Shown here in pieces: positions 1-64,000 of a stretch of 64,000 nucleotides of DNA. The translations under genes and the position numbers were made by a program. The number at the start of each line of letters is the position of its first letter. The first letter of the stretch is position 1. The stretch is from Actinomycetes bacterium (GTDB lineage Bacteria > Actinomycetota > Acidimicrobiia > Acidimicrobiales > JAMCPL01): assembly GCA_021841005.1 (NCBI GenBank), contig JAKBVZ010000021.1, positions 28,534-92,533 of the forward strand, written 5' to 3'. The notes beneath the pieces were generated by a model that saw nothing but the letters and a program-made list of their open reading frames with translations, was not told where the DNA came from and did no database searches.

Positions 1-126
1 GAGATGTAGGAGATGTAGGAGATGTAGGAGATGTAGGAGATGTAGGAGATGTAGGAGATGTAGGAGATGTAGGAGATGTAGGAGATGTAGGAGATGTAGG
101 AGATGTAGGAGATGTAGGAGATGTAG
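1..126. repeat. 9-bp tandem repeat (14 copies) inside tsaE
   Basis: Fourteen exact head-to-tail copies of gagatgtag fill the left edge of the window. Read on the minus strand in the tsaE frame each unit encodes Thr-Ser-Pro, so the array is an in-frame TSP repeat in the TsaE reading frame and continues beyond the window. The multiple-of-three unit keeps the gene open. Confidence 0.95.
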
Positions 127-448
127 GGTGAGGGATGAGATTAGAGGGATTAGAGTGCCCATCCATTGCAGCAGGATCGGCAACGGTCGAGACAGGACTA
201 GGTGGCTGAGGCGGAGCTGGCGGGACTTCCCGGACAGGGTGCCCGTAATAATGGGCAAGTGCAAAGGTCGGGCTAGTCGCGGGCCCCGCAATGCCTAGGG
301 CCTCCACTAAACCCTGTACAAAGGTAGTCTTTCCAGCACCGAGAGTTCCATCGAGAAGGATCATGTCACCCGGTTCCAGCAAGGATGCGACCGCTGCAGC
401 GAGTTCCCTGGTCTCGCCGACCGTGCATGTTGTGTATTTTCTGGACAT
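1..448 (-). CDS. tsaE: TsaE, tRNA t6A biosynthesis ATPase (partial, runs off left edge)
   Basis: TsaE is the P-loop ATPase that works with TsaB and TsaD to make threonylcarbamoyladenosine at position 37 of ANN-decoding tRNAs. The reading frame starts at ATG 448 after an aagg stretch and shows a GETREL-like N-terminus, the Walker A motif LDGTLGAGKTTFVQGL (about residues 33-48) and the family segment ATSPTFALAHYY. At about residue 78 the normal fold is interrupted by a Pro/Ser-rich stretch that leads into at least fourteen Thr-Ser-Pro repeats. TsaE is usually only about 150-160 residues, and 149 codons are already seen here, so the protein must be unusually long or else broken beyond the edge. 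It diverges from the hydrolase gene. In actinobacteria alr, an alpha/beta hydrolase, tsaE, tsaB and tsaD are usual neighbours, which supports the call. Confidence 0.85.
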   Translation of the reverse strand, partial: MSRKYTTCTVGETRELAAAVASLLEPGDMILLDGTLGAGKTTFVQGLVEALGIAGPATSPTFALAHYYGHPVREVPPAPPQPPSPVSTVADPAAMDGHSNPSNLIPHPTSPTSPTSPTSPTSPTSPTSPTSPTSPTSPTSPTSPTSPTS

Positions 449-512
449 CCTTAGCGTACCCTACTTCATTAAATGCGGCACCAGCAATGGCTTGCCGGTA
501 AGATGGTATCTC

Positions 513-1745
513 ATGGATAGGAAACCGTATGCCGTGGCAAAAGCGCTTGCACTCGCTGGTAGCGGCGCCGCCTTGACTACTGGTTGGGCGATGCAGCACA
601 CCAAGGTATCCAATGCAAGAATGGCAGTCGAAGCCGGCAGCCACAACGAACTCACCTTGCCTGACGATGTGACGCATCATACCGTGGATACCGACGATGG
701 CGGCAAGATCCACCTCGTTGAAAAGGGCAATGGGCGGCCTCTGGTATTGCTGCATGGAGTGACCCTCTCCGCCGAGATCTGGGCCCTACAACTACGCGAA
801 CTATCGAGAGACTTCCGGGTAATAGCACTGGATCAGCGCGGCCACGGGCTATCTGTGCCTGGCAGGGATGGTTTCGGCATGGCAGATACCCCCAATACCC
901 CCAACAGCAGGACATACCGTGGGGAAGCTGCAAATACAGAAACCGCTGCTAGTACCAAGGCAGGGGGACGCGCGAGAGGTGGGTCGTCGGTAACGCAACC
1001 CGCCAAAGTTGTTAACCTCTTTCCCAATGGCTACCCCCGGAACGGCATAGATCATACCTCACGTCAAGATGGAACTGAGGTAAGGATCGGCAGCGCAGTC
1101 ACCTTCAGGATGGCAAGAGACCTTCAGGATGTACTCGAAGCGCTTGACCTGCAAGATGCCATTCTCGTCGGCCACTCCATGGGAGGCATGGTGGCAATGG
1201 AATACGCGGTAAGCCTCGCCACGCCAAAGCTGGATGATCGGGTCACTGCGCTGGCCTTCACCTCCACATCAGCCGATCCTCTCGTGAGGATACCCGGCTT
1301 GGACGTCCTCACCACGGCTGTGGTATCCGTGGCTGAAAGTGCCCTGCGTCTGTCATCAAAACGCGGACGGCATATCATTCCAAAGGGAGATCTCAGCTAC
1401 TGGTCGACGAGACTGGCATTCGGCAGGTCGCCCGATCCAGCTCACGTGTGCCTGACAGAACGACTCGTCAGGTCCGTCCCCCCAGCCTGGGCCGCCGAAC
1501 TAGTCTCGTCCCTTATAAAGTTCGACATGGCCGGAAAGCTGGACACGATCTCAATGCCCACTTACATACTGGTGGGGTCGGCGGATGTCCTGACTCCACC
1601 GTATTATGCCCGGCGCATAGCCTCCCGCATCACGGGTGCACAGTTGCACGTACTGCCAGGATGCGGCCACATGAGCATGCTGGAACGCCCCATCGAGCTT
1701 GCCGGTATGCTGCGGGCGACAGCAAGCAAGACACAACGAATGTGA
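513..1745 (+). CDS. alpha/beta hydrolase
   Basis: A 410-residue alpha/beta-hydrolase-fold enzyme of unknown substrate. The start is taken at ATG 513, 64 bases from the divergent tsaE start; the upstream in-frame extension overlaps tsaE and looks non-coding. Visible motifs are the oxyanion strand VLLHGVTLSAEIW, VIALDQRGHGLS, the nucleophile elbow GHSMGG, the acid strand GSADVLTPP and the catalytic His in GCGHMSMLERP. Between the RGHGLS strand and the helix before the nucleophile lies an insert of about 75 residues rich in Thr, Asn, Gly and Ala (about nucleotides 850-1105). It is absent from the ordinary fold and resembles the low-complexity inserts of other proteins in this window. The N-terminus has a weakly hydrophobic segment that could be a signal anchor. 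The same type of hydrolase lies between alr and tsaE in many actinobacteria. Esterase, lipase or peroxidase-like activity cannot be separated. Confidence 0.85.
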   Translation: MDRKPYAVAKALALAGSGAALTTGWAMQHTKVSNARMAVEAGSHNELTLPDDVTHHTVDTDDGGKIHLVEKGNGRPLVLLHGVTLSAEIWALQLRELSRDFRVIALDQRGHGLSVPGRDGFGMADTPNTPNSRTYRGEAANTETAASTKAGGRARGGSSVTQPAKVVNLFPNGYPRNGIDHTSRQDGTEVRIGSAVTFRMARDLQDVLEALDLQDAILVGHSMGGMVAMEYAVSLATPKLDDRVTALAFTSTSADPLVRIPGLDVLTTAVVSVAESALRLSSKRGRHIIPKGDLSYWSTRLAFGRSPDPAHVCLTERLVRSVPPAWAAELVSSLIKFDMAGKLDTISMPTYILVGSADVLTPPYYARRIASRITGAQLHVLPGCGHMSMLERPIELAGMLRATASKTQRM

Positions 1746-1750
1746 TCGCG

Positions 1751-2443
1751 ATGACTCGAATTGTTCCACCTACATCCACCGGACATGCCGGCCTGGAATT
1801 ACTCGCCCGGAAAGCTACAAACTGTACTGCATGCGGGCTGTCCGGCAGCAGGACCAATGTCGTATTCGGGATCGGCGACCCCGGCGCAGATCTGATGTTT
1901 GTAGGAGAAGGACCTGGTAGAGACGAGGACATCGCGGGAGAGCCTTTCGTGGGAAAGTCCGGTAAGTTGCTGGACCGGCTCATGCAACAGGAATTGGGCA
2001 TCGTGCGATCCCAATGCTACATAGCCAATGTCGTCAAGTGCAGGCCCCCCAACAACCGTAACCCGCTCGAGGAGGAAATTACCGCCTGCCGGCCATTCCT
2101 CGAAGCCCAGATAAGGGAAATCAATCCTGCAGTGATAGTCACCCTGGGCAACTTTGCCACCCGCCTCCTGCTCGATACGGCAGATGGCATAAAGAAGGTA
2201 CGGGGAAGGTCTTACAGGTACGCCATACAAGCCCGCACTGCCGTAACCAGGAAGCAGGGCGTGCCGGGTTGCCCGACGGCAGACGCACCGGGAATCACGG
2301 CGGGCGGGATACCAGAAAAGGCCACTCACCTGGTACCTACTTTCCACCCGGCCGCTGCGCTACGAGGCGGACCGTCTGTCGTCACAGAGATGAGAGCCGA
2401 CTTCGCAAGGGCCAAGCTACTTCTGACCGTACGATCCAGTTGA
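1751..2443 (+). CDS. uracil-DNA glycosylase, family 4 type (Fe-S)
   Basis: A 230-residue DNA repair enzyme that removes uracil from deaminated DNA. ATG 1751 lies five bases after the hydrolase stop, so the two are probably cotranscribed. The four Fe-S ligands expected of family 4 are visible: CTAC near the N-terminus, then C in VVKCRPPNN and C in EITACRPFL. The catalytic motif is VGEGPGRDEDIAGEPFVGKSG and the second motif is HPAAAL in PTFHPAAALRGG. Between the SYRYA strand and HLVPTFHPAA there is an extra segment of about 35 residues (nucleotides 2220-2330) that is not part of the usual fold. Confidence 0.9.
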   Translation: MTRIVPPTSTGHAGLELLARKATNCTACGLSGSRTNVVFGIGDPGADLMFVGEGPGRDEDIAGEPFVGKSGKLLDRLMQQELGIVRSQCYIANVVKCRPPNNRNPLEEEITACRPFLEAQIREINPAVIVTLGNFATRLLLDTADGIKKVRGRSYRYAIQARTAVTRKQGVPGCPTADAPGITAGGIPEKATHLVPTFHPAAALRGGPSVVTEMRADFARAKLLLTVRSS

Positions 2444-2604
2444 GATCAGATACATTCGATCCCATGTATGTAAGAGCTGCTTTTTGTTGAACAAATGGGA
2501 ACACAAGCCCCAATCAAATAGTGGAACCAGAAGCCCCGCCCGTAAAAGTGGGGAAGATTTCAGCTACGAAGCCACCTTGCGGTTACAAGCGCTCTCCTGA
2601 CCAT

Positions 2605-5600
2605 TCACCCCACGTAGCCAACTGCATCCACTGTCACGTCCGTAGAGCCTGCCGGGTTGCCGATTCCGGCGTAGATGCTGAAGGTGCCTGTGGCGGAGAG
2701 GGGCACTATCACCAGGTGAGTTACATCCAGGGATTTGGTGGTGCCGTTGTCGGCCTTTGGCTTTACGGTCCAGTTGAGATCAGAGGTATCCGGGGGTATG
2801 GAGGATGGATCGAGGCTCAGATATCCAGATGAGGTCTCATCCGTAGCAGTAACTGAGACAATTACGGCAGTTGCACCCGATGGTACAGGAAGGTCGCTTC
2901 CCGTAGCTGAAACGGTAAGCGTGGAACCTGCCGCAAGAGTCTTTCCCTCGCACTGGCTGAGTGCGGTACCCGAGAGGTTCGAGGGATTGCCTGGCCTCGT
3001 GTCGCATATCCTTACCGGATTGATGGAGACGATGGATCCCGGGGTAAGGGAGGTCGATGCGCTCGATGACGATGATCCACTGGGTTGGATATAGGTGCTG
3101 AAGTAACCCTGCAGATCCACCATTATCTGGGAGATGCCCGATGAGTATATGGTCACCTCACCGTCCACTACAGGTACCACCACTGTATTCGATACCGTGC
3201 CTGCCGCTATGGAGTAATTGAGCTCCGATGCAATCTGCATAGTGGAGCCCTGGGGATAGATGGACAGGTAGCCGGATCCAAGCCCAGATCCACCTGCCTG
3301 CGTGGCGGTTAGGTTGAGCGCGACGGCAGTTGCAGTAACTGGTATGCCCGGGACTGCAATGGTAAGCGTTGCATTTGCAGATGGGGCTTTACCCTCGCAC
3401 TGGCTGAGTGCTACGCCGCTCAGTTTGGAGGGGTTTCCCGGTCTGGTGTCACATATCCTGGTCGGGATGACGGGTGTGTAGATGGAACCTGGATCTGTCG
3501 TGGTAGACGCTGCACTGTAGCCTTCTACGTCCACTATCACTTGGGTGGTGCCAGATGAGTTGTATATGGTTACCTGACCATTCGAGGAAAGTCGCACGTA
3601 CAGAGAGGTTGCCGCCGGAGCTGCAGATGTAATGGATACTTCAGATGTGGTCGGTCTTGTCGTGCTGACCGGGTATACATCCAGATATCCAGGGGAGGTA
3701 TCGCCGAGGGTGGTTACATTCAGCCACACAGCTGTTGCATCACTTGGTATGCCGGAAAGACCTGCTACCTGTATGGTGAGGGTCTTGCCTGACCCTATTG
3801 GATTTCCCTCACACTGGGTGAGCGCGGTTCCAGAGAGGTGGGAAGGATTGCCTGGCCTAGTGTCACATATACGTGTCGGGGTGACGGGATAGAAGGTGGA
3901 TACAGGAGTAGGTGAGGATGGGGTCACGTAGGTGAACTGGTCAGCAGAGTTGGTGGCGCTCGTGCCTCCAGGAGTGGTAACCGTCACATTGACCGTACCC
4001 GCCGATCCAGCTGGGGATACCGCAGTAATGGATGTAGATGAGTTGACTGTAAAGCTTGTTGCTGTGGTGGACCCGAAGAACACATAGCCAGCACCGGAGA
4101 GGTCGGTACCAGTGATGGTGACCGTAGTGCCACCAGAAGTGGGACCTGAGGTCGGGAATATGGAGGTGACCGAGGGTGCAGGAGGCGGAGGCGGTGGGTT
4201 GGTCACGTCGGTGAGGGTCACGTCATGTCCCGACGCACCGCCGTCGTAGCTGATCTGGAGTATTCGCCCGTCGACGGAGAATATCTCGCCCTGGGTAAGC
4301 GGCGAGCCGGCGTAGGAGAACTCCCCGGTGACGGCAGAGCCCGAAGTGTTGTGCAGGATGTCGTATGTGGTGCCGTAGGGCGCGGAGGCGACAGAGGTTA
4401 TGTCGAGCTGCGTGCCAGAGATATTTGCCCCATCAGCTACGAGCTGGCTGTAGGCACCTGGCGAGGTGCTGGCCAGGTCCACCTGCAGGGTGGACCCCGA
4501 GGCGGAGAGGTTCGCGTAGCCGGTCGAGGTGAGCGTCCCCGGGGCATCCCCTGAGTAGATGATGCAAGGGCTGGAGCTGCTGCAGCTACTCGTGGTGATG
4601 GCGGGCACGGTACCGGTGCCCTCGAGGACGCTCCCGCCGTAGACGATGACCCCTGCGGAAGAGCCTATGGACCCCGTAACATCCAGGGTGCCAGTGGTGA
4701 CGCTCGTCGTCCCGGTGTAGGCGCTCGTGCCGGTGAGCACGAGCATGCCGTTCACGCCGCCGGCTCCGTTGCCGAGCTCGATGCCCTGGAAGCCGCTCAC
4801 CGGCCCGGAGAGCGTAAGGCTATCGGTCGTCTGGCAAGCAGAGAGCGAGGCTGCGCAGTTCACGTCTACCGGCACCGTGTTGCTGGCGAGTGAGACCTCC
4901 CCGGAGATCGTGTTGGTGCCCTCGCAGTTGTCGATTCCCGCTGCACCATTCGTCCCGGTGCCATCGACCACCAGGTCGTTCGGGAGGATGAAGCTCGATG
5001 GCGCGGCCATGCCCGAAGGAAGGCATGACGTGTTCGAGGATCCCGAGGCGAGCTGCAGGGTGGCACCGGAGCCGACGGTCACGGTCCCGCCGCTTCCGGC
5101 GCTCGAGGGGTCGCCTCCGAGGGCCGAGCCGTTGGTCACCGTAAGGGTGCCCGAAGACACGCTGGTGGTGCCCGTGTAGGAGTTCGTGGCGGAGAGCACC
5201 ACGTCGCCGTTCGTGGTGATGCCGTAGCTACTACCACGTATGTTCCCTGTGAGGGAGAGGGTGCCTCCCGAGGCCGCCCCGAGATCGGCGTTTCCTGCTA
5301 GGTCGATCGTGCCGGTGAGAGTGTCCGCCCCGGCGGTGACCGACGGGCTGAATGTGGAGAAGCCGTCGCAGATGATGCCGCCGTCGCAATAGGACCCTCC
5401 CGAGATGGTGAAGTCGTTGGCGAGCGAGATCGAGGAGCCGTCCAGCAAGATCGGCGCGTGCCCCTCGTCGGTCACCGGCCCCGTGCCGAGGGCACCCGAG
5501 GCCTCGACGACCAGGGTGCCGGTATAAGCGACCGTGGTGCCGCCCGAGTAGTTGTTCGACGAGTCGGTGATCCAGGTGGTGTAGGGGCCGGTGGTGGTGA

Positions 5601-6957
5601 CGCTCCCGGTGCCGGTCAACTGGCCCTCGAGGTAGAGGTTCGTGTCGTGCCCGGCGTACACGCTCACCCCGCCGTTCAGGGTCGTCGTGCCGCTGACGCT
5701 GAAATCGGTAGCAGATGAATAGGACGAGAGGGTTGGCGTGGCGAGGGTGGAGCCGCTCTCCAGCACCAGGTCGTTCGGGAGGGTCACCGAGCTGTTCGTG
5801 GAGCCCACCTGGAGGGTGGCGCCGGAGTCGACGGTGACGGCGCCGCCGCTCCCGGCGGTCGAGGCGGTGCCTCCCAGTGCTGCGCCGTTTGCTGCCACGA
5901 GGGTGCCGCCGGAGACCGTGGTGTCGCCTGTGTAGGCGTTGGTGCCGGACAGGGTGAGGGTGCCGCTTCCCGCCTTGTCCAAGCTTAGGCTCCCGGTGAG
6001 ATCCCCCGCGAAGGTGTCCGTACTGGGGGAGTCGATCGTAAGGGTCGGGCTCCCTGCGTTCGAGTCGACGGTGCCGGATGTGCCGGTGAGTCCGGCGAGG
6101 GTCTGGGACCACCCGTTCAACTCGTAGGAAGCAGCACCCACCTGGAGCGAGGTACTGGATGGTAGTGAGTTGATAATATCGTTGGTTAGCGTACCTGACA
6201 CCACCGACGTCGAGCCGTCTGCATAGGTAGAGGGCCAAAGGAACTCGATCGAACCGCCGAATCCGCCCGAGGCATTCCCGAAGGTGAGGGTGTCGCTACT
6301 AGAGCCGCCTGTCAGTGGAACATCCAGGATCAAGCCGCTGGCTGCCTCGATAGTGGCATTACCATTTATGTAGATCGAGCCTGAAGTTCCTGGAGTTGAG
6401 GAATCATTTACAATTTCAGCGGGGTTGGAATTGTAAGCTGAGATGGCGACGTTACCACTCACACCATAATAAGAAGGGTCGAGCGTCAGGGTCGTAGCGC
6501 TGGAGGTAATGCCCAGGTTGTAACCATTGTCGAAGGTGATGCTCGCAAGCGTAGGAGTAGATTCGTCGAGATAGGGTGCCTTGGAAGAACTACCCGAGGG
6601 AATCGTCGCCGGAAAGACCACAGCGTCCCCGACCGCTGGTGGGCCGTTCGATGTCCCACTACCGCAATTCCAATTGGTAGGATAACTCCACTCGGCGTTT
6701 CCCGATGAGTTGGTCCAGGTGCAGACGGTCGGGCTCGATGCCCCCGCAGTACTGCCCAACATAAAAAAAGCGGCTACCGCCATGCCGCCTGCGGCCAGCA
6801 ACCCAAACACTCCTGCAACCAGCCAACGGAGTATACGACGCATCCCCATGCCGTGTGCATCTGCACCGGACATTCCCGCACCCTGTGCATCCGCACCGGA
6901 CATCACGGAGCCATTACTACCTGCATGACATAGCCAAAGTCTCTGCTGAATATCCAT
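2605..6957 (-). CDS. large exported beta-helix surface protein with IPT/TIG and three C-terminal DTR repeats
   Basis: A 1450-residue exported protein. An N-terminal segment with two SGADA repeats precedes a membrane segment (about residues 43-68, beginning RRILRWLVAGVFGLLAAGG), after which the chain is Ser/Thr/Gly-rich. Residues about 80-900 hold beta-helix repeats of the autotransporter-associated type, with the recurring phrase LTLSGTNAYTGDTTVSGGTL followed by variants of NGAALGG. A proline run leads into one IPT/TIG domain (about residues 925-1015, SGPTSGGTTVTITGTDLSG). The C-terminal 420 residues are three copies of a module of about 140 residues, each opening RICDTRPGNPS and closing with a VDVEGY-like strand; this module is common on actinobacterial surface proteins. 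No LPXTG motif is seen. It is probably an adhesin or wall protein. The gene points toward the UDG gene. Its TIG and DTR modules are closely matched by the protein at the right end of the window. Confidence 0.85.
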   Translation of the reverse strand: MDIQQRLWLCHAGSNGSVMSGADAQGAGMSGADAHGMGMRRILRWLVAGVFGLLAAGGMAVAAFFMLGSTAGASSPTVCTWTNSSGNAEWSYPTNWNCGSGTSNGPPAVGDAVVFPATIPSGSSSKAPYLDESTPTLASITFDNGYNLGITSSATTLTLDPSYYGVSGNVAISAYNSNPAEIVNDSSTPGTSGSIYINGNATIEAASGLILDVPLTGGSSSDTLTFGNASGGFGGSIEFLWPSTYADGSTSVVSGTLTNDIINSLPSSTSLQVGAASYELNGWSQTLAGLTGTSGTVDSNAGSPTLTIDSPSTDTFAGDLTGSLSLDKAGSGTLTLSGTNAYTGDTTVSGGTLVAANGAALGGTASTAGSGGAVTVDSGATLQVGSTNSSVTLPNDLVLESGSTLATPTLSSYSSATDFSVSGTTTLNGGVSVYAGHDTNLYLEGQLTGTGSVTTTGPYTTWITDSSNNYSGGTTVAYTGTLVVEASGALGTGPVTDEGHAPILLDGSSISLANDFTISGGSYCDGGIICDGFSTFSPSVTAGADTLTGTIDLAGNADLGAASGGTLSLTGNIRGSSYGITTNGDVVLSATNSYTGTTSVSSGTLTVTNGSALGGDPSSAGSGGTVTVGSGATLQLASGSSNTSCLPSGMAAPSSFILPNDLVVDGTGTNGAAGIDNCEGTNTISGEVSLASNTVPVDVNCAASLSACQTTDSLTLSGPVSGFQGIELGNGAGGVNGMLVLTGTSAYTGTTSVTTGTLDVTGSIGSSAGVIVYGGSVLEGTGTVPAITTSSCSSSSPCIIYSGDAPGTLTSTGYANLSASGSTLQVDLASTSPGAYSQLVADGANISGTQLDITSVASAPYGTTYDILHNTSGSAVTGEFSYAGSPLTQGEIFSVDGRILQISYDGGASGHDVTLTDVTNPPPPPPAPSVTSIFPTSGPTSGGTTVTITGTDLSGAGYVFFGSTTATSFTVNSSTSITAVSPAGSAGTVNVTVTTPGGTSATNSADQFTYVTPSSPTPVSTFYPVTPTRICDTRPGNPSHLSGTALTQCEGNPIGSGKTLTIQVAGLSGIPSDATAVWLNVTTLGDTSPGYLDVYPVSTTRPTTSEVSITSAAPAATSLYVRLSSNGQVTIYNSSGTTQVIVDVEGYSAASTTTDPGSIYTPVIPTRICDTRPGNPSKLSGVALSQCEGKAPSANATLTIAVPGIPVTATAVALNLTATQAGGSGLGSGYLSIYPQGSTMQIASELNYSIAAGTVSNTVVVPVVDGEVTIYSSGISQIMVDLQGYFSTYIQPSGSSSSSASTSLTPGSIVSINPVRICDTRPGNPSNLSGTALSQCEGKTLAAGSTLTVSATGSDLPVPSGATAVIVSVTATDETSSGYLSLDPSSIPPDTSDLNWTVKPKADNGTTKSLDVTHLVIVPLSATGTFSIYAGIGNPAGSTDVTVDAVGYVG

Positions 6958-6969
6958 GCCGATAGTATA
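6958..6969 (-). promoter_or_regulatory. -10 element placing the surface-protein gene as a possible leaderless transcript
   Basis: Read leftward, TATACT (6969-6964) is followed by only six bases before the ATG at 6957, with no Shine-Dalgarno sequence. The start would then lie at or next to the first transcribed base. The -35 region is weak. Leaderless mRNAs are common in actinobacteria. An internal start at the Met before RRILRW is the alternative. Confidence 0.4.
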
Positions 6970-7137
6970 TAGATACTAGTGACTAATGTACTTCGAAAGC
7001 CCCTAGGTATTTGCAAAATTATTAACCATATATTTCACGATACTCACCCAACTTAGGCGTTGACATCAGATGTCCAAGGGGAAAATGGTTTAATGGACTC
7101 AAGAAGTACCTTAGGGTCAAATGAGTCCTCACTACCG

Positions 7138-7177
7138 TTCAAATACGGAAATACGCACTTCAAATACGGATACGCAC
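7138..7177. repeat. tandem duplication of a gene 3' end including its stop codon
   Basis: Two adjacent copies of ttcaaatacgga(aa)tacgcac (7138-7158 and 7159-7177) differ by a two-base indel. The right copy is the end of the split-barrel gene with its TGA stop. The left copy is a second version just downstream. It matches the theme of duplicated gene ends seen at proC and in the ribosomal cluster. Confidence 0.85.
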
Positions 7178-8437
7178 TTTCGGCACAGGCTGGCCACGCC
7201 TAGCCAACTCGGTACGAAGTCTCGGGCGCAATTTGAGACCCTTGCGCAGGAAATCGACCGACATCGATAGCTGGTTGCCGGCAAGGCTCCAGTCCCCAAG
7301 GGCTCTGTCCACTTGGAAACTCAGTACCATAACCTCACTGTCACGGATACCGGAGCTGGTGCCTGAGCTGGCGTCGGCGCCACCAGCGCCATCCGGTAAG
7401 GAAGAATGGACAGGTGCGGATGCAGGAGAGGGCGCGGGAACGCGTCCAGAGATGGGAGTGGGATGGAGACTACGTTGTAGTAACGTTTCCGCGGAAACGT
7501 CAGCAGATCCTGTAGTGGCGTGACCAAGGACATCAATCGACGTACCTTCTGAAGGAGCCTGCGCTGAAGAGTCTACGACCAAAGACTCAGGCATGGACCT
7601 GGAAGTCAGGCGATCAGCCAACCTGCCTACAAAGGTACGATTCTGCTGGCTGGTGAACTTACCTGGGTGAGCATGGAAGGTAAGGCATGCCGGTCCGTCT
7701 CCGGAACTCAGCAGCTCTCCTGCCCCGCTCCCGACAACCAGCGTGAATCCCTCCGGGTTCCTTTCCACCCTCTCGACCGGCAAACATGCTGGAAATCCAT
7801 CTGCGCCGATCACGGACAGATCACACAGGCAGCCCTCCATATCTTTGACCACCAGATCGGCACTACTCTCCCATGATGCGGGTGGGTCTATCCAGGGGGG
7901 AGGCGTGTGTCCCTGAGGAGCAGGGTCGGACACCGGTAGAACGATATCATCCCCTACTTCATATACCTGTGGTTGCGATACCAACGATCTACCGTTCCAC
8001 CAATATATCTTTACAGGCGTAATCTCGATCCAGATCCTGGCAAAGTACCATGGCATCAGCCGCAACGCCACACGGGGTTTCCCCCGGTATGCCTCTGGAA
8101 GCTTCGAGAGCGTGAGACTCACATAGCGATCCGTATTGGCCTGGAGATCACTATCCCGGACAGCAGCAATACCTTGCACCATGATAACTGGCGGGGAATC
8201 CAACCCGCTGCCAATGGGGTCCGCATAGAGAAGGCAAACCTTGGGGTTCCTCCTCGCGCGCTCTGCCTTGGCCGGATATGTAAGTCCCGTGGACACATCC
8301 AGAGTGCTGTAATCTCTACCTATGTAAGGAGTCGTTGGCACACAAATTGGCGCTCCCTTCCGGGTAAGGCTCGTATATTCCACCGTAACGGAGTTATCGA
8401 AAACTTCTGTAAGCTCCTCAGGCCACGTCGCATGCAT
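7160..8437 (-). CDS. pyridoxamine-phosphate-oxidase-like split-barrel protein
   Basis: A 425-residue protein. Its first 160 residues look like the FMN-binding split barrel of the pyridoxamine 5'-phosphate oxidase superfamily: EYTSLTRKGAPICVPTTPY, a long strand-helix with YPAKAERARRNPKVCLLYAD, then VMVQGIAAVRD-type strands and a terminal WIEITPVKIYWWNG. The middle resembles a second, more divergent barrel half (about residues 190-290). A Ser/Pro/Ala-rich linker follows, then a C-terminal region ending in an Arg-rich tail. The substrate is unknown; F420- or FMN-dependent reductases share this fold. ATG 8437 is preferred over GTG 8440. The gene diverges from arsR, and no tie to arsenic is evident from the sequence. 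Confidence 0.65.
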   Translation of the reverse strand: MHATWPEELTEVFDNSVTVEYTSLTRKGAPICVPTTPYIGRDYSTLDVSTGLTYPAKAERARRNPKVCLLYADPIGSGLDSPPVIMVQGIAAVRDSDLQANTDRYVSLTLSKLPEAYRGKPRVALRLMPWYFARIWIEITPVKIYWWNGRSLVSQPQVYEVGDDIVLPVSDPAPQGHTPPPWIDPPASWESSADLVVKDMEGCLCDLSVIGADGFPACLPVERVERNPEGFTLVVGSGAGELLSSGDGPACLTFHAHPGKFTSQQNRTFVGRLADRLTSRSMPESLVVDSSAQAPSEGTSIDVLGHATTGSADVSAETLLQRSLHPTPISGRVPAPSPASAPVHSSLPDGAGGADASSGTSSGIRDSEVMVLSFQVDRALGDWSLAGNQLSMSVDFLRKGLKLRPRLRTELARRGQPVPKVRIRI

Positions 8438-8804
8438 CACTATGCATCATATGGCACCGGCATAGACGAGTCCGGTACACCGAACAAACATCCAAATCCA
8501 AGCCCGTCATACCGGGGGCAGGTAACGGCTAGCTGTTGCCAGAACGGTCGTTAGCCAATTCCTGTCGAAACCATCAGGAAGGATCAGCCCCATATGCCAC
8601 GTAGCACAAATGCAACCAAGCGTATAATCTCGACAGACTAGCCAAACGACATCCTGATGAACAGTACCCGAAACCGAGGTAAGCCAAGATTACAATTGCG
8701 AATCCTGCTCGAAGCCTTCCGGAGCGGATACCTGCACCTGAAGAGCAAGGCAAGCAATCACTGCTCTCCTGCACGGCAGTTCTCTTTGCTAGAATCTGGT
8801 CAGG
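8438..8804. other. intergenic region between divergent genes; no gene recognised
   Basis: About 365 bases separate the split-barrel gene from arsR. The short open frames here are scattered and lack protein-like composition. A TAGAAT hexamer at 8790-8795 could be the arsR -10 element, nine bases before its ATG, but no convincing -35 was found. No RNA gene or repeat was recognised. Confidence 0.5.
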
Positions 8805-9224
8805 ATGGCAACAAAAACCAAAGCTACCGGCACCACAAGCGCAGATTGTTGCGCGCCTGATTTTTCGTCATCGCCACGAACGCCACAAAGCTCAGCCAAG
8901 CCTATAGCTCAGTGCACCAGCCCCAACGCACAGTCGTTATCATCACCAAGCCATCCGCTTACAGACGACACCATGGCCGCCATGGCAAAAGCGCTCGGGC
9001 ATCCTGCCCGTGTGCATATATTGCGAGTGCTGGCTGAACGTCAAACATGCATCACTGGCGACCTCGTCGCAGAGATGCCGCTGGCCCAATCGACCATCTC
9101 AGAACACCTGCGGATCCTACGCGAAGCCGGTCTGATCCAGGGTGAGATAGAGGGTCCTCGAACGTCCTACTGTATCAACAGAGCAGGACTCGCCGCCCTA
9201 AAAGAAGCAGTGGCTTCACTCTGA
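8805..9224 (+). CDS. arsR: ArsR/SmtB-family arsenic-responsive repressor
   Basis: A 139-residue winged-helix repressor, expected to leave its operator when trivalent arsenic binds. The ArsR fold runs from about residue 45 (MAAMAKALGHPARVHILRVL) through the recognition helix AQSTISEHLRILREAGLI to the wing GEIEGPRTSYCIN. The N-terminal 45 residues are a Ser/Pro-rich extension with a vicinal cysteine pair in ADCCAPD and one more Cys. The classic CVCDL metal motif is replaced by TCITGDL with a single Cys, so the extension cysteines may complete an As(III) site, as in some actinobacterial ArsR types; that is inference. It precedes arsD by 137 bases, which hold a palindromic candidate operator. Confidence 0.9.
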   Translation: MATKTKATGTTSADCCAPDFSSSPRTPQSSAKPIAQCTSPNAQSLSSPSHPLTDDTMAAMAKALGHPARVHILRVLAERQTCITGDLVAEMPLAQSTISEHLRILREAGLIQGEIEGPRTSYCINRAGLAALKEAVASL

Positions 9225-9279
9225 GGTCTTCAACTGCAGTACCTTACTCCCTGGTTATGAAGAATTGTGACAGATACTA

Positions 9280-9307
9280 ATCGTCTATCGACGATAGCTG
9301 ATATGAT
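9280..9307 (+). promoter_or_regulatory. candidate ArsR operator and -10 element upstream of arsD
   Basis: The palindrome CTATCGACGATAG (9285-9297) lies within a wider inverted repeat ATCGTC-TATC-GACGAT (9280-9295). Five bases further on is TATGAT (9302-9307), a good -10 match. The palindrome sits where a repressor would block RNA polymerase. The -35 hexamer is weak. The leader then has a short CGGGG-TTGT-CCCCG hairpin (9330-9344) just before the arsD Shine-Dalgarno. Confidence 0.55.
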
Positions 9308-9361
9308 ACAGTTACACCTTGAACCATGATCGGGGTTGTCCCCGGAAAGGAGCTGTCAATA

Positions 9362-9901
9362 ATGACCGTACTACAAGTATACGACCCAGCAATGTGCTGT
9401 TCGACAGGAGTATGCGGACCACGCGTCGACCCGGATTTGGCACGGTTCGCTGCTAACCTCGAGCGGATTACATCGCAAGGAGTATCAGTTGAACGTTTCA
9501 ACCTGAGTCAAGAACCCGGACGCTTCACAGCAAACGAGGCGGTGCGCAAACTACTGGAGATCTCCGGCGAGGCTGCCCTGCCCGTAGTGATCGTGGATGG
9601 CAAGGTAAAGGCCTTGGGCCACTACCCCGATGGAGAAGAGATTGCCGCCTGGGTAGGCATAGCCGAAGATACAGAGAGGATCTCAGATGTTGTATCAGGT
9701 GTTACATCTGATACAACATCTGATACAACATCTGATACAACATCTGATACAACATGTGATACAACATCTGATACAACATCTGATACAACATCTGATACAA
9801 CATCTGATACATCAAGCACTGTTACAGGAGGCGATTCCTGTTGTAGCGGCGGCACTGCCAGTCGTATCGCCATGACCATGAGCTCAAAGGGGTGCTGCTA
9901 G
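9362..9901 (+). CDS. arsD: ArsD arsenic metallochaperone with SDTT repeat
   Basis: A 179-residue arsenite chaperone that passes As(III) to ArsA. ATG 9362 is chosen because aaaggag lies about ten bases upstream and the protein then begins like family members. The conserved N-terminal cysteines fall at residues 12, 13 and 18 (AMCCSTGVCGP), as in the Escherichia coli protein. The thioredoxin-like core ends near EIAAWVGI. It is followed by about nine Ser-Asp-Thr-Thr repeats (one with Cys), a 36-residue hydrophilic spacer, and then two cysteine pairs, DSCCSGG and the terminal KGCC. The spacer therefore separates the core from its C-terminal cysteine pairs. It is immediately followed by arsA. Confidence 0.92.
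   Translation: MTVLQVYDPAMCCSTGVCGPRVDPDLARFAANLERITSQGVSVERFNLSQEPGRFTANEAVRKLLEISGEAALPVVIVDGKVKALGHYPDGEEIAAWVGIAEDTERISDVVSGVTSDTTSDTTSDTTSDTTCDTTSDTTSDTTSDTTSDTSSTVTGGDSCCSGGTASRIAMTMSSKGCC
9707..9814 (+). repeat. 12-bp minisatellite in arsD (9 copies)
   Basis: Nine units of tctgatacaaca encode Ser-Asp-Thr-Thr. One unit has a T-to-G change giving Cys-Asp-Thr-Thr, and the last is partly degenerate. The unit is a multiple of three, so copy-number change lengthens the linker without breaking the frame. Confidence 0.9.
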
Positions 9902-9903
9902 CC

Positions 9904-11778
9904 ATGACCGCTACCGGTTGCGATATCAGGAATGACGTCATACTCGAACAGCTACTGGAAGACCCCGCGCCGTACCTGTTTTTTACTGGCAAAGGAGGTG
10001 TCGGAAAGACATCGCTGTCCGCAGCGGTCGCTGTAGCGTTGGCCGACCGTGGCTTGCAAGTACTCCTTGTGAGCACTGACCCAGCCTCCAACTTGAGCGA
10101 AGTACTCGGTACCGATTTGGGCTCCGACCCCCGTCCTGTGACAGGTTTGGAGCGGTTGTGGGCACTTGACATCGATCCCCAGGCTGCCGCCGCGTCCTAT
10201 CGCGAACGAGTAATCGGTCCATACCGCGATGCACTGCCCGATAGCGTAGTGGCTGGCATAGAGGAACAGCTGTCAGGAGCATGCACTGTCGAGATCGCGG
10301 CATTCGACGAGTTCAGTGGGTTGCTGTCGGCTGCAACTGGCTACGACCATATCATATTCGATACTGCGCCGACAGGCCACACGTTGAGGCTCCTATCGCT
10401 GCCCGGCGCTTGGACCGGCTACATCGATACCAATACCGTAGGAGTTACCTGTATCGGCCCTCTCTCCGGCCTCACTGGCCAGCGTTCCCGCTACGGTGAT
10501 ACTTATAATACACTGTCTGATCCTGCCCGTACGACCGTAGTGCTGGTTACCCGGCTGGACGCCGGGGCTGTGGCAGAAGCCGAGCGTGCCAGTGCCGAGC
10601 TTGCGGACATCGGCCTTACAAAGCAGCATCTCGTCATCAACGGCGTATTCGAGCGAGCAATCGAAGATCCGTTGGCTCTCGGCTTGTTCACTCGCCAGCA
10701 CTCCGTATTAGACGCCCTACCCGAGCGGATAGCCACCTTACCAGTCGACATGGTTCCACTGGTGGCCAACCCCCCAACCAGCATAGCCAACCTGCGTGCC
10801 TTATTATTACGGTCATCTCCCCTTGGAGCGCCTAGCCCGCTCCAACACACCAACACACCAACATACACCAACACACAAGTCGCAACTCGCCTCCCGGCCC
10901 ATGCGCGTAACCTGGCGCATATTGTGGATACCATCGCAGCAAGGGGACACGGACTCGTCATGACCGTCGGCAAGGGAGGCGTCGGAAAGACCACCCTCGC
11001 CGCTGCAATAGCCTGCGCTCTCAGCGATCGTGGCCTGCCGGTCGTGCTGTCGACTACGGATCCAGCCGCGCACCTGACCGGCGTCCTCGGCAATGAGGAG
11101 CTGCCTGAGGGACTCATTGTCGAGCGAATCGATCCCGAGGAAGTCACTGCCGCCTATACTGCTGAAGTACTCTCCACCGCTGGCGCTGGTCTTGATGCTG
11201 CTGGTCGTGCTGTGCTCGAAGAAGACCTACGGTCTCCCTGCACTGAAGAGATAGCAGTCTTCCGTGCCTTTGCCGCAACTGTCGCTGATGCCGAAGATCG
11301 CATCGTCGTGCTCGATACGGCGCCAAGCGGGCACACCCTGCTCCTGCTCGACGCTGCCCGTAGCTTCCAGCGCGAGGTTGCCCGCCAATCAGACGAAATA
11401 CCTGCCGATGTGTCCAGCCTTCTCGACCACCTGGCCAATCCCGGTTTCACGACCATACTGGTAGTTACCCTTCCCGAACAGACCCCAGTGCATGAAGCTA
11501 CAGCTTTGCAGGATGACCTGCGGCGCGCCGGCATCGAGCCCTCAGGGTGGGTAGTCAACCAGAGTCTGACGGCCACCACCGCCGGCAGCAGCACCGCCGC
11601 CGCCGCCAGCAGCAGCACCGGCAGCACAGATCCATTGCTGATAGCACTGGCAAGCCATGAACAACGATGGATCGACGCTGCTGCATCCGCCTCCTCGGGA
11701 CCACTTACGATTGTCGGTTGGGCACCGGAACCGCCCATCGGCTTGAAACGGCTCTTGGCACTGGCTACCGAAGGATGA
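9904..11778 (+). CDS. arsA: ArsA arsenite-pump ATPase (two-domain)
   Basis: A 624-residue cytoplasmic ATPase that drives arsenite efflux through ArsB. It has two homologous halves, each with a P-loop (GKGGVGKTS near residue 29 and GKGGVGKTT near residue 356) and a signal-transduction motif (DTAPTGHTLRLL and DTAPSGHTLLLL). The three metalloid-binding cysteines of the family are present: ACTVEIAAF (residue 127), TCIGPLSG (183) and PCTEEIAVF (446). The linker between halves contains an Asn/Thr-Pro-rich repeat (near 10845-10885), and a Gly/Ser/Ala-rich loop lies near 11580-11630. ATG 9904 just after the arsD stop is preferred over GTG 9892, with aaagggg upstream. Confidence 0.95.
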   Translation: MTATGCDIRNDVILEQLLEDPAPYLFFTGKGGVGKTSLSAAVAVALADRGLQVLLVSTDPASNLSEVLGTDLGSDPRPVTGLERLWALDIDPQAAAASYRERVIGPYRDALPDSVVAGIEEQLSGACTVEIAAFDEFSGLLSAATGYDHIIFDTAPTGHTLRLLSLPGAWTGYIDTNTVGVTCIGPLSGLTGQRSRYGDTYNTLSDPARTTVVLVTRLDAGAVAEAERASAELADIGLTKQHLVINGVFERAIEDPLALGLFTRQHSVLDALPERIATLPVDMVPLVANPPTSIANLRALLLRSSPLGAPSPLQHTNTPTYTNTQVATRLPAHARNLAHIVDTIAARGHGLVMTVGKGGVGKTTLAAAIACALSDRGLPVVLSTTDPAAHLTGVLGNEELPEGLIVERIDPEEVTAAYTAEVLSTAGAGLDAAGRAVLEEDLRSPCTEEIAVFRAFAATVADAEDRIVVLDTAPSGHTLLLLDAARSFQREVARQSDEIPADVSSLLDHLANPGFTTILVVTLPEQTPVHEATALQDDLRRAGIEPSGWVVNQSLTATTAGSSTAAAASSSTGSTDPLLIALASHEQRWIDAAASASSGPLTIVGWAPEPPIGLKRLLALATEG

Positions 11779-11972
11779 GCCTCGCCGGAACCAGCCCCAG
11801 AAGATTCGAGCCCGATAGCTCTACCGGCAGCTTGTTGCGCACACCTGCTGTGCCTGCACGACACGTAATTTTCACACTGCTGTATATACCTCAAATCCCC
11901 GGCGCACCTGCAAATGCTTGTCATGCCTCGAATGCCTGCAGCAGCCGCATTACCCGCCCCTGCTGCGCATAG
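11775..11972 (+). CDS. possible small Cys-rich protein translationally coupled to arsA
   Basis: A 65-codon frame starts at an ATG that overlaps the arsA stop (ATGA at 11775-11778) and ends 24 bases before arsB, so it nearly fills the 218-base arsA-arsB gap. The product begins MSLAGTSPRRFEPD, has a short hydrophobic stretch (VIFTLLYIP) and ends with five cysteines in ANACHASNACSS and RPCCA. No family is recognised. The stop-start overlap and late cysteines fit an arsenical-binding peptide. The composition could equally be chance. Confidence 0.35.
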   Translation: MSLAGTSPRRFEPDSSTGSLLRTPAVPARHVIFTLLYIPQIPGAPANACHASNACSSRITRPCCA

Positions 11973-11996
11973 TACAGTGCCTGGAGTATCTCGTCA

Positions 11997-13307
11997 ATGC
12001 TGACCGGAACATCGCTGATCATAGCCGCAGGCGCCGTCTTCGTCGCCACCCTTGCCCTGGTCGTCATCCAACCAAAGGGGCTCTCCATAGGATGGTCCGC
12101 AACTGCCGGCGCATTGGTGGCCCTGGCCATAGGGGTGGTACAGCCGCATAATATCTCCACCGTATGGGGCATCGTATGGAATGCAACCTTCACCTTCGTT
12201 TCCGTAATCGTCATATCTCTTGTACTGGATCGTATCGGGTTCTTCGAGTGGGCAGCTCTGCACATGCTCCATGCCGCGAGGGGTAATACCCTCCGAGCAT
12301 TTGTATACGTGATCGTACTGGGCGCCCTCGTAGCAGCCATGTTTGCCAATGACGGCGCTGCTCTCATCATCACCCCCATCGTCTACCAGCAGATGCGCAT
12401 TCTCGGATTCACTCCCCGCCAGGCTATGCCGTTTGTCATGGCGGCGGGTTTCGTCGCAGATACCACCAGCCTCCCCTTGGTCGTATCGAATCTGGTCAAT
12501 ATCGTGAGCGCCAACTTCTTCCACATAGGCTTTGCCACTTATGCCACCACAATGATCCCGGTAGACTTGGCTAGCTTCATCACCAGCATAGGAGTGCTCT
12601 ATTTCTTCTACCGGCGCAACCTGCCTGAAACCTACGATGAAGCCGCCCTAGGAGAACCAGCAGGGGCCATCAAGGACCCCCGCCTCTTCAGGACAGGATG
12701 GGTGGTGCTTCTCGTACTCCTAGGAGGATATTTTGCATCAGAACCCTTACACCTCCCTGTCTCCCTCTTCGCGGGAACTGCGGCAATAGTATTCCTACTG
12801 CTTGCCGGCCGTTCCGAGGTGCTTTCCTCTTCCAGAGTGCTGCGGGAAGCACCATGGAAGATCGTAGTGTTCTCCATCGGTATGTACCTGGTAGTGTACG
12901 GACTACGCAATGCAGGATTGACCAGAGCGCTCGGCAGCGGGTTGCACGACATACACAACGCTGGGCTCGTACCGCTTGCCCTGGTGGGCGGATTCGGTTC
13001 CGCGATGCTGTCTGCCGTGATGAACAACATGCCCACCGTGCTCATAGGGGTGCTCTCCATTACGGCTGCGAAAGTCCATGGAACAGGTCATTCTGTCCTT
13101 GTCTACGCCAATATCGTAGGCTGCGACCTTGGCCCGAAATTCACTCCCATAGGATCACTGGCGACCCTGTTGTGGCTCCATGTCTTGGAAACAAAGGGAA
13201 TCAAGATCGGCTGGTGGCACTACTTCAAGACAGGGATCGTACTCACCGTCCCTGTCCTCGCCATCACCCTGCTGGCATTGGCAGGCTGGGTAGCGGTCAT
13301 CCACTGA
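11997..13307 (+). CDS. arsB: ArsB arsenite efflux permease
   Basis: A 436-residue inner-membrane arsenite carrier of the ArsB/NhaD superfamily, close to the usual length of about 430. About eleven or twelve hydrophobic segments are visible. Family signatures include FEWAALHMLHAARGN after the third segment, the loop MFANDGAALIITPIVYQQM, FVADTTSLPLVVSNLVNIVSA and, in the second half, GNNMPTVL-like MNNMPTVLIGVLSI and CDLGPKFTPIGSLATLLWLH. It completes the arsR-arsD-arsA-arsB set, giving an ATP-driven pump rather than an Acr3-type carrier. Confidence 0.95.
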   Translation: MLTGTSLIIAAGAVFVATLALVVIQPKGLSIGWSATAGALVALAIGVVQPHNISTVWGIVWNATFTFVSVIVISLVLDRIGFFEWAALHMLHAARGNTLRAFVYVIVLGALVAAMFANDGAALIITPIVYQQMRILGFTPRQAMPFVMAAGFVADTTSLPLVVSNLVNIVSANFFHIGFATYATTMIPVDLASFITSIGVLYFFYRRNLPETYDEAALGEPAGAIKDPRLFRTGWVVLLVLLGGYFASEPLHLPVSLFAGTAAIVFLLLAGRSEVLSSSRVLREAPWKIVVFSIGMYLVVYGLRNAGLTRALGSGLHDIHNAGLVPLALVGGFGSAMLSAVMNNMPTVLIGVLSITAAKVHGTGHSVLVYANIVGCDLGPKFTPIGSLATLLWLHVLETKGIKIGWWHYFKTGIVLTVPVLAITLLALAGWVAVIH

Positions 13308-13310
13308 TAG

Positions 13311-13327
13311 CTGCAACTCCGTTGCAG
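13311..13327. terminator. hairpin between convergent arsB and egtD
   Basis: CTGCAAC-tcc-GTTGCAG is a perfect seven-pair stem with a three-base loop, four bases after the arsB stop and facing the egtD end. No T-run follows on either strand, so factor-independent termination is only possible, not shown. Confidence 0.4.
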
Positions 13328-13408
13328 ATGAAGTCCTTTGGTTGTGACCAAACAGGTGCGCCAGTAGGAGTCCGCTGTCCAGGTTGCCATTCACAACCAG
13401 GTGCTGTA

Positions 13409-14386
13409 TCAGGCCAGATCCGGCGCGAGATAGTGCAAGCTGAACGTCTCCCCCGAATCAGTCCATGACCGCACGGGCGAAAAGCCAGCCTGACGCGCCA
13501 GCGCGTAGAACTCGTCCATGGAGTACTTGTACGAGTATTCAGTGGTTACGCGCTCCCCTGCATCGAACAGAATCTCCACGCCCGCTACGTTAACCGTGTG
13601 CGTCCTATGGCAGACCAGGAACATGGCTACACGGCCATGTTCAGGCTGGTATTCCGCTTCATGGTGGAAGTCCTCCAGATCGAAGTTTGCCCCGCAATCA
13701 CGATTGATACGATTCAGTATGTTGCAATTGAACGCCGCGGTGACTCCCGACGCATCATTGTAAGCCTGATGTATCCGTGCATGTGCTTTCTTCAGGTCTA
13801 TTCCGATCATCAGTGCATCGTCCGGATCAAGCGATAGCGCCATGCGGTGGAGGAACTCGATGGCTTCCGGCGGCTCGAAGTTCCCGAGTGTCGATCCGAA
13901 GAAGACATACAACTTGGGTCTATCCTCGATCTCTGGCGGCAAGGCAACTGGTGCAAGGTAATCGGCCACCATGCCTATGAATCGCCTCCCGGGAAACTCA
14001 TCAGCCAGTGAATCCAGAGCGCCATCCAGGGCGGTTGCTGAAATGTCCACGGCCACATATGCTGGCGCCGTAGGCAGCATGCCCAGCAGGTGGCGAGTCT
14101 TCTCACCGCTACCGCTGCCAAGCTCGACAATGACGGCATCCGAATCGACCAGCGATTCCAGATCAGTCCCGATGCCGGACAGGATGGACAGCTCTGCACG
14201 GGTCAGGTAGTACTCCGGTTGCCGCGTTATGGCATCAAAAAGAGCGGATCCGTCGGCGTCATAGAGCAGCTTGGGCGACAGATGCTTCGGCGTCCGGGAG
14301 AGGCCGACGAGAACTTCCTGCACCGTATCCTGACGTGGTGGTTGGCAATCGATCAGGGAATAGCGTTCCACTGTACCAGCGGTCAT
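13409..14386 (-). CDS. egtD: EgtD, L-histidine N-alpha-methyltransferase
   Basis: A 325-residue SAM-dependent enzyme that trimethylates histidine to hercynine, the first step of ergothioneine synthesis. Length and motifs match the family: LYDADGSALFDAITRQPEYY near the N-terminus, SAM motif I IVELGSGSGEKT, the YVAVDISATAL strand, FFGSTLGNFEPPEA and LMIGIDLKKAH, and the C-terminal TEYSYKYSMDEFYALARQAGF. No egtA, egtB, egtC or egtE is adjacent, so the pathway partners must lie elsewhere or be absent. It diverges from glmS and converges on arsB. Together with mshA it suggests two low-molecular-weight thiol systems in this organism. Confidence 0.93.
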   Translation of the reverse strand: MTAGTVERYSLIDCQPPRQDTVQEVLVGLSRTPKHLSPKLLYDADGSALFDAITRQPEYYLTRAELSILSGIGTDLESLVDSDAVIVELGSGSGEKTRHLLGMLPTAPAYVAVDISATALDGALDSLADEFPGRRFIGMVADYLAPVALPPEIEDRPKLYVFFGSTLGNFEPPEAIEFLHRMALSLDPDDALMIGIDLKKAHARIHQAYNDASGVTAAFNCNILNRINRDCGANFDLEDFHHEAEYQPEHGRVAMFLVCHRTHTVNVAGVEILFDAGERVTTEYSYKYSMDEFYALARQAGFSPVRSWTDSGETFSLHYLAPDLA

Positions 14387-14629
14387 GCCACCTTACCTAC
14401 CTGTGTCACGCCTTCTGGGATGTCCGGCCATTCCAGGAACGAATACCCGCTGCTCGAGTCCATCTTCACCAGCTTAGCGGCAACCGATGCAGAGTCAAGC
14501 CGCGCCGTGTCGATCCGCCACGGGCCACACTGGTTGCCATCGCGAGCAAACGTTCAGCAAGACCGGAAGTATTGTGAGATGCAAATCCAGGCTCAACGGC
14601 TGCGTCTTCCAAGTACTAGGCTTGATGGC

Positions 14630-16552
14630 GTGTGCGGCATAATCGCTATTACCCGAAACCCGGCAGCAGCCGGCGAACAACCCCTTGCAGGGCTACTGAT
14701 CGATTGCCTCGAGAGGCTGGAGTACAGGGGCTATGACTCTGCCGGCATAGCGCTACTGGTAGGCGGCATGGAAAGTGATGGGGCAGATGATGCCACCATA
14801 TGGCGCATCCGGGCTGCAGTATCCACACAGTCGTTGCAGGAAATAAAGAAACGCGTCCAGTCGGCCCCGAGACCACCTCGATCTGACAGCGCAGGCATAG
14901 GGCATACTCGATGGGCCACCCACGGAAGGCCAAGTGAGCAGAACGCCCATCCTCACCTGGATTGCACGGGTAATATAGCCGTGGTGCACAACGGCATCGT
15001 GGAGAACTGGCGTGAACTCGCCGAGGAACTCACCGCGAGTGGTCACGAGCTTGCTTCTGAAACGGACTCCGAGGTCATAGCGCATTTGATAGAAGACGAG
15101 CTGAGAATGGACACCGGCACCCAGCTGCACAACAATTATATGACCACCCTCGAAGCCACGAGAAGGGCTCTCCGACGCATAACGGGATCGTTCGCCATTG
15201 CCGTCCTCGATACCAGGAGCAATAGCAGCTTGGTAGTGGCTCGCCGCCTGTCACCACTGGTCGTGGGTATGGGCGGTGGGATGTGTATGGCGGCATCGGA
15301 CCTGCCCGCATTGCTGGGGCTTTCCGGCAGTTATTACGTGCTGGAAGATGGTGAGATCGCCGAGATCACTCCGGAAAGCATCAAGGCACAGGACCTGGAC
15401 GGTCAAGCCAGGACCTTGCACCCCATCCATGTCTCCTGGGATATCGAGGCTGCCCAGAAAAGCGGCTACGACGACTTCATGGGCAAGGAACTCCACGAAC
15501 AGCCCACTGCCGTCATGGATACCCTTCTCGGTAGATTCATCTCAGACGGCAAGCTGGCGCTGGACGAGACCAGGATTACGGATGACGAATTGCGCGAAGT
15601 GGACAAGGTGTTCATCGTGGGCTGTGGTTCCAGCTTTCACTCCGGCCTAGTCGTAAAACATGCCCTGGAACACTGGACCAGGATACCTACCGAAATAGAC
15701 ATCTCCTCGGAGTTCCGCTACAGAGACCCGATACTCAGCAGCAGCAGCTTGGTGATAGGGGTCAGCCAATCAGGTGAGACCATGGATACACTCCAGGCAA
15801 TACACCTCGCTAGGCGATTGAATGCAAAGGTACTCGCAGTATCCAACGTGGTCGATTCGTCAATCACCAGGCAGTCGGACGGCGTGCTTTACACACGCGC
15901 AGGACCCGAAATAGGTGTGGCCGCCACCAAGACCTTTTCCACCCAGATAGTGACGCTCCAGATGCTCGCTCTCTACCTCGCCCAGCTCCGAGGTATCTTG
16001 TACCACGATGAGACATCGCTTATCATGGACCAGCTAAGGGATCTCCCCCGGCTCATGCAGGACGCGCTCGACCGTGACGAAGCCGTCAGGGCGGTGGCTG
16101 AAGATATAGCCGGGCAACGTGACCTCTTCTATATAGGCCGCAACACAGGTTACCCGGTGGCACTGGAGGGCGCCCTCAAGATGAAAGAGATCGCATACCT
16201 GCGAGCTGAAGCATACCCAGCCGGCGAGCTGAAGCATGGGCCTATAGCGCTGATCGAGCCGGGAACAGTGGTACTGGCAGTAGCCACCAAGGGACGCCTA
16301 CAGAAAAAGATGCATACCAATATCTCTGAGGTGAAAAGCAGGGGAGCAAAAGTGATAGCAGTAGCCAACGACGGAGACACCGGTACGGCCGCGCTTGCAG
16401 ATCATGTGCTCTACGTTCCCGAAACCGTCTCGCTGCTTGCCCCCGTGGTCGACGTGATACCGCTGCAGCTACTCGCTTACCACGTAGCACGGCTCAGAGG
16501 ATGTGACGTGGACAGGCCTCGCAACCTTGCAAAGACGGTCACGGTGGAATGA
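14630..16552 (+). CDS. glmS: GlmS, glutamine:fructose-6-phosphate aminotransferase
   Basis: A 640-residue enzyme that makes glucosamine-6-phosphate from fructose-6-phosphate and glutamine, feeding peptidoglycan synthesis. GTG 14630 is chosen because it places the catalytic N-terminal cysteine at residue 2 (VCGIIAITRN), as the family requires; the longer open frame upstream overlaps egtD antisense. The N-terminal glutaminase domain shows LEYRGYDSAGIA, GHTRWATHGRPSEQNAHPH and VVHNGIVENW. Two SIS sugar-isomerase domains follow, with GCGSSFHSGLV, SQSGETMDTL and the C-terminal lysine signature DVDRPRNLAKTVTVE. It is followed by acpS; glmM lies 3.3 kb away on the other strand. Confidence 0.97.
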   Translation: MCGIIAITRNPAAAGEQPLAGLLIDCLERLEYRGYDSAGIALLVGGMESDGADDATIWRIRAAVSTQSLQEIKKRVQSAPRPPRSDSAGIGHTRWATHGRPSEQNAHPHLDCTGNIAVVHNGIVENWRELAEELTASGHELASETDSEVIAHLIEDELRMDTGTQLHNNYMTTLEATRRALRRITGSFAIAVLDTRSNSSLVVARRLSPLVVGMGGGMCMAASDLPALLGLSGSYYVLEDGEIAEITPESIKAQDLDGQARTLHPIHVSWDIEAAQKSGYDDFMGKELHEQPTAVMDTLLGRFISDGKLALDETRITDDELREVDKVFIVGCGSSFHSGLVVKHALEHWTRIPTEIDISSEFRYRDPILSSSSLVIGVSQSGETMDTLQAIHLARRLNAKVLAVSNVVDSSITRQSDGVLYTRAGPEIGVAATKTFSTQIVTLQMLALYLAQLRGILYHDETSLIMDQLRDLPRLMQDALDRDEAVRAVAEDIAGQRDLFYIGRNTGYPVALEGALKMKEIAYLRAEAYPAGELKHGPIALIEPGTVVLAVATKGRLQKKMHTNISEVKSRGAKVIAVANDGDTGTAALADHVLYVPETVSLLAPVVDVIPLQLLAYHVARLRGCDVDRPRNLAKTVTVE

Positions 16553-16637
16553 GAATGAGAATGCGGCTTGCCCTGAGAGGATCAGCGGATAGGCATCTCG
16601 GGCTTGCCGTCCCCCTGATTTGGATACAGCCCCGGCG

Positions 16638-17039
16638 ATGACACCACCTACTGTTGACAGTGGCATCCACATAGCCGGTGCAGGAGTGGATGCAGTGGAT
16701 GTGAAGCGCTTTCGTGCAGTCCTATCCCGGCACCCGGAACTATCCCGGCGCCTGTTCACCGATGAGGAACTTGCCTACGCTAACCGGGCCGGTGACCCCG
16801 CTCAACGCCTCGCAGCCAGGTTCGCCGCCAAGGAAGCGGTAGCCAAGGCGATGGGAACAGGCATATGGAAGCTGCACTTTGCAAATGTCGAGGTGACGTG
16901 CCGGCCAGGGCATGCCCCTACCGTGGCACTGCACGGAAATGCCCAATATATAGCAAGGACACTAGGCGTAAAGGGCTGGCGCCTGTCGATCACCCATACC
17001 GATCTCGTAGCGGTTGCCTTCGCCTTGGCGGTAAGCTAG
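16638..17039 (+). CDS. acpS: AcpS, holo-[acyl-carrier-protein] synthase
   Basis: A 133-residue phosphopantetheinyl transferase that converts apo-ACP to holo-ACP for fatty acid synthesis. Signatures are GAGVDAVDVKRF with the metal-binding Asp and the helix FAAKEAVAKAMGTG with the metal-binding Glu. SITHTDLVAVAFAL closes the fold. ATG 16638 is preferred to TTG 16620. It precedes the nnr gene by seven bases, matching the common actinobacterial order glmS-acpS-nnr-alr. Confidence 0.93.
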   Translation: MTPPTVDSGIHIAGAGVDAVDVKRFRAVLSRHPELSRRLFTDEELAYANRAGDPAQRLAARFAAKEAVAKAMGTGIWKLHFANVEVTCRPGHAPTVALHGNAQYIARTLGVKGWRLSITHTDLVAVAFALAVS

Positions 17040-17046
17040 ATAGCTG

Positions 17047-18504
17047 ATGATTCCGGTCGTGACGGTCAGCGAGATGAGGGAACTCGATGAGCATGCGCAT
17101 CGCGAAGTAGGGCTACAGGTCCTGGTGGAACGAGCTGGATATGCTGTTACACGCTATGCACTCGAGATGCTTCATGGGGGTTATGGACACAGGGTGTTGG
17201 TAATCGCCGGTAAGGGCAACAACGGAGAAGACGGTCGTGTGGCTGCTCGTATACTTCGAGACCGCGGCGCAATAGTCGAAGTGGTTGCACCCCCGGAATT
17301 GCAGCAACCCATGCAGCAGTTCGACCTCGTGATAGATGCAGCTTACGGTACCGGGTTCCATGGAACATACGAGCCTCCCGCCATACCGGAAGGCGTGCCC
17401 GTACTTGCCGTCGACATCCCCTCCGGTGTGCATGGTGACACCGGAGAAGCCTCAGGGCATCCCTTACAGGCCGACGCTACGGTGGTGATGGCCGCTATGA
17501 AGCCAGGACTGCTCCAGGGCGATGGTGCAAGGCTTGCGGGTAAGCTGCATCTGGCTGACATAGGGATAGACGCGTCTCGACATGCCGACATATTCCTCGT
17601 GGAGGACGGTGATGTGTCTCTGTATCTTCCTGAGAGAGGTAGGGATGCACACAAATGGGAATCTGCGGTATGCATAGTTGCAGGCTCACCGGGAATGACT
17701 GGTGCGGCATCCATGTGCGCCAAGGGTGCGCTGCGCTCCGGTGCCGGTATGGTGAGGCTGATGTCGGCAAGTCCTGCACCGTCAGGTCCTGCACCAGCAG
17801 GTTCCACACTCCTAGACCTGCACGTGCCGGAGGTTGTTTCCATAGCGCTGGATGCCCACCAAGATTGGTCGCGCCAGGTATTGGACGAGTCGGCCAGATG
17901 CAGATCCGCTGTGATCGGCCCTGGCGCCGGGCGTAGCCCCGAAACTGCAAGAGAAATCCGCAAGCTGGTAAAAGACCTTTCAATTCCAATGGTGCTGGAT
18001 GCAGATGGCCTGTACGCTCTTGGAACCGGAGAAGAAGCAGCTGCTCTCCTGAACGGACGAAACCATGAGCACCTCGACGCCGACCGACCTGTTCCCCCGG
18101 TCATACTGACACCCCACGACGGCGAAGCTGCGCGGCTCGCGGGACATCCTATCGGTGCCAACAGAATCAAGGAAACGCGCCGGTTGGCGAGATTCCTTGG
18201 AGCAACCGTATTACTGAAGGGCAGCACCACGGTGGTAGCCGAACCGGACGGGCACGCTTACGTGGTGACTTCAGGTTCGCCCCGCCTAGCGACTGCAGGT
18301 ACGGGCGACGTGCTTACAGGAATGATCGGAGCTTTCCTTGCTCGCGGCGCCGGAACACTGCCTGCTATGGCAGCAGCTCTTGCCGCTCATGTACATGGAC
18401 GGGCCTCCTGGCTGGGCAGGTCCACGGGTCTGACCGCCATGGACTTACCCGACCTTGTGGCGGACTGGTTATCCTCCCTCGCAAACAGCATGGGACCTGG
18501 ATGA
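17047..18504 (+). CDS. nnr: bifunctional NAD(P)HX epimerase / dehydratase
   Basis: A 485-residue repair enzyme that rescues hydrated NAD(P)H. The N-terminal epimerase (YjeF_N) domain shows VERAGYAVTRYA, VIAGKGNNGEDGRVAARIL and DAAYGTGFHG. The C-terminal ADP-dependent dehydratase (ribokinase-like) domain shows GSPGMTGAASMCAKGALRSGAGMV, VLDADGLYAL, LTPHDGEAARLAG and the phosphate-binding LATAGTGDVLTGMIGAFLARG. Its stop overlaps the alr start. Confidence 0.95.
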   Translation: MIPVVTVSEMRELDEHAHREVGLQVLVERAGYAVTRYALEMLHGGYGHRVLVIAGKGNNGEDGRVAARILRDRGAIVEVVAPPELQQPMQQFDLVIDAAYGTGFHGTYEPPAIPEGVPVLAVDIPSGVHGDTGEASGHPLQADATVVMAAMKPGLLQGDGARLAGKLHLADIGIDASRHADIFLVEDGDVSLYLPERGRDAHKWESAVCIVAGSPGMTGAASMCAKGALRSGAGMVRLMSASPAPSGPAPAGSTLLDLHVPEVVSIALDAHQDWSRQVLDESARCRSAVIGPGAGRSPETAREIRKLVKDLSIPMVLDADGLYALGTGEEAAALLNGRNHEHLDADRPVPPVILTPHDGEAARLAGHPIGANRIKETRRLARFLGATVLLKGSTTVVAEPDGHAYVVTSGSPRLATAGTGDVLTGMIGAFLARGAGTLPAMAAALAAHVHGRASWLGRSTGLTAMDLPDLVADWLSSLANSMGPG

Positions 18505-19835
18505 TGGAATCCAGGTGGACACCCGAGAACAGGTACGCCTGGGCTGAAGTCGATCTTGGGGCAATCCGGCACAACGTCTCCCTTCTGGCAAGGATGGCTG
18601 CACCCGCCGCGTTCTGTGCCGTGGTCAAGGCAAATGCCTACGGTCACGGTGCCCCTCAGGTCGCGGAAGCAGCGGTGTCTGCAGGTGCAGGCTGGCTGGC
18701 GGTGGCATTCGGCGAAGAGGCCGTGGAAATACGCGAGTACGGCGTGACGGCTCCAATGCTGCTGCTGCAAGAACTCCCGGATACCATGAGCCTTGGTGAG
18801 ATTGGTGAACTGGTCACTCTGCACGTCACGCCAACCGTGTATTCTCGCGGTGGGATAGAAAGGCTGGGTAGGGCAACTGCAGGGATTGGAAGGCGCGTCG
18901 GTGTACACGTCAAGATGGACACCGGTATGCACAGGGCAGGTGCAAGCACGATAGATTTGCCCGGACTGTTCGAGGAGTTGGAAAGATATCCAGTGCTCCA
19001 GCTGACCGGCCTCTGGAGCCATCTCGCGGTTGCGGACGGCGATTCCAGTGAAGACATCGCATTCACCGGCCACCAGCTGAACCTCTTGACAGGTGCCGCA
19101 GGAGGCCTGCCTGAAGGGGTCATGCTCCATCTGGCCAATTCGGCCGGAGCAATTGCCCACCCGGGTACCCGGCTGTCGATGGTGCGTTGCGGGATAGCCA
19201 TCTATGGCGAATCGCCCTCCGAATTTGTAATGAGGGCACTGCAGCACTACTGTCGCGATTTTGCCGCTACACCAGCTGCACCAGCTACACCCGCCGCACC
19301 CACACCTGCACCAGCTACACCCGCCGCACCCACACCTGCACCAGCTACACCCGCCGCACCCACACCTGCACCAGCTACACCCGCTGCACCAGCTACACCC
19401 GCCGCACCTTATGATGCCGTACAGGGTCTGGTACCTGCGATGTCCCTGAAAGCCAGGATAGCTTACGTGCGAGAGCTGGATGCCGGCGAAAGGATTTCCT
19501 ATGGCCGCCACTACACCCTCAGAGAAAGGTCAGTAGTTGCAACGGTTCCACTGGGTTATGCCGATGGTGTGTCGCGCCGCCTTTTTGCCGAGGGCGGGAG
19601 CGTACTGCTGAAAGGTAAGAGGATGCCCATTGCCGGGACGGTTACTATGGACCAGATAATGGTCGACTGCGGACCCGATGCTAATATATCGATCGGCGAT
19701 GAAGTTGTAATAATGGGAGGGCAGGATGGAAACCGGATAGGCGCCTCCGAAATTGCCGCCAAGCTGGGCACCATCAGTTACGAAGTGCTTTGCAGCGTGT
19801 CAGCCCGTGTGCCCCGTATCTACCTGAACTCGTAG
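18501..19835 (+). CDS. alr: alanine racemase with a TPAAP-repeat insert
   Basis: A 444-residue PLP enzyme making D-alanine for peptidoglycan. The barrel domain has AWAEVDLGAIRHN, the PLP lysine in VVKANAYGHG, KMDTGMHRAG, HLANSAGAI and MVRCGIAIYG. The C-terminal domain has the catalytic tyrosine in ISYGRHYT and GTVTMDQIMVD. At the junction of the two domains is an extra Pro/Ala/Thr-only segment of about 45 residues, built from repeats of TPAAPTPAPA, so the family's usual 370 residues are exceeded. The insert sits after PSEFVMRALQHYCRDFAA, where bacterial alanine racemases have a short loop. ATG 18501 overlaps the nnr stop (ATGA); ATG 18504 is equally possible. Confidence 0.95.
   Translation: MMESRWTPENRYAWAEVDLGAIRHNVSLLARMAAPAAFCAVVKANAYGHGAPQVAEAAVSAGAGWLAVAFGEEAVEIREYGVTAPMLLLQELPDTMSLGEIGELVTLHVTPTVYSRGGIERLGRATAGIGRRVGVHVKMDTGMHRAGASTIDLPGLFEELERYPVLQLTGLWSHLAVADGDSSEDIAFTGHQLNLLTGAAGGLPEGVMLHLANSAGAIAHPGTRLSMVRCGIAIYGESPSEFVMRALQHYCRDFAATPAAPATPAAPTPAPATPAAPTPAPATPAAPTPAPATPAAPATPAAPYDAVQGLVPAMSLKARIAYVRELDAGERISYGRHYTLRERSVVATVPLGYADGVSRRLFAEGGSVLLKGKRMPIAGTVTMDQIMVDCGPDANISIGDEVVIMGGQDGNRIGASEIAAKLGTISYEVLCSVSARVPRIYLNS
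19271..19410 (+). repeat. 30-bp tandem repeat in alr
   Basis: Units built on gctacacccgccgcaccca plus cacctgcacca recur three times with shorter flanking derivatives, encoding Thr-Pro-Ala-Ala-Pro phrases. The array is in frame and confined to the interdomain junction. Confidence 0.9.
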
Positions 19836-19844
19836 GATGAACCT

Positions 19845-19864
19845 CCCCGCCCTTGACGACGGGG
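19845..19864. terminator. weak hairpin between convergent alr and glmM
   Basis: CCCCG (19845-19849) and CGGGG (19860-19864) can pair around a ten-base loop in the 45-base gap between two convergent stops. There is no T-run. It may serve both directions, but support is thin. Confidence 0.3.
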
Positions 19865-19880
19865 TTGCGCTCCCCTCGGC

Positions 19881-21230
19881 TCAAATCCTGCTTGCCGCCC
19901 CAGCCAACTCATCGACGAGATCATGCGCCACCTTACCCGCCAACTCCTCGTTCTCGCACTCCACCATGACCCTTACTAGGGGCTCGGTACCGCTGGCCCG
20001 GAGCAGCACCCTGCCGGTACCTGCCAACAACTCCTCGGCAGCACGCAGAGCGTCCTTGGCGGAAGCTGACGATACAACCAGGCCGGGATCCATTGCGGCC
20101 ACGTTCATGAGCACCTGGGGAACCCTCTGCACCAAACCCTCCGTCAAGTCGTCGAGTGACCTGGCCTTGCGGACAGCGAGGTCAGCCAGCAACAACCCGG
20201 TCAAGATCCCGTCACCCGTGGTGGCCAATGATCGAAACACAATATGCCCTGATTGCTCACCGCCGAGTGAAAGTCCGTACATTTCCATCTCTTCCAGGAT
20301 ATGGCGGTCTCCTACAGGAGTCTCACGCACCTCTATGCCTCTCGACCGGAGAACCCTGGTAAGCCCCAGGTTCGACATCACCGTAACCGCCACGGTCTGA
20401 CCGGCAAGCCGACCCCTCTCCTGCATATCCAGGGCAAACAGCGCTATCAGCTCATCACCATCCAAGACACGACCTTTACTGGTAACCGCGACCAAGCGGT
20501 CACCATCGCCATCTACGGCAATCCCCAGATGGGCACCCATGGCAACGACTTCCTCTGCGAGCATCTCCGGATGCGTGGAACCGCACCCGTCATTTATATT
20601 CACACCGTCGGGATCGCACCCTATGGCAACCACGTCGGCGCCGGCGCGCCTGAACGCTTCGGGTAATGCCTTCCAGGCCGCTCCATTGGCGCCGTCAACT
20701 ACAACAGCCAAGCCGGCGAGACTCCTCCCTTCTATGCAGGCGAGCAAGTGATCCAGGTAAGCCTCCTCCACATTAGTGCCAAGAAAAATGCGACCCACGC
20801 TGTGACCGGATGACGGCAACGGCATACGCTTCGTGCCGGCGAGGTGGCCGTGGATCTCGTTCTCAATGGCCGTCTCAGTATCCCTGTCCAGCTTGACACC
20901 GCCAGTTGCAAACACCTTGATGCCATTATCCCTGAACGGATTGTGAGAAGCCGATACGACGATCCCGGGAATCCCTTCGGTTTCGCAGTACCAAGCTACT
21001 CCTGGGGTGGTAAGAACACCGAGGTCATGGACATCCGCACCCTCAGATGCCAGTCCGGAGGCTACGGCCGCCTGCAGCATCGCGCTGGACCTGCGGCTGT
21101 CCCGACCGGCAGCAAAGCGTTCGGACGGGATGACCCTGGACACCGCTCTCCCGACCGCCAGCACCATCTCCGGAGTAAGTTCCAGGTTGGCTACACCTCT
21201 GATTCCATCTGTACCGAAAGATACTGTCAT
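19881..21230 (-). CDS. glmM: GlmM, phosphoglucosamine mutase
   Basis: A 449-residue enzyme that interconverts glucosamine-6-phosphate and glucosamine-1-phosphate, the step after GlmS. It shows the start FGTDGIRGVAN, the phosphoserine loop SASHNPFRDNG, the metal loop DGDGDR, the sugar-binding GEQSGH and the C-terminal phosphate loop RASGTEPLVRVM. It is the last gene of the leftward ribosomal cluster, 25 bases after rpsI. Confidence 0.97.
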   Translation of the reverse strand: MTVSFGTDGIRGVANLELTPEMVLAVGRAVSRVIPSERFAAGRDSRRSSAMLQAAVASGLASEGADVHDLGVLTTPGVAWYCETEGIPGIVVSASHNPFRDNGIKVFATGGVKLDRDTETAIENEIHGHLAGTKRMPLPSSGHSVGRIFLGTNVEEAYLDHLLACIEGRSLAGLAVVVDGANGAAWKALPEAFRRAGADVVAIGCDPDGVNINDGCGSTHPEMLAEEVVAMGAHLGIAVDGDGDRLVAVTSKGRVLDGDELIALFALDMQERGRLAGQTVAVTVMSNLGLTRVLRSRGIEVRETPVGDRHILEEMEMYGLSLGGEQSGHIVFRSLATTGDGILTGLLLADLAVRKARSLDDLTEGLVQRVPQVLMNVAAMDPGLVVSSASAKDALRAAEELLAGTGRVLLRASGTEPLVRVMVECENEELAGKVAHDLVDELAGAASRI

Positions 21231-21255
21231 GGCACTAATGCAGTTCCAGGAATGA

Positions 21256-21666
21256 TCAGCGCTTGGAGTACTGAGGGGCCTTTCGAGCCTTTTTCAGGCC
21301 ATACTTCTTGCTCTCCTTCACCCTTGCATCCCTGGTAAGCAGCTTCTCTCTCTTGAGCAGTGACTTCAGGTCGGGATCGATCACGACAAGGGCTCTCGAT
21401 ATACCCAATCTGAGTGCGCCGGCCTGCCCTGAAACACCGCCCCCATCGATCGTTGCATCTATATCGTATCGACCTGAAATATCGAAGTCGGCCACTCTCA
21501 ATGCATCCAGCGCATGAGTACGATGGGTAAGCGACGGGAAATACGTTTCCACCGGCTTCCGATTGACCGTAACCTTCCCATCTCCAGGACGGAACCTCAC
21601 TCTCGCAACCGCCTCTTTACGCCTACCGGTCACCTGCAGGATCGGCGATGCCTTCTTTTCTTTCAT
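21256..21666 (-). CDS. rpsI: ribosomal protein S9
   Basis: A 136-residue small-subunit protein whose C-terminal tail reaches the P-site tRNA. GRRKEAVARVRF near the N-terminus, the GGGVSGQAGALRLGISRAL centre and the basic tail KKYGLKKARKAPQYSKR are diagnostic. Its start overlaps the rplM stop by four bases. Confidence 0.98.
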   Translation of the reverse strand: MKEKKASPILQVTGRRKEAVARVRFRPGDGKVTVNRKPVETYFPSLTHRTHALDALRVADFDISGRYDIDATIDGGGVSGQAGALRLGISRALVVIDPDLKSLLKREKLLTRDARVKESKKYGLKKARKAPQYSKR

Positions 21667-22115
21667 GGACGAACCACCTTTACATGAGACAATTCCAATG
21701 ATTCCGGCTTCTGTGCCTGATGAGGATGCTCGCCCCCTCTATATACATGCAGCTTTCCGAGCTGCTGGCGACCCAACCTGCCCTTTGGCAACATACCCCT
21801 AACTGCCATCCGTACCACCTCTTCAGGGTTGCTCTTGAGGAGGTCAGAATACCTGTAGGACTTGAGACCACCCGGATAGCCTGAATGGGTGTAGTGAAAC
21901 AGCTTTTCCGCCTTGGACGCAGTCATCGAAACTTTCGAAGCGTTCACCACAATTACATTGTCGCCAGTGTCCAGATTGGGCGTGAAGATGGGCTTATGCT
22001 TACCCCGGAGCAACCTCGCTACCTCGGACGCCATCCTGCCGAGCACCATGCCATCCGCATCCACCACATACCATCTATGCTCGATATCCCTTGCGCTGGG
22101 AGTATAAGTCACCAT
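21663..22115 (-). CDS. rplM: ribosomal protein L13
   Basis: A 150-residue large-subunit assembly protein. The segments WYVVDADGMVLGRMASEVA, KHKPIFTPNLDTGD, YPGGLKSYRYSDLL and AVRGMLPKGRLGRQQLGKLHVY are characteristic. It overlaps rpsI in the conserved rplM-rpsI pair. Confidence 0.98.
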   Translation of the reverse strand: MVTYTPSARDIEHRWYVVDADGMVLGRMASEVARLLRGKHKPIFTPNLDTGDNVIVVNASKVSMTASKAEKLFHYTHSGYPGGLKSYRYSDLLKSNPEEVVRMAVRGMLPKGRLGRQQLGKLHVYRGGEHPHQAQKPESLELSHVKVVRP

Positions 22116-22149
22116 TACGATATCACCACTCTCGAATTATCCATTTCCA

Positions 22150-23178
22150 TTAAGCCCTTATGTTCTGTCCAGCGGCATCCAGCCTACCGGTACGGCCGGC
22201 GAACGAGCAGTACTCGTCACGCAACTCGCAACCATCATAGTCAACCCGCATGAGACAGAGTCCCTCCGAGGGCGCCAGCATGGACACCCTTGACCCAGCC
22301 GGTGACTGCAATAGACAGTATACATCAGCGGGAGTAAGCCTGCCTCTACCCACCTCTACGTAGGTCCCCACGAGTGATCTTACCATCTGGTGGCAGAAAG
22401 ATCCAGCTGATATATCAAACATCAATACCCTCCCCTCCGCCTCATCGTCCAGGAGGGACACGATGAGTTCGGAACGGAACACCTCCCTGACAATTGGCGT
22501 TCCAGGGATTTCACCTTTCCTCCTGCGGCAAAAAGCCGAAAAGTCATGTGTACCAAGCGTGCAATCAGCGGCCATCTGCATGGCTCTTACATCGAGGGAT
22601 TCCCTCACATGCCAAGCCCGATGCACCATCAGCGGATCGGGCAGTCCTGAGTTCAAGATCGTATACCTGTAGCTTCTCGCCGTAGCCGAGTACCTCGCAT
22701 GAAAGTTTGGAGGAGCTGTGCCGGCTTCCCGTATTACGACTTCCGGTGCGAGCATCCGGTTGAGCGATCTGGCCAGGTTGCGGGGTGAGAATGCCTCGTC
22801 CACATCCACATGCACGACCTGTCCTTTTGCATGGACACCCGCATCAGTCCTACCTGCACAGATGATGCCGCTATGGTCACAGGACATTGCATCAAATGCA
22901 TCACGCAGCACTCCTGCCACCGTCCTCACCTCTGGCTGGTAAGCAAACCCGTGAAAACCCTGGCCATCATAGGCAATGCGCATGAAAATACGGACCCGGT
23001 TTGCATTATTCCCTTGGCCGGCATCCCCTGCGTCCAGATCCCCCGTACCGGCATTGCCTCCGCCGCAGTGCTCAGCACTGGCATCACCGTACGCAACGCT
23101 CTCCAGATCCCTTGTATGAGCCGCTACCGTTCCACCGTTGTCCCGGTCAGACAAGCTCGATTCTCGCCATCGGCGCAT
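22150..23178 (-). CDS. truA: TruA, tRNA pseudouridine(38-40) synthase with N-terminal extension
   Basis: A 342-residue enzyme that forms pseudouridine in the tRNA anticodon stem. The fold proper starts near [16 protein letters not shown], has the catalytic aspartate in [30 protein letters not shown] and [13 protein letters not shown]. Ahead of it lie about 63 residues rich in Gly, Asp, Asn and Ala that no TruA needs. ATG 23178 has GGGAG just upstream and overlaps the rplQ end by 32 bases; GTG 23223 and TTG 23154 are alternatives, and a short form starting near RIAYDG cannot be excluded. Confidence 0.9.
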
Positions 23179-23500
23179 TGTCTCCCGGTCTTGGCCCCAT
23201 CTTGAGTATCCTCGTGTAACCACCCGGCCTGTCCGAGTAGCGCGGGCCTATCTCTTCGAAAAGCTTATGCGCCATATCCTTGTCCCTGATCAAAGCCACC
23301 ACGCGCCTCTGGCGATGCACGCCGCCCTTCTTGGCGGCAGTGATCACCTTCTCCGCCACGGGCCTCAACGCCTTTGCTTTTGATTCGGTGGTAACCAGCG
23401 CCTCCGCTGCAACCAGCGATGCCACCAGATTGCCAAGCATGGCCTTCTCGTGCGCGGCGCTCCCACCCAGCCTGCGCCCTTTCCTCGGGGTACCTCTCAT
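23147..23500 (-). CDS. rplQ: ribosomal protein L17
   Basis: A 117-residue protein near the exit tunnel. [41 protein letters not shown]-like sequence and [22 protein letters not shown] identify it. A ggagttgtc Shine-Dalgarno precedes ATG 23500. Its 3' end overlaps truA, and 204 bases without a recognised gene separate it from rpoA. Confidence 0.98.
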
Positions 23501-23704
23501 GACAACTCCTTCAACTCCAAATATTCCAAGTACGCATCCAGCAAGCCTAATGGATCCGCCAGATCACCGAAACGGATATATCAAGGTCCATTCGCTTCAT
23601 TCTCCCTACCTTGACCCCGATATCCGCTCGGACCCGGCCCCTTGCGAGATACTACGCTGTAATACATCGGCAATGGATCCAAGCACTTGCCCTTCGACCT
23701 GATC

Positions 23705-24640
23705 CTACCTCATCCTCAGCGAAAGCCCTCTTTCGTCGAGTTTCTCGATGACTTCATCAAGAGACTTCTGGCCGAAGTTTGTAATGGCAAGCAGCTCGTC
23801 AGAGCTACGACGCACCAGCTCGCCTATAGTGTTGACCTGAGCTCTCTTGAGGCAATTGCGTGGACGTTCGGAAAGATCAAGGTCCTCGATGTCGAGGTCC
23901 AGATCGGGCGACCCGGTCGAGGACGACTGCACCTCTCCGAGTTCCAGCCCTTTGGGCTCTTCCTCCAGGTTGACGAGAATATCGAGCAACGAGCGATACG
24001 TTCCTGCGGCAGACGCGAGCGCCACACGGGGGCTCACTGATCCATCAGTGGTAATGTCCATCACCAGTCTGTCATAGTCAGTGGATTGCTCTACGCGCAC
24101 AGGCTCCACCACAAAAGATACCCGCCTTACGGGAGAGAAGATGGAATCTACGGGAATAACGCCGATGGTGCTTCCTCTCTTGTTCTGCTCGGCCGTAGCG
24201 TAACCACGACCTTGCTCCACAGTCACGTCCATCGCCAGCCGACCATTACTGTTGACGGTGGCGATGTGCAAATCTGGATTGAAAATCTCCACATCTGCAG
24301 TCAGCTGGAGATCGGCGGCCGTTACTTCGGCCGGGCCGCGTACGTCACACCTCAATACCACCGGATCGCTTGAATCCACCGTCAATACTATATCCCTGAG
24401 ATTCAGGAGTATGTCCGTAACGTCCTCTTTCACGCCTTCCACGGTCGTGAACTCGTGCAAGGCATCATCGAAACGGACCATGGTGACAGCGGCGCCTGGA
24501 ATGGATGCCAGCAACACCCGGCGCAACGAATTACCAAGCGTATGTCCGAAACCAGGCTCCAGCGGCCCGATTGCAAAACGCTGTCGCCCGGCCTTCTCCT
24601 CGTCCAACGACTCAACTACCGGACGCTGAATAATAAGCAT
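23705..24640 (-). CDS. rpoA: RNA polymerase alpha subunit
   Basis: A 311-residue subunit that nucleates RNA polymerase assembly and contacts UP elements. The N-terminal domain has GPLEPGFGHTLGNSLRRVLLAS and EGVKEDVTDILLNL. The C-terminal DNA-binding domain has LSERPRNCLKRAQVNTIGEL and NFGQKSLDEVIEKL. It lies between rpsD and rplQ as in the alpha operon. A hairpin element with flanking repeats occupies the rpsD-rpoA gap. Confidence 0.98.
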   Translation of the reverse strand: MLIIQRPVVESLDEEKAGRQRFAIGPLEPGFGHTLGNSLRRVLLASIPGAAVTMVRFDDALHEFTTVEGVKEDVTDILLNLRDIVLTVDSSDPVVLRCDVRGPAEVTAADLQLTADVEIFNPDLHIATVNSNGRLAMDVTVEQGRGYATAEQNKRGSTIGVIPVDSIFSPVRRVSFVVEPVRVEQSTDYDRLVMDITTDGSVSPRVALASAAGTYRSLLDILVNLEEEPKGLELGEVQSSSTGSPDLDLDIEDLDLSERPRNCLKRAQVNTIGELVRRSSDELLAITNFGQKSLDEVIEKLDERGLSLRMR

Positions 24641-24664
24641 CTACCAAACTCCTATGTTATATCG

Positions 24665-24763
24665 TATCCATTACTTGTCGAATCCCTACCTGGGATAGTC
24701 TGCTGCGGCCACTATGCCGCAGCCCGCGTACGGCATATCCATTACTTGTCGAATCCCTACCTG
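24665..24763 (-). repeat. DR-flanked hairpin element 1 (rpsD-rpoA spacer)
   Basis: Direct repeats of 28 bases (24665-24692 and 24736-24763, identical) flank a 43-base core. The core holds CTGCGGC-CACTAT-GCCGCAG (24703-24722), a seven-pair stem with six-base loop, followed by CCCG. The same core recurs at four other spacers in the same orientation, with different flanking repeats. Confidence 0.9.
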
Positions 24764-24768
24764 AACCC

Positions 24769-25416
24769 CTACTTGGAATAGAGCTCGACAATCAGCTGTT
24801 CCCTCACCGTCTCGTCTATCTCGCTGCGCTTAGGCTCTGACAGTACAGTAACGTCCCCGAGACCGCCTTCCGTAGCCAGCCATACAGGAACCGTACGATC
24901 CACCAGCTCGAGATTACGCCTGACCACGGCCATTTCCTTTGCAGCTTCGGAAAGCGATACCTTGTCACCGGGACGAATCCGGTAGCTAGGTATGGTAACG
25001 CGTTTGGAATTTACAAGTATATGGCCATGGCGCACGAGCTGGCGCGCCTGGGCCCTGCTGGAGCTATAGCGAGACCTGAACACGACATTGTCCAGCCTCA
25101 TCTCCAACATAGCCAGAAGTATCTCGCCCGTAATGCCCTTGCGCCTGCCGGCATCCTCATACATATTACGGAACTGCTTTTCAAGCACTCCGTAGATACG
25201 CCTAGCCTTCTGCTTCTCTCGCAACTGCACCTGGTATTCAGACCCTTGCCTCATCCGATCCCTGCCATGCTCTCCAGGGGGATACGCACGGCTATGACGA
25301 TCCGTCACCGCCTCCGACACGGGGCATTTCAGCGAGTAGCATCGCTCACCCTTCAAGAATAATTTGGATCGTTCCCGCCTGCACAACCTGCACACAGGAC
25401 CCGTGTATCTTGCCAT
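24769..25416 (-). CDS. rpsD: ribosomal protein S4 (zinc-binding form)
   Basis: A 215-residue primary 16S rRNA-binding protein. Four cysteines at residues 9, 12, 26 and 31 form the C-x2-C-x13-C-x4-C zinc knuckle of the C-plus form. The S4 RNA-binding region includes RLDNVVFRSRYSSSRAQARQLV and HGHILVNSKRVTIPSYRIRPGD. Confidence 0.98.
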   Translation of the reverse strand: MARYTGPVCRLCRRERSKLFLKGERCYSLKCPVSEAVTDRHSRAYPPGEHGRDRMRQGSEYQVQLREKQKARRIYGVLEKQFRNMYEDAGRRKGITGEILLAMLEMRLDNVVFRSRYSSSRAQARQLVRHGHILVNSKRVTIPSYRIRPGDKVSLSEAAKEMAVVRRNLELVDRTVPVWLATEGGLGDVTVLSEPKRSEIDETVREQLIVELYSK

Positions 25417-25453
25417 CTGCTATATCTCCAACCTGTCGTCAATCACACCAACA

Positions 25454-25870
25454 CTAGACACGGCGGCGCTTCTTCGGGCGGCAACCATTATGCGGTACGG
25501 GAGTCACGTCCTTGATACTCACCACCTCGATGCCGGATGCGGCAATAGCCCTGACGGCGGTATCCCTGCCGGAACCTGGCCCCCTTACGTACACGTCTAC
25601 CCTACGCACACCATGCTCCATCGCCTTCTGTGAAGCTGCATCCGCCGCCATCTGGGCGGCAAATGGAGTGGATTTGCGGGACCCCTTGAAGCCCACGATG
25701 CCCGACGAAGACCACGCAATCACGTTGCCTTCCGGGTCCGCAATACTGACAATCGTATTATTGAAGGAACTCTTCACATGAGCAATGCCATAAGATATAT
25801 TCTTGCGCTCCCGGCGCCTGACCTTCCTAGCCTGCCCGGCCTTTGCCTTGGTTCTCTGCTGACGCGCCAT
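25454..25870 (-). CDS. rpsK: ribosomal protein S11
   Basis: A 138-residue platform protein. [35 protein letters not shown] and the terminal [18 protein letters not shown] are diagnostic. It sits in the usual rpsM-rpsK-rpsD order. Confidence 0.98.
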
Positions 25871-25887
25871 CTATCTCCCTATGATGA

Positions 25888-26268
25888 TCAATGTTTCTTC
25901 ACCTTCTTCTTGCCTGCAACCGCCTTGCGAGGGCCTTTGCGCGTACGCGCATTGGTATGAGTACGCTGACCCCTTACCGGCAAACCTCTGCGATGGCGTA
26001 TCCCCTCGTAGCACCCTATTTCCATCTTGCGTCTGACTCCTTGAGCCACTTCCCTGCGCAGATCTCCCTCCACCTTGAGGTTGGCATCTATCCATGCACG
26101 CAACCGCGACACTTCTTCCTCGGTGAGATCCCTTACCCTGGCATCCGGACTCATCCCCACCTCTTCGCACACCTGCTTGGCAGTAGATGCTCCGATGCCG
26201 TGAATATAGGTCAAAGATGCCTCCAGCCGCTTCTCCCTGGGTATATCGACTCCTGCTATTCGCGCCAT
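25888..26268 (-). CDS. rpsM: ribosomal protein S13
   Basis: A 126-residue head protein contacting P-site tRNA and L5. [24 protein letters not shown], the [12 protein letters not shown] helix and [27 protein letters not shown]-type sequence (split here for length) identify it. Confidence 0.98.
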
Positions 26269-26274
26269 ACCTGA

Positions 26275-26388
26275 TCAGCCCTGACGCTGCTTGTGCCGCG
26301 GATTATCGCAAATCACCAGCACCTTACCCTTACGGCGTATCACTTTGCACTTTTCACACATCGGCTTTACGCTCGGCCTAACCTTCAA
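26275..26388 (-). CDS. rpmJ: ribosomal protein L36 (TTG start)
   Basis: A 37-residue zinc ribbon protein that is too short for routine ORF listing. Reading leftward from TTG 26388 gives a start [16 protein letters not shown], then [20 protein letters not shown] and a TGA. The Cys-x2-Cys ... Cys ... His zinc site is complete. The start is TTG, with aggag ten bases upstream. It lies between infA and rpsM, the normal location. Confidence 0.95.
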
Positions 26389-26545
26389 ATCGAATATTCT
26401 CCTTATCCCCGGCACAATGCACAGCCCAGCCCCGAAGAGCAACAACCTGCATGTACCACGTACAATTTAATAAAATATCACTTGCACCCATCGGTACGCA
26501 CTCCCGTCTACACACCCATCCCGTCCAAGCACCCGTATCTGTATA

Positions 26546-26770
26546 TTACTTGTATCGGTAAGTTATCCTGCCTCGGGTAAGGTCATACGGGGTAACCTCC
26601 ACCTGAACCTTGTCTCCCGTAAGAATCCTGATTCTGTGCATTCTCATCTTACCCGAGCTGTGAGCCAGTACCTTGTGACCATTCTCCAGCTCTACCCGGA
26701 ACATGGCATTGGGCAACGGCTCCACGACCGTTCCCTCCAGCACTATAGCATCTTCTTTGGCTTCCGGCAG
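26546..26770 (-). CDS. infA: translation initiation factor IF-1 with apparent CTG start
   Basis: A 74-residue S1-like factor that binds the ribosomal A site during initiation. Conserved residues begin at [20 protein letters not shown], which lies upstream of the first ATG or GTG that could serve as a full-length start. The only plausible full-length start is CTG 26770, giving (M)PEAKEDAIV. It has AAGGAGG seven bases before it, the ideal spacing. Starting at GTG 26743 would remove the first nine residues of a 73-residue fold. The rest, [44 protein letters not shown], is ordinary IF-1. Confidence 0.88.
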
Positions 26771-26966
26771 GTGCCAACCTCCTTACATATATATCGACTA
26801 CTGACAACAATGCTCTCCAGCTTCGTAGCCCTTCAAATCGCAAACGTTGCGCATGATATCACTTCCGCGCACAGGATTTTAATGGCAAGAAACCGCCAAG
26901 ACGAATTATAGCACATCGTCAAAGAACATGGTAATCGGGAAGCAAGAAGCACTTCGCCGGGATAAA

Positions 26967-27048
26967 CGAGTCCCTGATCCAAGCCGTCAATCCGCTGCAC
27001 CACTATGCCACAGCCCGTGGGCTGGACTACGAGTCCCTGATCCAAGCT
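26967..27048 (-). repeat. DR-flanked hairpin element 2, degenerate (map-infA spacer)
   Basis: Direct repeats of 19 bases (26967-26985 and 27030-27048) flank a 44-base core containing CCGCTGCACCACTATGCCAC and AGCCCG. The core is a mutated version of the CTGCGGC-CACTAT-GCCGCAG hairpin with several stem mismatches. It occupies part of the 328-base map-infA gap, where no gene was recognised. Confidence 0.8.
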
Positions 27049-27098
27049 GCCTACCCGCCAGCCTCTAATATTTGCCTGTCCATTTGCGTGTCCCAAAC

Positions 27099-27842
27099 TC
27101 AATCCGTGGTGGTGAACACCACCGGCCCATGCTCGGTAACCACAATCGTATCCTCGAAGTGAGCCGATATACTTCCATCACTGGTGACGACGGTCCATCC
27201 GTCATCGAGACGGATGGTTCCGGCATCGCCGGCATTCAACATCGGCTCTATCGCGAACACCATGCCAGGAGCCAGTTTGATTCCGGGCTTACCTGGCCAG
27301 TAATTGGGAACCTGGGGCTCTTCGTGCATGGCGGTACCGATTGCGTGTCCCACATACTCCCGCACCACCCCGTAACCAGCGCGGCGTCCCACCCGCTCGA
27401 TCGCCCTGCCGGTCTCGTTCAGGTGCTTCCTTGGCACCAGCTGAGACATGCCTGCGCGAAGCGCCTCCTGCGTAACTTCGATAAGCCGCTTTGCTTCTGC
27501 GCTTATCTCTCCAACGGGAAATGTGCGAGCCGCGTCCCCATGATACCCCTCGACTATCGCGCCGCAGTCCACCGAAATGATGTCACCCTCGACAAGTACA
27601 AAATCGCTTGGGATCCCATGCACGATGACATCGTTCGGCGAAGTACAGATGGTTGCCGGATACCCGTGGTACCCGAGAAAATTCGACCTTGCTCCCCTTC
27701 TATCCAGAACGTCACGAGCCACCCGATCCAGTTGCGCCGTAGTCACTCCCGGTTTTACGTGCTTCGACACTTCAAAAAGCATCTCGGCTACGACCCGACC
27801 TGCCTTGCGCATCTTGGCAAGCTCGTCATTTCTCCTGATCAT
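27099..27842 (-). CDS. map: methionine aminopeptidase type I
   Basis: A 247-residue metalloprotease removing N-terminal methionine. Metal ligands are visible in ISVDCGAIVEGYHGDAA (two Asp), YVGHAIGTAMHEEP (His), FAIEPML (Glu) and HFEDTIVV (Glu). It starts inside the adk stop (ATGA overlap at 27839-27842). Confidence 0.97.
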   Translation of the reverse strand: MIRRNDELAKMRKAGRVVAEMLFEVSKHVKPGVTTAQLDRVARDVLDRRGARSNFLGYHGYPATICTSPNDVIVHGIPSDFVLVEGDIISVDCGAIVEGYHGDAARTFPVGEISAEAKRLIEVTQEALRAGMSQLVPRKHLNETGRAIERVGRRAGYGVVREYVGHAIGTAMHEEPQVPNYWPGKPGIKLAPGMVFAIEPMLNAGDAGTIRLDDGWTVVTSDGSISAHFEDTIVVTEHGPVVFTTTD

Positions 27843-28480
27843 CGCCGGGACAGCGCCTTCTGTATCCTCTTGAGAACGGCCTCAGGAGTACCGGCCCCGT
27901 TCACCCTCAGCAGGTAGGACCTTGCCTCGTACCATTGCGCCACCGGTAACGTCTCTTTCTCGTAGAGAACCAAACGCCGGCGTATGAACTCCTCCTTGTC
28001 GTCCTTGCGTTGCACTACTTCCCCGCCACATACATCACAGGTCCAGTTGAATTTCGGGGGTTTGTGCGTGGAATAGATTGCCCCGCAGTCGGAACAGACC
28101 CTTCTTGCCGCCAACCTCCGAACAGTCTGCTCGGTGGGGACGTCCAGCTCTATCGCCCTATCGAGCTCCATAGGACGCAACATCTCCTCGAGCATCTCAG
28201 CCTGAGCCACAGTGCGTGGGAAACCGTCCAGTATGAACCCCTGGCTACGGACATCGTCCTCCGAGAGTCGCGAAGCGACCACATCCGTAACTATGTCATC
28301 CGAGATAAGCCCACCGCCTTCGAGGGTTTCGCGAACCTTGACCCCTACTGGAGTATTTGCCTTCACCGCCGCCCTCAGCATATCCCCAGTGGATATATGT
28401 GGAACAGCAAAGTACCGGGAGAGAAGGACACACTGAGTACCCTTCCCCGAGCCCTGCTTTCCCAGCACGACCAGCCTCAT
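27839..28480 (-). CDS. adk: adenylate kinase (zinc lid)
   Basis: A 213-residue enzyme balancing ATP, ADP and AMP. The P-loop GKQGSGKGTQ, AMP-binding STGDMLRAAV and DGFPRTVAQAEML are present. The lid carries four cysteines in CSDC and CDVC, so it is the zinc-binding long form. It is coupled to map. Confidence 0.97.
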   Translation of the reverse strand: MRLVVLGKQGSGKGTQCVLLSRYFAVPHISTGDMLRAAVKANTPVGVKVRETLEGGGLISDDIVTDVVASRLSEDDVRSQGFILDGFPRTVAQAEMLEEMLRPMELDRAIELDVPTEQTVRRLAARRVCSDCGAIYSTHKPPKFNWTCDVCGGEVVQRKDDKEEFIRRRLVLYEKETLPVAQWYEARSYLLRVNGAGTPEAVLKRIQKALSRR

Positions 28481-28540
28481 GGCAAGACATCCTCCACTGC
28501 GGCCGTTTGCAATGTTTCGAGTTGCCTACCCGCTCGACCT

Positions 28541-29836
28541 CTAAGCGAGGAACCCTTCATAGTTCCTCATCATCAGCTGGCTGTCTATCTGGCGCATGGT
28601 CTCCAGAGACACGCCCACGGCTATAAGGAGCGTGATGCCATAGAACGGGTACGCCGTAATGGCCCACAAGGCCATCAGCACCCCCGGCACTACCACAACA
28701 AGTGCAAGGTACAGTCCACCCGGGAAGGTAATCCGGTTCAGTATCCTGGACAGATATCTCTCGGTCGGCGGACCCGGTCTTATCCCTGGAATGAATCCCC
28801 CTTGCTTACGAATGATGTCTGATTGCTGGTGAGGATCGAATGCAACATATACGTAGAAATATGCAAACAAGAACACAAGTGCACCATAAAGTCCTATGTA
28901 CAATAGGCTGGTTGGCTGTATGTGGGCGTTCACGAAGAGTCGGAAGCCCGCCCAGGGCAGCACATTGGAAAGCAGCACAGGAATGTAGAGCAACGAACTC
29001 GCGAAGATGACCGGAATCACCCCCGACTGATTGACCTTCAGTGGAATATAGCTGGACGACCCGCCATACATCTTGCGCCCGACCACCCTGCTGGCAAAAG
29101 TAACCGGAATCCTTCTCTGCCCCTGCTCCATGAAGACGATCCATACAAGTATGGCCAGTGACAGTGCGACCAGCACGCCGAACTTTAGATCACCGCCCTC
29201 CGCAAGTACGGCTCCGCCCGAAGGCACCACCCCGGCAACCACGTTGGCAAAGATGATCAGCGACATCCCGTTTCCCACCCCTCGTTGGGTAATGAGTTCC
29301 CCCAGCCACATGACAAACGCTGTTCCCGCCGTAAGCGTGAGGACGATGAATACAACCCTCGGAAAAGTGAAGTCCGGAATGATGTCTATCCTGGTGGAGC
29401 CGAACAGCCCGCCCCCTCCATTGTGAAAAAGATACACGAGACCCGTGGACTGCATCAATGCCAGCGCTACCGTAAGGTACCTGGTGGCCTGGGTGAGCTT
29501 CTTCTGGCCAACGGCTCCCTGGTCCCTCCACTCCTCGAACTTGGGTATGACCGTAGAAAGCAACTGGATAATGATCGAACTGGTGATGTAGGGCATGATA
29601 CCAAGCCCGAATACGGCCATCCTTGTAAGGGCGCCCCCTGAAAAAAGGTTGAGGAACCCTATGATACCCGCCGATTTGGCGGCGGCTTCCAGTTGCTGAA
29701 CCCTCTTGAAGTCCACGCCTGGAACGATTACATTCGCTCCCAGCTGGTAGACCCCGATTATCAGCAGCGTGAACAGGACCTTGTTCCTCAGGTCGGGTAT
29801 CTTGAATATGTTCTTAAGGCTTGACAGCACATACAC
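28541..29836 (-). CDS. secY: SecY preprotein translocase channel
   Basis: A 431-residue channel subunit with ten transmembrane segments. Recognisable pieces are LIIGVYQLGANVIVPGVD, the plug region FLNLFSGGALTRMAVFGLGI, PYITSSIIIQLL and the cytoplasmic loop GFIPGIRPGPPTERYLSRIL. It lies between rplO and adk, as in the spc operon. Confidence 0.98.
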   Translation of the reverse strand: MYVLSSLKNIFKIPDLRNKVLFTLLIIGVYQLGANVIVPGVDFKRVQQLEAAAKSAGIIGFLNLFSGGALTRMAVFGLGIMPYITSSIIIQLLSTVIPKFEEWRDQGAVGQKKLTQATRYLTVALALMQSTGLVYLFHNGGGGLFGSTRIDIIPDFTFPRVVFIVLTLTAGTAFVMWLGELITQRGVGNGMSLIIFANVVAGVVPSGGAVLAEGGDLKFGVLVALSLAILVWIVFMEQGQRRIPVTFASRVVGRKMYGGSSSYIPLKVNQSGVIPVIFASSLLYIPVLLSNVLPWAGFRLFVNAHIQPTSLLYIGLYGALVFLFAYFYVYVAFDPHQQSDIIRKQGGFIPGIRPGPPTERYLSRILNRITFPGGLYLALVVVVPGVLMALWAITAYPFYGITLLIAVGVSLETMRQIDSQLMMRNYEGFLA

Positions 29837-29906
29837 TCCTTACGGGGTTTTCAAAGGTACCAAAATAATTATCCTACACCGCCGAGATAGCTCGAGTTCG
29901 CCAAGG

Positions 29907-30395
29907 CTACCTATTGGTCAGAGCATTGCCCCGTGCAGGAGGGCGGCTACCCTTGAAGGGCAAGGGAACATCCTCGGTACTCCCGCCCGCACCTTCTATA
30001 GCGGCCTTTGCGGATTTAGAGAACCCATGAGCTTTCACAGTCATCGGCCGATCCACGTGGCCGTCACCAAGAATCTTCACAAGTGATCCCTTTCGGGCGA
30101 GCCCAACCCGCACCAGCAACTCCGGGTCGACCTGATCGCCATCTATCGCGTTGAGTGATTCCAGGTTAACGACCCTATAGCTCACTCTGAACGGGTTGTT
30201 GAACCCTCGCAGCTTGGGTAGGCGCTGGGTCAACGGCAATTGGCCGCCCTCAAAGCCGGGCTTGATATTGTTCCGAGCACCCTGGCCCTTGGTCCCCCGG
30301 CCAGCGGTCTTCCCGCCCTTACCTCCTGTCCCGCGAGCAACCCTCCTCTTGGGACGGCGTGAGCCAGGCGCCGCATGCAGATCGTGAACTTTCAT
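29907..30395 (-). CDS. rplO: ribosomal protein L15
   Basis: A 162-residue assembly protein. HDLHAAPGSRRPKRRVARGT, the Gly-rich GGKGGKTAGRGTKGQGAR and FEGGQLPLTQRLPKLRGF are typical. The start overlaps the rpmD stop by four bases. Confidence 0.98.
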   Translation of the reverse strand: MKVHDLHAAPGSRRPKRRVARGTGGKGGKTAGRGTKGQGARNNIKPGFEGGQLPLTQRLPKLRGFNNPFRVSYRVVNLESLNAIDGDQVDPELLVRVGLARKGSLVKILGDGHVDRPMTVKAHGFSKSAKAAIEGAGGSTEDVPLPFKGSRPPARGNALTNR

Positions 30396-30856
30396 ACTCC
30401 ATCCTCCTTGCTCCGCCTGTTGCCTGCGCTCCGTTGACCGATCACCTTGCTGCGTGATCGGATACCACTAGCTTGATCCACTCCCGATACATCCACCATG
30501 TGGCTGACCTTCCTCAACATCCCCGACAGTTCAGGAGTTGCCTGATGGACCCTCTCCATGCCGATACCTCGAAGTCCCAACGCCCGCAGTGTTGCCCTAT
30601 TCTTAGGCTTCGCGCTTATGTAAGAACGTCGTTGGACAATCTTGACGTAAGAGCCAGCGGGAAGCCGCGCCAAATCTCCAAAATTGATGGTGTCGCCCTG
30701 CGTACCCGGTACGCCCTGCGCCTCCGGTACACCCGGTACACCCGGTACACCCGGTACACCCGGTACACCCGGAGCAGCCGGCATCTCCGCGCCGACCCGC
30801 CTGGACGGCATCCCCCGCGTACTCATTGAGCCGGTATTTTCCTGTTCTCCGGTCAT
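30392..30856 (-). CDS. rpmD: ribosomal protein L30 with collagen-like N-terminal extension
   Basis: A 154-residue protein; bacterial L30 is normally about 60 residues. The L30 fold spans about residues 70-130 ([51 protein letters not shown]). Before it lie about 60 residues with a [20 protein letters not shown]-type run, and after it a basic tail of about 25 residues. The extension comes from a nine-base repeat. The start overlaps the rpsE stop, so the extension is in frame and translated if that start is used. An internal start near the L30 fold would give a normal protein, but no better start is evident. Confidence 0.9.
30726..30770 (-). repeat. 9-bp tandem repeat in rpmD
   Basis: Five exact ggtacaccc units (read on the plus strand), with two degenerate ones to the left, encode Gly-Val-Pro in the L30 extension. 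Confidence 0.9.
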
Positions 30857-31410
30857 TTCACATCAATCTCCTTGTAAAGCTCACGCGCCCTCTGTCTCTC
30901 CCTGAACGCCCGGAGCACCCCTTTCGGCACGATATCGTCGGCCGGAAGCCCGCGCAGCCTTGCCACCTCATCTGGACGCTTGAGTTGCTTGAGCGCCGCC
31001 ACCGTAGCATGTGCGACATTGATATTATTGGAAGAGCCGAGCGACTTGGCGAGTACGTCATGCACTCCGGCCAGTTCGAGAATCGCACGGGCAGCGCCCC
31101 CTGCAATTACCCCGGTACCAGGAGCCGCAGGCTTCAACATGATCCTGCCGGCACCAGCCCGTCCTATGACAGGATGCGTGATAGTGGCACCTGCCAGCGG
31201 TACCTCGAAAAGCATCTTCTTGGCATCCTCTATACCCTTCTGCACCGCCGTACCGGCCTCCTTGGCCTTTCCGAACCCTACCCCTACAAGCCCGTCCCTA
31301 TCACCCACAACTGCAAGCGCGCTGAAGGAGAACCTCCTACCACCCTTGACAACTTTGGCAACCCGGTTGACCATGATCGTCTGCTCTTCAAACTGGCCAT
31401 CTACTAGCAT
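30853..31410 (-). CDS. rpsE: ribosomal protein S5
   Basis: A 185-residue protein at the mRNA entry channel. [60 protein letters not shown] and [19 protein letters not shown] identify both domains. Confidence 0.98.
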
Positions 31411-31432
31411 ATTCTGGAACTCTCCTGTACCA

Positions 31433-31801
31433 CTAGAACTTCAAACCTGCCTGCCTCGCGGCATCTCCAAGCGCTGCTACCCTGCCGTGGTACTTGAAAC
31501 CACCCCTGTCAAAGACCACTTCTGTCACGCCGGCATCTTTGGCTCTGGCGGCCACCTTCCTACCGATTTCCTCAGCGGCAGCAATATTACCGCCATAGGT
31601 ACTCCGCAGATCCTTCTCCACCGTAGACGCAGAAGCCACTGTCCTACCCTCTACGTCATCCACGATCTGCGCTGAAATATGGCGTGCCGACCGGAAGACC
31701 ACCAATCTCGGCCTGGCGCTGGTTCCTGACACCTTCTTGCGCACTCCTGCATGGCGCCTGACACGCAACTGCCTTCTTCTAGCTGCTATGGAAGTACTCA
31801 T
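31433..31801 (-). CDS. rplR: ribosomal protein L18
   Basis: A 122-residue 5S rRNA-binding protein. [40 protein letters not shown] and [20 protein letters not shown] are diagnostic. It abuts rplF with no gap. Confidence 0.98.
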
Positions 31802-32341
31802 CTACTTGGCCGCCTTTCCTGCTTTACGGATAATGCGTTCGCCCGCGTACATCACTCCCTTGCCCTTGTATGGCTCCGGTTTGCGGATCTTGCGTATGTC
31901 AGCGGCAATCTGGCCAACTTGTTCCTTGTCTATGCCAGAAACAATCACCCTGGTGGGAACAGGTACTTCCAGGGTAATCCCATCAGGAACACGCACCAGC
32001 ACTGGATGGGAGTAGCCCAGCGCCATCTCTATCTGGCTGGGACCCTTGGACACCGCCCTATACCCGACTCCCACGATCTCGAGCTGTTTCGTATAACCTT
32101 CAGTTACTCCGGTAACCATATTAGAGATGAGGGTACGGTAGAGGCCGTGCAGCGCCTTCACCCTGTGCTCGTCATTCTGGCGCTGGACCACAATAGTGGA
32201 GTCCTCCTGAACCAGCGTGATCTCAGCCGGCAGGTCGCGCGAAAGGACGCCCTTGGGTCCCTTCACTTCGATCTGCCCTTCGCCAGCAGTGATTGTCACA
32301 CCGGATGGAACCTGGACGGGCTGCTTACCTATACGAGACAC
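31802..32341 (-). CDS. rplF: ribosomal protein L6
   Basis: A 179-residue protein near the sarcin-ricin loop. [31 protein letters not shown] and the C-terminal [20 protein letters not shown] are diagnostic. Confidence 0.98.
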
Positions 32342-32388
32342 CGTAAATCTCCCTTGTTCTCAATTCTCCCTGGCCATCCACGGCAAGA

Positions 32389-32790
32389 TCACCACACATG
32401 GCAGAGCACCTCCCCACCTACCCTGTCACGCCGTGCTCGCGTATCGGTCATCAGCCCTCTGGACGTCGACAGCACCGCCACTCCAAGCCCACCCAGCACC
32501 CTGGGAATATTGCCTGCGCGCACGTACACTCTCCGTCCTGGCTTGGATACCCTGGACAGGCCACTAATAGTTCGCTCCCTGGTAGGACTGTACTTTAGAC
32601 TGATTCGTAAACATGGATGGCCGCCGACCTCCTCGACAATGCTGTAACCGGACAGGTACCCCTCTTCGAGAAGTATCTTTGCCAGAGATTCCTTCAGCTT
32701 GGATGCAGGCATCACCACTTCCTCATGCATTGCCGTATTTGCATTCCTTATCCGGGTGAGCATATCCGCAACCGGGTCTGTCATGGACAT
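32389..32790 (-). CDS. rpsH: ribosomal protein S8
   Basis: A 133-residue primary 16S-binding protein. [38 protein letters not shown] and the C-terminal [20 protein letters not shown] identify it. Confidence 0.98.
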
Positions 32791-32799
32791 GGCGACCTC

Positions 32800-32985
32800 C
32801 TACCAGCTGGCCTTAGTCATGCCGGGAATCTCACCCTGATGCACCATCGTTCGCAAACATATCCGGCAAAGTCCAAGCTTTTTGAACACAGCTTTTGGCC
32901 GGCCGCAACGCTTACACCGGGTATAACCACGCACCTTGAACTTGGGCATCTTCTGCTGCTTCTGTACGAGCGCCTTCTTTGCCAT
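32800..32985 (-). CDS. rpsN: ribosomal protein S14, zinc type
   Basis: A 61-residue S14 of the short zinc-binding form. The cysteines are in RCKRCGRP and LCRICLR, and the end is [10 protein letters not shown] 178-base gap to rplE holds no recognised gene; a 43-codon frame there lacks a good Shine-Dalgarno. Confidence 0.98.
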
Positions 32986-33163
32986 TCTCCCTATATCCTC
33001 ATACTTTCATCTTCATGCCTTCGCCGCAGGTCGCGGTCTCGCTTACATATGTCATCGCATCCATCGTCCACCAATCCTTTCGAGCCCTTGAGCCTTCATC
33101 CAAACCCGTCAAACCCTTCACCAGTTGCATCCGCCTAGAAGGGGCGCACCCTGGCTGATTCGC

Positions 33164-33793
33164 TCAAACACTTGCACCTTCATTCCTGAAGGGAAACCCG
33201 AGCGCCCTGAGAAACACGTATGCGTCTCTGTCCGACTTCGCCGTCGTACATATTGTAATGTCCATGCCTCTCGGCGCGTCCACCTTATCGTAGTTGACCT
33301 CAGGGAAGATCAGCTGCTCAGTAACACCAAATGTATAATTACCGGAACCGTCGAACGACTTCGGCGACAGACCCCGGAAATCTCTTATCCTCGGTATTGC
33401 AGTGGAAACCAAGCGGTCGAGGAACTCCCAGGCCCTGTCTCCGCGGATAGTCACCTTTACGCCTATGGGCATGCCAGCGCGTAACTTGAAACTGGCAATG
33501 GAACGGCGGGCTCTGGTAATCACAGGTTTCTGACCGGCAATCACGGTCAGGTCAGCCACCGCACCCTCCAACAATGACGGCTGCTGGGTGGCTTTCCCCA
33601 CTCCCATATTCACCACGATCTTTTCCAGCCTGGGAATCTGCATTACATTGGTAATACCAAGCTCGGACTGGATCGCCAAACGTACTTCCTGCTCATAATT
33701 CACCCGCAAACGCGGCACCGCCTTATTCACAGCCACATTCTTTCCGGCCGCGCTCCTCGTAGGCATAGGAGTTGCTGATGCGATGGGTGTCAT
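33164..33793 (-). CDS. rplE: ribosomal protein L5
   Basis: A 209-residue 5S rRNA-binding protein with a short extra N-terminus ([18 protein letters not shown]). [58 protein letters not shown] and [15 protein letters not shown] are diagnostic. The ATG is contained in a duplicated copy of the rplX end, so rplX and rplE once overlapped as ATGA. Confidence 0.97.
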
Positions 33794-33890
33794 AGATCAC
33801 CCCCACACTTCTGGCATACAGGTCCGCTGCGGCCACTATGCCGCAGCCCGTTCACTGGGATCATAGATCACCCCCACACTTCCTGCATAC
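33790..33890 (-). repeat. DR-flanked hairpin element 3 (rplX-rplE spacer)
   Basis: Direct repeats of about 30 bases with small differences (33790-33819 and 33861-33890) flank a 41-base core with CTGCGGC-CACTAT-GCCGCAG (33827-33846). Each repeat copy contains the ATGA that ends rplX (right copy) or starts rplE (left copy). Collapsing one copy restores an rplX-rplE overlap. Confidence 0.9.
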
Positions 33891-34169
33891 ACGCAACTTC
33901 CTGCCCTGCTCATCGTAGCGTATGCCAATCCGGGTCGGTGCGCCGCACGATGAGCATATTATCCCTACAGCAGACACGGGCAATGGCATGTCCTTGTCTA
34001 TAATGCCACCCTGCATGGTCTGGCCTCTGGGCTTGGTGTGGCGTTTGGCCATATTGGCTCCTTCCACAATCACCTTGCCGGTGGAGGGTAGAGCACGCAT
34101 GACGGTACCTTCTTTGCCGCGATGTTTCCCGGAAAGCACCATTACCTTATCGCCTCGTTTTATCCTCAT
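33861..34169 (-). CDS. rplX: ribosomal protein L24
   Basis: A 102-residue assembly initiator. RIKRGDKVMVLSGKHRGKEG, VIVEGANMAKRHTKPRGQ and the C-terminal CRKCGGDL with a second Cys pair (CSSC) are seen, so it is a zinc-carrying form. Its ATG overlaps the stop of the small frame at 34166-34366. Confidence 0.97.
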   Translation of the reverse strand: MRIKRGDKVMVLSGKHRGKEGTVMRALPSTGKVIVEGANMAKRHTKPRGQTMQGGIIDKDMPLPVSAVGIICSSCGAPTRIGIRYDEQGRKLRVCRKCGGDL

Positions 34170-34366
34170 TCACTCACCTCAACAACCATCTTCAACATCC
34201 ATACACCGCAACCGTCCATCACGACCGGTAGCTGTTCCGTAACCGGTCTCCACGCCCTTGCCCTCGACGCCCTTGCCGACAACCATCCACCGAGGAGATG
34301 GCTGACCGACGCCTCGCCGACGGGCCAAGCCGCCGGGTTGCCAATCGCACTGCCTGCATCCACCAT
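34166..34366 (-). CDS. possible small protein coupled between rplN and rplX
   Basis: A 66-codon frame exactly fills the gap between rplN and rplX. Its ATG shares the last base of the rplN stop (TGATG) and its TGA overlaps the rplX ATG (ATGA), so ribosomes could pass from rplN to rplX through it. The product starts [20 protein letters not shown] and contains HLLGGWLSARASRARAW, ending in EVSE. No family is recognised. Overlaps at both ends are hard to explain for non-coding DNA, but the residue composition is not strongly protein-like. Confidence 0.45.
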   Translation of the reverse strand: MVDAGSAIGNPAAWPVGEASVSHLLGGWLSARASRARAWRPVTEQLPVVMDGCGVWMLKMVVEVSE

Positions 34367-34734
34367 CAGATAACCTCTGGAGCAAGGGATATGATCCTCA
34401 TGAACCGCTTGTCTCTCAGCTCCCTGCCCACGGGACCAAATATGCGGGTTCCTCTGGGCTGTAGCTGCTCGTTCACCAGCACGGCCGCATTGTCATCAAA
34501 CCGTATATAGCTGCCATCAGGCCGCCGACGCTCCTTTGCGGTACGCACCACAACGCACTTCACCACGTCTCCCTTTTTGACCGCCGCACCAGGAATGGCA
34601 TCCTTGACCGTTGCCACCACGAGATCTCCTATACCTGCATAGCGACGGCGAGAGCCACCAAGCACCCGTATACACAGCACTTCCTTAGCACCTGAATTGT
34701 CGGCCACCCTCAGCCTCGACTCCTGCTGGATCAT
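34366..34734 (-). CDS. rplN: ribosomal protein L14
   Basis: A 122-residue interface protein. [51 protein letters not shown] and [20 protein letters not shown] are diagnostic. ATG 34734 overlaps the rpsQ stop (ATGA), so the longer upstream frame is not used. Confidence 0.98.
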
Positions 34735-34982
34735 CGAGCCCTCTCCACTATCTCGGTCACCCTCCATCTTTTGAGCTTCGACAACGGTCTCGTCTCCATT
34801 ACCCTTACACGGTCACCCATCGCTGCATCCAAGCCACTGCCATCCGCGTATAATTTCTTCGTCCTTTGCACCATTTTCTTATAACGCCTGTGAGCGACCT
34901 TCTCCTTCACCGCCACCACGACAGTGGATGCCATCTTGTCCGAAATGACAACGCCTTCTCTTACTTTCCGCTGACCGCTCAT
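34731..34982 (-). CDS. rpsQ: ribosomal protein S17
   Basis: An 83-residue OB-fold protein that binds 16S r[37 protein letters not shown] and [18 protein letters not shown] are typical. It follows rpmC by three bases. Confidence 0.98.
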
Positions 34983-34985
34983 CGC

Positions 34986-35519
34986 TTAGTTGCCTTCCTC
35001 GTCGTCTACGCTCACACTGCCTGCATCCTCATAATGCGATGTATCATCGTCAGTGGTGCTTCCAGCTCCGTCCGTCTCACCAGCACTGACCCCGTCTGTC
35101 TCACCGGTATCCTGCACACTCCCCACCGGACCGGTACCGGCCTCACCTATTCCACCAGCCTCGGAGTCGGGTTCACCGGTCCCATCCTCACCGGTGGCAT
35201 CCTGCACACCCCCGATCGGGGCGGAAGCTTCCCTGCGTGCAGCCTGCTGCCTTACCTGCTGTGCCTGCGGGCGCGACTGGAGCGATACTGTACGCCTCAC
35301 TAGGTAGCCATCCTCCTCCAACTCTGATTCTCTTATGAGGGTGAGCACCCTGGCTACGCGCCTTCGCGCCTGACCAAGCTTCGAGTGATCGTCAAGCTGG
35401 CCTGTAGCTTGCTGGAATCTCAGATTGACCAGCTCTCTACGTACCTCGTCCAGCCGCGACCAGAGTTCATCCTTGTCAAGATCCCTCAGCTCCAATACTT
35501 CCGTTGCTTCAAACGACAT
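34986..35519 (-). CDS. rpmC: ribosomal protein L29 with long acidic C-terminal extension
   Basis: A 177-residue protein; L29 is usually 60-75. The helical-hairpin fold is at the start (LELRDLDKDELWSRLDEVRR, ELVNLRFQQATGQLDDHSKL). After about residue 75 comes a basic stretch and then about 90 residues rich in Gly, Asp, Glu, Ser and Thr with recurring GETDG/VQD-type phrases, ending in a cluster of Asp and Glu. L29 lies at the polypeptide exit, so the tail would project there. The stop is three bases before rpsQ, so the extension is genuinely part of the frame. Confidence 0.93.
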   Translation of the reverse strand: MSFEATEVLELRDLDKDELWSRLDEVRRELVNLRFQQATGQLDDHSKLGQARRRVARVLTLIRESELEEDGYLVRRTVSLQSRPQAQQVRQQAARREASAPIGGVQDATGEDGTGEPDSEAGGIGEAGTGPVGSVQDTGETDGVSAGETDGAGSTTDDDTSHYEDAGSVSVDDEEGN

Positions 35520-35522
35520 CGA

Positions 35523-35960
35523 TCAGACCTCCACTTCGGGAGTTCCATACGCTCCCGGGCGCACCACAAATCGAGCACTTATAGGAAGTTTCTGTATGGC
35601 TCTTTCCATCGCGGAACGTCCAAGTTCCTTGTCGACGCCGGACAGTTCGAAAAGCATCCTGCCGGGTTTCACAACTGCAACCCAGTGCTCCGGACTGCCC
35701 TTGCCGGATCCCATTCTGGTCTCGGCGGGTTTCTGGGTCACCGGCTTGTCTGGGAACACCCTTATCCATACTTTTCCGCCGCGCTTCACGTGCCGTGTCA
35801 TCGCAATACGAGCCGCCTCGATCTGGCGAGCCGTAATCCAACCTGGCTCCAGCGCCTGGATACCGAAGTCACCGAAGGTAACCGCGTTGCCCCCTTTGGA
35901 CACGCCCTTCATGCGCCCTCTCTGCTGCTTGCGGTGCTTCACCTTACGAGGCATCAGCAT
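35523..35960 (-). CDS. rplP: ribosomal protein L16
   Basis: A 145-residue protein near the peptidyl transferase centre. [60 protein letters not shown] and [20 protein letters not shown] are diagnostic. The open frame begins MLMPRKVKH, so ATG 35954 may be the true start rather than 35960. Confidence 0.97.
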
Positions 35961-37042
35961 CAGTCCACCTCCTTACGAAAGTGTGGAGCTTCGCGATGCT
36001 CAGGCTTGGCCCTGCGCTCCAACTCCTCTTCATCTTCCTCGACGTTTTCCACGATCTCATCAATCGCTGTATTTTCGGTATCGACGAGATCTTGATCGAT
36101 CTCTTCGATATCATCCAACCCCACACGCTCATCCCCGTCTCCAATGTCCGCGTCTAGGATACCGCCGCCTGTCAATGATCCTTCCGCAGGCTCTATACCT
36201 TCCACATTCGTGCCGACATCATCATCGGAAGGATCAACGACCACGACAGGTGCAGCCGGTTCACTCTCCTCCATGCCGGGCAGAGCCATACTACGTCTCC
36301 TGCCACCACCCGCCACTACGAGGTGCCTGGTACTATCGCTCTTGGCCGCCTGCCCAGCCGCCATGTCGATTTCCTTGGTGGTCTTACCATCATTGACCGA
36401 CAGATGGTACGGCAGGATATCTCCCTTGTATATCCATACCTTCACTCCGATGCGCCCGAAGGTTGTCCTGGCTTCTTTGAAGCCGTAATCAATATCCGCC
36501 CGCAGGGTGTGGAGGGGCACCCTTCCCTCTCTGTACGATTCCCTCCGCGCCATCTCGGCACCACCGAGCCGACCGGAACACTGTACGCGCACCCCTTCGG
36601 CACCCGACTTTCGAACGGTCTGCATAGCTCGCTTCATCGCTCTACGGAATGCGACTCTTTTACCAAGCTGGTCTGCTATACCCTGAGCTACCAACGCAGC
36701 ATCCAGTTCCGGCCGCTTGACCTCTTCGATATTCAGCTGTATGTCACCGCGGCTGAGACCTGTCATCTTGGCCAGTTGCCCCTTGAGCCTGTCAGCCTCA
36801 GCGCCTTTACGCCCGATCACGATACCCGGCCTAGCCGTATGTATGTCCACCCGCAAACGATCCCGGGTACGTTCGATCTCGATGCGGCTTACCGCCGCCG
36901 TTTCCAACTCTTTCTGAAGATAGTCGCGAATACGCCAATCCTCTACGACAAGTTCACCGTAGTGACGATCCTCGAACCAGCGTGATTTCCAGTCTGTAGT
37001 AACTCCTAAGCGGAATCCATAGGGATTGACCTTCTGTCCCAT
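35960..37042 (-). CDS. rpsC: ribosomal protein S3 with acidic C-terminal extension
   Basis: A 360-residue protein at the mRNA entry. The KH and C-terminal domains ([78 protein letters not shown]) occupy the first 215 residues. The remaining 145 residues are very acidic, with repeated Asp-Asp, Glu-Glu and [13 protein letters not shown], ending in a charged [12 protein letters not shown]. Its ATG shares a base with the rplV stop. Family members in actinobacteria often have 30-60 extra residues; this is longer. Confidence 0.95.
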
Positions 37043-37845
37043 CAGCGCTCCTCTCCTGGATCCCCGGCAGCATCTCCAGAAGCGGTTACCTCTCCGGAAT
37101 CACCTGCGTCTTCGACATCCTCGACCTGATCGAGACTGGCGGTCCTGGCCTGATCCAAGGCACCAGTGCTGTCGACATCATCGTACTCACCACCGGCTTC
37201 AGCTTGATCGACCTCCGCGACCTGCTCGACCCCCTGCTCCTCTATATCCGCGACCGGCTCGACACCCTCGACACTCACCACCCCATCCGTATTGTCAACA
37301 CCCCCGGCGGTGCCGGTACCCTCAATCAATCCAGTATCCCCGGTGACGGTGGCAATTCCAGCCTGCTCGACACCCTCGGTCTGCTCGCTCCCACGACGAC
37401 CTTTGCGCGAGGCAAGCACCCGGCGTGCCCTGTGAGCTGATGCAGTAGGTGCAGTACGGCTCCTCAAGGTTTCCAGTCTCTCTTCGGGCAGCCTGGTCAC
37501 GACGACCGTGACGTGACATGACCGCTTTCGTATGCGGGTAGCCCTCCCGCGAGCACGCGGGCGCCAGCGTTTCAAAGTAGCCGCTTCATCAGCGTAACAT
37601 GAATCCACATATAACTCATCCTGGTTGGCGAAATCATTGTTCTCTGCGTTGGCCGCCGCGGAAGCCAGCACTTTGGCGACGACTCTTGCCGCAGCACGGG
37701 GTGTACGCGCCAGGATATCCTGTGCCTCACCGACCTCCTTGCCCCTTATGAGATCAAGCACGGGCCTGACTTTGAACGCCGATATCCGCTCGTAACGGAG
37801 AACAGCCTTTGTACCCATGCGACCATCTTTCAGCCAGACTACCAT
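37042..37845 (-). CDS. rplV: ribosomal protein L22 with acidic C-terminal extension
   Basis: A 267-residue protein; L22 is usually 110-130. The fold ([60 protein letters not shown]) ends near residue 125. The remaining 140 residues are Glu/Asp/Gly/Val-rich with repeated EGVEQ/VEPV/DQAE phrases. ATG 37845 lies one base after the rpsS stop in the ancestral arrangement and is now inside a duplicated copy of the rpsS end; ATG 37818 is an alternative. Confidence 0.94.
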
Positions 37846-37925
37846 GTCAACGCTCCGCTGCGGCCGCTATGCCGCAGCCCGTGCATCGTGTGAGTATCTT
37901 TCAGCCAGACTACCATGTCAACGCT
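37825..37925 (-). repeat. DR-flanked hairpin element 4 (rpsS-rplV spacer)
   Basis: Identical 30-base direct repeats (37825-37854 and 37896-37925) flank a 41-base core with CTGCGGC-CGCTAT-GCCGCAG (37858-37877). The right repeat includes the rpsS stop; the left includes the rplV ATG. Removing the core and one repeat would leave the rpsS stop and the rplV start one base apart. Confidence 0.93.
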
Positions 37926-38196
37926 TACCCTGCCTCTCCTGCCCAGCATGGAAACGGAAAGTTCTGGTGGGAGCAAACTCGCCCAGCTTATGCCCTACCA
38001 TGGATTCCGTGAGATACACAGGAATATGCTTCCTGCCGTCATGTACCGCCATGGTGTGGCCCACCATATCCGGAGTGATCGTCGAACGTCTCGACCACGT
38101 CTTTATCACTCTCTTCTCGTTTGCGGCATTTAACGCGTCCACTTTCTTCAGCAGATGCGAATCTACAAATGGCCCTTTCTTCACGCTACGTGACAT
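37918..38196 (-). CDS. rpsS: ribosomal protein S19
   Basis: A 92-residue head protein. [40 protein letters not shown] and [20 protein letters not shown] are diagnostic. Confidence 0.98.
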
Positions 38197-38213
38197 CTAT
38201 CACTACCTGCCTA

Positions 38214-39050
38214 TCATCTCGATCTTCTCTTGATCCTGCGCCTGCGCACGATCAACCGGTCAGAGTCCTTACCGCGCTGCCTGGTCCTGCCTTCGGGCTG
38301 CCCCCACGGTGATACCGGATGCCGACCCCCAGACGACTTACCCTCCCCTCCACCCAGAGGATGATCGACAGGATTCATCGCAACCCCCCTTGTCTGGGGC
38401 CTGACGCCTTTCCACCGATTCCTGCCGGCCTTTCCGATAGAAATAAGCCCTTGCTCCACATTCCCGACTTCCCCCACGGTTGCCTTGCAGTCTATCAGCA
38501 CCCTCCTCATTTCGGTGGAAGGCAACCTCAAGGTAGCGTAAGCTCCCTCCTTAGCAACAAGCTGGATGGCCGCACCAGCTCCTCTGGCCATCTTTCCACC
38601 GCCCCCGGGACGGAGTTCCACATTATGCACGACAGTACCTACCGGGATATACCTGAGCGGCAGGGCGTTGCCCGGACGTATCTCCGCGTGCTGCCCGCTC
38701 ATGAGCATATCACCTACTCCCAAGTCAACAGGTGCTAATATATAGCGCTTCTCCCCGTCAAGGTAGTGAAGCAGTGCAATCCGGGCGTTACGGTAGGGAT
38801 CGTATTCTATGGCGGCCACCTTGGCGGGAACACCATCCTTGTTACGATAGAAATCGACGGCACGGTACCGGCGCTTGTGTCCACCGCCGCGATGGCGCGA
38901 AGTCTTGCGACCGTAGGAGTTCCGCCCACCTGTCGAGTGACTTTTCACCAGTAACGACCTCTCAGGTGAGGAGCGAGTTATCTCGGAAAAGTCGGACGAA
39001 CTCTGAAATCTCCTGCCAGGGCTGGTGGGTTGACGTCTTCTAATGGCCAT
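38214..39050 (-). CDS. rplB: ribosomal protein L2
   Basis: A 278-residue protein essential for the peptidyl transferase centre. [40 protein letters not shown], the [18 protein letters not shown] segment and [20 protein letters not shown] with the conserved histidine are seen. Confidence 0.98.
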
Positions 39051-39068
39051 TGTAGCTACCTTCCTGCC

Positions 39069-39362
39069 TCAACTCTTCTGAAAAAGATCTATACGGTCAT
39101 CACCGGAAAGCGTCACTATGGCTCTCTTGCGATCCGGCCTCTTGCCTGCTACGTTGTTACGGCGATTGATCCGCTTCTTCCCCTTGCGGTTCAATGTGTT
39201 GACCCGAGACACTTTCACGCTGAACATCTGCTCGACCGACTTACGCACTTCCAGCTTCGTGGCATCCGGCGCGATGACAAATACATACGTACCATGCTCG
39301 GACAGTGCATATGACTTCTCGGAAACCACCGGAGCGATCAACACCTGGGATGCGTCTCTCAT
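39069..39362 (-). CDS. rplW: ribosomal protein L23
   Basis: A 97-residue protein at the tunnel exit, a docking site for trigger factor and SRP. VLIAPVVSEKSYALSEHGTY, VEQMFSVKVSRVNTLNRKGK and KRAIVTLSGDDRIDLF are typical. Its ATG overlaps the rplD stop. Confidence 0.97.
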   Translation of the reverse strand: MRDASQVLIAPVVSEKSYALSEHGTYVFVIAPDATKLEVRKSVEQMFSVKVSRVNTLNRKGKKRINRRNNVAGKRPDRKRAIVTLSGDDRIDLFQKS

Positions 39363-40252
39363 GATTCCTCCACTTCCTCACCTGCGCTGGCCTCATCATG
39401 ACCACTGTCGCCCGCTCGGGCCTCATAGCTGTCGCTGTCGCTCCCATTGTCACCGTCATTGTCACCGTCATTGTCACCGTCATTGTCACCGTCATTGTCA
39501 GCAGCAGAATCTTCTCCCGTGCCCCCGTCGCCGGTCATTCCTGCATCCTCACCGCCACTTGGCGTCGGCATCTCGGCTCCAGTGAACTCAGATATACCTG
39601 TAAGCCGGCTCATGGAAGCGTCGTCAAACACCAGCCAGTCGCTGCACAGCACGTCATAGGCGTTCAGCTCACCTACCTGCACGATTTGCACCCTTGGAAT
39701 GTTGCGCAAGGACATCTCTGCTATGTCACTGTACGATGAAGCAAGCACGACCAGCAACCTGCCATCCAACTCAAGCGTTGCAAGAGCCTTGCCGGCATCC
39801 TTCGTACTGGGAACGTCGAAACTCCATTCATCAATCCAGGCAACCCTGCCTTCAGCAGCCCGATCGGACATAGCCGAATACAGGGCAAGCTTCACCATCT
39901 TCTTCGGTGTATGCTGCCGGTAGGATCTCGGCTTCGGTCCATGGGCCACTCCACCGCCTACGAATTGACTGGCTCTGATAGAGCCCTGCCTGGCACGACC
40001 CGTACCTTTTTGCCTGAACGGCTTCGCACCACCACCGCGTACCTCACGCTGGCGCAATGTGGAATGAGTGCCCTTCCTGGCAGCAGCCAGCTGAGCCACC
40101 ACCACTTGGTGCATCACCGGAACATTGGGCTCCAGGCCGAACATCCCAGGCGGGAGTGCGACCTCTGACAGGACCTCACCTTTCAGGTTGCGCCTAGCCA
40201 CCGTGTACGTCCGCAGTTCCGGTGCCTTCCGGTAAGTCGTCGATCCGCTCAT
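39359..40252 (-). CDS. rplD: ribosomal protein L4 with Asn-Asp-Gly-rich acidic tail
   Basis: A 297-residue protein; L4 is usually 200-220. The fold includes HQVVVAQLAAARKGTHSTLR, REVRGGGAKPFRQKGTGRAR, QGSIRASQFVGGGVAHGPKP and RNIPRVQIVQVGELNAYDVL. About 70 extra residues follow, with four to five DNDG repeats and an acidic end. The ATG is inside a duplicated copy of the rplC end, and an ancestral rplC-rplD ATGA overlap can be read there. Confidence 0.95.
   Translation of the reverse strand: MSGSTTYRKAPELRTYTVARRNLKGEVLSEVALPPGMFGLEPNVPVMHQVVVAQLAAARKGTHSTLRQREVRGGGAKPFRQKGTGRARQGSIRASQFVGGGVAHGPKPRSYRQHTPKKMVKLALYSAMSDRAAEGRVAWIDEWSFDVPSTKDAGKALATLELDGRLLVVLASSYSDIAEMSLRNIPRVQIVQVGELNAYDVLCSDWLVFDDASMSRLTGISEFTGAEMPTPSGGEDAGMTGDGGTGEDSAADNDGDNDGDNDGDNDGDNGSDSDSYEARAGDSGHDEASAGEEVEES
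39445..39500 (-). repeat. 12-bp tandem repeat in rplD
   Basis: Four exact cattgtcaccgt units plus a partial fifth (plus-strand reading) encode Asp-Asn-Asp-Gly in the acidic L4 tail. Confidence 0.9.
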
Positions 40253-40345
40253 CCCCGTGAAGTCCTTTCTGTAGATACATCCAATCCGCTGCGGCCACTA
40301 TGCCGCAGCCCGTGCACAGTCATCCCCGTGAAGCGCCTTTCTGTA
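40249..40345 (-). repeat. DR-flanked hairpin element 5 (rplC-rplD spacer)
   Basis: Direct repeats of 25-26 bases (40249-40273 and 40320-40345, differing at the centre) flank a 46-base core with CTGCGGC-CACTAT-GCCGCAG (40289-40308). Both repeats carry CGGGGATGA in transcription sense: in one the TGA ends rplC, in the other the ATG starts rplD. Confidence 0.9.
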
Positions 40346-41006
40346 TAACTGCACCGGTGGAAGCAAGTACCGGCGTCTTGACAGTTGACCTTATCACCAC
40401 AACGCCGCCCCTAGGACCGGGAACGGCTCCTTTTACAAGGACGACCTGGCGCTCGGGATCAGCGGCAATGACCTCTAGGTTGAGCGTGGTGACCTGCTTC
40501 CCGCCCATCCGTCCTGCCATTCTCACTCCCTTGAACACCCTGGCAGGTGTTGCGCAAGCCCCTATAGAGCCAGGCGCTCTGTGCATCCTGTGGTTGCCAT
40601 GAGACGCACCCTGTCCTTTGAAATTGTGCCTCTTCATGCCACCGGCAAAACCTTTTCCCTTGGAGGTTGAAGTGACATCCACGCGCATGCCGCTCTCCAG
40701 TAGGGATGCATCCATCTCCTGGCCCGGTTCGAACCCATTTACATCGTCTATCCTCAGCTCCACCAGACGCCTTCCCGGCTCCACGCCAGCTACACGAAAA
40801 TGCCCTGACTCCGGCTGGTTCACCAAATTCTTCCTGCGGAAACCCCATGTCACCTGCAACGCAGAGTAGCCTTCCCGTTCCGGTCTCTTGACCTGCACGA
40901 TACGCACAGGCGCGACCTTAAGAACCGTCACCGGGATCACCAGGTTCCTGTCATCAAACACCTGGGTCATTCCCAATTTCTCTCCAACGATCGCCTTACT
41001 GGCCAT
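40320..41006 (-). CDS. rplC: ribosomal protein L3
   Basis: A 228-residue early assembly protein. IVGEKLGMTQVFDDRNLVIP, GKGFAGGMKRHNFKGQGASH, NHRMHRAPGSIGACATPARV and KGVRMAGRMGGKQVTTLNLE are diagnostic. ggagagttggag precedes ATG 41006. Confidence 0.98.
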   Translation of the reverse strand: MASKAIVGEKLGMTQVFDDRNLVIPVTVLKVAPVRIVQVKRPEREGYSALQVTWGFRRKNLVNQPESGHFRVAGVEPGRRLVELRIDDVNGFEPGQEMDASLLESGMRVDVTSTSKGKGFAGGMKRHNFKGQGASHGNHRMHRAPGSIGACATPARVFKGVRMAGRMGGKQVTTLNLEVIAADPERQVVLVKGAVPGPRGGVVVIRSTVKTPVLASTGAVIQKGASRG

Positions 41007-41390
41007 TTGACTCCAACTCTCCTGAACAACTGCCTGCCGTTACCGGCTACCGGCGCTCTACGCACTTTGTGCACGCACAGGGACGTGCAAACACCCATGC
41101 GTTACCACTACTTACTTGCTCTCCACAACGTATCCGCACTTGCCAAGCAACCTGCATCAGGTACAAGGCATATGACCCGCCCGGACAGCCCGGAGCACCT
41201 ACTTATATTACACGTTCTCGTGCTGGAGAAAACCACCGCGAACTACCACGGCCTTTCTCTCCGAAGATGTATTATCATACACGCTCCACGCCAGTAAGTC
41301 CAATCGCAGGCACCCACCGCCACCATCAAAGGTGATTCCCACTGCACCGCGCATGGACGGCATCCAATGGATGAGCCCAACCCCGGACTC
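41007..41390. other. 384-base gap between rpsJ and rplC
   Basis: No gene was recognised here, although rpsJ and rplC are normally a few bases apart. The right part holds a promoter-like sequence reading toward rplC (separate entry), leaving an untranslated leader of about 260 bases. The leader is long enough for a structured control region such as ribosomal-protein autoregulation, but no known riboswitch or leader fold was identified by eye. Confidence 0.5.
41274..41303 (-). promoter_or_regulatory. candidate promoter for rplC and downstream genes
   Basis: Read leftward, TTGGAC (41303-41298) and TATGAT (41279-41274) are 18 bases apart. It lies within the unusually long rpsJ-rplC gap, so transcription of the S10 cluster may restart after rpsJ. 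Confidence 0.5.
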
Positions 41391-41705
41391 TTACTGGATC
41401 TTTATCTCTGCATCCACTCCTGCGGAGATGTCCAATCTCTGCAATGCGTCCACCGTCTTCGGGGTTGACTCTATGATGTCGATGAGACGCTTGTGCACCC
41501 TCATCTCAAAATGCTCGCGGCTGTCCTTATACTTGTGGGGAGCCCTGATCACCGTAAAACGATGCTTCTCTGTAGGCAACGGCACCGGACCACGCACTTT
41601 GGCCTGAGTCCTTAAAATGGTCTGAACTATCTTCTGGGTCTCCCTGTCCAACATCTCATGATCGTAAGCCTTGAGGCGGATCCTGATCTTCTGGCCGTCG
41701 CTCAC
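41391..41705 (-). CDS. rpsJ: ribosomal protein S10 (GTG start, coupled to a leader peptide)
   Basis: A 104-residue protein that also serves transcription antitermination as Nus[41 protein letters not shown] and [15 protein letters not shown] are diagnostic. The start is GTG 41705 with no Shine-Dalgarno of its own; its first bases overlap the TGA of a 30-codon frame that has one. Confidence 0.97.
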
Positions 41706-41794
41706 TTGGACGCTCGCTGCATTATCAATGGGACTACAGCCAACAATGGGTAACGCCAGACGGTATGCGCCATAAGACTATCCATCACCTGCAT
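41702..41794 (-). CDS. 30-residue leader peptide overlapping rpsJ
   Basis: A short frame begins at ATG 41794, six bases after AAGGAGGG (41808-41801), the strongest Shine-Dalgarno in this region. It encodes [20 protein letters not shown] then [10 protein letters not shown]. Its TGA overlaps the rpsJ GTG (GTGA). Translational coupling is the simplest reading. The mildly hydrophobic middle could matter for nascent-chain pausing, but that is speculation. Confidence 0.6.
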
Positions 41795-41842
41795 CGATAT
41801 CCCTCCTTACCATCATCCAGCGCTCTCACCGTCAGCAACAGC

Positions 41843-43030
41843 CTACTTGATGATCTTGGTGACCCGGCCAGCACCGACCGTCCTGCCACCTTCCCTGATT
41901 GCAAAGCGCAATCCCTCGTCCATGGCAATCGGCTTCTGGAGCTCGACCGTCATGGTGGTGTTATCTCCGGGCATGATCATCTCGGTACCTTCGGGCAATT
42001 CAATTGTACCGGTCACGTCAGTGGTACGGAAATAGAACTGCGGGCGGTAATTGGTGAAGAACGGCTTGTGCCTCCCACCCTCCTCCTTGGTCAGTACGTA
42101 GACATTTGCCTCGAAATTGGTATGAGGGGTAATAGTGCCTGGCTTGGCAAGAACCTGCCCTCTCTCCACCTCCTCCTTCTTCGTACCTCTCAGGAGAACG
42201 CCTATGTTGTCACCGGCACGCCCTTCATCGAGCAACTTGCGGAACATCTCCACTCCGGTCGCTACCGTCTTCTGGGTCGCCCGCAATCCCACAATCTCGA
42301 CCTCTTCGCCCACTTTCAACATGCCCTGCTCAACCTTGCCGGTCACTACGGTTCCACGACCGGTGATAGACATAACATCCTCGATGGGCATCAGGAAAGG
42401 CTTGTCAATGGGACGATCAGGCTCGGGTATATAAGCATCGACCGCCTCCATCAGCTCCAGTATGCCCTTCTTGGCCTCCTCGTCCCCTTCGAGAGCCTTG
42501 AGGGCGCTCACCTTCACGACAGGAGCATCATCGCCTGGGAACTCGTAGCTGTTCAACAGCTCCCTGATCTCCAGCTCCACCAGATCGAGCAACTCGGGAT
42601 CGTCCATCATATCCACTTTGTTCAGCGCAACGACTATGTACGGAACACCTACCTGGCGAGCAAGTAGGACGTGCTCTCTCGTCTGAGGCATGGGACCATC
42701 AGGTGCAGAAACCACCAGGATGGCTCCGTCAACCTGCGCCGCACCGGTAATCATGTTCTTGATGTAGTCGGCATGGCCGGGCATGTCCACGTGCGCGTAG
42801 TGCCGGTTTGCCGTCACGTACTCCACGTGAGCGATCTGAATGGTAATACCACGAGCCTTCTCCTCAGGAGCCTTGTCGATGTCCTCGAATGGGGTGAACG
42901 CCACATCTGGATTCTGCTCGGACAGCACCTTCGTAATGGCGGCAGTCAATGTTGTCTTGCCATGGTCTATGTGACCCATGGTCCCTACGTTCAAGTGTGG
43001 CTTTGATCGTTCGAATTTCTTCTTTGCCAT
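41843..43030 (-). CDS. tuf: elongation factor Tu
   Basis: A 395-residue GTPase that delivers aminoacyl-tRNA. [39 protein letters not shown] and the third-domain [20 protein letters not shown]-like [16 protein letters not shown] are present. It follows fusA after a 330-base gap with its own promoter-like signal. Confidence 0.98.
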
Positions 43031-43360
43031 ATTTTTCGATTCAGCTCCTCTTCATTCTGGATAGTCCCAGCTTCGACTTGCAACTACCCATTTTCCTTCC
43101 TTCATCTACGACCGGTTGAACCGTCCGATCGCTCCTACCTACGACCATTCATGCAGTCGTTGCCCGCCCAGACAATGAGCAGAGACATCATAACACTTTA
43201 CCAGCCATGGCAACTCCACTCCAATCGCATTTCCAGCCAATCGCATTGTGGCCGGCTGCTCGCCGGTACGACCGTGCCGGCATCCGCTCCGCTGTGGGCA
43301 CAATACTACCATGAGCACTGCACCGACATGAGCACTGCACCAATACCGCCGGAAGAACTT
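43031..43360. other. 330-base fusA-tuf spacer with short direct repeats
   Basis: No gene is seen. Read leftward, ggtgcagtgctcatg occurs twice in tandem near 43315-43350 and aatgcgattgg occurs twice near 43225-43250. A promoter-like pair sits further on, and a long leader of about 150 bases precedes tuf with aagaggagc before the ATG. Confidence 0.5.
43187..43213 (-). promoter_or_regulatory. candidate tuf promoter
   Basis: Read leftward, TTGCCA (43213-43208) and TATGAT (43192-43187) are 15 bases apart. The -10 is good and the spacer is short. Its position in the fusA-tuf gap fits the separate tuf promoter found in many bacteria. Confidence 0.4.
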
Positions 43361-45454
43361 CTACTCACCGTTTGCCCTGGCCATGATCTCCTTCGAAATC
43401 GAATCAGGCACCTCGTTGTAAGCACTGAATTGCATAGTATAGCTCGCCCGCCCCTGCGTCCGCGAACGCAGATCGGTGGCATAACCGAACATGCTGGCCA
43501 GAGGAACCTGCGCCCTCACCACCTGGCTGGATCCCCTCTGGTCCATGCCCTCCACCCTACCCCTGCGTGACGACAGATCTCCGAGCACGTCTCCGAGATT
43601 CTCTTCAGGGGTGACGACCTCCACTTCCATAATAGGTTCGAGCAGGACAGGATCAGCCTTCCTCACGGCTGCCTTGAATGCCATTGATCCAGCTATCTTG
43701 AAAGCCAGCTCGGATGAGTCAACTTCGTGGTAAGATCCGTCCACCAGGATCACTCTCATATCCACCATAGGATACCCAGCCAGAACCCCGCTGGTAAGCG
43801 CATCCTGTATGCCTGCGTCGACGGCAGGAATGTACTCCTTCGGTATGGTCCCTCCGGTGATCTTGTCGACAAACTGGTACCCGCCTGCCGGGCCGGTAGG
43901 TTCGAGATCGATCTCCACATGCCCGTACTGGCCGCGACCTCCGGTCTGGCGCACGTACCTGCCCTCGACACCAGATACGGACTTGCGTATGGTCTCTCTG
44001 TAGGCAACCTGTGGCTTGCCCACATTGGCGTCCACATTGAACTCTCTCAACATGCGGTCCACCAGAACCTCCAGATGCAGCTCTCCCATACCCGAGATGA
44101 CCGTCTGGCCAGTTTCCTCATCACTGTGAACCCTGAACGTTGGGTCTTCTTCAGAGAGGGCGCCTAATGCTTTGGACAGCTTGTCCTGATCGGCTTTGGT
44201 TTTCGGCTCCACGGCCACATGCATGACCGGTTCAGGAAACTCCAGAGATTCCAGGATGATCGGTTTCGCCGGATCGCAGAGCGTATCCCCAGTGGTGGTG
44301 TTGCGCAACCCCACTACGGCAACGATATCACCCGAAAACGCCGCATCCTTGTCCTCCCTGTGGTTGGCATGCATCTGGAGAATACGTCCGATGCGCTCCT
44401 TCTTGCCTTTGGTCGAGTTGGTCACTGTAGCCCCTTTGACAAGCGTCCCTGAATACACGCGCAGGTAAGTGAGCTTCCCCACGTAAGGATCGCTCATGAT
44501 CTTGAAAGCAAGCGCCGAGAAGGGCTCCTGGTCATCAGCACCTCTTACCAGCTCCTCTCCCTTGGTGGAAGTCCCTTGCGCACCCAACACATCGAGAGGG
44601 CTCGGCAGGTAGTCGACTATGGCATCAAGAAGCGGCTGGACCGCCTTGTTGTGAAAAGCCGAACCGCACAGTACCGGCACCACCTTGCCCTCTATGGTGC
44701 CATGCCTGATGGCCCTGCGCAGATCGTTTGCCGTTATCTCCTCCTCACCGACGTACTTTTCCATGATGACATCATCGAATTCGGACAAGACGTCCACGAG
44801 CTCATGGCGGGCAGCCTCAGCAGCGCTTGCCAAGTGCTCGGGCACCTGCTCAGTAACCCAGGTCTCACCCAGCCCGTCCTGCCATATCAGCGCCTTCATA
44901 TTGAGCACGTCAACCACGCCTACGAAGTCGGCTTCAGCGCCGATAGGAAGCTGTAGCACGGCGGGCACGGCCGAAAGACGATCCTTGATCATCGCCACGG
45001 TGCGCTCGAAGGATACACCTATCCTGTCCATCTTGTTGACATAGCACATGCGCGGTACGTTATACTTATCCGCTTGGCGCCATACCGTCTCCGTCTGGGG
45101 CTCCACTCCGGCAACGCCATCGAACACAGCAACCGCACCGTCCAATACCCTGAGGGATCTCTCCACCTCCACGGTGAAGTCGACATGGCCAGGAGTATCG
45201 ATTATATTGATCCAAGTATTGTTCCATTTGCAGGTGGTGGCAGCCGAAGTGATGGTGATACCTCGCTCCTGCTCCTGAACCATCCAATCCATGGTGGCGG
45301 CACCTTCGTGAACCTCGCCTATCTTGTAGTTCTTGCCGGTGTAATAGAGGATGCGCTCGGTAATGGTGGTCTTCCCCGCGTCAATATGAGCCATGATCCC
45401 GATATTGCGGGTTCTGGACAGGGGAAACTCTCTGATCGGAAGCGGGTCAGCCAT
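43361..45454 (-). CDS. fusA: elongation factor G
   Basis: A 697-residue translocase GTPase. [20 protein letters not shown], the switch [18 protein letters not shown], the NKMDRIG base-specificity loop and domain [22 protein letters not shown] are diagnostic. Confidence 0.98.
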
Positions 45455-45571
45455 AGATCTCTCCCAGGGCGACCAGCGTCATCTGGGTCATCTGGACGGC
45501 TGGCACCGTGCAAGCAGTTGGTATCGTGCGTATCAGTGACATGCACATACTTGTCATACAGGAAAGCGAGC

Positions 45572-46042
45572 TCACCAGCGGTAATGAGCAAATGCTCTAT
45601 TGGATTCGGCCATTTTGTGCATATCCTCCCTACGCTTCACCGACGTGCCGGTGCCGTTGGAAGCGTCCAGTATCTCCCCTGCCAACTTGAGGACCATCGA
45701 CTTTTCTCGCCGGTTCCGAGCATAGCCGACGATCCATCTGATGGACAGAGTGGTGGCCCGCCGCGGCCGCACCTCGACCGGCACCTGGTAGGTGGCGCCC
45801 CCCACCCTGCGACTTCTCACTTCCAGCTCCGGTCGCGTATTCTCCACCGCCTTCTTCAGCACATTCAATGGCTCGGAGCCGGTCTTTTCCCTGATCTGAT
45901 CCATTGCCCCATATACAATGCTCTCGGCCAGCGTACGCTTACCGTTCAGTAGGATCTTGTTTACAACCTGCGTTACAAGTACCGACCGGTAAACAGGGTC
46001 CGGAGCAAGCTCCCTTCTCGGAGGTGGTCCCTTTCGTGGCAT
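45572..46042 (-). CDS. rpsG: ribosomal protein S7
   Basis: A 156-residue head-assembly protein. [40 protein letters not shown] and [20 protein letters not shown] followed by [15 protein letters not shown] are diagnostic. Confidence 0.98.
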
Positions 46043-46080
46043 TATCTGTATCTCCTGATCATGTTATTTCCCCCTACAAC

Positions 46081-46188
46081 CTAGTAGCATTTGCAAGCAT
46101 TGACTGGATGCACGGCCCGCGCGGCTTCTCCGCCATGCTCGATACGCTCGTTGACATCTTCAATATCTGAATTCAATACCTGCGCCAT
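46081..46188 (-). CDS. possible 35-residue ORF in rpsL-rpsG spacer
   Basis: A frame starting three bases after the rpsL stop encodes MAQVLNSDIEDVNERIEHGG then EAARAVHPVNACKCY. It is acidic and helix-like but has no Shine-Dalgarno. It could be read by ribosomes finishing rpsL. It may also be chance. Confidence 0.25.
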   Translation of the reverse strand: MAQVLNSDIEDVNERIEHGGEAARAVHPVNACKCY

Positions 46189-46190
46189 CA

Positions 46191-46565
46191 CTATTGCGAG
46201 TCTTTCTTCGCACCATAACGGCTCCTAGCCTGAGCGCGACTCCGAACTCCTGCGGCATCAAGCGCTCCACGGATGACCTTGTACCGCACACCCGGCAAAT
46301 CTTTTACCCTGCCTCCTCTGACCAGCACTATAGAGTGCTCCTGAAGATTATGCCCGATACCGGGGATATAAGCCGTTACCTCCACCCCGCTCGTGAGCCT
46401 CACCCTGGCTACCTTACGAAGTGCCGAGTTCGGCTTTTTCGGGGTGTGGGTGAATACACGCACGCAAACGCCCCTTCGCTGCGGCGCGCCCTTCAAGGCC
46501 GCCGTCTTGGCCTTAGCCTGTTTTGTCTGTCGCCCTTTACGGACAAGCTGTTCGATTGTCGGCAC
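46191..46565 (-). CDS. rpsL: ribosomal protein S12 (GTG start)
   Basis: A 124-residue decoding-centre protein and streptomycin target. [39 protein letters not shown] with the conserved TPKKPNSA, and [20 protein letters not shown] are present. The start is GTG 46565, seven bases after ggag. It is the first gene of the leftward str operon. Confidence 0.98.
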
Positions 46566-46668
46566 GCGTCAACTCCATCTGATCTGCGGATTACAAGATT
46601 ACAAATTGCTCGGTACCACTCGGGTACCCCGAAGCCTACCGTGGCATGCCTCGAGCAACGTGGTAAGT

Positions 46669-46697
46669 ATAGTACATCCTGGACGCTACGTGTGCAA
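46669..46697 (-). promoter_or_regulatory. candidate str-operon promoter
   Basis: Read leftward, TTGCAC (46697-46692) and TACTAT (46674-46669) are 17 bases apart; TATACT three bases further could replace the -10. It lies about 105 bases before rpsL. Confidence 0.4.
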
Positions 46698-46739
46698 GTA
46701 GGTATGCCACCACTGACGCTTGGCCACCAAGGCTACGTG

Positions 46740-48674
46740 ATGTCACAACAGACTATACTGCCTCACATGGCCCAAAGCGTATTCGCCGCCCCCATCCCCG
46801 GCTCCAGCTTTGCGGGAACTGCCAGCACTACGCGAATAATCGTTCCTGGCAATACCGGCCCTGGCGGTTACCGGCACCTCGTGGCAGCACCTGGCGAGTC
46901 TTACGCGCTAAGGGTGGATAACGTGCTCCGGGCAACCAATGGACCTGCTGGAAGCACAGGCACATCCGGCATGTCCCTGGGCAAAGACAGGCAGGGAGCC
47001 GCCACACCCGAGGGCAAGGATCATGCGCCGGGAATCAACGCCTGCATACCCACGGACAGCGTTCCCGTGCGTGCCTGCGATCCCGGCATCACCCCGAGCC
47101 AGGTCCGGCCTGTGATTGCATTCGTACATATGACCGATGCGCACGTAACCGATGCGCAAAGCCCTGCCCGAGCTGAGTACTTGAGCATTCTCCAACGCGC
47201 AGGATCCCGCCTGGTACCGATCTTCAAGCTCATCGAAGCATACCGCCCGCAAGAACCCTTCAGCGCCCATGTAGTCGAGTCGATGTGCCGTGCTGTTCGC
47301 GATCTCCGTTCCGGCCCGGTGACCAGTGCACCAGTATCGTTTGTCATGACGACCGGTGATGCCGTTGAAATATCACAACGAAATGAGATGGAGTGGTTTG
47401 TGAAACTGCTCGATGGTAACGCGCAGGTAACCCCCGATTCGGGCGATGCTGCACGGTGGGACGGCATGGGCAGTGCGCATTTTTACGATCCGCAGTACTG
47501 GCACCCTGACGGAACGCCTCCGGGTCGCAAGCCTGACATGCCGAGAGTCTGCTTTGGTTTCCCGGAAGTGCCCGGCCTGCTCGACGCAGCGCGTAGGCCC
47601 TTCATGGCGACCGGTCTGGGCGTGCCCTGGCACGTCACTATAGGCAATCACGACAAGCTGGTCGGAGGCTTCAGCCCGCCCGCCCTGCTCACGTCTCGTA
47701 TAGCAACAGGCAGGTACAAACTACGCCGCCAACCGGTCCCATGGCGCCGGGTGAAACGAGACTCCGGACGGGAAATCGGCTATCCTGCCAAGTGGATCTC
47801 CGCTCGTATTGAAAAGACGGCTACTGACAGTGCGTTGCCACCACCGGCAGGTCCACTACCGGGAGCCGCTCCACTACCGCCACCGGCAGCATCTCCACCG
47901 CTACTCCCAGAATACGGACCGGATGAGGTCACGGCAGGCAGTCCCCGGAAGAGCATGTCATGTCCTCGAACATGGTATGGCTTCGATGCCGGTCCGCTAC
48001 GATGCCTGGTGCTCGACACCGTCAATCGTTGGGGTGGCCTCGAGGGATCGATGGACGCTGAGCAGTTGGCATGGATTGAAGCAGAACTAATCAGGGGCAG
48101 CAGCAGGTGGCGTAGAAACGACGGCACATGGACAACCAGCCGGGACGAAGACAGGCTGTTTGTGCTCTTCAGCCATCATCCGTTCGAAACCCTGATCAAT
48201 GGCTACGTTCCCAGAAAATATCGTAGCACTGGATCACGAAGGGTGCTCGGCTATGAATTCCTATCCGTGCTGTCACGTTTTCCCAATGCCGTCCTCTGGA
48301 TGAATGGACACACCCATGCCCATCGCGTATCCTTCATACCCGCCCTGAACCAGCAGTCCGCCACGCACGGGATCTGGCAGATCACCACTGCGTCACTGAT
48401 AGATTGGCCGCAGCAGTCGCGTATAGTGGAAATTGGGATAGACAGCCAGACCGGAGAACTTCTGATCGTGTCCACGGTGTTGGATCATGCAGCTCCCATA
48501 GATCCTCGTGGAAACAGCCTGGATGATCCGCTTACGCTCGCCTCTTGGTCAAGGGAACTTGCCGCCAATCACTGGATACATCGTAATGACGGTTACGAGC
48601 CGGCTGGACGCGGGCAGTACTTCGACCGTAATGTCATCATTCGCATCCCACCGCCATTTCCTCTCGAACAATAG
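46740..48674 (+). CDS. metallophosphoesterase, calcineurin-like
   Basis: A 644-residue phosphoesterase. The dinuclear-metal motifs are all present: HMTDAHVTD (about residue 130), TTGDAVE (about 205), TIGNHDK (about 300), FSHHPF (about 475) and NGHTHAH (about 520). The size and layout match the long actinobacterial metallophosphoesterases of the propionibacterial PPA1498 type. A Pro/Ala/Leu-rich run lies near residues 365-390. The first 40 residues are not a clear signal peptide, although members of this type are often exported. ATG 46740 has aagg eight bases upstream. The substrate is unknown. Confidence 0.82.
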   Translation: MSQQTILPHMAQSVFAAPIPGSSFAGTASTTRIIVPGNTGPGGYRHLVAAPGESYALRVDNVLRATNGPAGSTGTSGMSLGKDRQGAATPEGKDHAPGINACIPTDSVPVRACDPGITPSQVRPVIAFVHMTDAHVTDAQSPARAEYLSILQRAGSRLVPIFKLIEAYRPQEPFSAHVVESMCRAVRDLRSGPVTSAPVSFVMTTGDAVEISQRNEMEWFVKLLDGNAQVTPDSGDAARWDGMGSAHFYDPQYWHPDGTPPGRKPDMPRVCFGFPEVPGLLDAARRPFMATGLGVPWHVTIGNHDKLVGGFSPPALLTSRIATGRYKLRRQPVPWRRVKRDSGREIGYPAKWISARIEKTATDSALPPPAGPLPGAAPLPPPAASPPLLPEYGPDEVTAGSPRKSMSCPRTWYGFDAGPLRCLVLDTVNRWGGLEGSMDAEQLAWIEAELIRGSSRWRRNDGTWTTSRDEDRLFVLFSHHPFETLINGYVPRKYRSTGSRRVLGYEFLSVLSRFPNAVLWMNGHTHAHRVSFIPALNQQSATHGIWQITTASLIDWPQQSRIVEIGIDSQTGELLIVSTVLDHAAPIDPRGNSLDDPLTLASWSRELAANHWIHRNDGYEPAGRGQYFDRNVIIRIPPPFPLEQ

Positions 48675-48945
48675 CCACCAACTCTGGCAGCCATCTCGCA
48701 TTCAAGGGCACAGCCGAACCTTGGCGTATCGTACTCCAGCAATAGCTCCCATCCCTGACAGCCATCTCGCAGCCGAACGAAGCAGGTACTGGCATCCTCG
48801 ATGGCTTCCTTGGTGCGGCACTTACCACACGCACTTACGATCCGCACTTACCACACGCAAGGCGAACTTGGATCACTCGCCAAGGCTGCCCTTGTAGACC
48901 TTACTAAACGAGTGATACAAGCTCATCACGCAAGGCGAACTTGGA
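48675..48945. other. spacer built of direct repeats between convergent genes
   Basis: The 270 bases between the metallophosphoesterase and proC hold three sets of duplicated sequence: cagccatctcgca near 48688 and 48759, gcacttaccacacgca near 48818 and 48844, and the 36-base proC-end duplication. No gene is seen. Confidence 0.7.
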
Positions 48946-48962
48946 TCACTCGCCAAGGCTGC
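48854..48962 (-). repeat. 36-bp duplication of the proC 3' end around a 37-bp insert
   Basis: Identical 36-base repeats (48854-48889 and 48927-48962) both include the proC end with its stop codon. The 37-base insert carries the inverted repeat CTTGTA ... TACAAG (48891-48896, 48916-48921). The layout matches the ribosomal hairpin elements, but the core is different. Confidence 0.9.
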
Positions 48963-49827
48963 GCGAACGTTCGGTAGCCGCCCTGACGGCCTCTATCATC
49001 GCAGAACGGACAGCGCGTATCTCGAGCGCTTCAAGACCCGCTGCAGTGGTTCCACCAGGAGAAGTCACCCCAGCCCTGAGCGTAGACGGGCTTTCTCCGG
49101 TATCCATCCAGAGCTTCGCCGATCCGAAAATGGTGTTTGCGACGAGCAGGCTCGCAGTCTCGCGATCCAATCCCATAAGGATGCCTCCCTCCACAAGAGC
49201 CTCCGCCACAAGGAATATATAAGCAGGCCCTGATCCGGACAGCCCTGTCACTGCATCCATGGCGCCCTCTTTCACCCTGACGGTCGTTCCTACGGCTCCA
49301 AGCACTCTCTCGCACCAGGCCATGTCATCCTCCGAACAATTTTCACCTGGCGCGATTGCCGACACAGCCGCTCCGACAAGCGCGGGGGTATTGGGCATCG
49401 ATCGAATTACCGGCATTGCGGCAGGAAGAAGGGACTCGATACGATTGATAGGTACTCCTGCCACGATAGACAGCACTCTATCCGACCTATAACCGAGATT
49501 ACGGATGGACGCGCAAGCATCCTCCAAGTCGTCAGGCTTTACGGCCAAAACTATGCCTTCAAGCGGAGATGTCACCGATGACAGTTCACTGACGACGACC
49601 GTCCCTGCGGGCATGTCATTGGAGAGTATGTTCCTCTTGGAATCGCTCTTCTCGACAATCAGCAAATCTGATGGCTGCAGTATCCCCGACTCGAGTAGGC
49701 CCATGCCCAGGGCACTCCCCATCTTCCCACCACCCAAGATGCACAGCCTGGCTGCCGTCGGCACGCCATCGCCGCCAGCCATCGCTGTGGACCCGGTAAG
49801 CACGGTATACTCAGCAACCATCGCCAC
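48946..49827 (-). CDS. proC: pyrroline-5-carboxylate reductase
   Basis: A 293-residue NAD(P)H enzyme making proline. The Rossmann motif LCILGGGKMGSALGMGLLES, VKPDDLEDACASI, IRSMPNTPALVGA and SGLSGSGPAYIFLVAEALVE plus AGVTSPGGTTAAGL are diagnostic. The start may be Met 1 or Met 3. It overlaps the end of mshA. Confidence 0.95.
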   Translation of the reverse strand: MAMVAEYTVLTGSTAMAGGDGVPTAARLCILGGGKMGSALGMGLLESGILQPSDLLIVEKSDSKRNILSNDMPAGTVVVSELSSVTSPLEGIVLAVKPDDLEDACASIRNLGYRSDRVLSIVAGVPINRIESLLPAAMPVIRSMPNTPALVGAAVSAIAPGENCSEDDMAWCERVLGAVGTTVRVKEGAMDAVTGLSGSGPAYIFLVAEALVEGGILMGLDRETASLLVANTIFGSAKLWMDTGESPSTLRAGVTSPGGTTAAGLEALEIRAVRSAMIEAVRAATERSRSLGE

Positions 49828-51058
49828 ATGCTATCATGGCAGCGCCATGCCCCACCTCATCCAGCAAGCCTACAACGGCAGTGGCGGCTCGTGCCCAAGT
49901 GTAGCGCAACGATGACCACCTGCCAGCAAGGCCCATGCTACCTGCCAGCACCTGGTCATCGAGCACCCTGTGACAGGCTACGGCAAATGCGCCGGCGGAC
50001 GGCGTCTCGACAAGATAGCCATTCCGTCCGCTATCGATCAGGCTACCAAGTCCTCCTACGTCACGTGCCACCACCGGCGTCCCACACGCCATTGACTCCA
50101 GAGCGACCAGCCCGAACGACTCTGACTCGCTTGGCACTATGCATACATCGGCTGCCCTGTAATAGCTGGAAAGCAGCTCATGTGGAACCGGCGGAACGAA
50201 CTGCACACGGTCCACCAATCCCAGGCGCTTGACAGTTGCACGTAACGATGAGACATAACGTTTACCGCCTGCTCCGCTCGGACCTCCCACCACCACCAGC
50301 CGGGCAAGGCTAGTTCCACGCATGGTGCTCAAGACGTGCAACAACCTGATCGCAATATCCGGGGCTTTCAGTGCTTGCAACCTGCCGGCAAATAGAAGCA
50401 GCGGGAAGTCGCCCTCCATGCCTATAGCCCTCCTTGCCTGGTTCTTGTCGCCAGGACTGAAAAACACATGGTTGACGCCGGGAGAGACAACCCTTACCCT
50501 GCCCCGGTCGGCTCCATAGAGATCGACGACCTCATCTGCCTCGACCGGCGTAGAGACAACCAGCGCATCAGCACAATTCACAATACGATGCTCTGACTCG
50601 CAACGCAACCGGGACGGATCATTTCGTACCCTTGCAAGAGTGTGGAAAGTACACATTAGTGGAATGCCCAGCGCCTCCTGCAAGGCTATACCTGGCAGTC
50701 CAGAGAGCCAGTAGTTGGCGTATACCGCCTCTGGTGGCAATCCCGAACCGGAAATGACCTTCATTACGCCCTCAGTAAACTCCTCCACCAGGCTGTACAC
50801 TTCTTCCTTGGCCACGGGAGCGGCCGGTCCTGCCCTGATGTGGTGTACGGTGAAACCTGGCTCCACCACCTGAACAGGCATCAAGTCTGGTCCGTATGCC
50901 CGAGTAAAGACGTCGCACTCCACACCACGGCGTGCCAGCGCGGTAGCCAGCGCTCTCACGTATACGTTCATGCCGCCGCCGTCACCTTCCCCCGGCTGTG
51001 CCAGAGGGGAAGTATGCATCGACAATATCGCCAGGTGCCTACGCTCCGTTACTCTCAC
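49811..51058 (-). CDS. mshA: MshA-like glycosyltransferase (mycothiol synthesis)
   Basis: A 415-residue GT4 enzyme that would join GlcNAc to inositol-3-phosphate, the first step of mycothiol. LSMHTSPLAQPGEGDGGGMN near the N-terminus is the family signature. The middle has CTFHTLARVRND and SPGVNHVFFSPGD. The C-terminal sugar-nucleotide site is PSESESFGLVALESMACGTP. Sucrose-phosphate-synthase-like GT4 enzymes are related, so MshA is likely rather than certain. Confidence 0.85.
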   Translation of the reverse strand: MRVTERRHLAILSMHTSPLAQPGEGDGGGMNVYVRALATALARRGVECDVFTRAYGPDLMPVQVVEPGFTVHHIRAGPAAPVAKEEVYSLVEEFTEGVMKVISGSGLPPEAVYANYWLSGLPGIALQEALGIPLMCTFHTLARVRNDPSRLRCESEHRIVNCADALVVSTPVEADEVVDLYGADRGRVRVVSPGVNHVFFSPGDKNQARRAIGMEGDFPLLLFAGRLQALKAPDIAIRLLHVLSTMRGTSLARLVVVGGPSGAGGKRYVSSLRATVKRLGLVDRVQFVPPVPHELLSSYYRAADVCIVPSESESFGLVALESMACGTPVVARDVGGLGSLIDSGRNGYLVETPSAGAFAVACHRVLDDQVLAGSMGLAGRWSSLRYTWARAATAVVGLLDEVGHGAAMIACGDGC

Positions 51059-51121
51059 CTCCGTGATATTCCATTGACCGGTCTGACGCCTTCAGCAGCT
51101 TCAACCATCGGATAGGCCACC

Positions 51122-51490
51122 TTAGGGCGCTTCTGGAACACGTTCGTTCTCATGCCGGAAGGAAAGGTAAATCTTGATCAACGCCTGCTTCTGCTCCTCG
51201 TTCAAGTAATGATCTTCCAGAACAGCCCTGGCCAGATCGTGATCACTTCCCTGAGGCTCGAGGATACCAGCCTGGACATAGAGCGTCTCAGCGGATATCC
51301 TGAGTGCCCGGGCAATCTGCTGCAGTATCTCCGCGGATGGCTTCCGCAGCCCTCGCTCTATCTGGCTGAGATACGGGTTCGAGATACCTGCCAGTTCGGA
51401 AAGGCGCCGCAGAGACATCCTAGCTATGTTGCGCTGCTCCCTTATGAACGACCCCAGATCGTGCCATCTGTCGGGTAGATCTTTTACCAT
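51122..51490 (-). CDS. XRE-family helix-turn-helix regulator
   Basis: A 122-residue protein. The N-terminal HTH (FIREQRNIARMSLRRLSELA, GISNPYLSQIERGLRKPSAE) is followed by a second helical part with YVQAGILEP and an EEQKQALIKIYLSFR helix. ATG 51490 has cggag eight bases upstream. Targets are unknown. Confidence 0.88.
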   Translation of the reverse strand: MVKDLPDRWHDLGSFIREQRNIARMSLRRLSELAGISNPYLSQIERGLRKPSAEILQQIARALRISAETLYVQAGILEPQGSDHDLARAVLEDHYLNEEQKQALIKIYLSFRHENERVPEAP

Positions 51491-51682
51491 CCATGCGCTC
51501 CGAGGAGACTGACGACATTGGCCGTCCAATAAATCACCTATTGATCTCCATGCCGAGCCATATTAGCGACTAGAAAGCGTCGACGCCATTCCCACCGGCA
51601 AGAGTCCGCAATGGAATTACAGCAGTACTACCTGTCCGTGCCCATCCACCGGATAGACACGCCACCGGATGGTACCGGATGG

Positions 51683-52294
51683 TTACGCGTTGGAACTCAG
51701 ATCGTCTATAAGGGCATCCACAGTGACCAGCCCTCGCTCATACCTCTTGGCCACTTCCGCATCTATCGTGTCCATGATCCCATGCACAGAAGACCTCTGG
51801 GCTGACAGGCGGAATTCAATTTCGGTCAGTCTTGCAAGGGACTCGGCAATATTTTGCAAAGGGACCTCGTGCAGGTACGCCATTTGGGCTTCGCTCAGTA
51901 CCGAATCCAGTTCAGCCATGGTATCCTGGATGCCTTTATCTTCACTGTTGAAATCAGGGGAGAACAACTTGGACACCCTCGCCGGACCAGGTGGCCTAGG
52001 AGGACCACATGCCATGATCGCCGCAAGCCTCTCTGCCGGGCTATCCGCGAAGGACGATGACGCACCCTCCGTTTCATCATTAGCGCTCGTGCCTGCGGAA
52101 CCCGCACGTTCTTCCAGTGCGACCCTCACCAAATCCATCCGGCCTTCCGCTATCCTCCTGCAATACGACAAGATCGTCTCTAAACGTTCACACTCATCTC
52201 GCCTAGTTCTAAGGTCTGCCAGCTCAACGCCTTCTAACCCCGACACATACTCAGGATCAGAAATTCTTGCCAGCTCGCTATCCACCCAATCCAT
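51683..52294 (-). CDS. rsiG: RsiG-like c-di-GMP-responsive anti-sigma factor
   Basis: A 203-residue helical protein. Two helices carry the c-di-GMP signature of RsiG, E-x3-S-x2-R-x3-Q-x3-D, with the Q replaced: E39-S43-R46-E50-D54 and E160-S164-R167-H171-D175. The helices are joined by a flexible Ser/Pro-rich region of about 70 residues. In Streptomyces, RsiG holds the sigma factor WhiG when c-di-GMP is bound. Here no whiG is nearby, and the changed Q positions may alter nucleotide binding. ATG 52294 lies four bases past the stop of the zinc protein, with ggag nine bases upstream. Confidence 0.7.
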   Translation of the reverse strand: MDWVDSELARISDPEYVSGLEGVELADLRTRRDECERLETILSYCRRIAEGRMDLVRVALEERAGSAGTSANDETEGASSSFADSPAERLAAIMACGPPRPPGPARVSKLFSPDFNSEDKGIQDTMAELDSVLSEAQMAYLHEVPLQNIAESLARLTEIEFRLSAQRSSVHGIMDTIDAEVAKRYERGLVTVDALIDDLSSNA

Positions 52295-52298
52295 GGCC

Positions 52299-52619
52299 CT
52301 ACACTCCGTCGTGGGCAACGGCTACGCCAGAACCAGCAAAATTGTCAGACACACCACGGCGTATGGGAGCACGGCCACAGCTAGCGCACAACTCGGCAGT
52401 CGGATTCGCGCTCAAGGTATCGCGCCATATCTGCTCTCCACACCTAGCGCATCTGCCATACGCGCCCTGTGACAGACGCTCAGTAGCTGCATGCACATCA
52501 TCAAGTGCATCTGCAATCTGCAACAGTTCTGCTCGTATGCTGTCCAATTCCATCTCTCCTGGGGAACTGACAACATCCGGCAAGCAGCGTTCCATGACAT
52601 CATCTTCCACGTCTTCCAC
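52299..52619 (-). CDS. TraR/DksA-type zinc-finger protein
   Basis: A 106-residue protein with a helical part (ELDSIRAELLQIADALDDVH) and a C4 zinc finger (CARCGEQI and CASCGRAP). In actinobacteria such proteins are related to RNA-polymerase-binding DksA/TraR. GTG 52619 and ATG 52595 are alternative starts. It is probably cotranscribed with the RsiG-like gene. Confidence 0.85.
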   Translation of the reverse strand: MEDVEDDVMERCLPDVVSSPGEMELDSIRAELLQIADALDDVHAATERLSQGAYGRCARCGEQIWRDTLSANPTAELCASCGRAPIRRGVSDNFAGSGVAVAHDGV

Positions 52620-52674
52620 GCAACATATCTTAGCCTTGTCGCGTTACGGATGCAGCACCCCGATTAGCATGCGT

Positions 52675-52990
52675 ACGCCACACTGGCTTGGAAGCGCTCC
52701 GGCAGGGCACCTCAGTCGAGACGCCGTCGAGCAGCGACTCGCCCATCATGTCGCGCTGGCTGAAACGAGCGCTCCGTCGATCAAGGTAAAACGAGTCACC
52801 ATGCACACGCTCCGGCATGTCGCTGCGATGCGCCTTTTCTCGCAGGAAACGTCATCACAGTGATAGTGCTCTGACACGAGCAACTCGCCACGGCCAACAT
52901 CTATCTGCACGCCAACATTAACTACAAGCGAGAAACAATCGACCGCGTTCTACCGCTCGCAGCGAAGCCGGGTAGCTATCGGCCGATGGA
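52675..52990 (+). pseudogene. tyrosine recombinase (integrase) remnant
   Basis: Frame 1 encodes GHLSRDAVEQRLAHHVALAE then VTMHTLRHVAAMRLF, which is the conserved H-x-L-R-H box region of tyrosine recombinases. A stop follows, and a shift to another frame at about 52887 resumes with ATANIYLHANINYKRETIDR and KPGSYRP, matching the C-terminal part of the same family. The part with the final His and catalytic Tyr is damaged and the N-terminal domains are missing. It abuts the tRNA-Pro fragment, as an integrase next to its attachment site would. Confidence 0.75.
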
Positions 52991-52994
52991 TCAG

Positions 52995-53038
52995 TCGGGC
53001 TGGCCGGATTTGAACCGGCGACCTCTTGACCCCCAGTC
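52995..53038 (-). tRNA. tRNA-Pro(GGG) 3' fragment, likely attachment site
   Basis: Read leftward, the sequence runs from the anticodon loop CTGGGGG through the variable loop to a perfect T arm GCCGG-TTCAAAT-CCGGC, acceptor strand CAGCCCG and discriminator A. There is no D arm or 5' acceptor: homology stops three pairs into the anticodon stem. A 3' half-tRNA of this kind is what integration into a tRNA gene leaves at the far junction. No encoded CCA is seen. Confidence 0.8.
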
Positions 53039-53054
53039 AGATATAACCTCTTTT

Positions 53055-53092
53055 TGACCAGGAATTACACACTTGACACTTCGCTGACCAGG
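53055..53092. promoter_or_regulatory. TGACCAGG repeats beside the attachment site
   Basis: TGACCAGG occurs at 53055-53062 and 53085-53092, exactly 30 bases apart (about three helical turns), just inside the mobile region. The same octamer recurs at 57203 and 60253. Arm-type integrase sites are one explanation. Confidence 0.45.
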
Positions 53093-53226
53093 CATTTAAC
53101 TGTAAGCTAATGCAAGGAAGTGAAAGGAGAGGAAGAGCTAAAGGGCACGAATTGGGCACGAAAAAAGCACGTGTGCAACACTTTAAAGGCTGTGGAGAGG
53201 GCACAAAAAAAAATGTAAGAAAAGGG

Positions 53227-53255
53227 TTGACTTCTATGATGATGGGTGCTATAAT
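53227..53255 (+). promoter_or_regulatory. consensus promoter giving a leaderless transcript
   Basis: TTGACT (53227-53232), a 17-base spacer and TATAAT (53250-53255) form a near-perfect sigma-70 promoter. The ATG of the next gene begins at 53262, about where transcription should start, and no Shine-Dalgarno lies between. Confidence 0.8.
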
Positions 53256-53261
53256 ACTCTT

Positions 53262-53786
53262 ATGACCGCGTGCGCAGAATACATACTCCCGCGCCCAATC
53301 ATGGTGGTAACGGATACGCTGTGTAATTGGATTGATGTGCATCGCAGCCGATATGGTGCCGCCGGACCGGCGATAGTAATAGTGACGGTTTTGGCCCTGC
53401 CATGGTGGGCGATTCTGGCAGTAGGCCACAGCCCACTGGCACCGTGGCTATTGGGTATTATGGTCGTGATATGGCTGGTGTGGGGGGCGCTATGGGGCTC
53501 CCAGCTCCCGGCACAGCAACTGTTGCTGTGCCGGTTGGCAGATATCATCGCTGCGGGATATGTCGCCTTCGCCCGCCTGGCGGAAGTGGTGGATACGCCG
53601 TTTTCCGCTGGTGAGGAGACCACGTCCATATCCCCTCGTTCCGGCGCACCACCCGGAACGACGGAGCGGGCACCCCGCCCGCATATAACACGTATCGCGT
53701 GTCGCGGTGCGACACGCACGGAGGCTGGACATGTCCCGGCCAGCCTCCGTACCGGCGACTACGGTCGTCGCGTCACCGCCATGTAA
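53262..53786 (+). CDS. small membrane protein of mobile element
   Basis: A 174-residue protein with two hydrophobic segments (AIVIVTVLALPWWAILAVG and APWLLGIMVVIWLVWGALWG) and a polar, Arg/Thr/Pro-rich C-terminal half with many basic residues. It is the first gene after the attachment site and probably leaderless. No family is recognised. A membrane role in transfer or entry exclusion is possible, but nothing in the sequence proves it. The C-terminal part overlaps the next gene. Confidence 0.55.
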   Translation: MTACAEYILPRPIMVVTDTLCNWIDVHRSRYGAAGPAIVIVTVLALPWWAILAVGHSPLAPWLLGIMVVIWLVWGALWGSQLPAQQLLLCRLADIIAAGYVAFARLAEVVDTPFSAGEETTSISPRSGAPPGTTERAPRPHITRIACRGATRTEAGHVPASLRTGDYGRRVTAM

Positions 53787-54012
53787 CGGTACCCATTCCA
53801 CCTGGCTGACGGCTGTCGAGGTCGCTGACTACCTCGGCGTGTCGATCCGCACGATCCGTGCTTGGTGTGCGGAGCACACCATCCCACATGTCCGATTGCC
53901 TGGACGTGTCGTCCGGTTTGACCGCAACGCGATAGATACCTGGGCGCGGTCACGCGCAGTGCCAGTGGCGACCGGTGTGCGCACACGTTCGCGTGGGGGT
54001 GGGCAGCGATGA
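53731..54012 (+). CDS. excisionase/MerR-like helix-turn-helix protein
   Basis: A 93-residue DNA-binding protein. WLTAVEVADYLGVSIRTIRA and the following HTIPHVRLPGRVVRFDRNAI DTW pattern (split here) are the helix-turn-helix and wing of excisionase-family proteins. ATG 53731 has ggagg about nine bases upstream. It may control excision or replication of the element. Its stop overlaps the next start. Confidence 0.75.
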   Translation: MSRPASVPATTVVASPPCNGTHSTWLTAVEVADYLGVSIRTIRAWCAEHTIPHVRLPGRVVRFDRNAIDTWARSRAVPVATGVRTRSRGGGQR

Positions 54013-54449
54013 TGTCTCGCGCAGACATCGCGGCGCGAGACATCGACTGGGAGTCGATCATGCGAGCCGCGCAACGTATGGCGCGACGATACGCCACATC
54101 GCGCGAGGATAGCGAGGATATCGCTGCGGCCGCGGTAGAACAAGTCTGGGCGATCGCCAAGAAGAGGTACGATCCTGGCAGATCGGAGACGAAATGGGTG
54201 TATGCCCATCTCTACCATGCGGTCCATACCGCAGCGGCGATACGGATCTATGGCGTGACGGGGCTATCGACTGAGGAGTGTCGCGAGGCGTTTCGGCCAT
54301 GGGACGGGATGTCGCACGCCGAGATGGTTGCTACGCTGGTATGGCGGTACCGAAAAAAGGGATATTCGCCGCACGGCGCAGCAGCCAAAGCGCAACGAGT
54401 CGCAGAGGCGATCTGGATGGCGAGAGGAGATGGGGGTGACCATGGCTGA
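54009..54449 (+). CDS. sigma-factor-region-2-like protein of mobile element
   Basis: A 146-residue basic protein. MRAAQRMARRYATSREDSED followed by IAAAAVEQVWAIAKKRYDPG and WVYAHLYHAVHTAA resembles the helices of sigma-70 region 2, but no region 4 is evident. The second half is unlike known families. It overlaps the previous stop (two tandem ATGs at 54009 and 54012) and overlaps the helicase start. Function is unknown. Confidence 0.45.
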   Translation: MMSRADIAARDIDWESIMRAAQRMARRYATSREDSEDIAAAAVEQVWAIAKKRYDPGRSETKWVYAHLYHAVHTAAAIRIYGVTGLSTEECREAFRPWDGMSHAEMVATLVWRYRKKGYSPHGAAAKAQRVAEAIWMARGDGGDHG

Positions 54450-56598
54450 TCGTCATGCGGATTTACGGGGCAGGCCAGCAGTATCGGTCGATGATGCCAC
54501 ACAGTCGCTCTCTGATGCAGCAGACGCTATCAAAAACACCTACCGCCAGTGGCTCATCGACCGGGGCGGTGGATACGGCATCCGGCGCAAATCACTATCC
54601 GCTGCACCGTTGTGGCTAGTGCAGGCAGGTACCGGTGTAGGCAAGACCACACAGCTCATACCTACGCTAGCGCTGGCACTAATCCCGCTGCTGGTGGTAG
54701 TAGAGACAAAAGAACAGGCCGAAGCAGTGGCTGATATTCTACGCACTATAGCGCCGGGCATAAACATATGGATATGGCAAGCCAGATACCAACCTGGCGA
54801 GGACGGCAATCCGTCTGCACCTGGCGCGTGTCCGATGATGGATAAGATTGCGATGGAATTGGCCGGACAAAATCACCTTATTATGCCAAATGCATGTGTG
54901 GCTGGTTGCCCGCCTGGGAAAGCTCTTGACCCCGAGTATGCTGCGGAGCACCCGGATGTTGCACCGTGTGGATACCTGGGGCAAAACGAAAAGGCCAAGC
55001 ACGCACAAGTGCTCATCATTACGGCTGATGCCTATACAGATGATCACACACAATACACACCGCCAGGTGGTGGACAAACAATCGATAGGCTCGTCGTCAA
55101 AGACGAAATCGGAGAACTGTACGCTCGACAAGATATATCGAGTGATGATATCATGACTGCGCTCCAGGCTATCCGTAGCCACGAAAATCCAGCAATGCAA
55201 CCCATCGAGCGGGCACTAGGTGAGATATTTACTGGTATGGCGAAGACCGAAGACGAGTTGCAGGGGCTAGAAGCCTGGAATATTTTGGGGAAAGAACTAC
55301 CCCAGTGGCTCTCGGGCAAGGCCGTTCAGACCGCCGAGTGGGAGCAACCAATTGTGTCGTGGAAAGACGAAACTGTCGAGGCTCCACTACGAATGATAGC
55401 CGATCTAGTCGAATGTCACAAAGCAGGACGGTTGACACTGAACGATGGGAAAATACACATGTCTATCCCTGCCCTATGGTACCAGGCTATTTTACAGGGC
55501 AAACGGCCATTTTGTCTGTTGGATGCCACCCCAGAGCCGGAAGTCGTCAATGTGGTCACTGCCAGGCAGGGAAATATTGTAGATATACACACCCGACAAG
55601 AAGTAAAAGTCCTGGTGGATAAGCGGTCATGGACAAAATCGATGCACGGAGAGAACCGCCAGGAACGCCGACTGCAGCGGGCGCAAAAGCTTGGGAACTT
55701 GTATCACTCAGCAGAAAAATATGGACTGCACAGCCCTAACATTTTGACTTACATGGTGGACACAAAATTGCTGATAGAACATTGTGGGGTGCCTGCACAA
55801 AAAGCAGGATGGTACGGAAATCACGACAAAGCCCAAAATGACTGGCTGGACACCGACCTTATAATGGCGGGCAACCTGTATCTGCCACCGGCCGAGGAAA
55901 AAATGAAATGGGTATGCTATCGTGCTACGATGAACCAATTAGGTGTTGAGTTGCCAGCGTGGACGAACAGACGATCAAGAGGGCATCGAGTAGAGGTAAC
56001 TCCTGGGCAATGGATAGCCTGGCCGGACAAGCTATCAGCGGAGCCCGAAATTGCCAAATGGCAGATAGCAGAACAGTCCCGCCGTCAGGCACAGGCACTC
56101 GGACGCATACGAGGCAACCTATACCCTGGGCATACAGCACTCATCATCGGCGGTGTTAGCAAATTGAGCCAGTACGGGTACGATGATGTCGAGGTTATTG
56201 CACATTTGCCGGAGCTTGGCGGAACACACGCCACCTGGAATATGGCGCAACACGCTCATGCATGCTTGCCGATGACGCGAGCATGGAAAAAGGAGGGTAG
56301 GGTAATGGGATTGCTGGCGACCAGGCGTGCGACAGGTATCCAGCATGGGCATGATACCTGGGCCGAACTGAAACGCGAGCTCTACAACAAATTCGGTGGA
56401 AATCTGAATGCACTTGAGGCCGCGCTAGCCGATGCCGTGGAGATGGTGGCAGCGTATGGCTATTACCCCGCTGCGGTGCGCCTGGTCCGCACAGCCGACG
56501 TAGACGTCAACGCCTACACCAAGCAGGCCGTAGGCCGTGCGATGCTGGACTGGCATGCACACCGCCACGCCCACCGCGGGCCTCCCGTCCGCACCTGA
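54442..56598 (+). CDS. SF2-type helicase/ATPase with a four-cysteine cluster
   Basis: A 718-residue protein. It has Walker A QAGTGVGKTT (about residues 62-71), a DE box in VVKDEIGEL (about 221) and a motif VI-like QALGRIRG (about 552). Between Walker A and the DE box lie four cysteines (residues 130, 152, 156, 176; C-x21-C-x3-C-x19-C), the place where XPD/DinG-type helicases carry a 4Fe-4S cluster. The spacing is not the classical one, so an Fe-S cluster is inference. It is probably the replication or processing helicase of the element. ATG 54442 is chosen over 54430 because the Shine-Dalgarno spacing is better. It is followed by a strong terminator. Confidence 0.65.
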   Translation: MADRHADLRGRPAVSVDDATQSLSDAADAIKNTYRQWLIDRGGGYGIRRKSLSAAPLWLVQAGTGVGKTTQLIPTLALALIPLLVVVETKEQAEAVADILRTIAPGINIWIWQARYQPGEDGNPSAPGACPMMDKIAMELAGQNHLIMPNACVAGCPPGKALDPEYAAEHPDVAPCGYLGQNEKAKHAQVLIITADAYTDDHTQYTPPGGGQTIDRLVVKDEIGELYARQDISSDDIMTALQAIRSHENPAMQPIERALGEIFTGMAKTEDELQGLEAWNILGKELPQWLSGKAVQTAEWEQPIVSWKDETVEAPLRMIADLVECHKAGRLTLNDGKIHMSIPALWYQAILQGKRPFCLLDATPEPEVVNVVTARQGNIVDIHTRQEVKVLVDKRSWTKSMHGENRQERRLQRAQKLGNLYHSAEKYGLHSPNILTYMVDTKLLIEHCGVPAQKAGWYGNHDKAQNDWLDTDLIMAGNLYLPPAEEKMKWVCYRATMNQLGVELPAWTNRRSRGHRVEVTPGQWIAWPDKLSAEPEIAKWQIAEQSRRQAQALGRIRGNLYPGHTALIIGGVSKLSQYGYDDVEVIAHLPELGGTHATWNMAQHAHACLPMTRAWKKEGRVMGLLATRRATGIQHGHDTWAELKRELYNKFGGNLNALEAALADAVEMVAAYGYYPAAVRLVRTADVDVNAYTKQAVGRAMLDWHAHRHAHRGPPVRT

Positions 56599-56659
56599 CC
56601 CCGCAAAAAACAACAAATATCGTCAAGCGACAGTACCTCACGCTCTCGAACACCCTTGC

Positions 56660-56681
56660 ACGGCCACTAGGCCGTTTTTTT
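56660..56681 (+). terminator. intrinsic terminator after helicase gene
   Basis: ACGGCC-ACTA-GGCCGT, six pairs with a four-base loop, followed directly by seven T residues, 61 bases after the helicase stop. Confidence 0.9.
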
Positions 56682-56767
56682 GTGCCCAGGCACCCGCTCT
56701 GGTTGGACGCACCATGCCAAACAAAAACTCCCGCACAACACCCGCCCAAAAACTAAGCAAGTGTATC

Positions 56768-56983
56768 AGTTACTAGACCATCGTGTAGTGATAGACCATC
56801 CACCCTATGATTGGATATTTGACCTTAGGGTGGACACATCATCGTAATCCGACTTACTCGGTAAGTAGGTCGGGTACGCAGAAGAAGATTAGCACACAAC
56901 AGACTATCAACACATACCAGACCATTCCACCGGACCCAGCGTATCAGGGATACTAGATCATCGGTTATTACCAGACCATCCTG
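56768..56983. repeat. iteron-like repeats of YAGACYATC
   Basis: Six copies of a nine-base motif close to tAGACCATC occur at 56774, 56792, 56900, 56918, 56954 and 56972. The first pair and the last pair sit in a 41-base imperfect direct repeat (gtatcag...tactaga.catcg...ccagaccatcc type). The array lies in the 665-base gene-free region between the helicase and transfer genes and looks like a replication or transfer origin. Confidence 0.6.
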
Positions 56984-57056
56984 AAAAGCAAACGACTATG
57001 CAGTCTGGCGGGATGCAGTTTCGGACGGATGCAATTATGCACGCAATATCTTAATC

Positions 57057-57111
57057 TTCGTAGTTCTGACAGTTAAGGGGTGCCAGAAGGCACCCCGGTC
57101 AGGACTACGAG
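57057..57111. other. large two-stage hairpin in the origin-like region
   Basis: An outer stem of about 14 pairs (57057-57070 with 57098-57111, two G-T pairs) encloses an inner stem GGGGTGCC-AGAA-GGCACCCC (57077-57096), with a 6/1 internal loop between them. No T-run follows. It could be an origin hairpin (single-strand initiation or oriT) or a structured RNA. Confidence 0.75.
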
Positions 57112-57194
57112 AGGCATTCTACAAGCCATACCAAACTAGGGAAAAGGAACACTCTGGGTACACCCTGCAAAAATCATCTGATACCACAATATGC

Positions 57195-57236
57195 CAAGCC
57201 TCTGACCAGGACTTTTAAATCCGCTCATATATATAA
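57195..57236. repeat. upstream copy of VirB4-gene-end repeat
   Basis: The sequence caagcc-y-ctgaccagga followed by cttttaa(a)tccgctcatat occurs here and again at 60245-60282, where it is the end of the VirB4-like gene. Here it lies just before the Shine-Dalgarno of the small protein gene. The two copies bound a 3-kb segment. Confidence 0.85.
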
Positions 57237-57263
57237 GTAGAGAAGTTATAAGGAGGTATAGAT

Positions 57264-57638
57264 ATGGCAGGAAATAAATATTGCCACTGGAGGCAAGAAG
57301 ATGGTATCTGGTACATCGTTGGTTCAGTTGATGTCGTTCACGCAGGTGAAGAGGTCGAGGTGGAAACAAAGGATGGCGACATCCAGACTATCAAGATCGC
57401 AAGTCTGGGGCGAAAAATTATCGGCTGGGATGGCGCAGTGTTACAAGTTGGTATCCCAGAACCAATCGACACTGCTACTAGATTAGTTACTGATCGTCAG
57501 AAGGCACTATTGCGCCGCTTAGGAGCGGAGAACCTGGACCTCTACGAACAACTGCTTAAAGGTCGAGACGTGGCGGCAATGACTATGAACGATGCCAATG
57601 AAGCTATCGAGGCTTTACTTGACGCTCAACAAAGCTAA
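57264..57638 (+). CDS. small protein upstream of VirB4-like gene
   Basis: A 124-residue acidic protein. The first half is strand-rich (EDGIWYIVGSVDVVHAGEEV). The second half, LVTDRQKALLRRLGAENLDL and AMTMNDANEAIEALLDA, resembles a helical hairpin found at the C-terminus of many phage and plasmid proteins. aaggagg precedes ATG 57264 by seven bases. Its stop overlaps the start of the next gene (TAATG). Function is unknown. Confidence 0.6.
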   Translation: MAGNKYCHWRQEDGIWYIVGSVDVVHAGEEVEVETKDGDIQTIKIASLGRKIIGWDGAVLQVGIPEPIDTATRLVTDRQKALLRRLGAENLDLYEQLLKGRDVAAMTMNDANEAIEALLDAQQS

Positions 57639-60268
57639 TGACAAGCGAAAAAGAGCCGGTAGCATATTATTTTGGTCGGCGAGCAAGTGGAATATTCCTC
57701 GGCTTGGATGGAAAAGGCTTAGCTTTAGCGGCAGTAATCCTGGTTATTGCCATCATTGTATTTATCATAATTGGTCTGTTCGGAGCAGTCGTTGTCGCCA
57801 TTATCGGAGCGGGCATACTGTGGGCACCTTCGCCATCAGGAGCACCACTGCGTACCTTAGCTACTCCCATTATCCATTGGGCACGCTCTATGATCTCCGG
57901 CACGGCTACTGCCGACGGCACCGTCCCAACGGCTCCCCCATCCCAGCCGTCGCCCTGGAATGCCCCTTATCGAGATGTACAGATCATAGAACACGAGGGC
58001 AGAGCTTTCTACCATCGAGACCGCCAATACATAGGTGTTTGGCAACTGCAATCTCTCAGGGACTTTGCGCTCTGCAGCATCGATGAACAAGAAGATGCCT
58101 TACGCAGATGGGGCAGTACTATCGCATCCATCCTGGCAGCGCCAGCGGTACGTGAATTTGAATGGCTTGTCGAAACACTGCCCGATCCGGGCTCCGCACC
58201 GGCAAGTCATCTATCGCAGTGGTTAGCGCGCCAGAGTAACCAGCCAGACGAGACAGCCTTAGCCGACTATCGTTCTTTGTTGACTGAGGTAGGCACCCTC
58301 GCCCACCAACATCGCCTACTTGCATCTGTAGCGGTAGAACCTCGTAATGGCAAAATCGAGGCTGCAAGCGAGGAATTAGCAGCCGTAGAACACCGGTTGC
58401 TTGCCTCAGGCTTGCCGGTAAGAGTACTGGACAAGTCAGGATTGGCTGAACACCTTGCTATCGCTGTCGATCCCGACCGTGTTACCACTGCGGCTGCTTT
58501 TATGGCGTTAGATAAAAACACTCCACCAAATATCCAGCCAAGCTGGTATGAGGATCTGTCCTCTCTCGATCTATCCCATTGTGTCTATAGCTCTTTTGGC
58601 ATCACGGAACTCCCGCGTACTGCAGTCGGTGCCGACTGGATGTGGCCGCTATTGACAGCTATACCACCTGGTCTGAGATATGTCGTTGCAGTACATATGA
58701 CTCCTATCGCTCCGTGGTTGGCGATGCGCCATGCCGAGGCAGCAGTTACATCGGCTGAATCGGAGGCCAGACGGAGACAACGAGCCGGTGGGTTGGAACG
58801 AGCGCGGGATCGATCCGTAATGACCGCTCTGTTGCGCAGAGAAGAAGAGATCGCCGCGGGCGAATCACTAGTGCGCACCAAGATTGTGATCACCGTCGCC
58901 GGACGTAGCCAGACGGAGGTGGAGTCCGCCAAGGATGCGGTGCTCGCTGCTGCCAGGCGTTCCCGCCTGGATATACGAACTCTATATGGAGCACAACGTG
59001 CTGGATGGGAATCTTGTCTTGCCCTGTGCTCACCGCCGCAGGTGGAAACCCATGAGACTACTACTCGCCATGCCCGTAGTTTCTATCCAGCACAAGTCTC
59101 AGCTGAACAATCAGGGGCAGGTATTTTAGTTGGCCAAGATGCCTTATCTGGCTCCCCGTGGAGCTGGGACCCATTTGTTTTATATGAACGAGGAATGGTC
59201 ACGAATCCTAATGCCGCCGTGCTGGGACAGGTGGGCCGCGGAAAATCATCAATCGTTAAGGCACTGCTGGCGCGAGGTGTAGGAGTGTTTGGTTATCGAG
59301 CCTGGGTGCTCGACCCGAAGGGAGAATATGGACCATTAGCTGAAGCACTGGGTCTACCCTTGCTGCGATTACAACCGTCCGGTACTGAGCGCATCAATCC
59401 ACTCGATGTACCGAGTTCGTTGTCTCAAACAGATACAGCAGCACGGAGAGCACAATTACTAGAGGCGTTGGCGTCCGCGGAGTTGAACCGTCCGCTGGAA
59501 ATCGAAGAAATCCGTGCCATCGATGCTGTCTGCCACCGGCTTACCTCTGCACCTACACTTGTCGATGCAGCAAATGCGATGCTGGAGCCGGATCAGGAAC
59601 TGGCTTTGGACTTGGCGTCGTCACCTGAGGCAGTAAAAGCGGCCATCCGACCGGCGGCACTTGCCCTACAGCATCTATGTCAGGGCAGGTTGGCAGGGAT
59701 GTTTGACGGCCAGTCCACGATCTCTCTCGACGCACGAGGTGGTGTTATTGACCTCTCGGCCACCTATTCCGATACTGCAGCACTGCCTCCGATAATGGCG
59801 GCAACAATGTCTTGGCTTACCGCAGGGATGGCAGGTGGTGGTGGTCGGAGCTTTTTGGTGGTGGATGAGGCTTGGGCAGTGTTGTCTACCGGAATTGACT
59901 TTTTACGCTCAACCGCCAAACTCGCTCGATCCCTTGGCGTATCACTCATCCTCATGATGCATCGAATGTCCGACCTGGCTTCGGCAGGTGACGATTCGTC
60001 GGCAATTAGTAAAAAAGCCCAAGGTCTTTTTCAAGACGTTGAATCGGTATTCGCCTTTGGACAAGGAGCAAACGAAGCGGGTGCCCTAGCTGCCGCGCTC
60101 GAACTTTCGGATCGAGAAGCTGAGTTGCTAACCCAACTCGGTAGAGGGCGCTGCTTAGCGGTCGTCGGCAACCATCACACCCTGGTGGATGTTGTGCTCA
60201 CGGAACGAGAAAAGCAGATTACCGACACTGATGCCGCGATGCGACAAGCCCCTGACCAGGACTTTTAA
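57638..60268 (+). CDS. VirB4/TraC-like conjugation ATPase with SCO6880-like N-terminus
   Basis: An 876-residue protein. Two membrane segments near the start (about residues 26-62) resemble SCO6880-type proteins. A long middle domain follows. The C-terminal ATPase has Walker A LGQVGRGKSSIVKALL (about 528) followed by AWVLDPKGEYGPLAEALGLP, and Walker B FLVVDEAWAVL (about 740) followed by LILMMHRMSDLASAGDDSSA. This matches VirB4-family ATPases that power type IV secretion. Fusion of the membrane part and the ATPase in one chain is typical of some actinobacterial conjugative elements. Relaxase and coupling protein are not seen in the window and may lie past the right edge. Confidence 0.75.
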   Translation: MTSEKEPVAYYFGRRASGIFLGLDGKGLALAAVILVIAIIVFIIIGLFGAVVVAIIGAGILWAPSPSGAPLRTLATPIIHWARSMISGTATADGTVPTAPPSQPSPWNAPYRDVQIIEHEGRAFYHRDRQYIGVWQLQSLRDFALCSIDEQEDALRRWGSTIASILAAPAVREFEWLVETLPDPGSAPASHLSQWLARQSNQPDETALADYRSLLTEVGTLAHQHRLLASVAVEPRNGKIEAASEELAAVEHRLLASGLPVRVLDKSGLAEHLAIAVDPDRVTTAAAFMALDKNTPPNIQPSWYEDLSSLDLSHCVYSSFGITELPRTAVGADWMWPLLTAIPPGLRYVVAVHMTPIAPWLAMRHAEAAVTSAESEARRRQRAGGLERARDRSVMTALLRREEEIAAGESLVRTKIVITVAGRSQTEVESAKDAVLAAARRSRLDIRTLYGAQRAGWESCLALCSPPQVETHETTTRHARSFYPAQVSAEQSGAGILVGQDALSGSPWSWDPFVLYERGMVTNPNAAVLGQVGRGKSSIVKALLARGVGVFGYRAWVLDPKGEYGPLAEALGLPLLRLQPSGTERINPLDVPSSLSQTDTAARRAQLLEALASAELNRPLEIEEIRAIDAVCHRLTSAPTLVDAANAMLEPDQELALDLASSPEAVKAAIRPAALALQHLCQGRLAGMFDGQSTISLDARGGVIDLSATYSDTAALPPIMAATMSWLTAGMAGGGGRSFLVVDEAWAVLSTGIDFLRSTAKLARSLGVSLILMMHRMSDLASAGDDSSAISKKAQGLFQDVESVFAFGQGANEAGALAAALELSDREAELLTQLGRGRCLAVVGNHHTLVDVVLTEREKQITDTDAAMRQAPDQDF

Positions 60269-60282
60269 TCCGCTCATATAAG
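60245..60282. repeat. downstream copy of the 57195 repeat, overlapping VirB4 gene end
   Basis: This copy includes codons for the last five residues and stop of the VirB4-like gene and differs from the 57195 copy by a few bases. It also contains the TGACCAGG octamer at 60253-60260. Confidence 0.85.
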
Positions 60283-60320
60283 GGGGTAGGAATCCAATTT
60301 GGACGAAAGGAAAAGGTGAA

Positions 60321-63300
60321 ATGAAAACACTGATAAAAATTATCACAGCAGGATCGAGTGTGATGCTCCTAGCAGCTGGCCTGATACTCGGTACTACGGG
60401 CGTTGCGTCGGCAACTGGTACTACGCCGAGCACTACGTCAGTTACAGCGTCTGTCGGGACACCCATTGATAATGCCGCAACAATTAACCTAGGTATCAAC
60501 GTAACGGGCAGCAGTGGTACGCCGACTGGTGCCTTTACATTCACGATGACTTATTCCAGCGAGGCGTCTGGCCAGACCGAAACATGTGACACAGGGAACA
60601 GCAGTCTCGATAGCGGAGGACAATGGGTTGGTAGCATTTATGTTTCTGCCACCACTTGTGCGCTTCCTGAAACGATCACTGTAACGGTCGATTACGAGGG
60701 CAATAGCACTTATGCGCCCAGCTCGGGATCGGAGACTGTATTGGTGCCGTCGCCAACCGCCACAACCATTACCGGTCCCTCTACCGCCACCGTAGGTCAG
60801 CCAGCAACATTTACGGCTACGGTCACATCTGACGGCCAGGGCACCCCTACCGGCACGATAACTTTCAGTGCTGGCGGAACAACTCTTTGTACTGAATCAG
60901 ATACTACGGGCACAGCAACCTGCACCACTTCCGCATTGTTAGGAGGGTCTCAGGCGGTAACCGCCGATTACAGCGGAGGGCCTGATTATTCTGCGAGCTG
61001 GGCGGTGATGAACGTGACAGTCAACACGCCTGCCGCGACAACCACTACAGTCTCTGTATCACCGAATCCTGTGTATGCCGGAGAGACTGAAACGATTACC
61101 GTGGAGGTTGCCAGCTCTAGCGGTACGCCCACTGGGTCAGTCTCATATACAGTAACGGAACCGAATGGTACAGTAGCATTTCAAGGGACCGTGAGTTTGA
61201 ACAGATCGGGCGAATGGTCGATATCAGACCCCATTACGTCCAGTGCAGCTCTTGGTACCTGGACAGTAAATGTTTCTTACGCTGGCAATTCCACCTACGC
61301 CACCAGTTCGGGATCGGCCAGCTTGACTATAGAGGCCCCACCAAAAACGGCCACATCGACATCCATGGCGGTCTCGGCCAATCCGATACAGGCTGGCCAG
61401 AGTGAGACCTTTACTGCTACCGTGTCATCTGCATCGGGTACTCCAACCGGTACCGTAGCGTTCAGCGATGGTGGTGGCGACCTCAGCGGATGCAGCTCTG
61501 TTGCACTCAATTCCTCCGGCGCGGCGATCTGCGTCTACACAATCCCGTCGGGGCTGTCAGGAACGTACGATTACTACGCTGAATACCTGGGCAACAGCAC
61601 CTATGCGTCCAGTAGCGTAACTGTATCTCTGAGTATCACATCATCTAAGACCGCCACTACAACAACCCTAGCCACCTCGCCCGATCCTGTAAATGTGGGA
61701 CAGACAGAGACCTTTACGGCTACGGTGTCTGCAGCATCCGGCACACCGACCGGCACTGTTACATTTACCGGACCAAACGGCAACCTCAGTGGATGCATCT
61801 CTGTCTCTCTTAACTCAGCGGGCACAGCAACCTGCACATATACGATACCGTCGGTAAGCACGGGGAACTATGTGTTCGAGGACGACTACTCTGGGAGCGG
61901 AACTTATGCGGCCTCAGGTGGTAGTGCGAATCTACAGATTGATGGGGATCTTGCGAATACGGGGACAACACTGACGGTATCGTCCAATCCAGTGCCAGCA
62001 GGTCAGAGTGTCACATTCACGGCATCTGTTCAGACCGCAACGGGCACTCCCACCGGCACCGTAGCGTTCAGCGATGGTGGTGGCGACCTCAGCGGATGCA
62101 GCTCTGTTGCACTCAATTCCTCCGGCGTAGCGACTTGCGTCTACACCGTTCCGGCGTATTGGAGTGGAGCTGTTCCCTATGCTGCCAGGTATTCAGGCAG
62201 TTCCACTTATGCCTACAGCATCGGCTACCTGACACTGACAATCGAACCTGCCACTACAGCGACCACCACAACGATCACAGCCTCACCTAATCCCGTGTAT
62301 GCGTACGAAGGCGAAACTCTTTCGGCTACGGTGTCTGCAGCATCCGGCACACCGACCGGTGCGATCACCTATACGGTCACCGCACCGGATGGCACTGTGG
62401 CAGGCGAGGGCTCTCCTTCTCTAAACAGTGCGGGAGAGTGGACAATATCGACACCGATACCAATTGTACCTGCTACCGAGCTTGGTACCTGGACAGTAAA
62501 TGTTTCTTACGTCGGCAATTCCACCTACGCCGCCAGTTCGGGATCGACTACCTTTGTCGTCGAATCGCCACCCAAGACGGGCAGTACTACTACGCTCGAC
62601 GCCAATCCTGGTATATATGCAGTGCCAGGGTCTACGGTACTAAGTGCGCTGGTCATGGGAAGCTCCGGCACTCCAACCGGAACTGTTACCTTTGGTTTTG
62701 ATGGAACAGTACTTTGTCCGGCCGTATCACTAACTGGTACGTCCTCGACTTCCGCTACTGCAACGTGTACAACGTCGAGTTTGCCAATAGGAACCGATAC
62801 TGTTGCCGCTAATTATTCTGGCAGCAGTACCTATACATCCAGTTCCGCCACCACCAGCGTCCAGGTTCTGGCCGATCCCGCCACGGTATCAGTTGTGGCC
62901 AATCCGGTACATATCTCATCGGGTGATACCACTACCTTGACAGCAACCGTCAAGGACACGATTAACAACCTGCCAGAGACTTCAGGAACAGTGAAGTTTG
63001 AGTTTGATGGACAAATTCTCTGTGTAAAGACAGTCTCGAACACAAAAGGTACTGCAACGTGTGCCACCTCCAGCCTGCCGGTTGGAACCGATATTGTTGT
63101 CGCACAATGGGTCGGCACCAGCGGTGGAAAAACAATATACGCCAGCGGTGGCACGAATGTGTATGTGCTGAAGGCATCCACGCCAACGCCCATTCCGCCC
63201 ACGCCAACGCCTGCTCCACCAGTACCCGTGGTCACCGGTATCAGTCCCAGCACTGGGCCAACTACTGGCGGCACTACGGTCACCATCACCGGCACCAACC

Positions 63301-64000
63301 TCTCCGGTGCGGGCTATGTGTTCTTTGCCTCCAAGACTGCCACAAGCTACACTGTCAAAGAAATATCGCAATTTGATATCGAGATAATCGCCGTGGCACC
63401 ACCAGGGACAGGGACGGTAAACGTTACAGTGACCACCCCTGGAGGTACTTCTGCCACATCGGTAGCTGACCGGTTCACTTATGTATCTCCCACTCCGCCA
63501 GTCAAAACTACACCGACCACCTGGCACGCGATTTCGCCGGTACGAATATGTGACACAAGGCCAGGAAACCGTTCTCAACTGTCCGGTAGCGCCCTGGTGC
63601 AATGCAGCGGACTTACGATGGGTGGAGCAAGACAGAACCTTAACATTCAGGTAGCTGGCATCAGCGGAATACCTGCTAATGCAACTGCTGTGATATTGAA
63701 TATCACGGCAGATCGGCCTACAGCGGATGGAGAGCTGATGGTCTGCCCTGGTAGTTCTACGACAAGGTGTGTTCCTGTCTCGACATTCAAAGGCGGTGTC
63801 TATGCCATCGCTGCCGCAAAAATGGTGGCGGTCGCAGGTGAGAGAGTAACCATAGAGTACCGAGGCGCTGGGTTCGTGAACATCATCGTGGATGTCGAGG
63901 GATACGAGACTTCTGCAGTAGTCAATCCGGTGTCTTTGACCAAGCCGGTCACTGTTTTTACCGGACATGTTACATCTACACCAGTACCCGTAGATATCTC
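60321..64000 (+). CDS. giant Ig-repeat surface protein with TIG and DTR modules (partial)
   Basis: An open frame runs without a stop from ATG 60321 (aggaaaaggtga upstream) to the right edge, more than 1226 codons. Residues 1-31 are a signal peptide (MKTLIKIITAGSSVMLLAAG then a cleavage site near VASA). About eight to nine Ig-like repeats of about 100 residues follow (recurring SANPIQAGQSETFTATVSSA, SGTPTGTVAFSDGG, YLGNSTYASSS), of the bacterial Ig-like type found on adhesins. Near residue 965 a TIG domain opens with GISPSTGPTTGGTTVTITGT, then a DTR module with RICDTRPGNRSQLSG and IIVDVEGYE. The TIG and DTR parts closely match the chromosomal protein at 2605-6957. Following a conjugation ATPase, it may act in cell-cell contact; that is inference. 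Confidence 0.85.
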   Translation, partial: MKTLIKIITAGSSVMLLAAGLILGTTGVASATGTTPSTTSVTASVGTPIDNAATINLGINVTGSSGTPTGAFTFTMTYSSEASGQTETCDTGNSSLDSGGQWVGSIYVSATTCALPETITVTVDYEGNSTYAPSSGSETVLVPSPTATTITGPSTATVGQPATFTATVTSDGQGTPTGTITFSAGGTTLCTESDTTGTATCTTSALLGGSQAVTADYSGGPDYSASWAVMNVTVNTPAATTTTVSVSPNPVYAGETETITVEVASSSGTPTGSVSYTVTEPNGTVAFQGTVSLNRSGEWSISDPITSSAALGTWTVNVSYAGNSTYATSSGSASLTIEAPPKTATSTSMAVSANPIQAGQSETFTATVSSASGTPTGTVAFSDGGGDLSGCSSVALNSSGAAICVYTIPSGLSGTYDYYAEYLGNSTYASSSVTVSLSITSSKTATTTTLATSPDPVNVGQTETFTATVSAASGTPTGTVTFTGPNGNLSGCISVSLNSAGTATCTYTIPSVSTGNYVFEDDYSGSGTYAASGGSANLQIDGDLANTGTTLTVSSNPVPAGQSVTFTASVQTATGTPTGTVAFSDGGGDLSGCSSVALNSSGVATCVYTVPAYWSGAVPYAARYSGSSTYAYSIGYLTLTIEPATTATTTTITASPNPVYAYEGETLSATVSAASGTPTGAITYTVTAPDGTVAGEGSPSLNSAGEWTISTPIPIVPATELGTWTVNVSYVGNSTYAASSGSTTFVVESPPKTGSTTTLDANPGIYAVPGSTVLSALVMGSSGTPTGTVTFGFDGTVLCPAVSLTGTSSTSATATCTTSSLPIGTDTVAANYSGSSTYTSSSATTSVQVLADPATVSVVANPVHISSGDTTTLTATVKDTINNLPETSGTVKFEFDGQILCVKTVSNTKGTATCATSSLPVGTDIVVAQWVGTSGGKTIYASGGTNVYVLKASTPTPIPPTPTPAPPVPVVTGISPSTGPTTGGTTVTITGTNLSGAGYVFFASKTATSYTVKEISQFDIEIIAVAPPGTGTVNVTVTTPGGTSATSVADRFTYVSPTPPVKTTPTTWHAISPVRICDTRPGNRSQLSGSALVQCSGLTMGGARQNLNIQVAGISGIPANATAVILNITADRPTADGELMVCPGSSTTRCVPVSTFKGGVYAIAAAKMVAVAGERVTIEYRGAGFVNIIVDVEGYETSAVVNPVSLTKPVTVFTGHVTSTPVPVDI

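Follow-up and report, generated by a model that had tools for sequence, protein, structure and literature searches.

Results

The conjugative element and its non-coding island

The window analyzed here, a stretch of 64,000 nucleotides, covers positions 28534-92533 of contig 33 (G000:C33) in a draft genome of 2.45 Mb. Rightward of about 53 kb, the window contains a conjugative element. Its genes encode, in order, an HTH_17 protein, a small sigma-like protein and a helicase-like protein, followed by a non-coding island and then by a 124-aa ORF, a VirB4-type ATPase and a surface protein with Ig repeats. Past the window end come a predicted membrane protein, a small DUF6112 protein, an NlpC/P60-like protein and a VirD4 coupling protein.

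The upstream operon opens with the HTH_17 gene (53707-54012, + strand), whose 101-aa product resembles excisionases, recombination directionality factors and BldC. It matches Pfam HTH_17 at 1.6e-14 and, in NCBIfam, excise at 4.7e-13 and, more weakly, HTH_BldC at 6.7e-5; its best solved relatives in the PDB are 4J2N (3.1e-5), which is Gp37, called Pukovnik Xis in PMC11963761, and 8DGL, which is RdfS (0.0034). Next is a small protein (54009-54449, +) with weak similarity to sigma-70 region 2 (Pfam Sigma70_r2 0.0014, below the family cut-off; TIGR02937 0.0023). The third gene (54328-56598, +) encodes a rare helicase-like protein, in which the SF2-like motifs GTGVGKTT, DEIG, DATP and QALGRIRG were recognized by eye. 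This protein has zero family matches in Pfam, NCBIfam or the PDB, and no above-threshold match in 395 genomes of the class, plasmids, phages or viral contigs; in a set of 99 relatives, one match was found, weak and partial (31% over 75 residues). An intrinsic terminator (56660-56681, +; ACGGCCACTAGGCCGT and a T run) closes the operon.

The transfer operon begins with the 124-aa protein (57264-57638, +), which has no assigned function. It is followed by the conjugation ATPase (57638-60268, +), which is of VirB4 type and SCO6880-like in its N-terminal half (NCBIfam SCO6880_fam 1.2e-29, VirB4-like families). Also within this operon lies a large secreted-looking protein (60321-63998) with at least 8 Ig-like (Big_3_5) repeats, possibly a mating adhesin. 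The first-pass annotation had placed the region of interest between a helicase gene and a conjugation ATPase gene. A non-coding island is indeed found there, but the 124-aa ORF intervenes before the ATPase, and the helicase is SF2-like by eye only.

A phased array of direct repeats

Across the intergenic region of 664 bp, the motif YAGAYYATY occurs six times on the plus strand, with starts at 56774, 56792, 56900, 56918, 56954 and 56972, and 0 times on the minus strand; 0.06 occurrences are expected, and the maximum in 20,000 dinucleotide shuffles was 2. Four of the six are exact YAGACYATC, and those at 56918 (CAGACCATT) and 56954 (TAGATCATC) differ from it by one mismatch each. The repeats form three pairs, each with a spacing of 18 (2 x 9 bp) and with offsets of 126 and 54 bp between pairs: TAGACCATC at both 56774 and 56792 (56774-56800, +), CAGACTATC at 56900 with CAGACCATT (56900-56926, +), and TAGATCATC with CAGACCATC at 56972 (56954-56980, +). 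All starts are congruent modulo 9 and 18, and a single 18-bp register holds all six repeats (slots 0, 1, 7, 8, 10 and 11). The earlier description of six paired YAGACYATC motifs was thus borne out. The island also contains an inverted repeat (56799-56834; TCCACCCTA / TAGGGTGGA) and a minor imperfect hairpin (56849-56873; CCGACTTAC TCG GTAAGTAGGTCGG).

The paired form YAGAYYATY-N9-YAGAYYATY is unique to this island in the 2.45-Mb genome, and 0 occurrences were found in 40 relatives. The expectation that the repeats would recur in relatives of the element therefore failed in these 40, though they also lack the neighboring helicase gene.

A compound hairpin related to a dispersed family

Downstream of the array lies a compound hairpin (57058-57110, +), composed of an outer 13-bp stem (one pair being T-G), an inner 8-bp stem and an AGAA loop. 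With 21 pairs, a folding energy of -40.3 kcal/mol and a z of -6.9, it agrees well with the two-stage hairpin of about 22 pairs noted previously. Right behind it is a conserved tail (57109-57130, +; GAGAGGCATTCTACAAGCCATA, family form GAGAGNCATCCTACGGCYCATA), with the conserved unpaired sequence GAGAGNCATYCTAC. A T run 3' of the hairpin is absent, and no consensus RNA structure beyond the hairpin was supported. The region has no gathering-threshold match in Rfam 15 and nothing relevant at E up to 5, and searches of the plasmid and phage collections with it returned nothing; three phage matches (E 0.2, 38 nt) were taken as chance. Neither the hairpin tail nor the leader element described below was found in the viral contigs searched.

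The first sign of a dispersed family was that the sequence past 57077 matched other contigs. A covariance model (R1) was built from nine aligned copies from this genome and two genomes of the same genus, with the window copy excluded. In the window, this model scores 57065-57130 at 22 bits, with an E of 0.0018 in 64 kb and 0.069 genome-wide, which is weak taken alone. Its 18 matches in total, 17 of which are relatives of the window copy, are spread over four genomes of the genus (9, 6, 2 and 1 weak), and the other genomes searched gave none. The window copy shares with the family just the hairpin and about 20 nt, and the 14 bases past the stem (GAGAGGCATTCTAC) match at the correct spacing. Compared with copy L040, 13 of 13 outer pairs are kept through 3 double changes and 1 single change (G-T/A-T); under a simple model that places as many substitutions at random, the probability of keeping all pairs is 0.0006. 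On alignment A3, the covariation of the family exceeds that of all 500 shuffles and of all slid registers. Both G-T and A-C cells are present on the modelled strand, so the strand sign is not clear. Taking stem and tail together, a kinship between the window hairpin and the dispersed family is well supported. Distant genomes (L006, L011, L012) have short matches to the GC-rich inner stem that sit in other contexts and were put down to chance.

The relatives have the following neighbors. On contig C11, tRNA-Glu is followed by integrase, excisionase, leader element, the block that is conserved upstream of the relaxase and, last, the hairpin. G001:C10 and G004:C33 run from integrase and excisionase through a relaxase remnant and that same oriT-like block to the hairpin, and on G001:C101 a hairpin copy lies 49 bp before an integrase gene. 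On C1, a hairpin-bearing segment of 410 bp interrupts a tRNA-Glu in the anticodon loop, beside gltX and tRNA-Gln, and C7 ends in the same tRNA-Glu half; in G004 this tRNA-Glu is intact. The cuts in tRNA-Glu(CTC) were located at L101 7638 (contig C1) and L028 2448 (contig C7), with the gene intact at the matching place in G004, and they are the work of integrative-element remnants. From these neighborhoods (C11, G001:C10, G004:C33, G001:C101, C1 and C7), we conclude that the hairpin is part of the attachment/oriT end in integrative elements that insert at tRNA-Glu(CTC). Three loci have a hairpin relative at a distance of 350-410 bp from the presumed oriT block.

That the dispersed element might be an insertion sequence with its own ends was considered and rejected, since the shared 410 bp end in tRNA-Glu, which marks the attachment-site end of integrated elements and not an insertion-sequence end. 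Most hairpin copies are remnants of integrative elements. Some have no recognized element gene beside them (e.g. G001:C32, G001:C88 and G004:C13), and many are decayed or shortened, or occupy intergenic positions of the chromosome that lack transfer genes; such copies therefore do not show selection for a role in transfer. The family is previously undescribed and small, and accompanies such elements in one genus. A further repeat, GACTATTCCTGCGTAATTTGCC with its conserved stretch (L024 9669-9693, many contigs), is dispersed in several genomes of the genus and adjoins some hairpin copies; it seems to be the end of a separate IS21-like element.

A putative leader element shared by transfer and integration modules

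Directly upstream of the transfer operon is a dispersed, promoter-like ICE leader element (57194-57263, +), with ATCCGCTCATATA at 57219-57231 and the ribosome-binding site AAGGAGG. Its first 51 bp (57194-57244) have a 98% identical copy on contig C11 upstream of xis, the excisionase gene, where YAGAYYATY-type repeats are absent, and copies at 85-88% identity at the junction of the relaxase gene and the next gene on C8 and at that of virB4 and the next gene in the window. The 13-mer core ATCCGCTSATATA occurs at exactly five sites in the genome (window 57219-57231 and 60268-60280; G000:C8:2258, C8:6125 and C11:63071), each ahead of a gene of a conjugative or integrative module, and never in the backward-read control. 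It is probably an element-specific promoter or operator/leader. The sigma-like protein, encoded between the HTH_17 and helicase-like genes, might serve this motif. Part of the leader, CCTCTGACCAGGACTTTTA (L005 1501-1520, L007 1501-1519), also turns up next to tRNA genes of other families within the order and is possibly tied to integrase attachment sites.

The terminator at 56660-56681 and the leader motif at 57219-57231 bound the island, placing the repeats and the hairpin between transcription units; thus, neither of the known units on its flanks has to be transcribed across it.

The relaxase and a candidate oriT elsewhere in the genome

A complete relaxase gene was seen just once, on contig C8. 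It is of TrwC type (MobF), and the C8 relaxase region lacks the hairpin; on the window's contig stretch no relaxase gene was recognized. Directly upstream of the MobF relaxase start lies a 55-bp block (GGGCAGTGGTGCATACTGTGTCTCCTAACCATTACTCG...) that is nearly identical in three genomes. Its GGGCAGTGGTGCATANTGTGTCTCCTAACC form was located at G000:C8:6193, C11:63318, G001:C10:2246, G004:C33:26433 and C19:330, ahead of relaxase starts or remnants, and its GGGCAGTGGTGCATANTGTGTCTCC form is absent from the window and present in this genome on C8 and C11 only. On these sequence grounds, the block is the likely candidate oriT of the element family. The family thus resembles known MobF (TrwC-type) systems in having a TrwC relaxase with a conserved block before its start, and differs in that this block, at C8:6193, is outside the window.

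At their 3' ends, virB4 and the MobF relaxase gene have 37 nt in common (window 60245-60280; L027 2258-2294), so that both proteins, which are otherwise unrelated, end in MRQAPDQDF. This identical C-terminus, together with the common leader motifs, suggests that C8 and C33 hold parts of the same kind of element, though the two are unjoined in the assembly.

Discussion

A regulatory role offers one way to read the repeats. In Streptomyces, each BldC protomer binds a 9-bp direct repeat in head-to-tail fashion (PMC5859096). RdfS of ICEMlSymR7A, an HTH_17 directionality factor, heads the conjugation operon, binds attP and promoter regions, and connects excision with conjugation (PMC11963761). The window combines traits of both systems, with an element-encoded protein of HTH_17/BldC type and direct repeats on a 9-bp register. 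Like the BldC operators, the repeats are 9-bp direct repeats, and their strict 9/18-bp register on one strand is the pattern to be expected from a BldC-like head-to-tail filament. Unlike them, they read YAGAYYATY instead of the BldC consensus AATTNNNNC, and the alternate 9-mers are not conserved. Both differences count against the operator model, in which, at a spacing of 18 bp, one 9-mer in two would lie outside the consensus, and so does the lack of such repeats in the region upstream of xis on C11. The likeness to RdfS/Xis-type factors lies in an HTH_17 protein that heads an operon of a conjugative element and has 8DGL and 4J2N as its closest solved relatives by sequence; the difference is that RdfS has no clear consensus site, whereas here a clear 9-mer in register presents itself as a putative site. 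By analogy, we infer that the repeats are candidate docking sites for the HTH_17 protein at 53707-54012.

The first-pass annotation had taken the layout as that of a replication or transfer origin. The conjugative setting and the position of the island between replication-like and transfer operons stand; against an origin, the likely oriT is elsewhere, the hairpin is a copy of a dispersed family, and the repeats have a simpler candidate ligand. For an oriV, the repeats would be iterons used after excision, with the HTH_17 or helicase-like protein as initiator and the hairpin as a primer or single-strand site. An insulated, non-coding island with direct repeats in a fixed register, adjoining an operon with a helicase-like gene, accords with this, as does the need of transferred elements for second-strand synthesis, some ICEs having an sso (PMC4595007). 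Yet the neighboring proteins, the helicase-like one included, match no known initiator family, inspection of the region, which was unsystematic, did not identify a DnaA box or an AT-rich unwinding region, and the hairpin is present in other elements that lack the repeats, which leaves an oriV unlikely, if worth keeping in mind. Lower still we rate nicking of the region by the element's relaxase as the start of transfer. Direct repeats and a hairpin do precede the type IV secretion genes, and the closeness of hairpin relatives to the presumed oriT block in three loci speaks for it. But the 55-bp block that precedes the MobF relaxase start is absent from the window, the island precedes the 124-aa ORF and virB4 and not a relaxase gene, none being recognized on this contig stretch, and some hairpin copies are far from any relaxase gene. 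An oriT at this place is thus rather improbable.

The hairpin could also act at the level of RNA or transcription, as a terminator or insulator that lacks a U tract, or as part of a small structured RNA. Its strong stem, conserved unpaired GAGAGNCATYCTAC tail and covariation would suit such a device; the absence of an Rfam match and of a T run, the G-T and A-C cells on the modelled strand, the termination of the helicase operon already 380 bp upstream and the location of the hairpin upstream of the presumed leader, not within it, would not, and we consider this role unlikely. Finally, the scattered copies, many of them decayed or truncated, might invite the view that a dispersed non-coding repeat landed here by chance and that the hairpin persists as its passive relic. 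The window copy is among the best paired, and the compensatory changes relative to L040 argue against a relic, which would not keep pairing; we therefore regard this as very improbable.

The explanation that we favor, and hold tentatively, is that the region serves an integrative conjugative element (ICE) as a control island acting in cis, in which an operator array of the HTH_17 protein is combined with a transfer-associated structured element. The island would then consist of two unrelated modules and is probably a control region of gene transfer, not the transfer origin itself. Module 1 (56774-56980) would be the operator array, with six same-direction 9-bp sites in one 9/18-bp register. 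The HTH_17 protein of the adjacent upstream operon would bind it head-to-tail, and would thereby tie this operon, with its excision and replication functions, to the downstream type IV secretion operon. Module 2 (57058-57130) is a copy of the genus-specific structured element, which in sister elements has the presumed oriT on one side and the attachment site on the other. It would most likely work in folded, single-stranded form, while the element is being transferred or thereafter, as a single-strand origin or ssDNA promoter; an insulator or RNA function is less likely. In our judgment, the operator array has the stronger support and the single-strand role of the hairpin comes second.

The placement of the hairpin in sister elements, together with the precedent of ICEBs1, fits the single-strand role. 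The sso1 of ICEBs1 is non-coding and acts as a single strand through stem-loops, of which three are predicted (PMC4595007). The hairpin is likewise a non-coding stem-loop in an ICE, but it is a single compound hairpin followed by a conserved tail, and the element family has a relaxase of MobF type. A more far-reaching idea, which we put forward as speculation, is that the hairpin and its GAGAGNCATYCTAC tail represent a new class of single-strand-active element (sso/ssDNA promoter) of MobF conjugative elements in one genus of uncultured Actinobacteria. Such an element would travel with att/oriT modules, would have moved beside the transfer operon here, and would work alongside a directionality factor's operator array, itself new and strictly phased.

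Cis-control sites of ICEs are known as a kind, to which the hairpin family and the phased array each add a new variant. Conjugative elements in uncultured Actinobacteria have been poorly characterized, and most of their cis-acting sites are undescribed. The present locus offers three cis elements, namely the phased operator array, the structured hairpin family and the element-specific leader motif, and its sister loci offer a candidate oriT and a tRNA-Glu integration site. Should the directionality factor bind the repeats, excision and transfer would be coupled through one protein, as by RdfS in Mesorhizobium, but with a readable recognition code.
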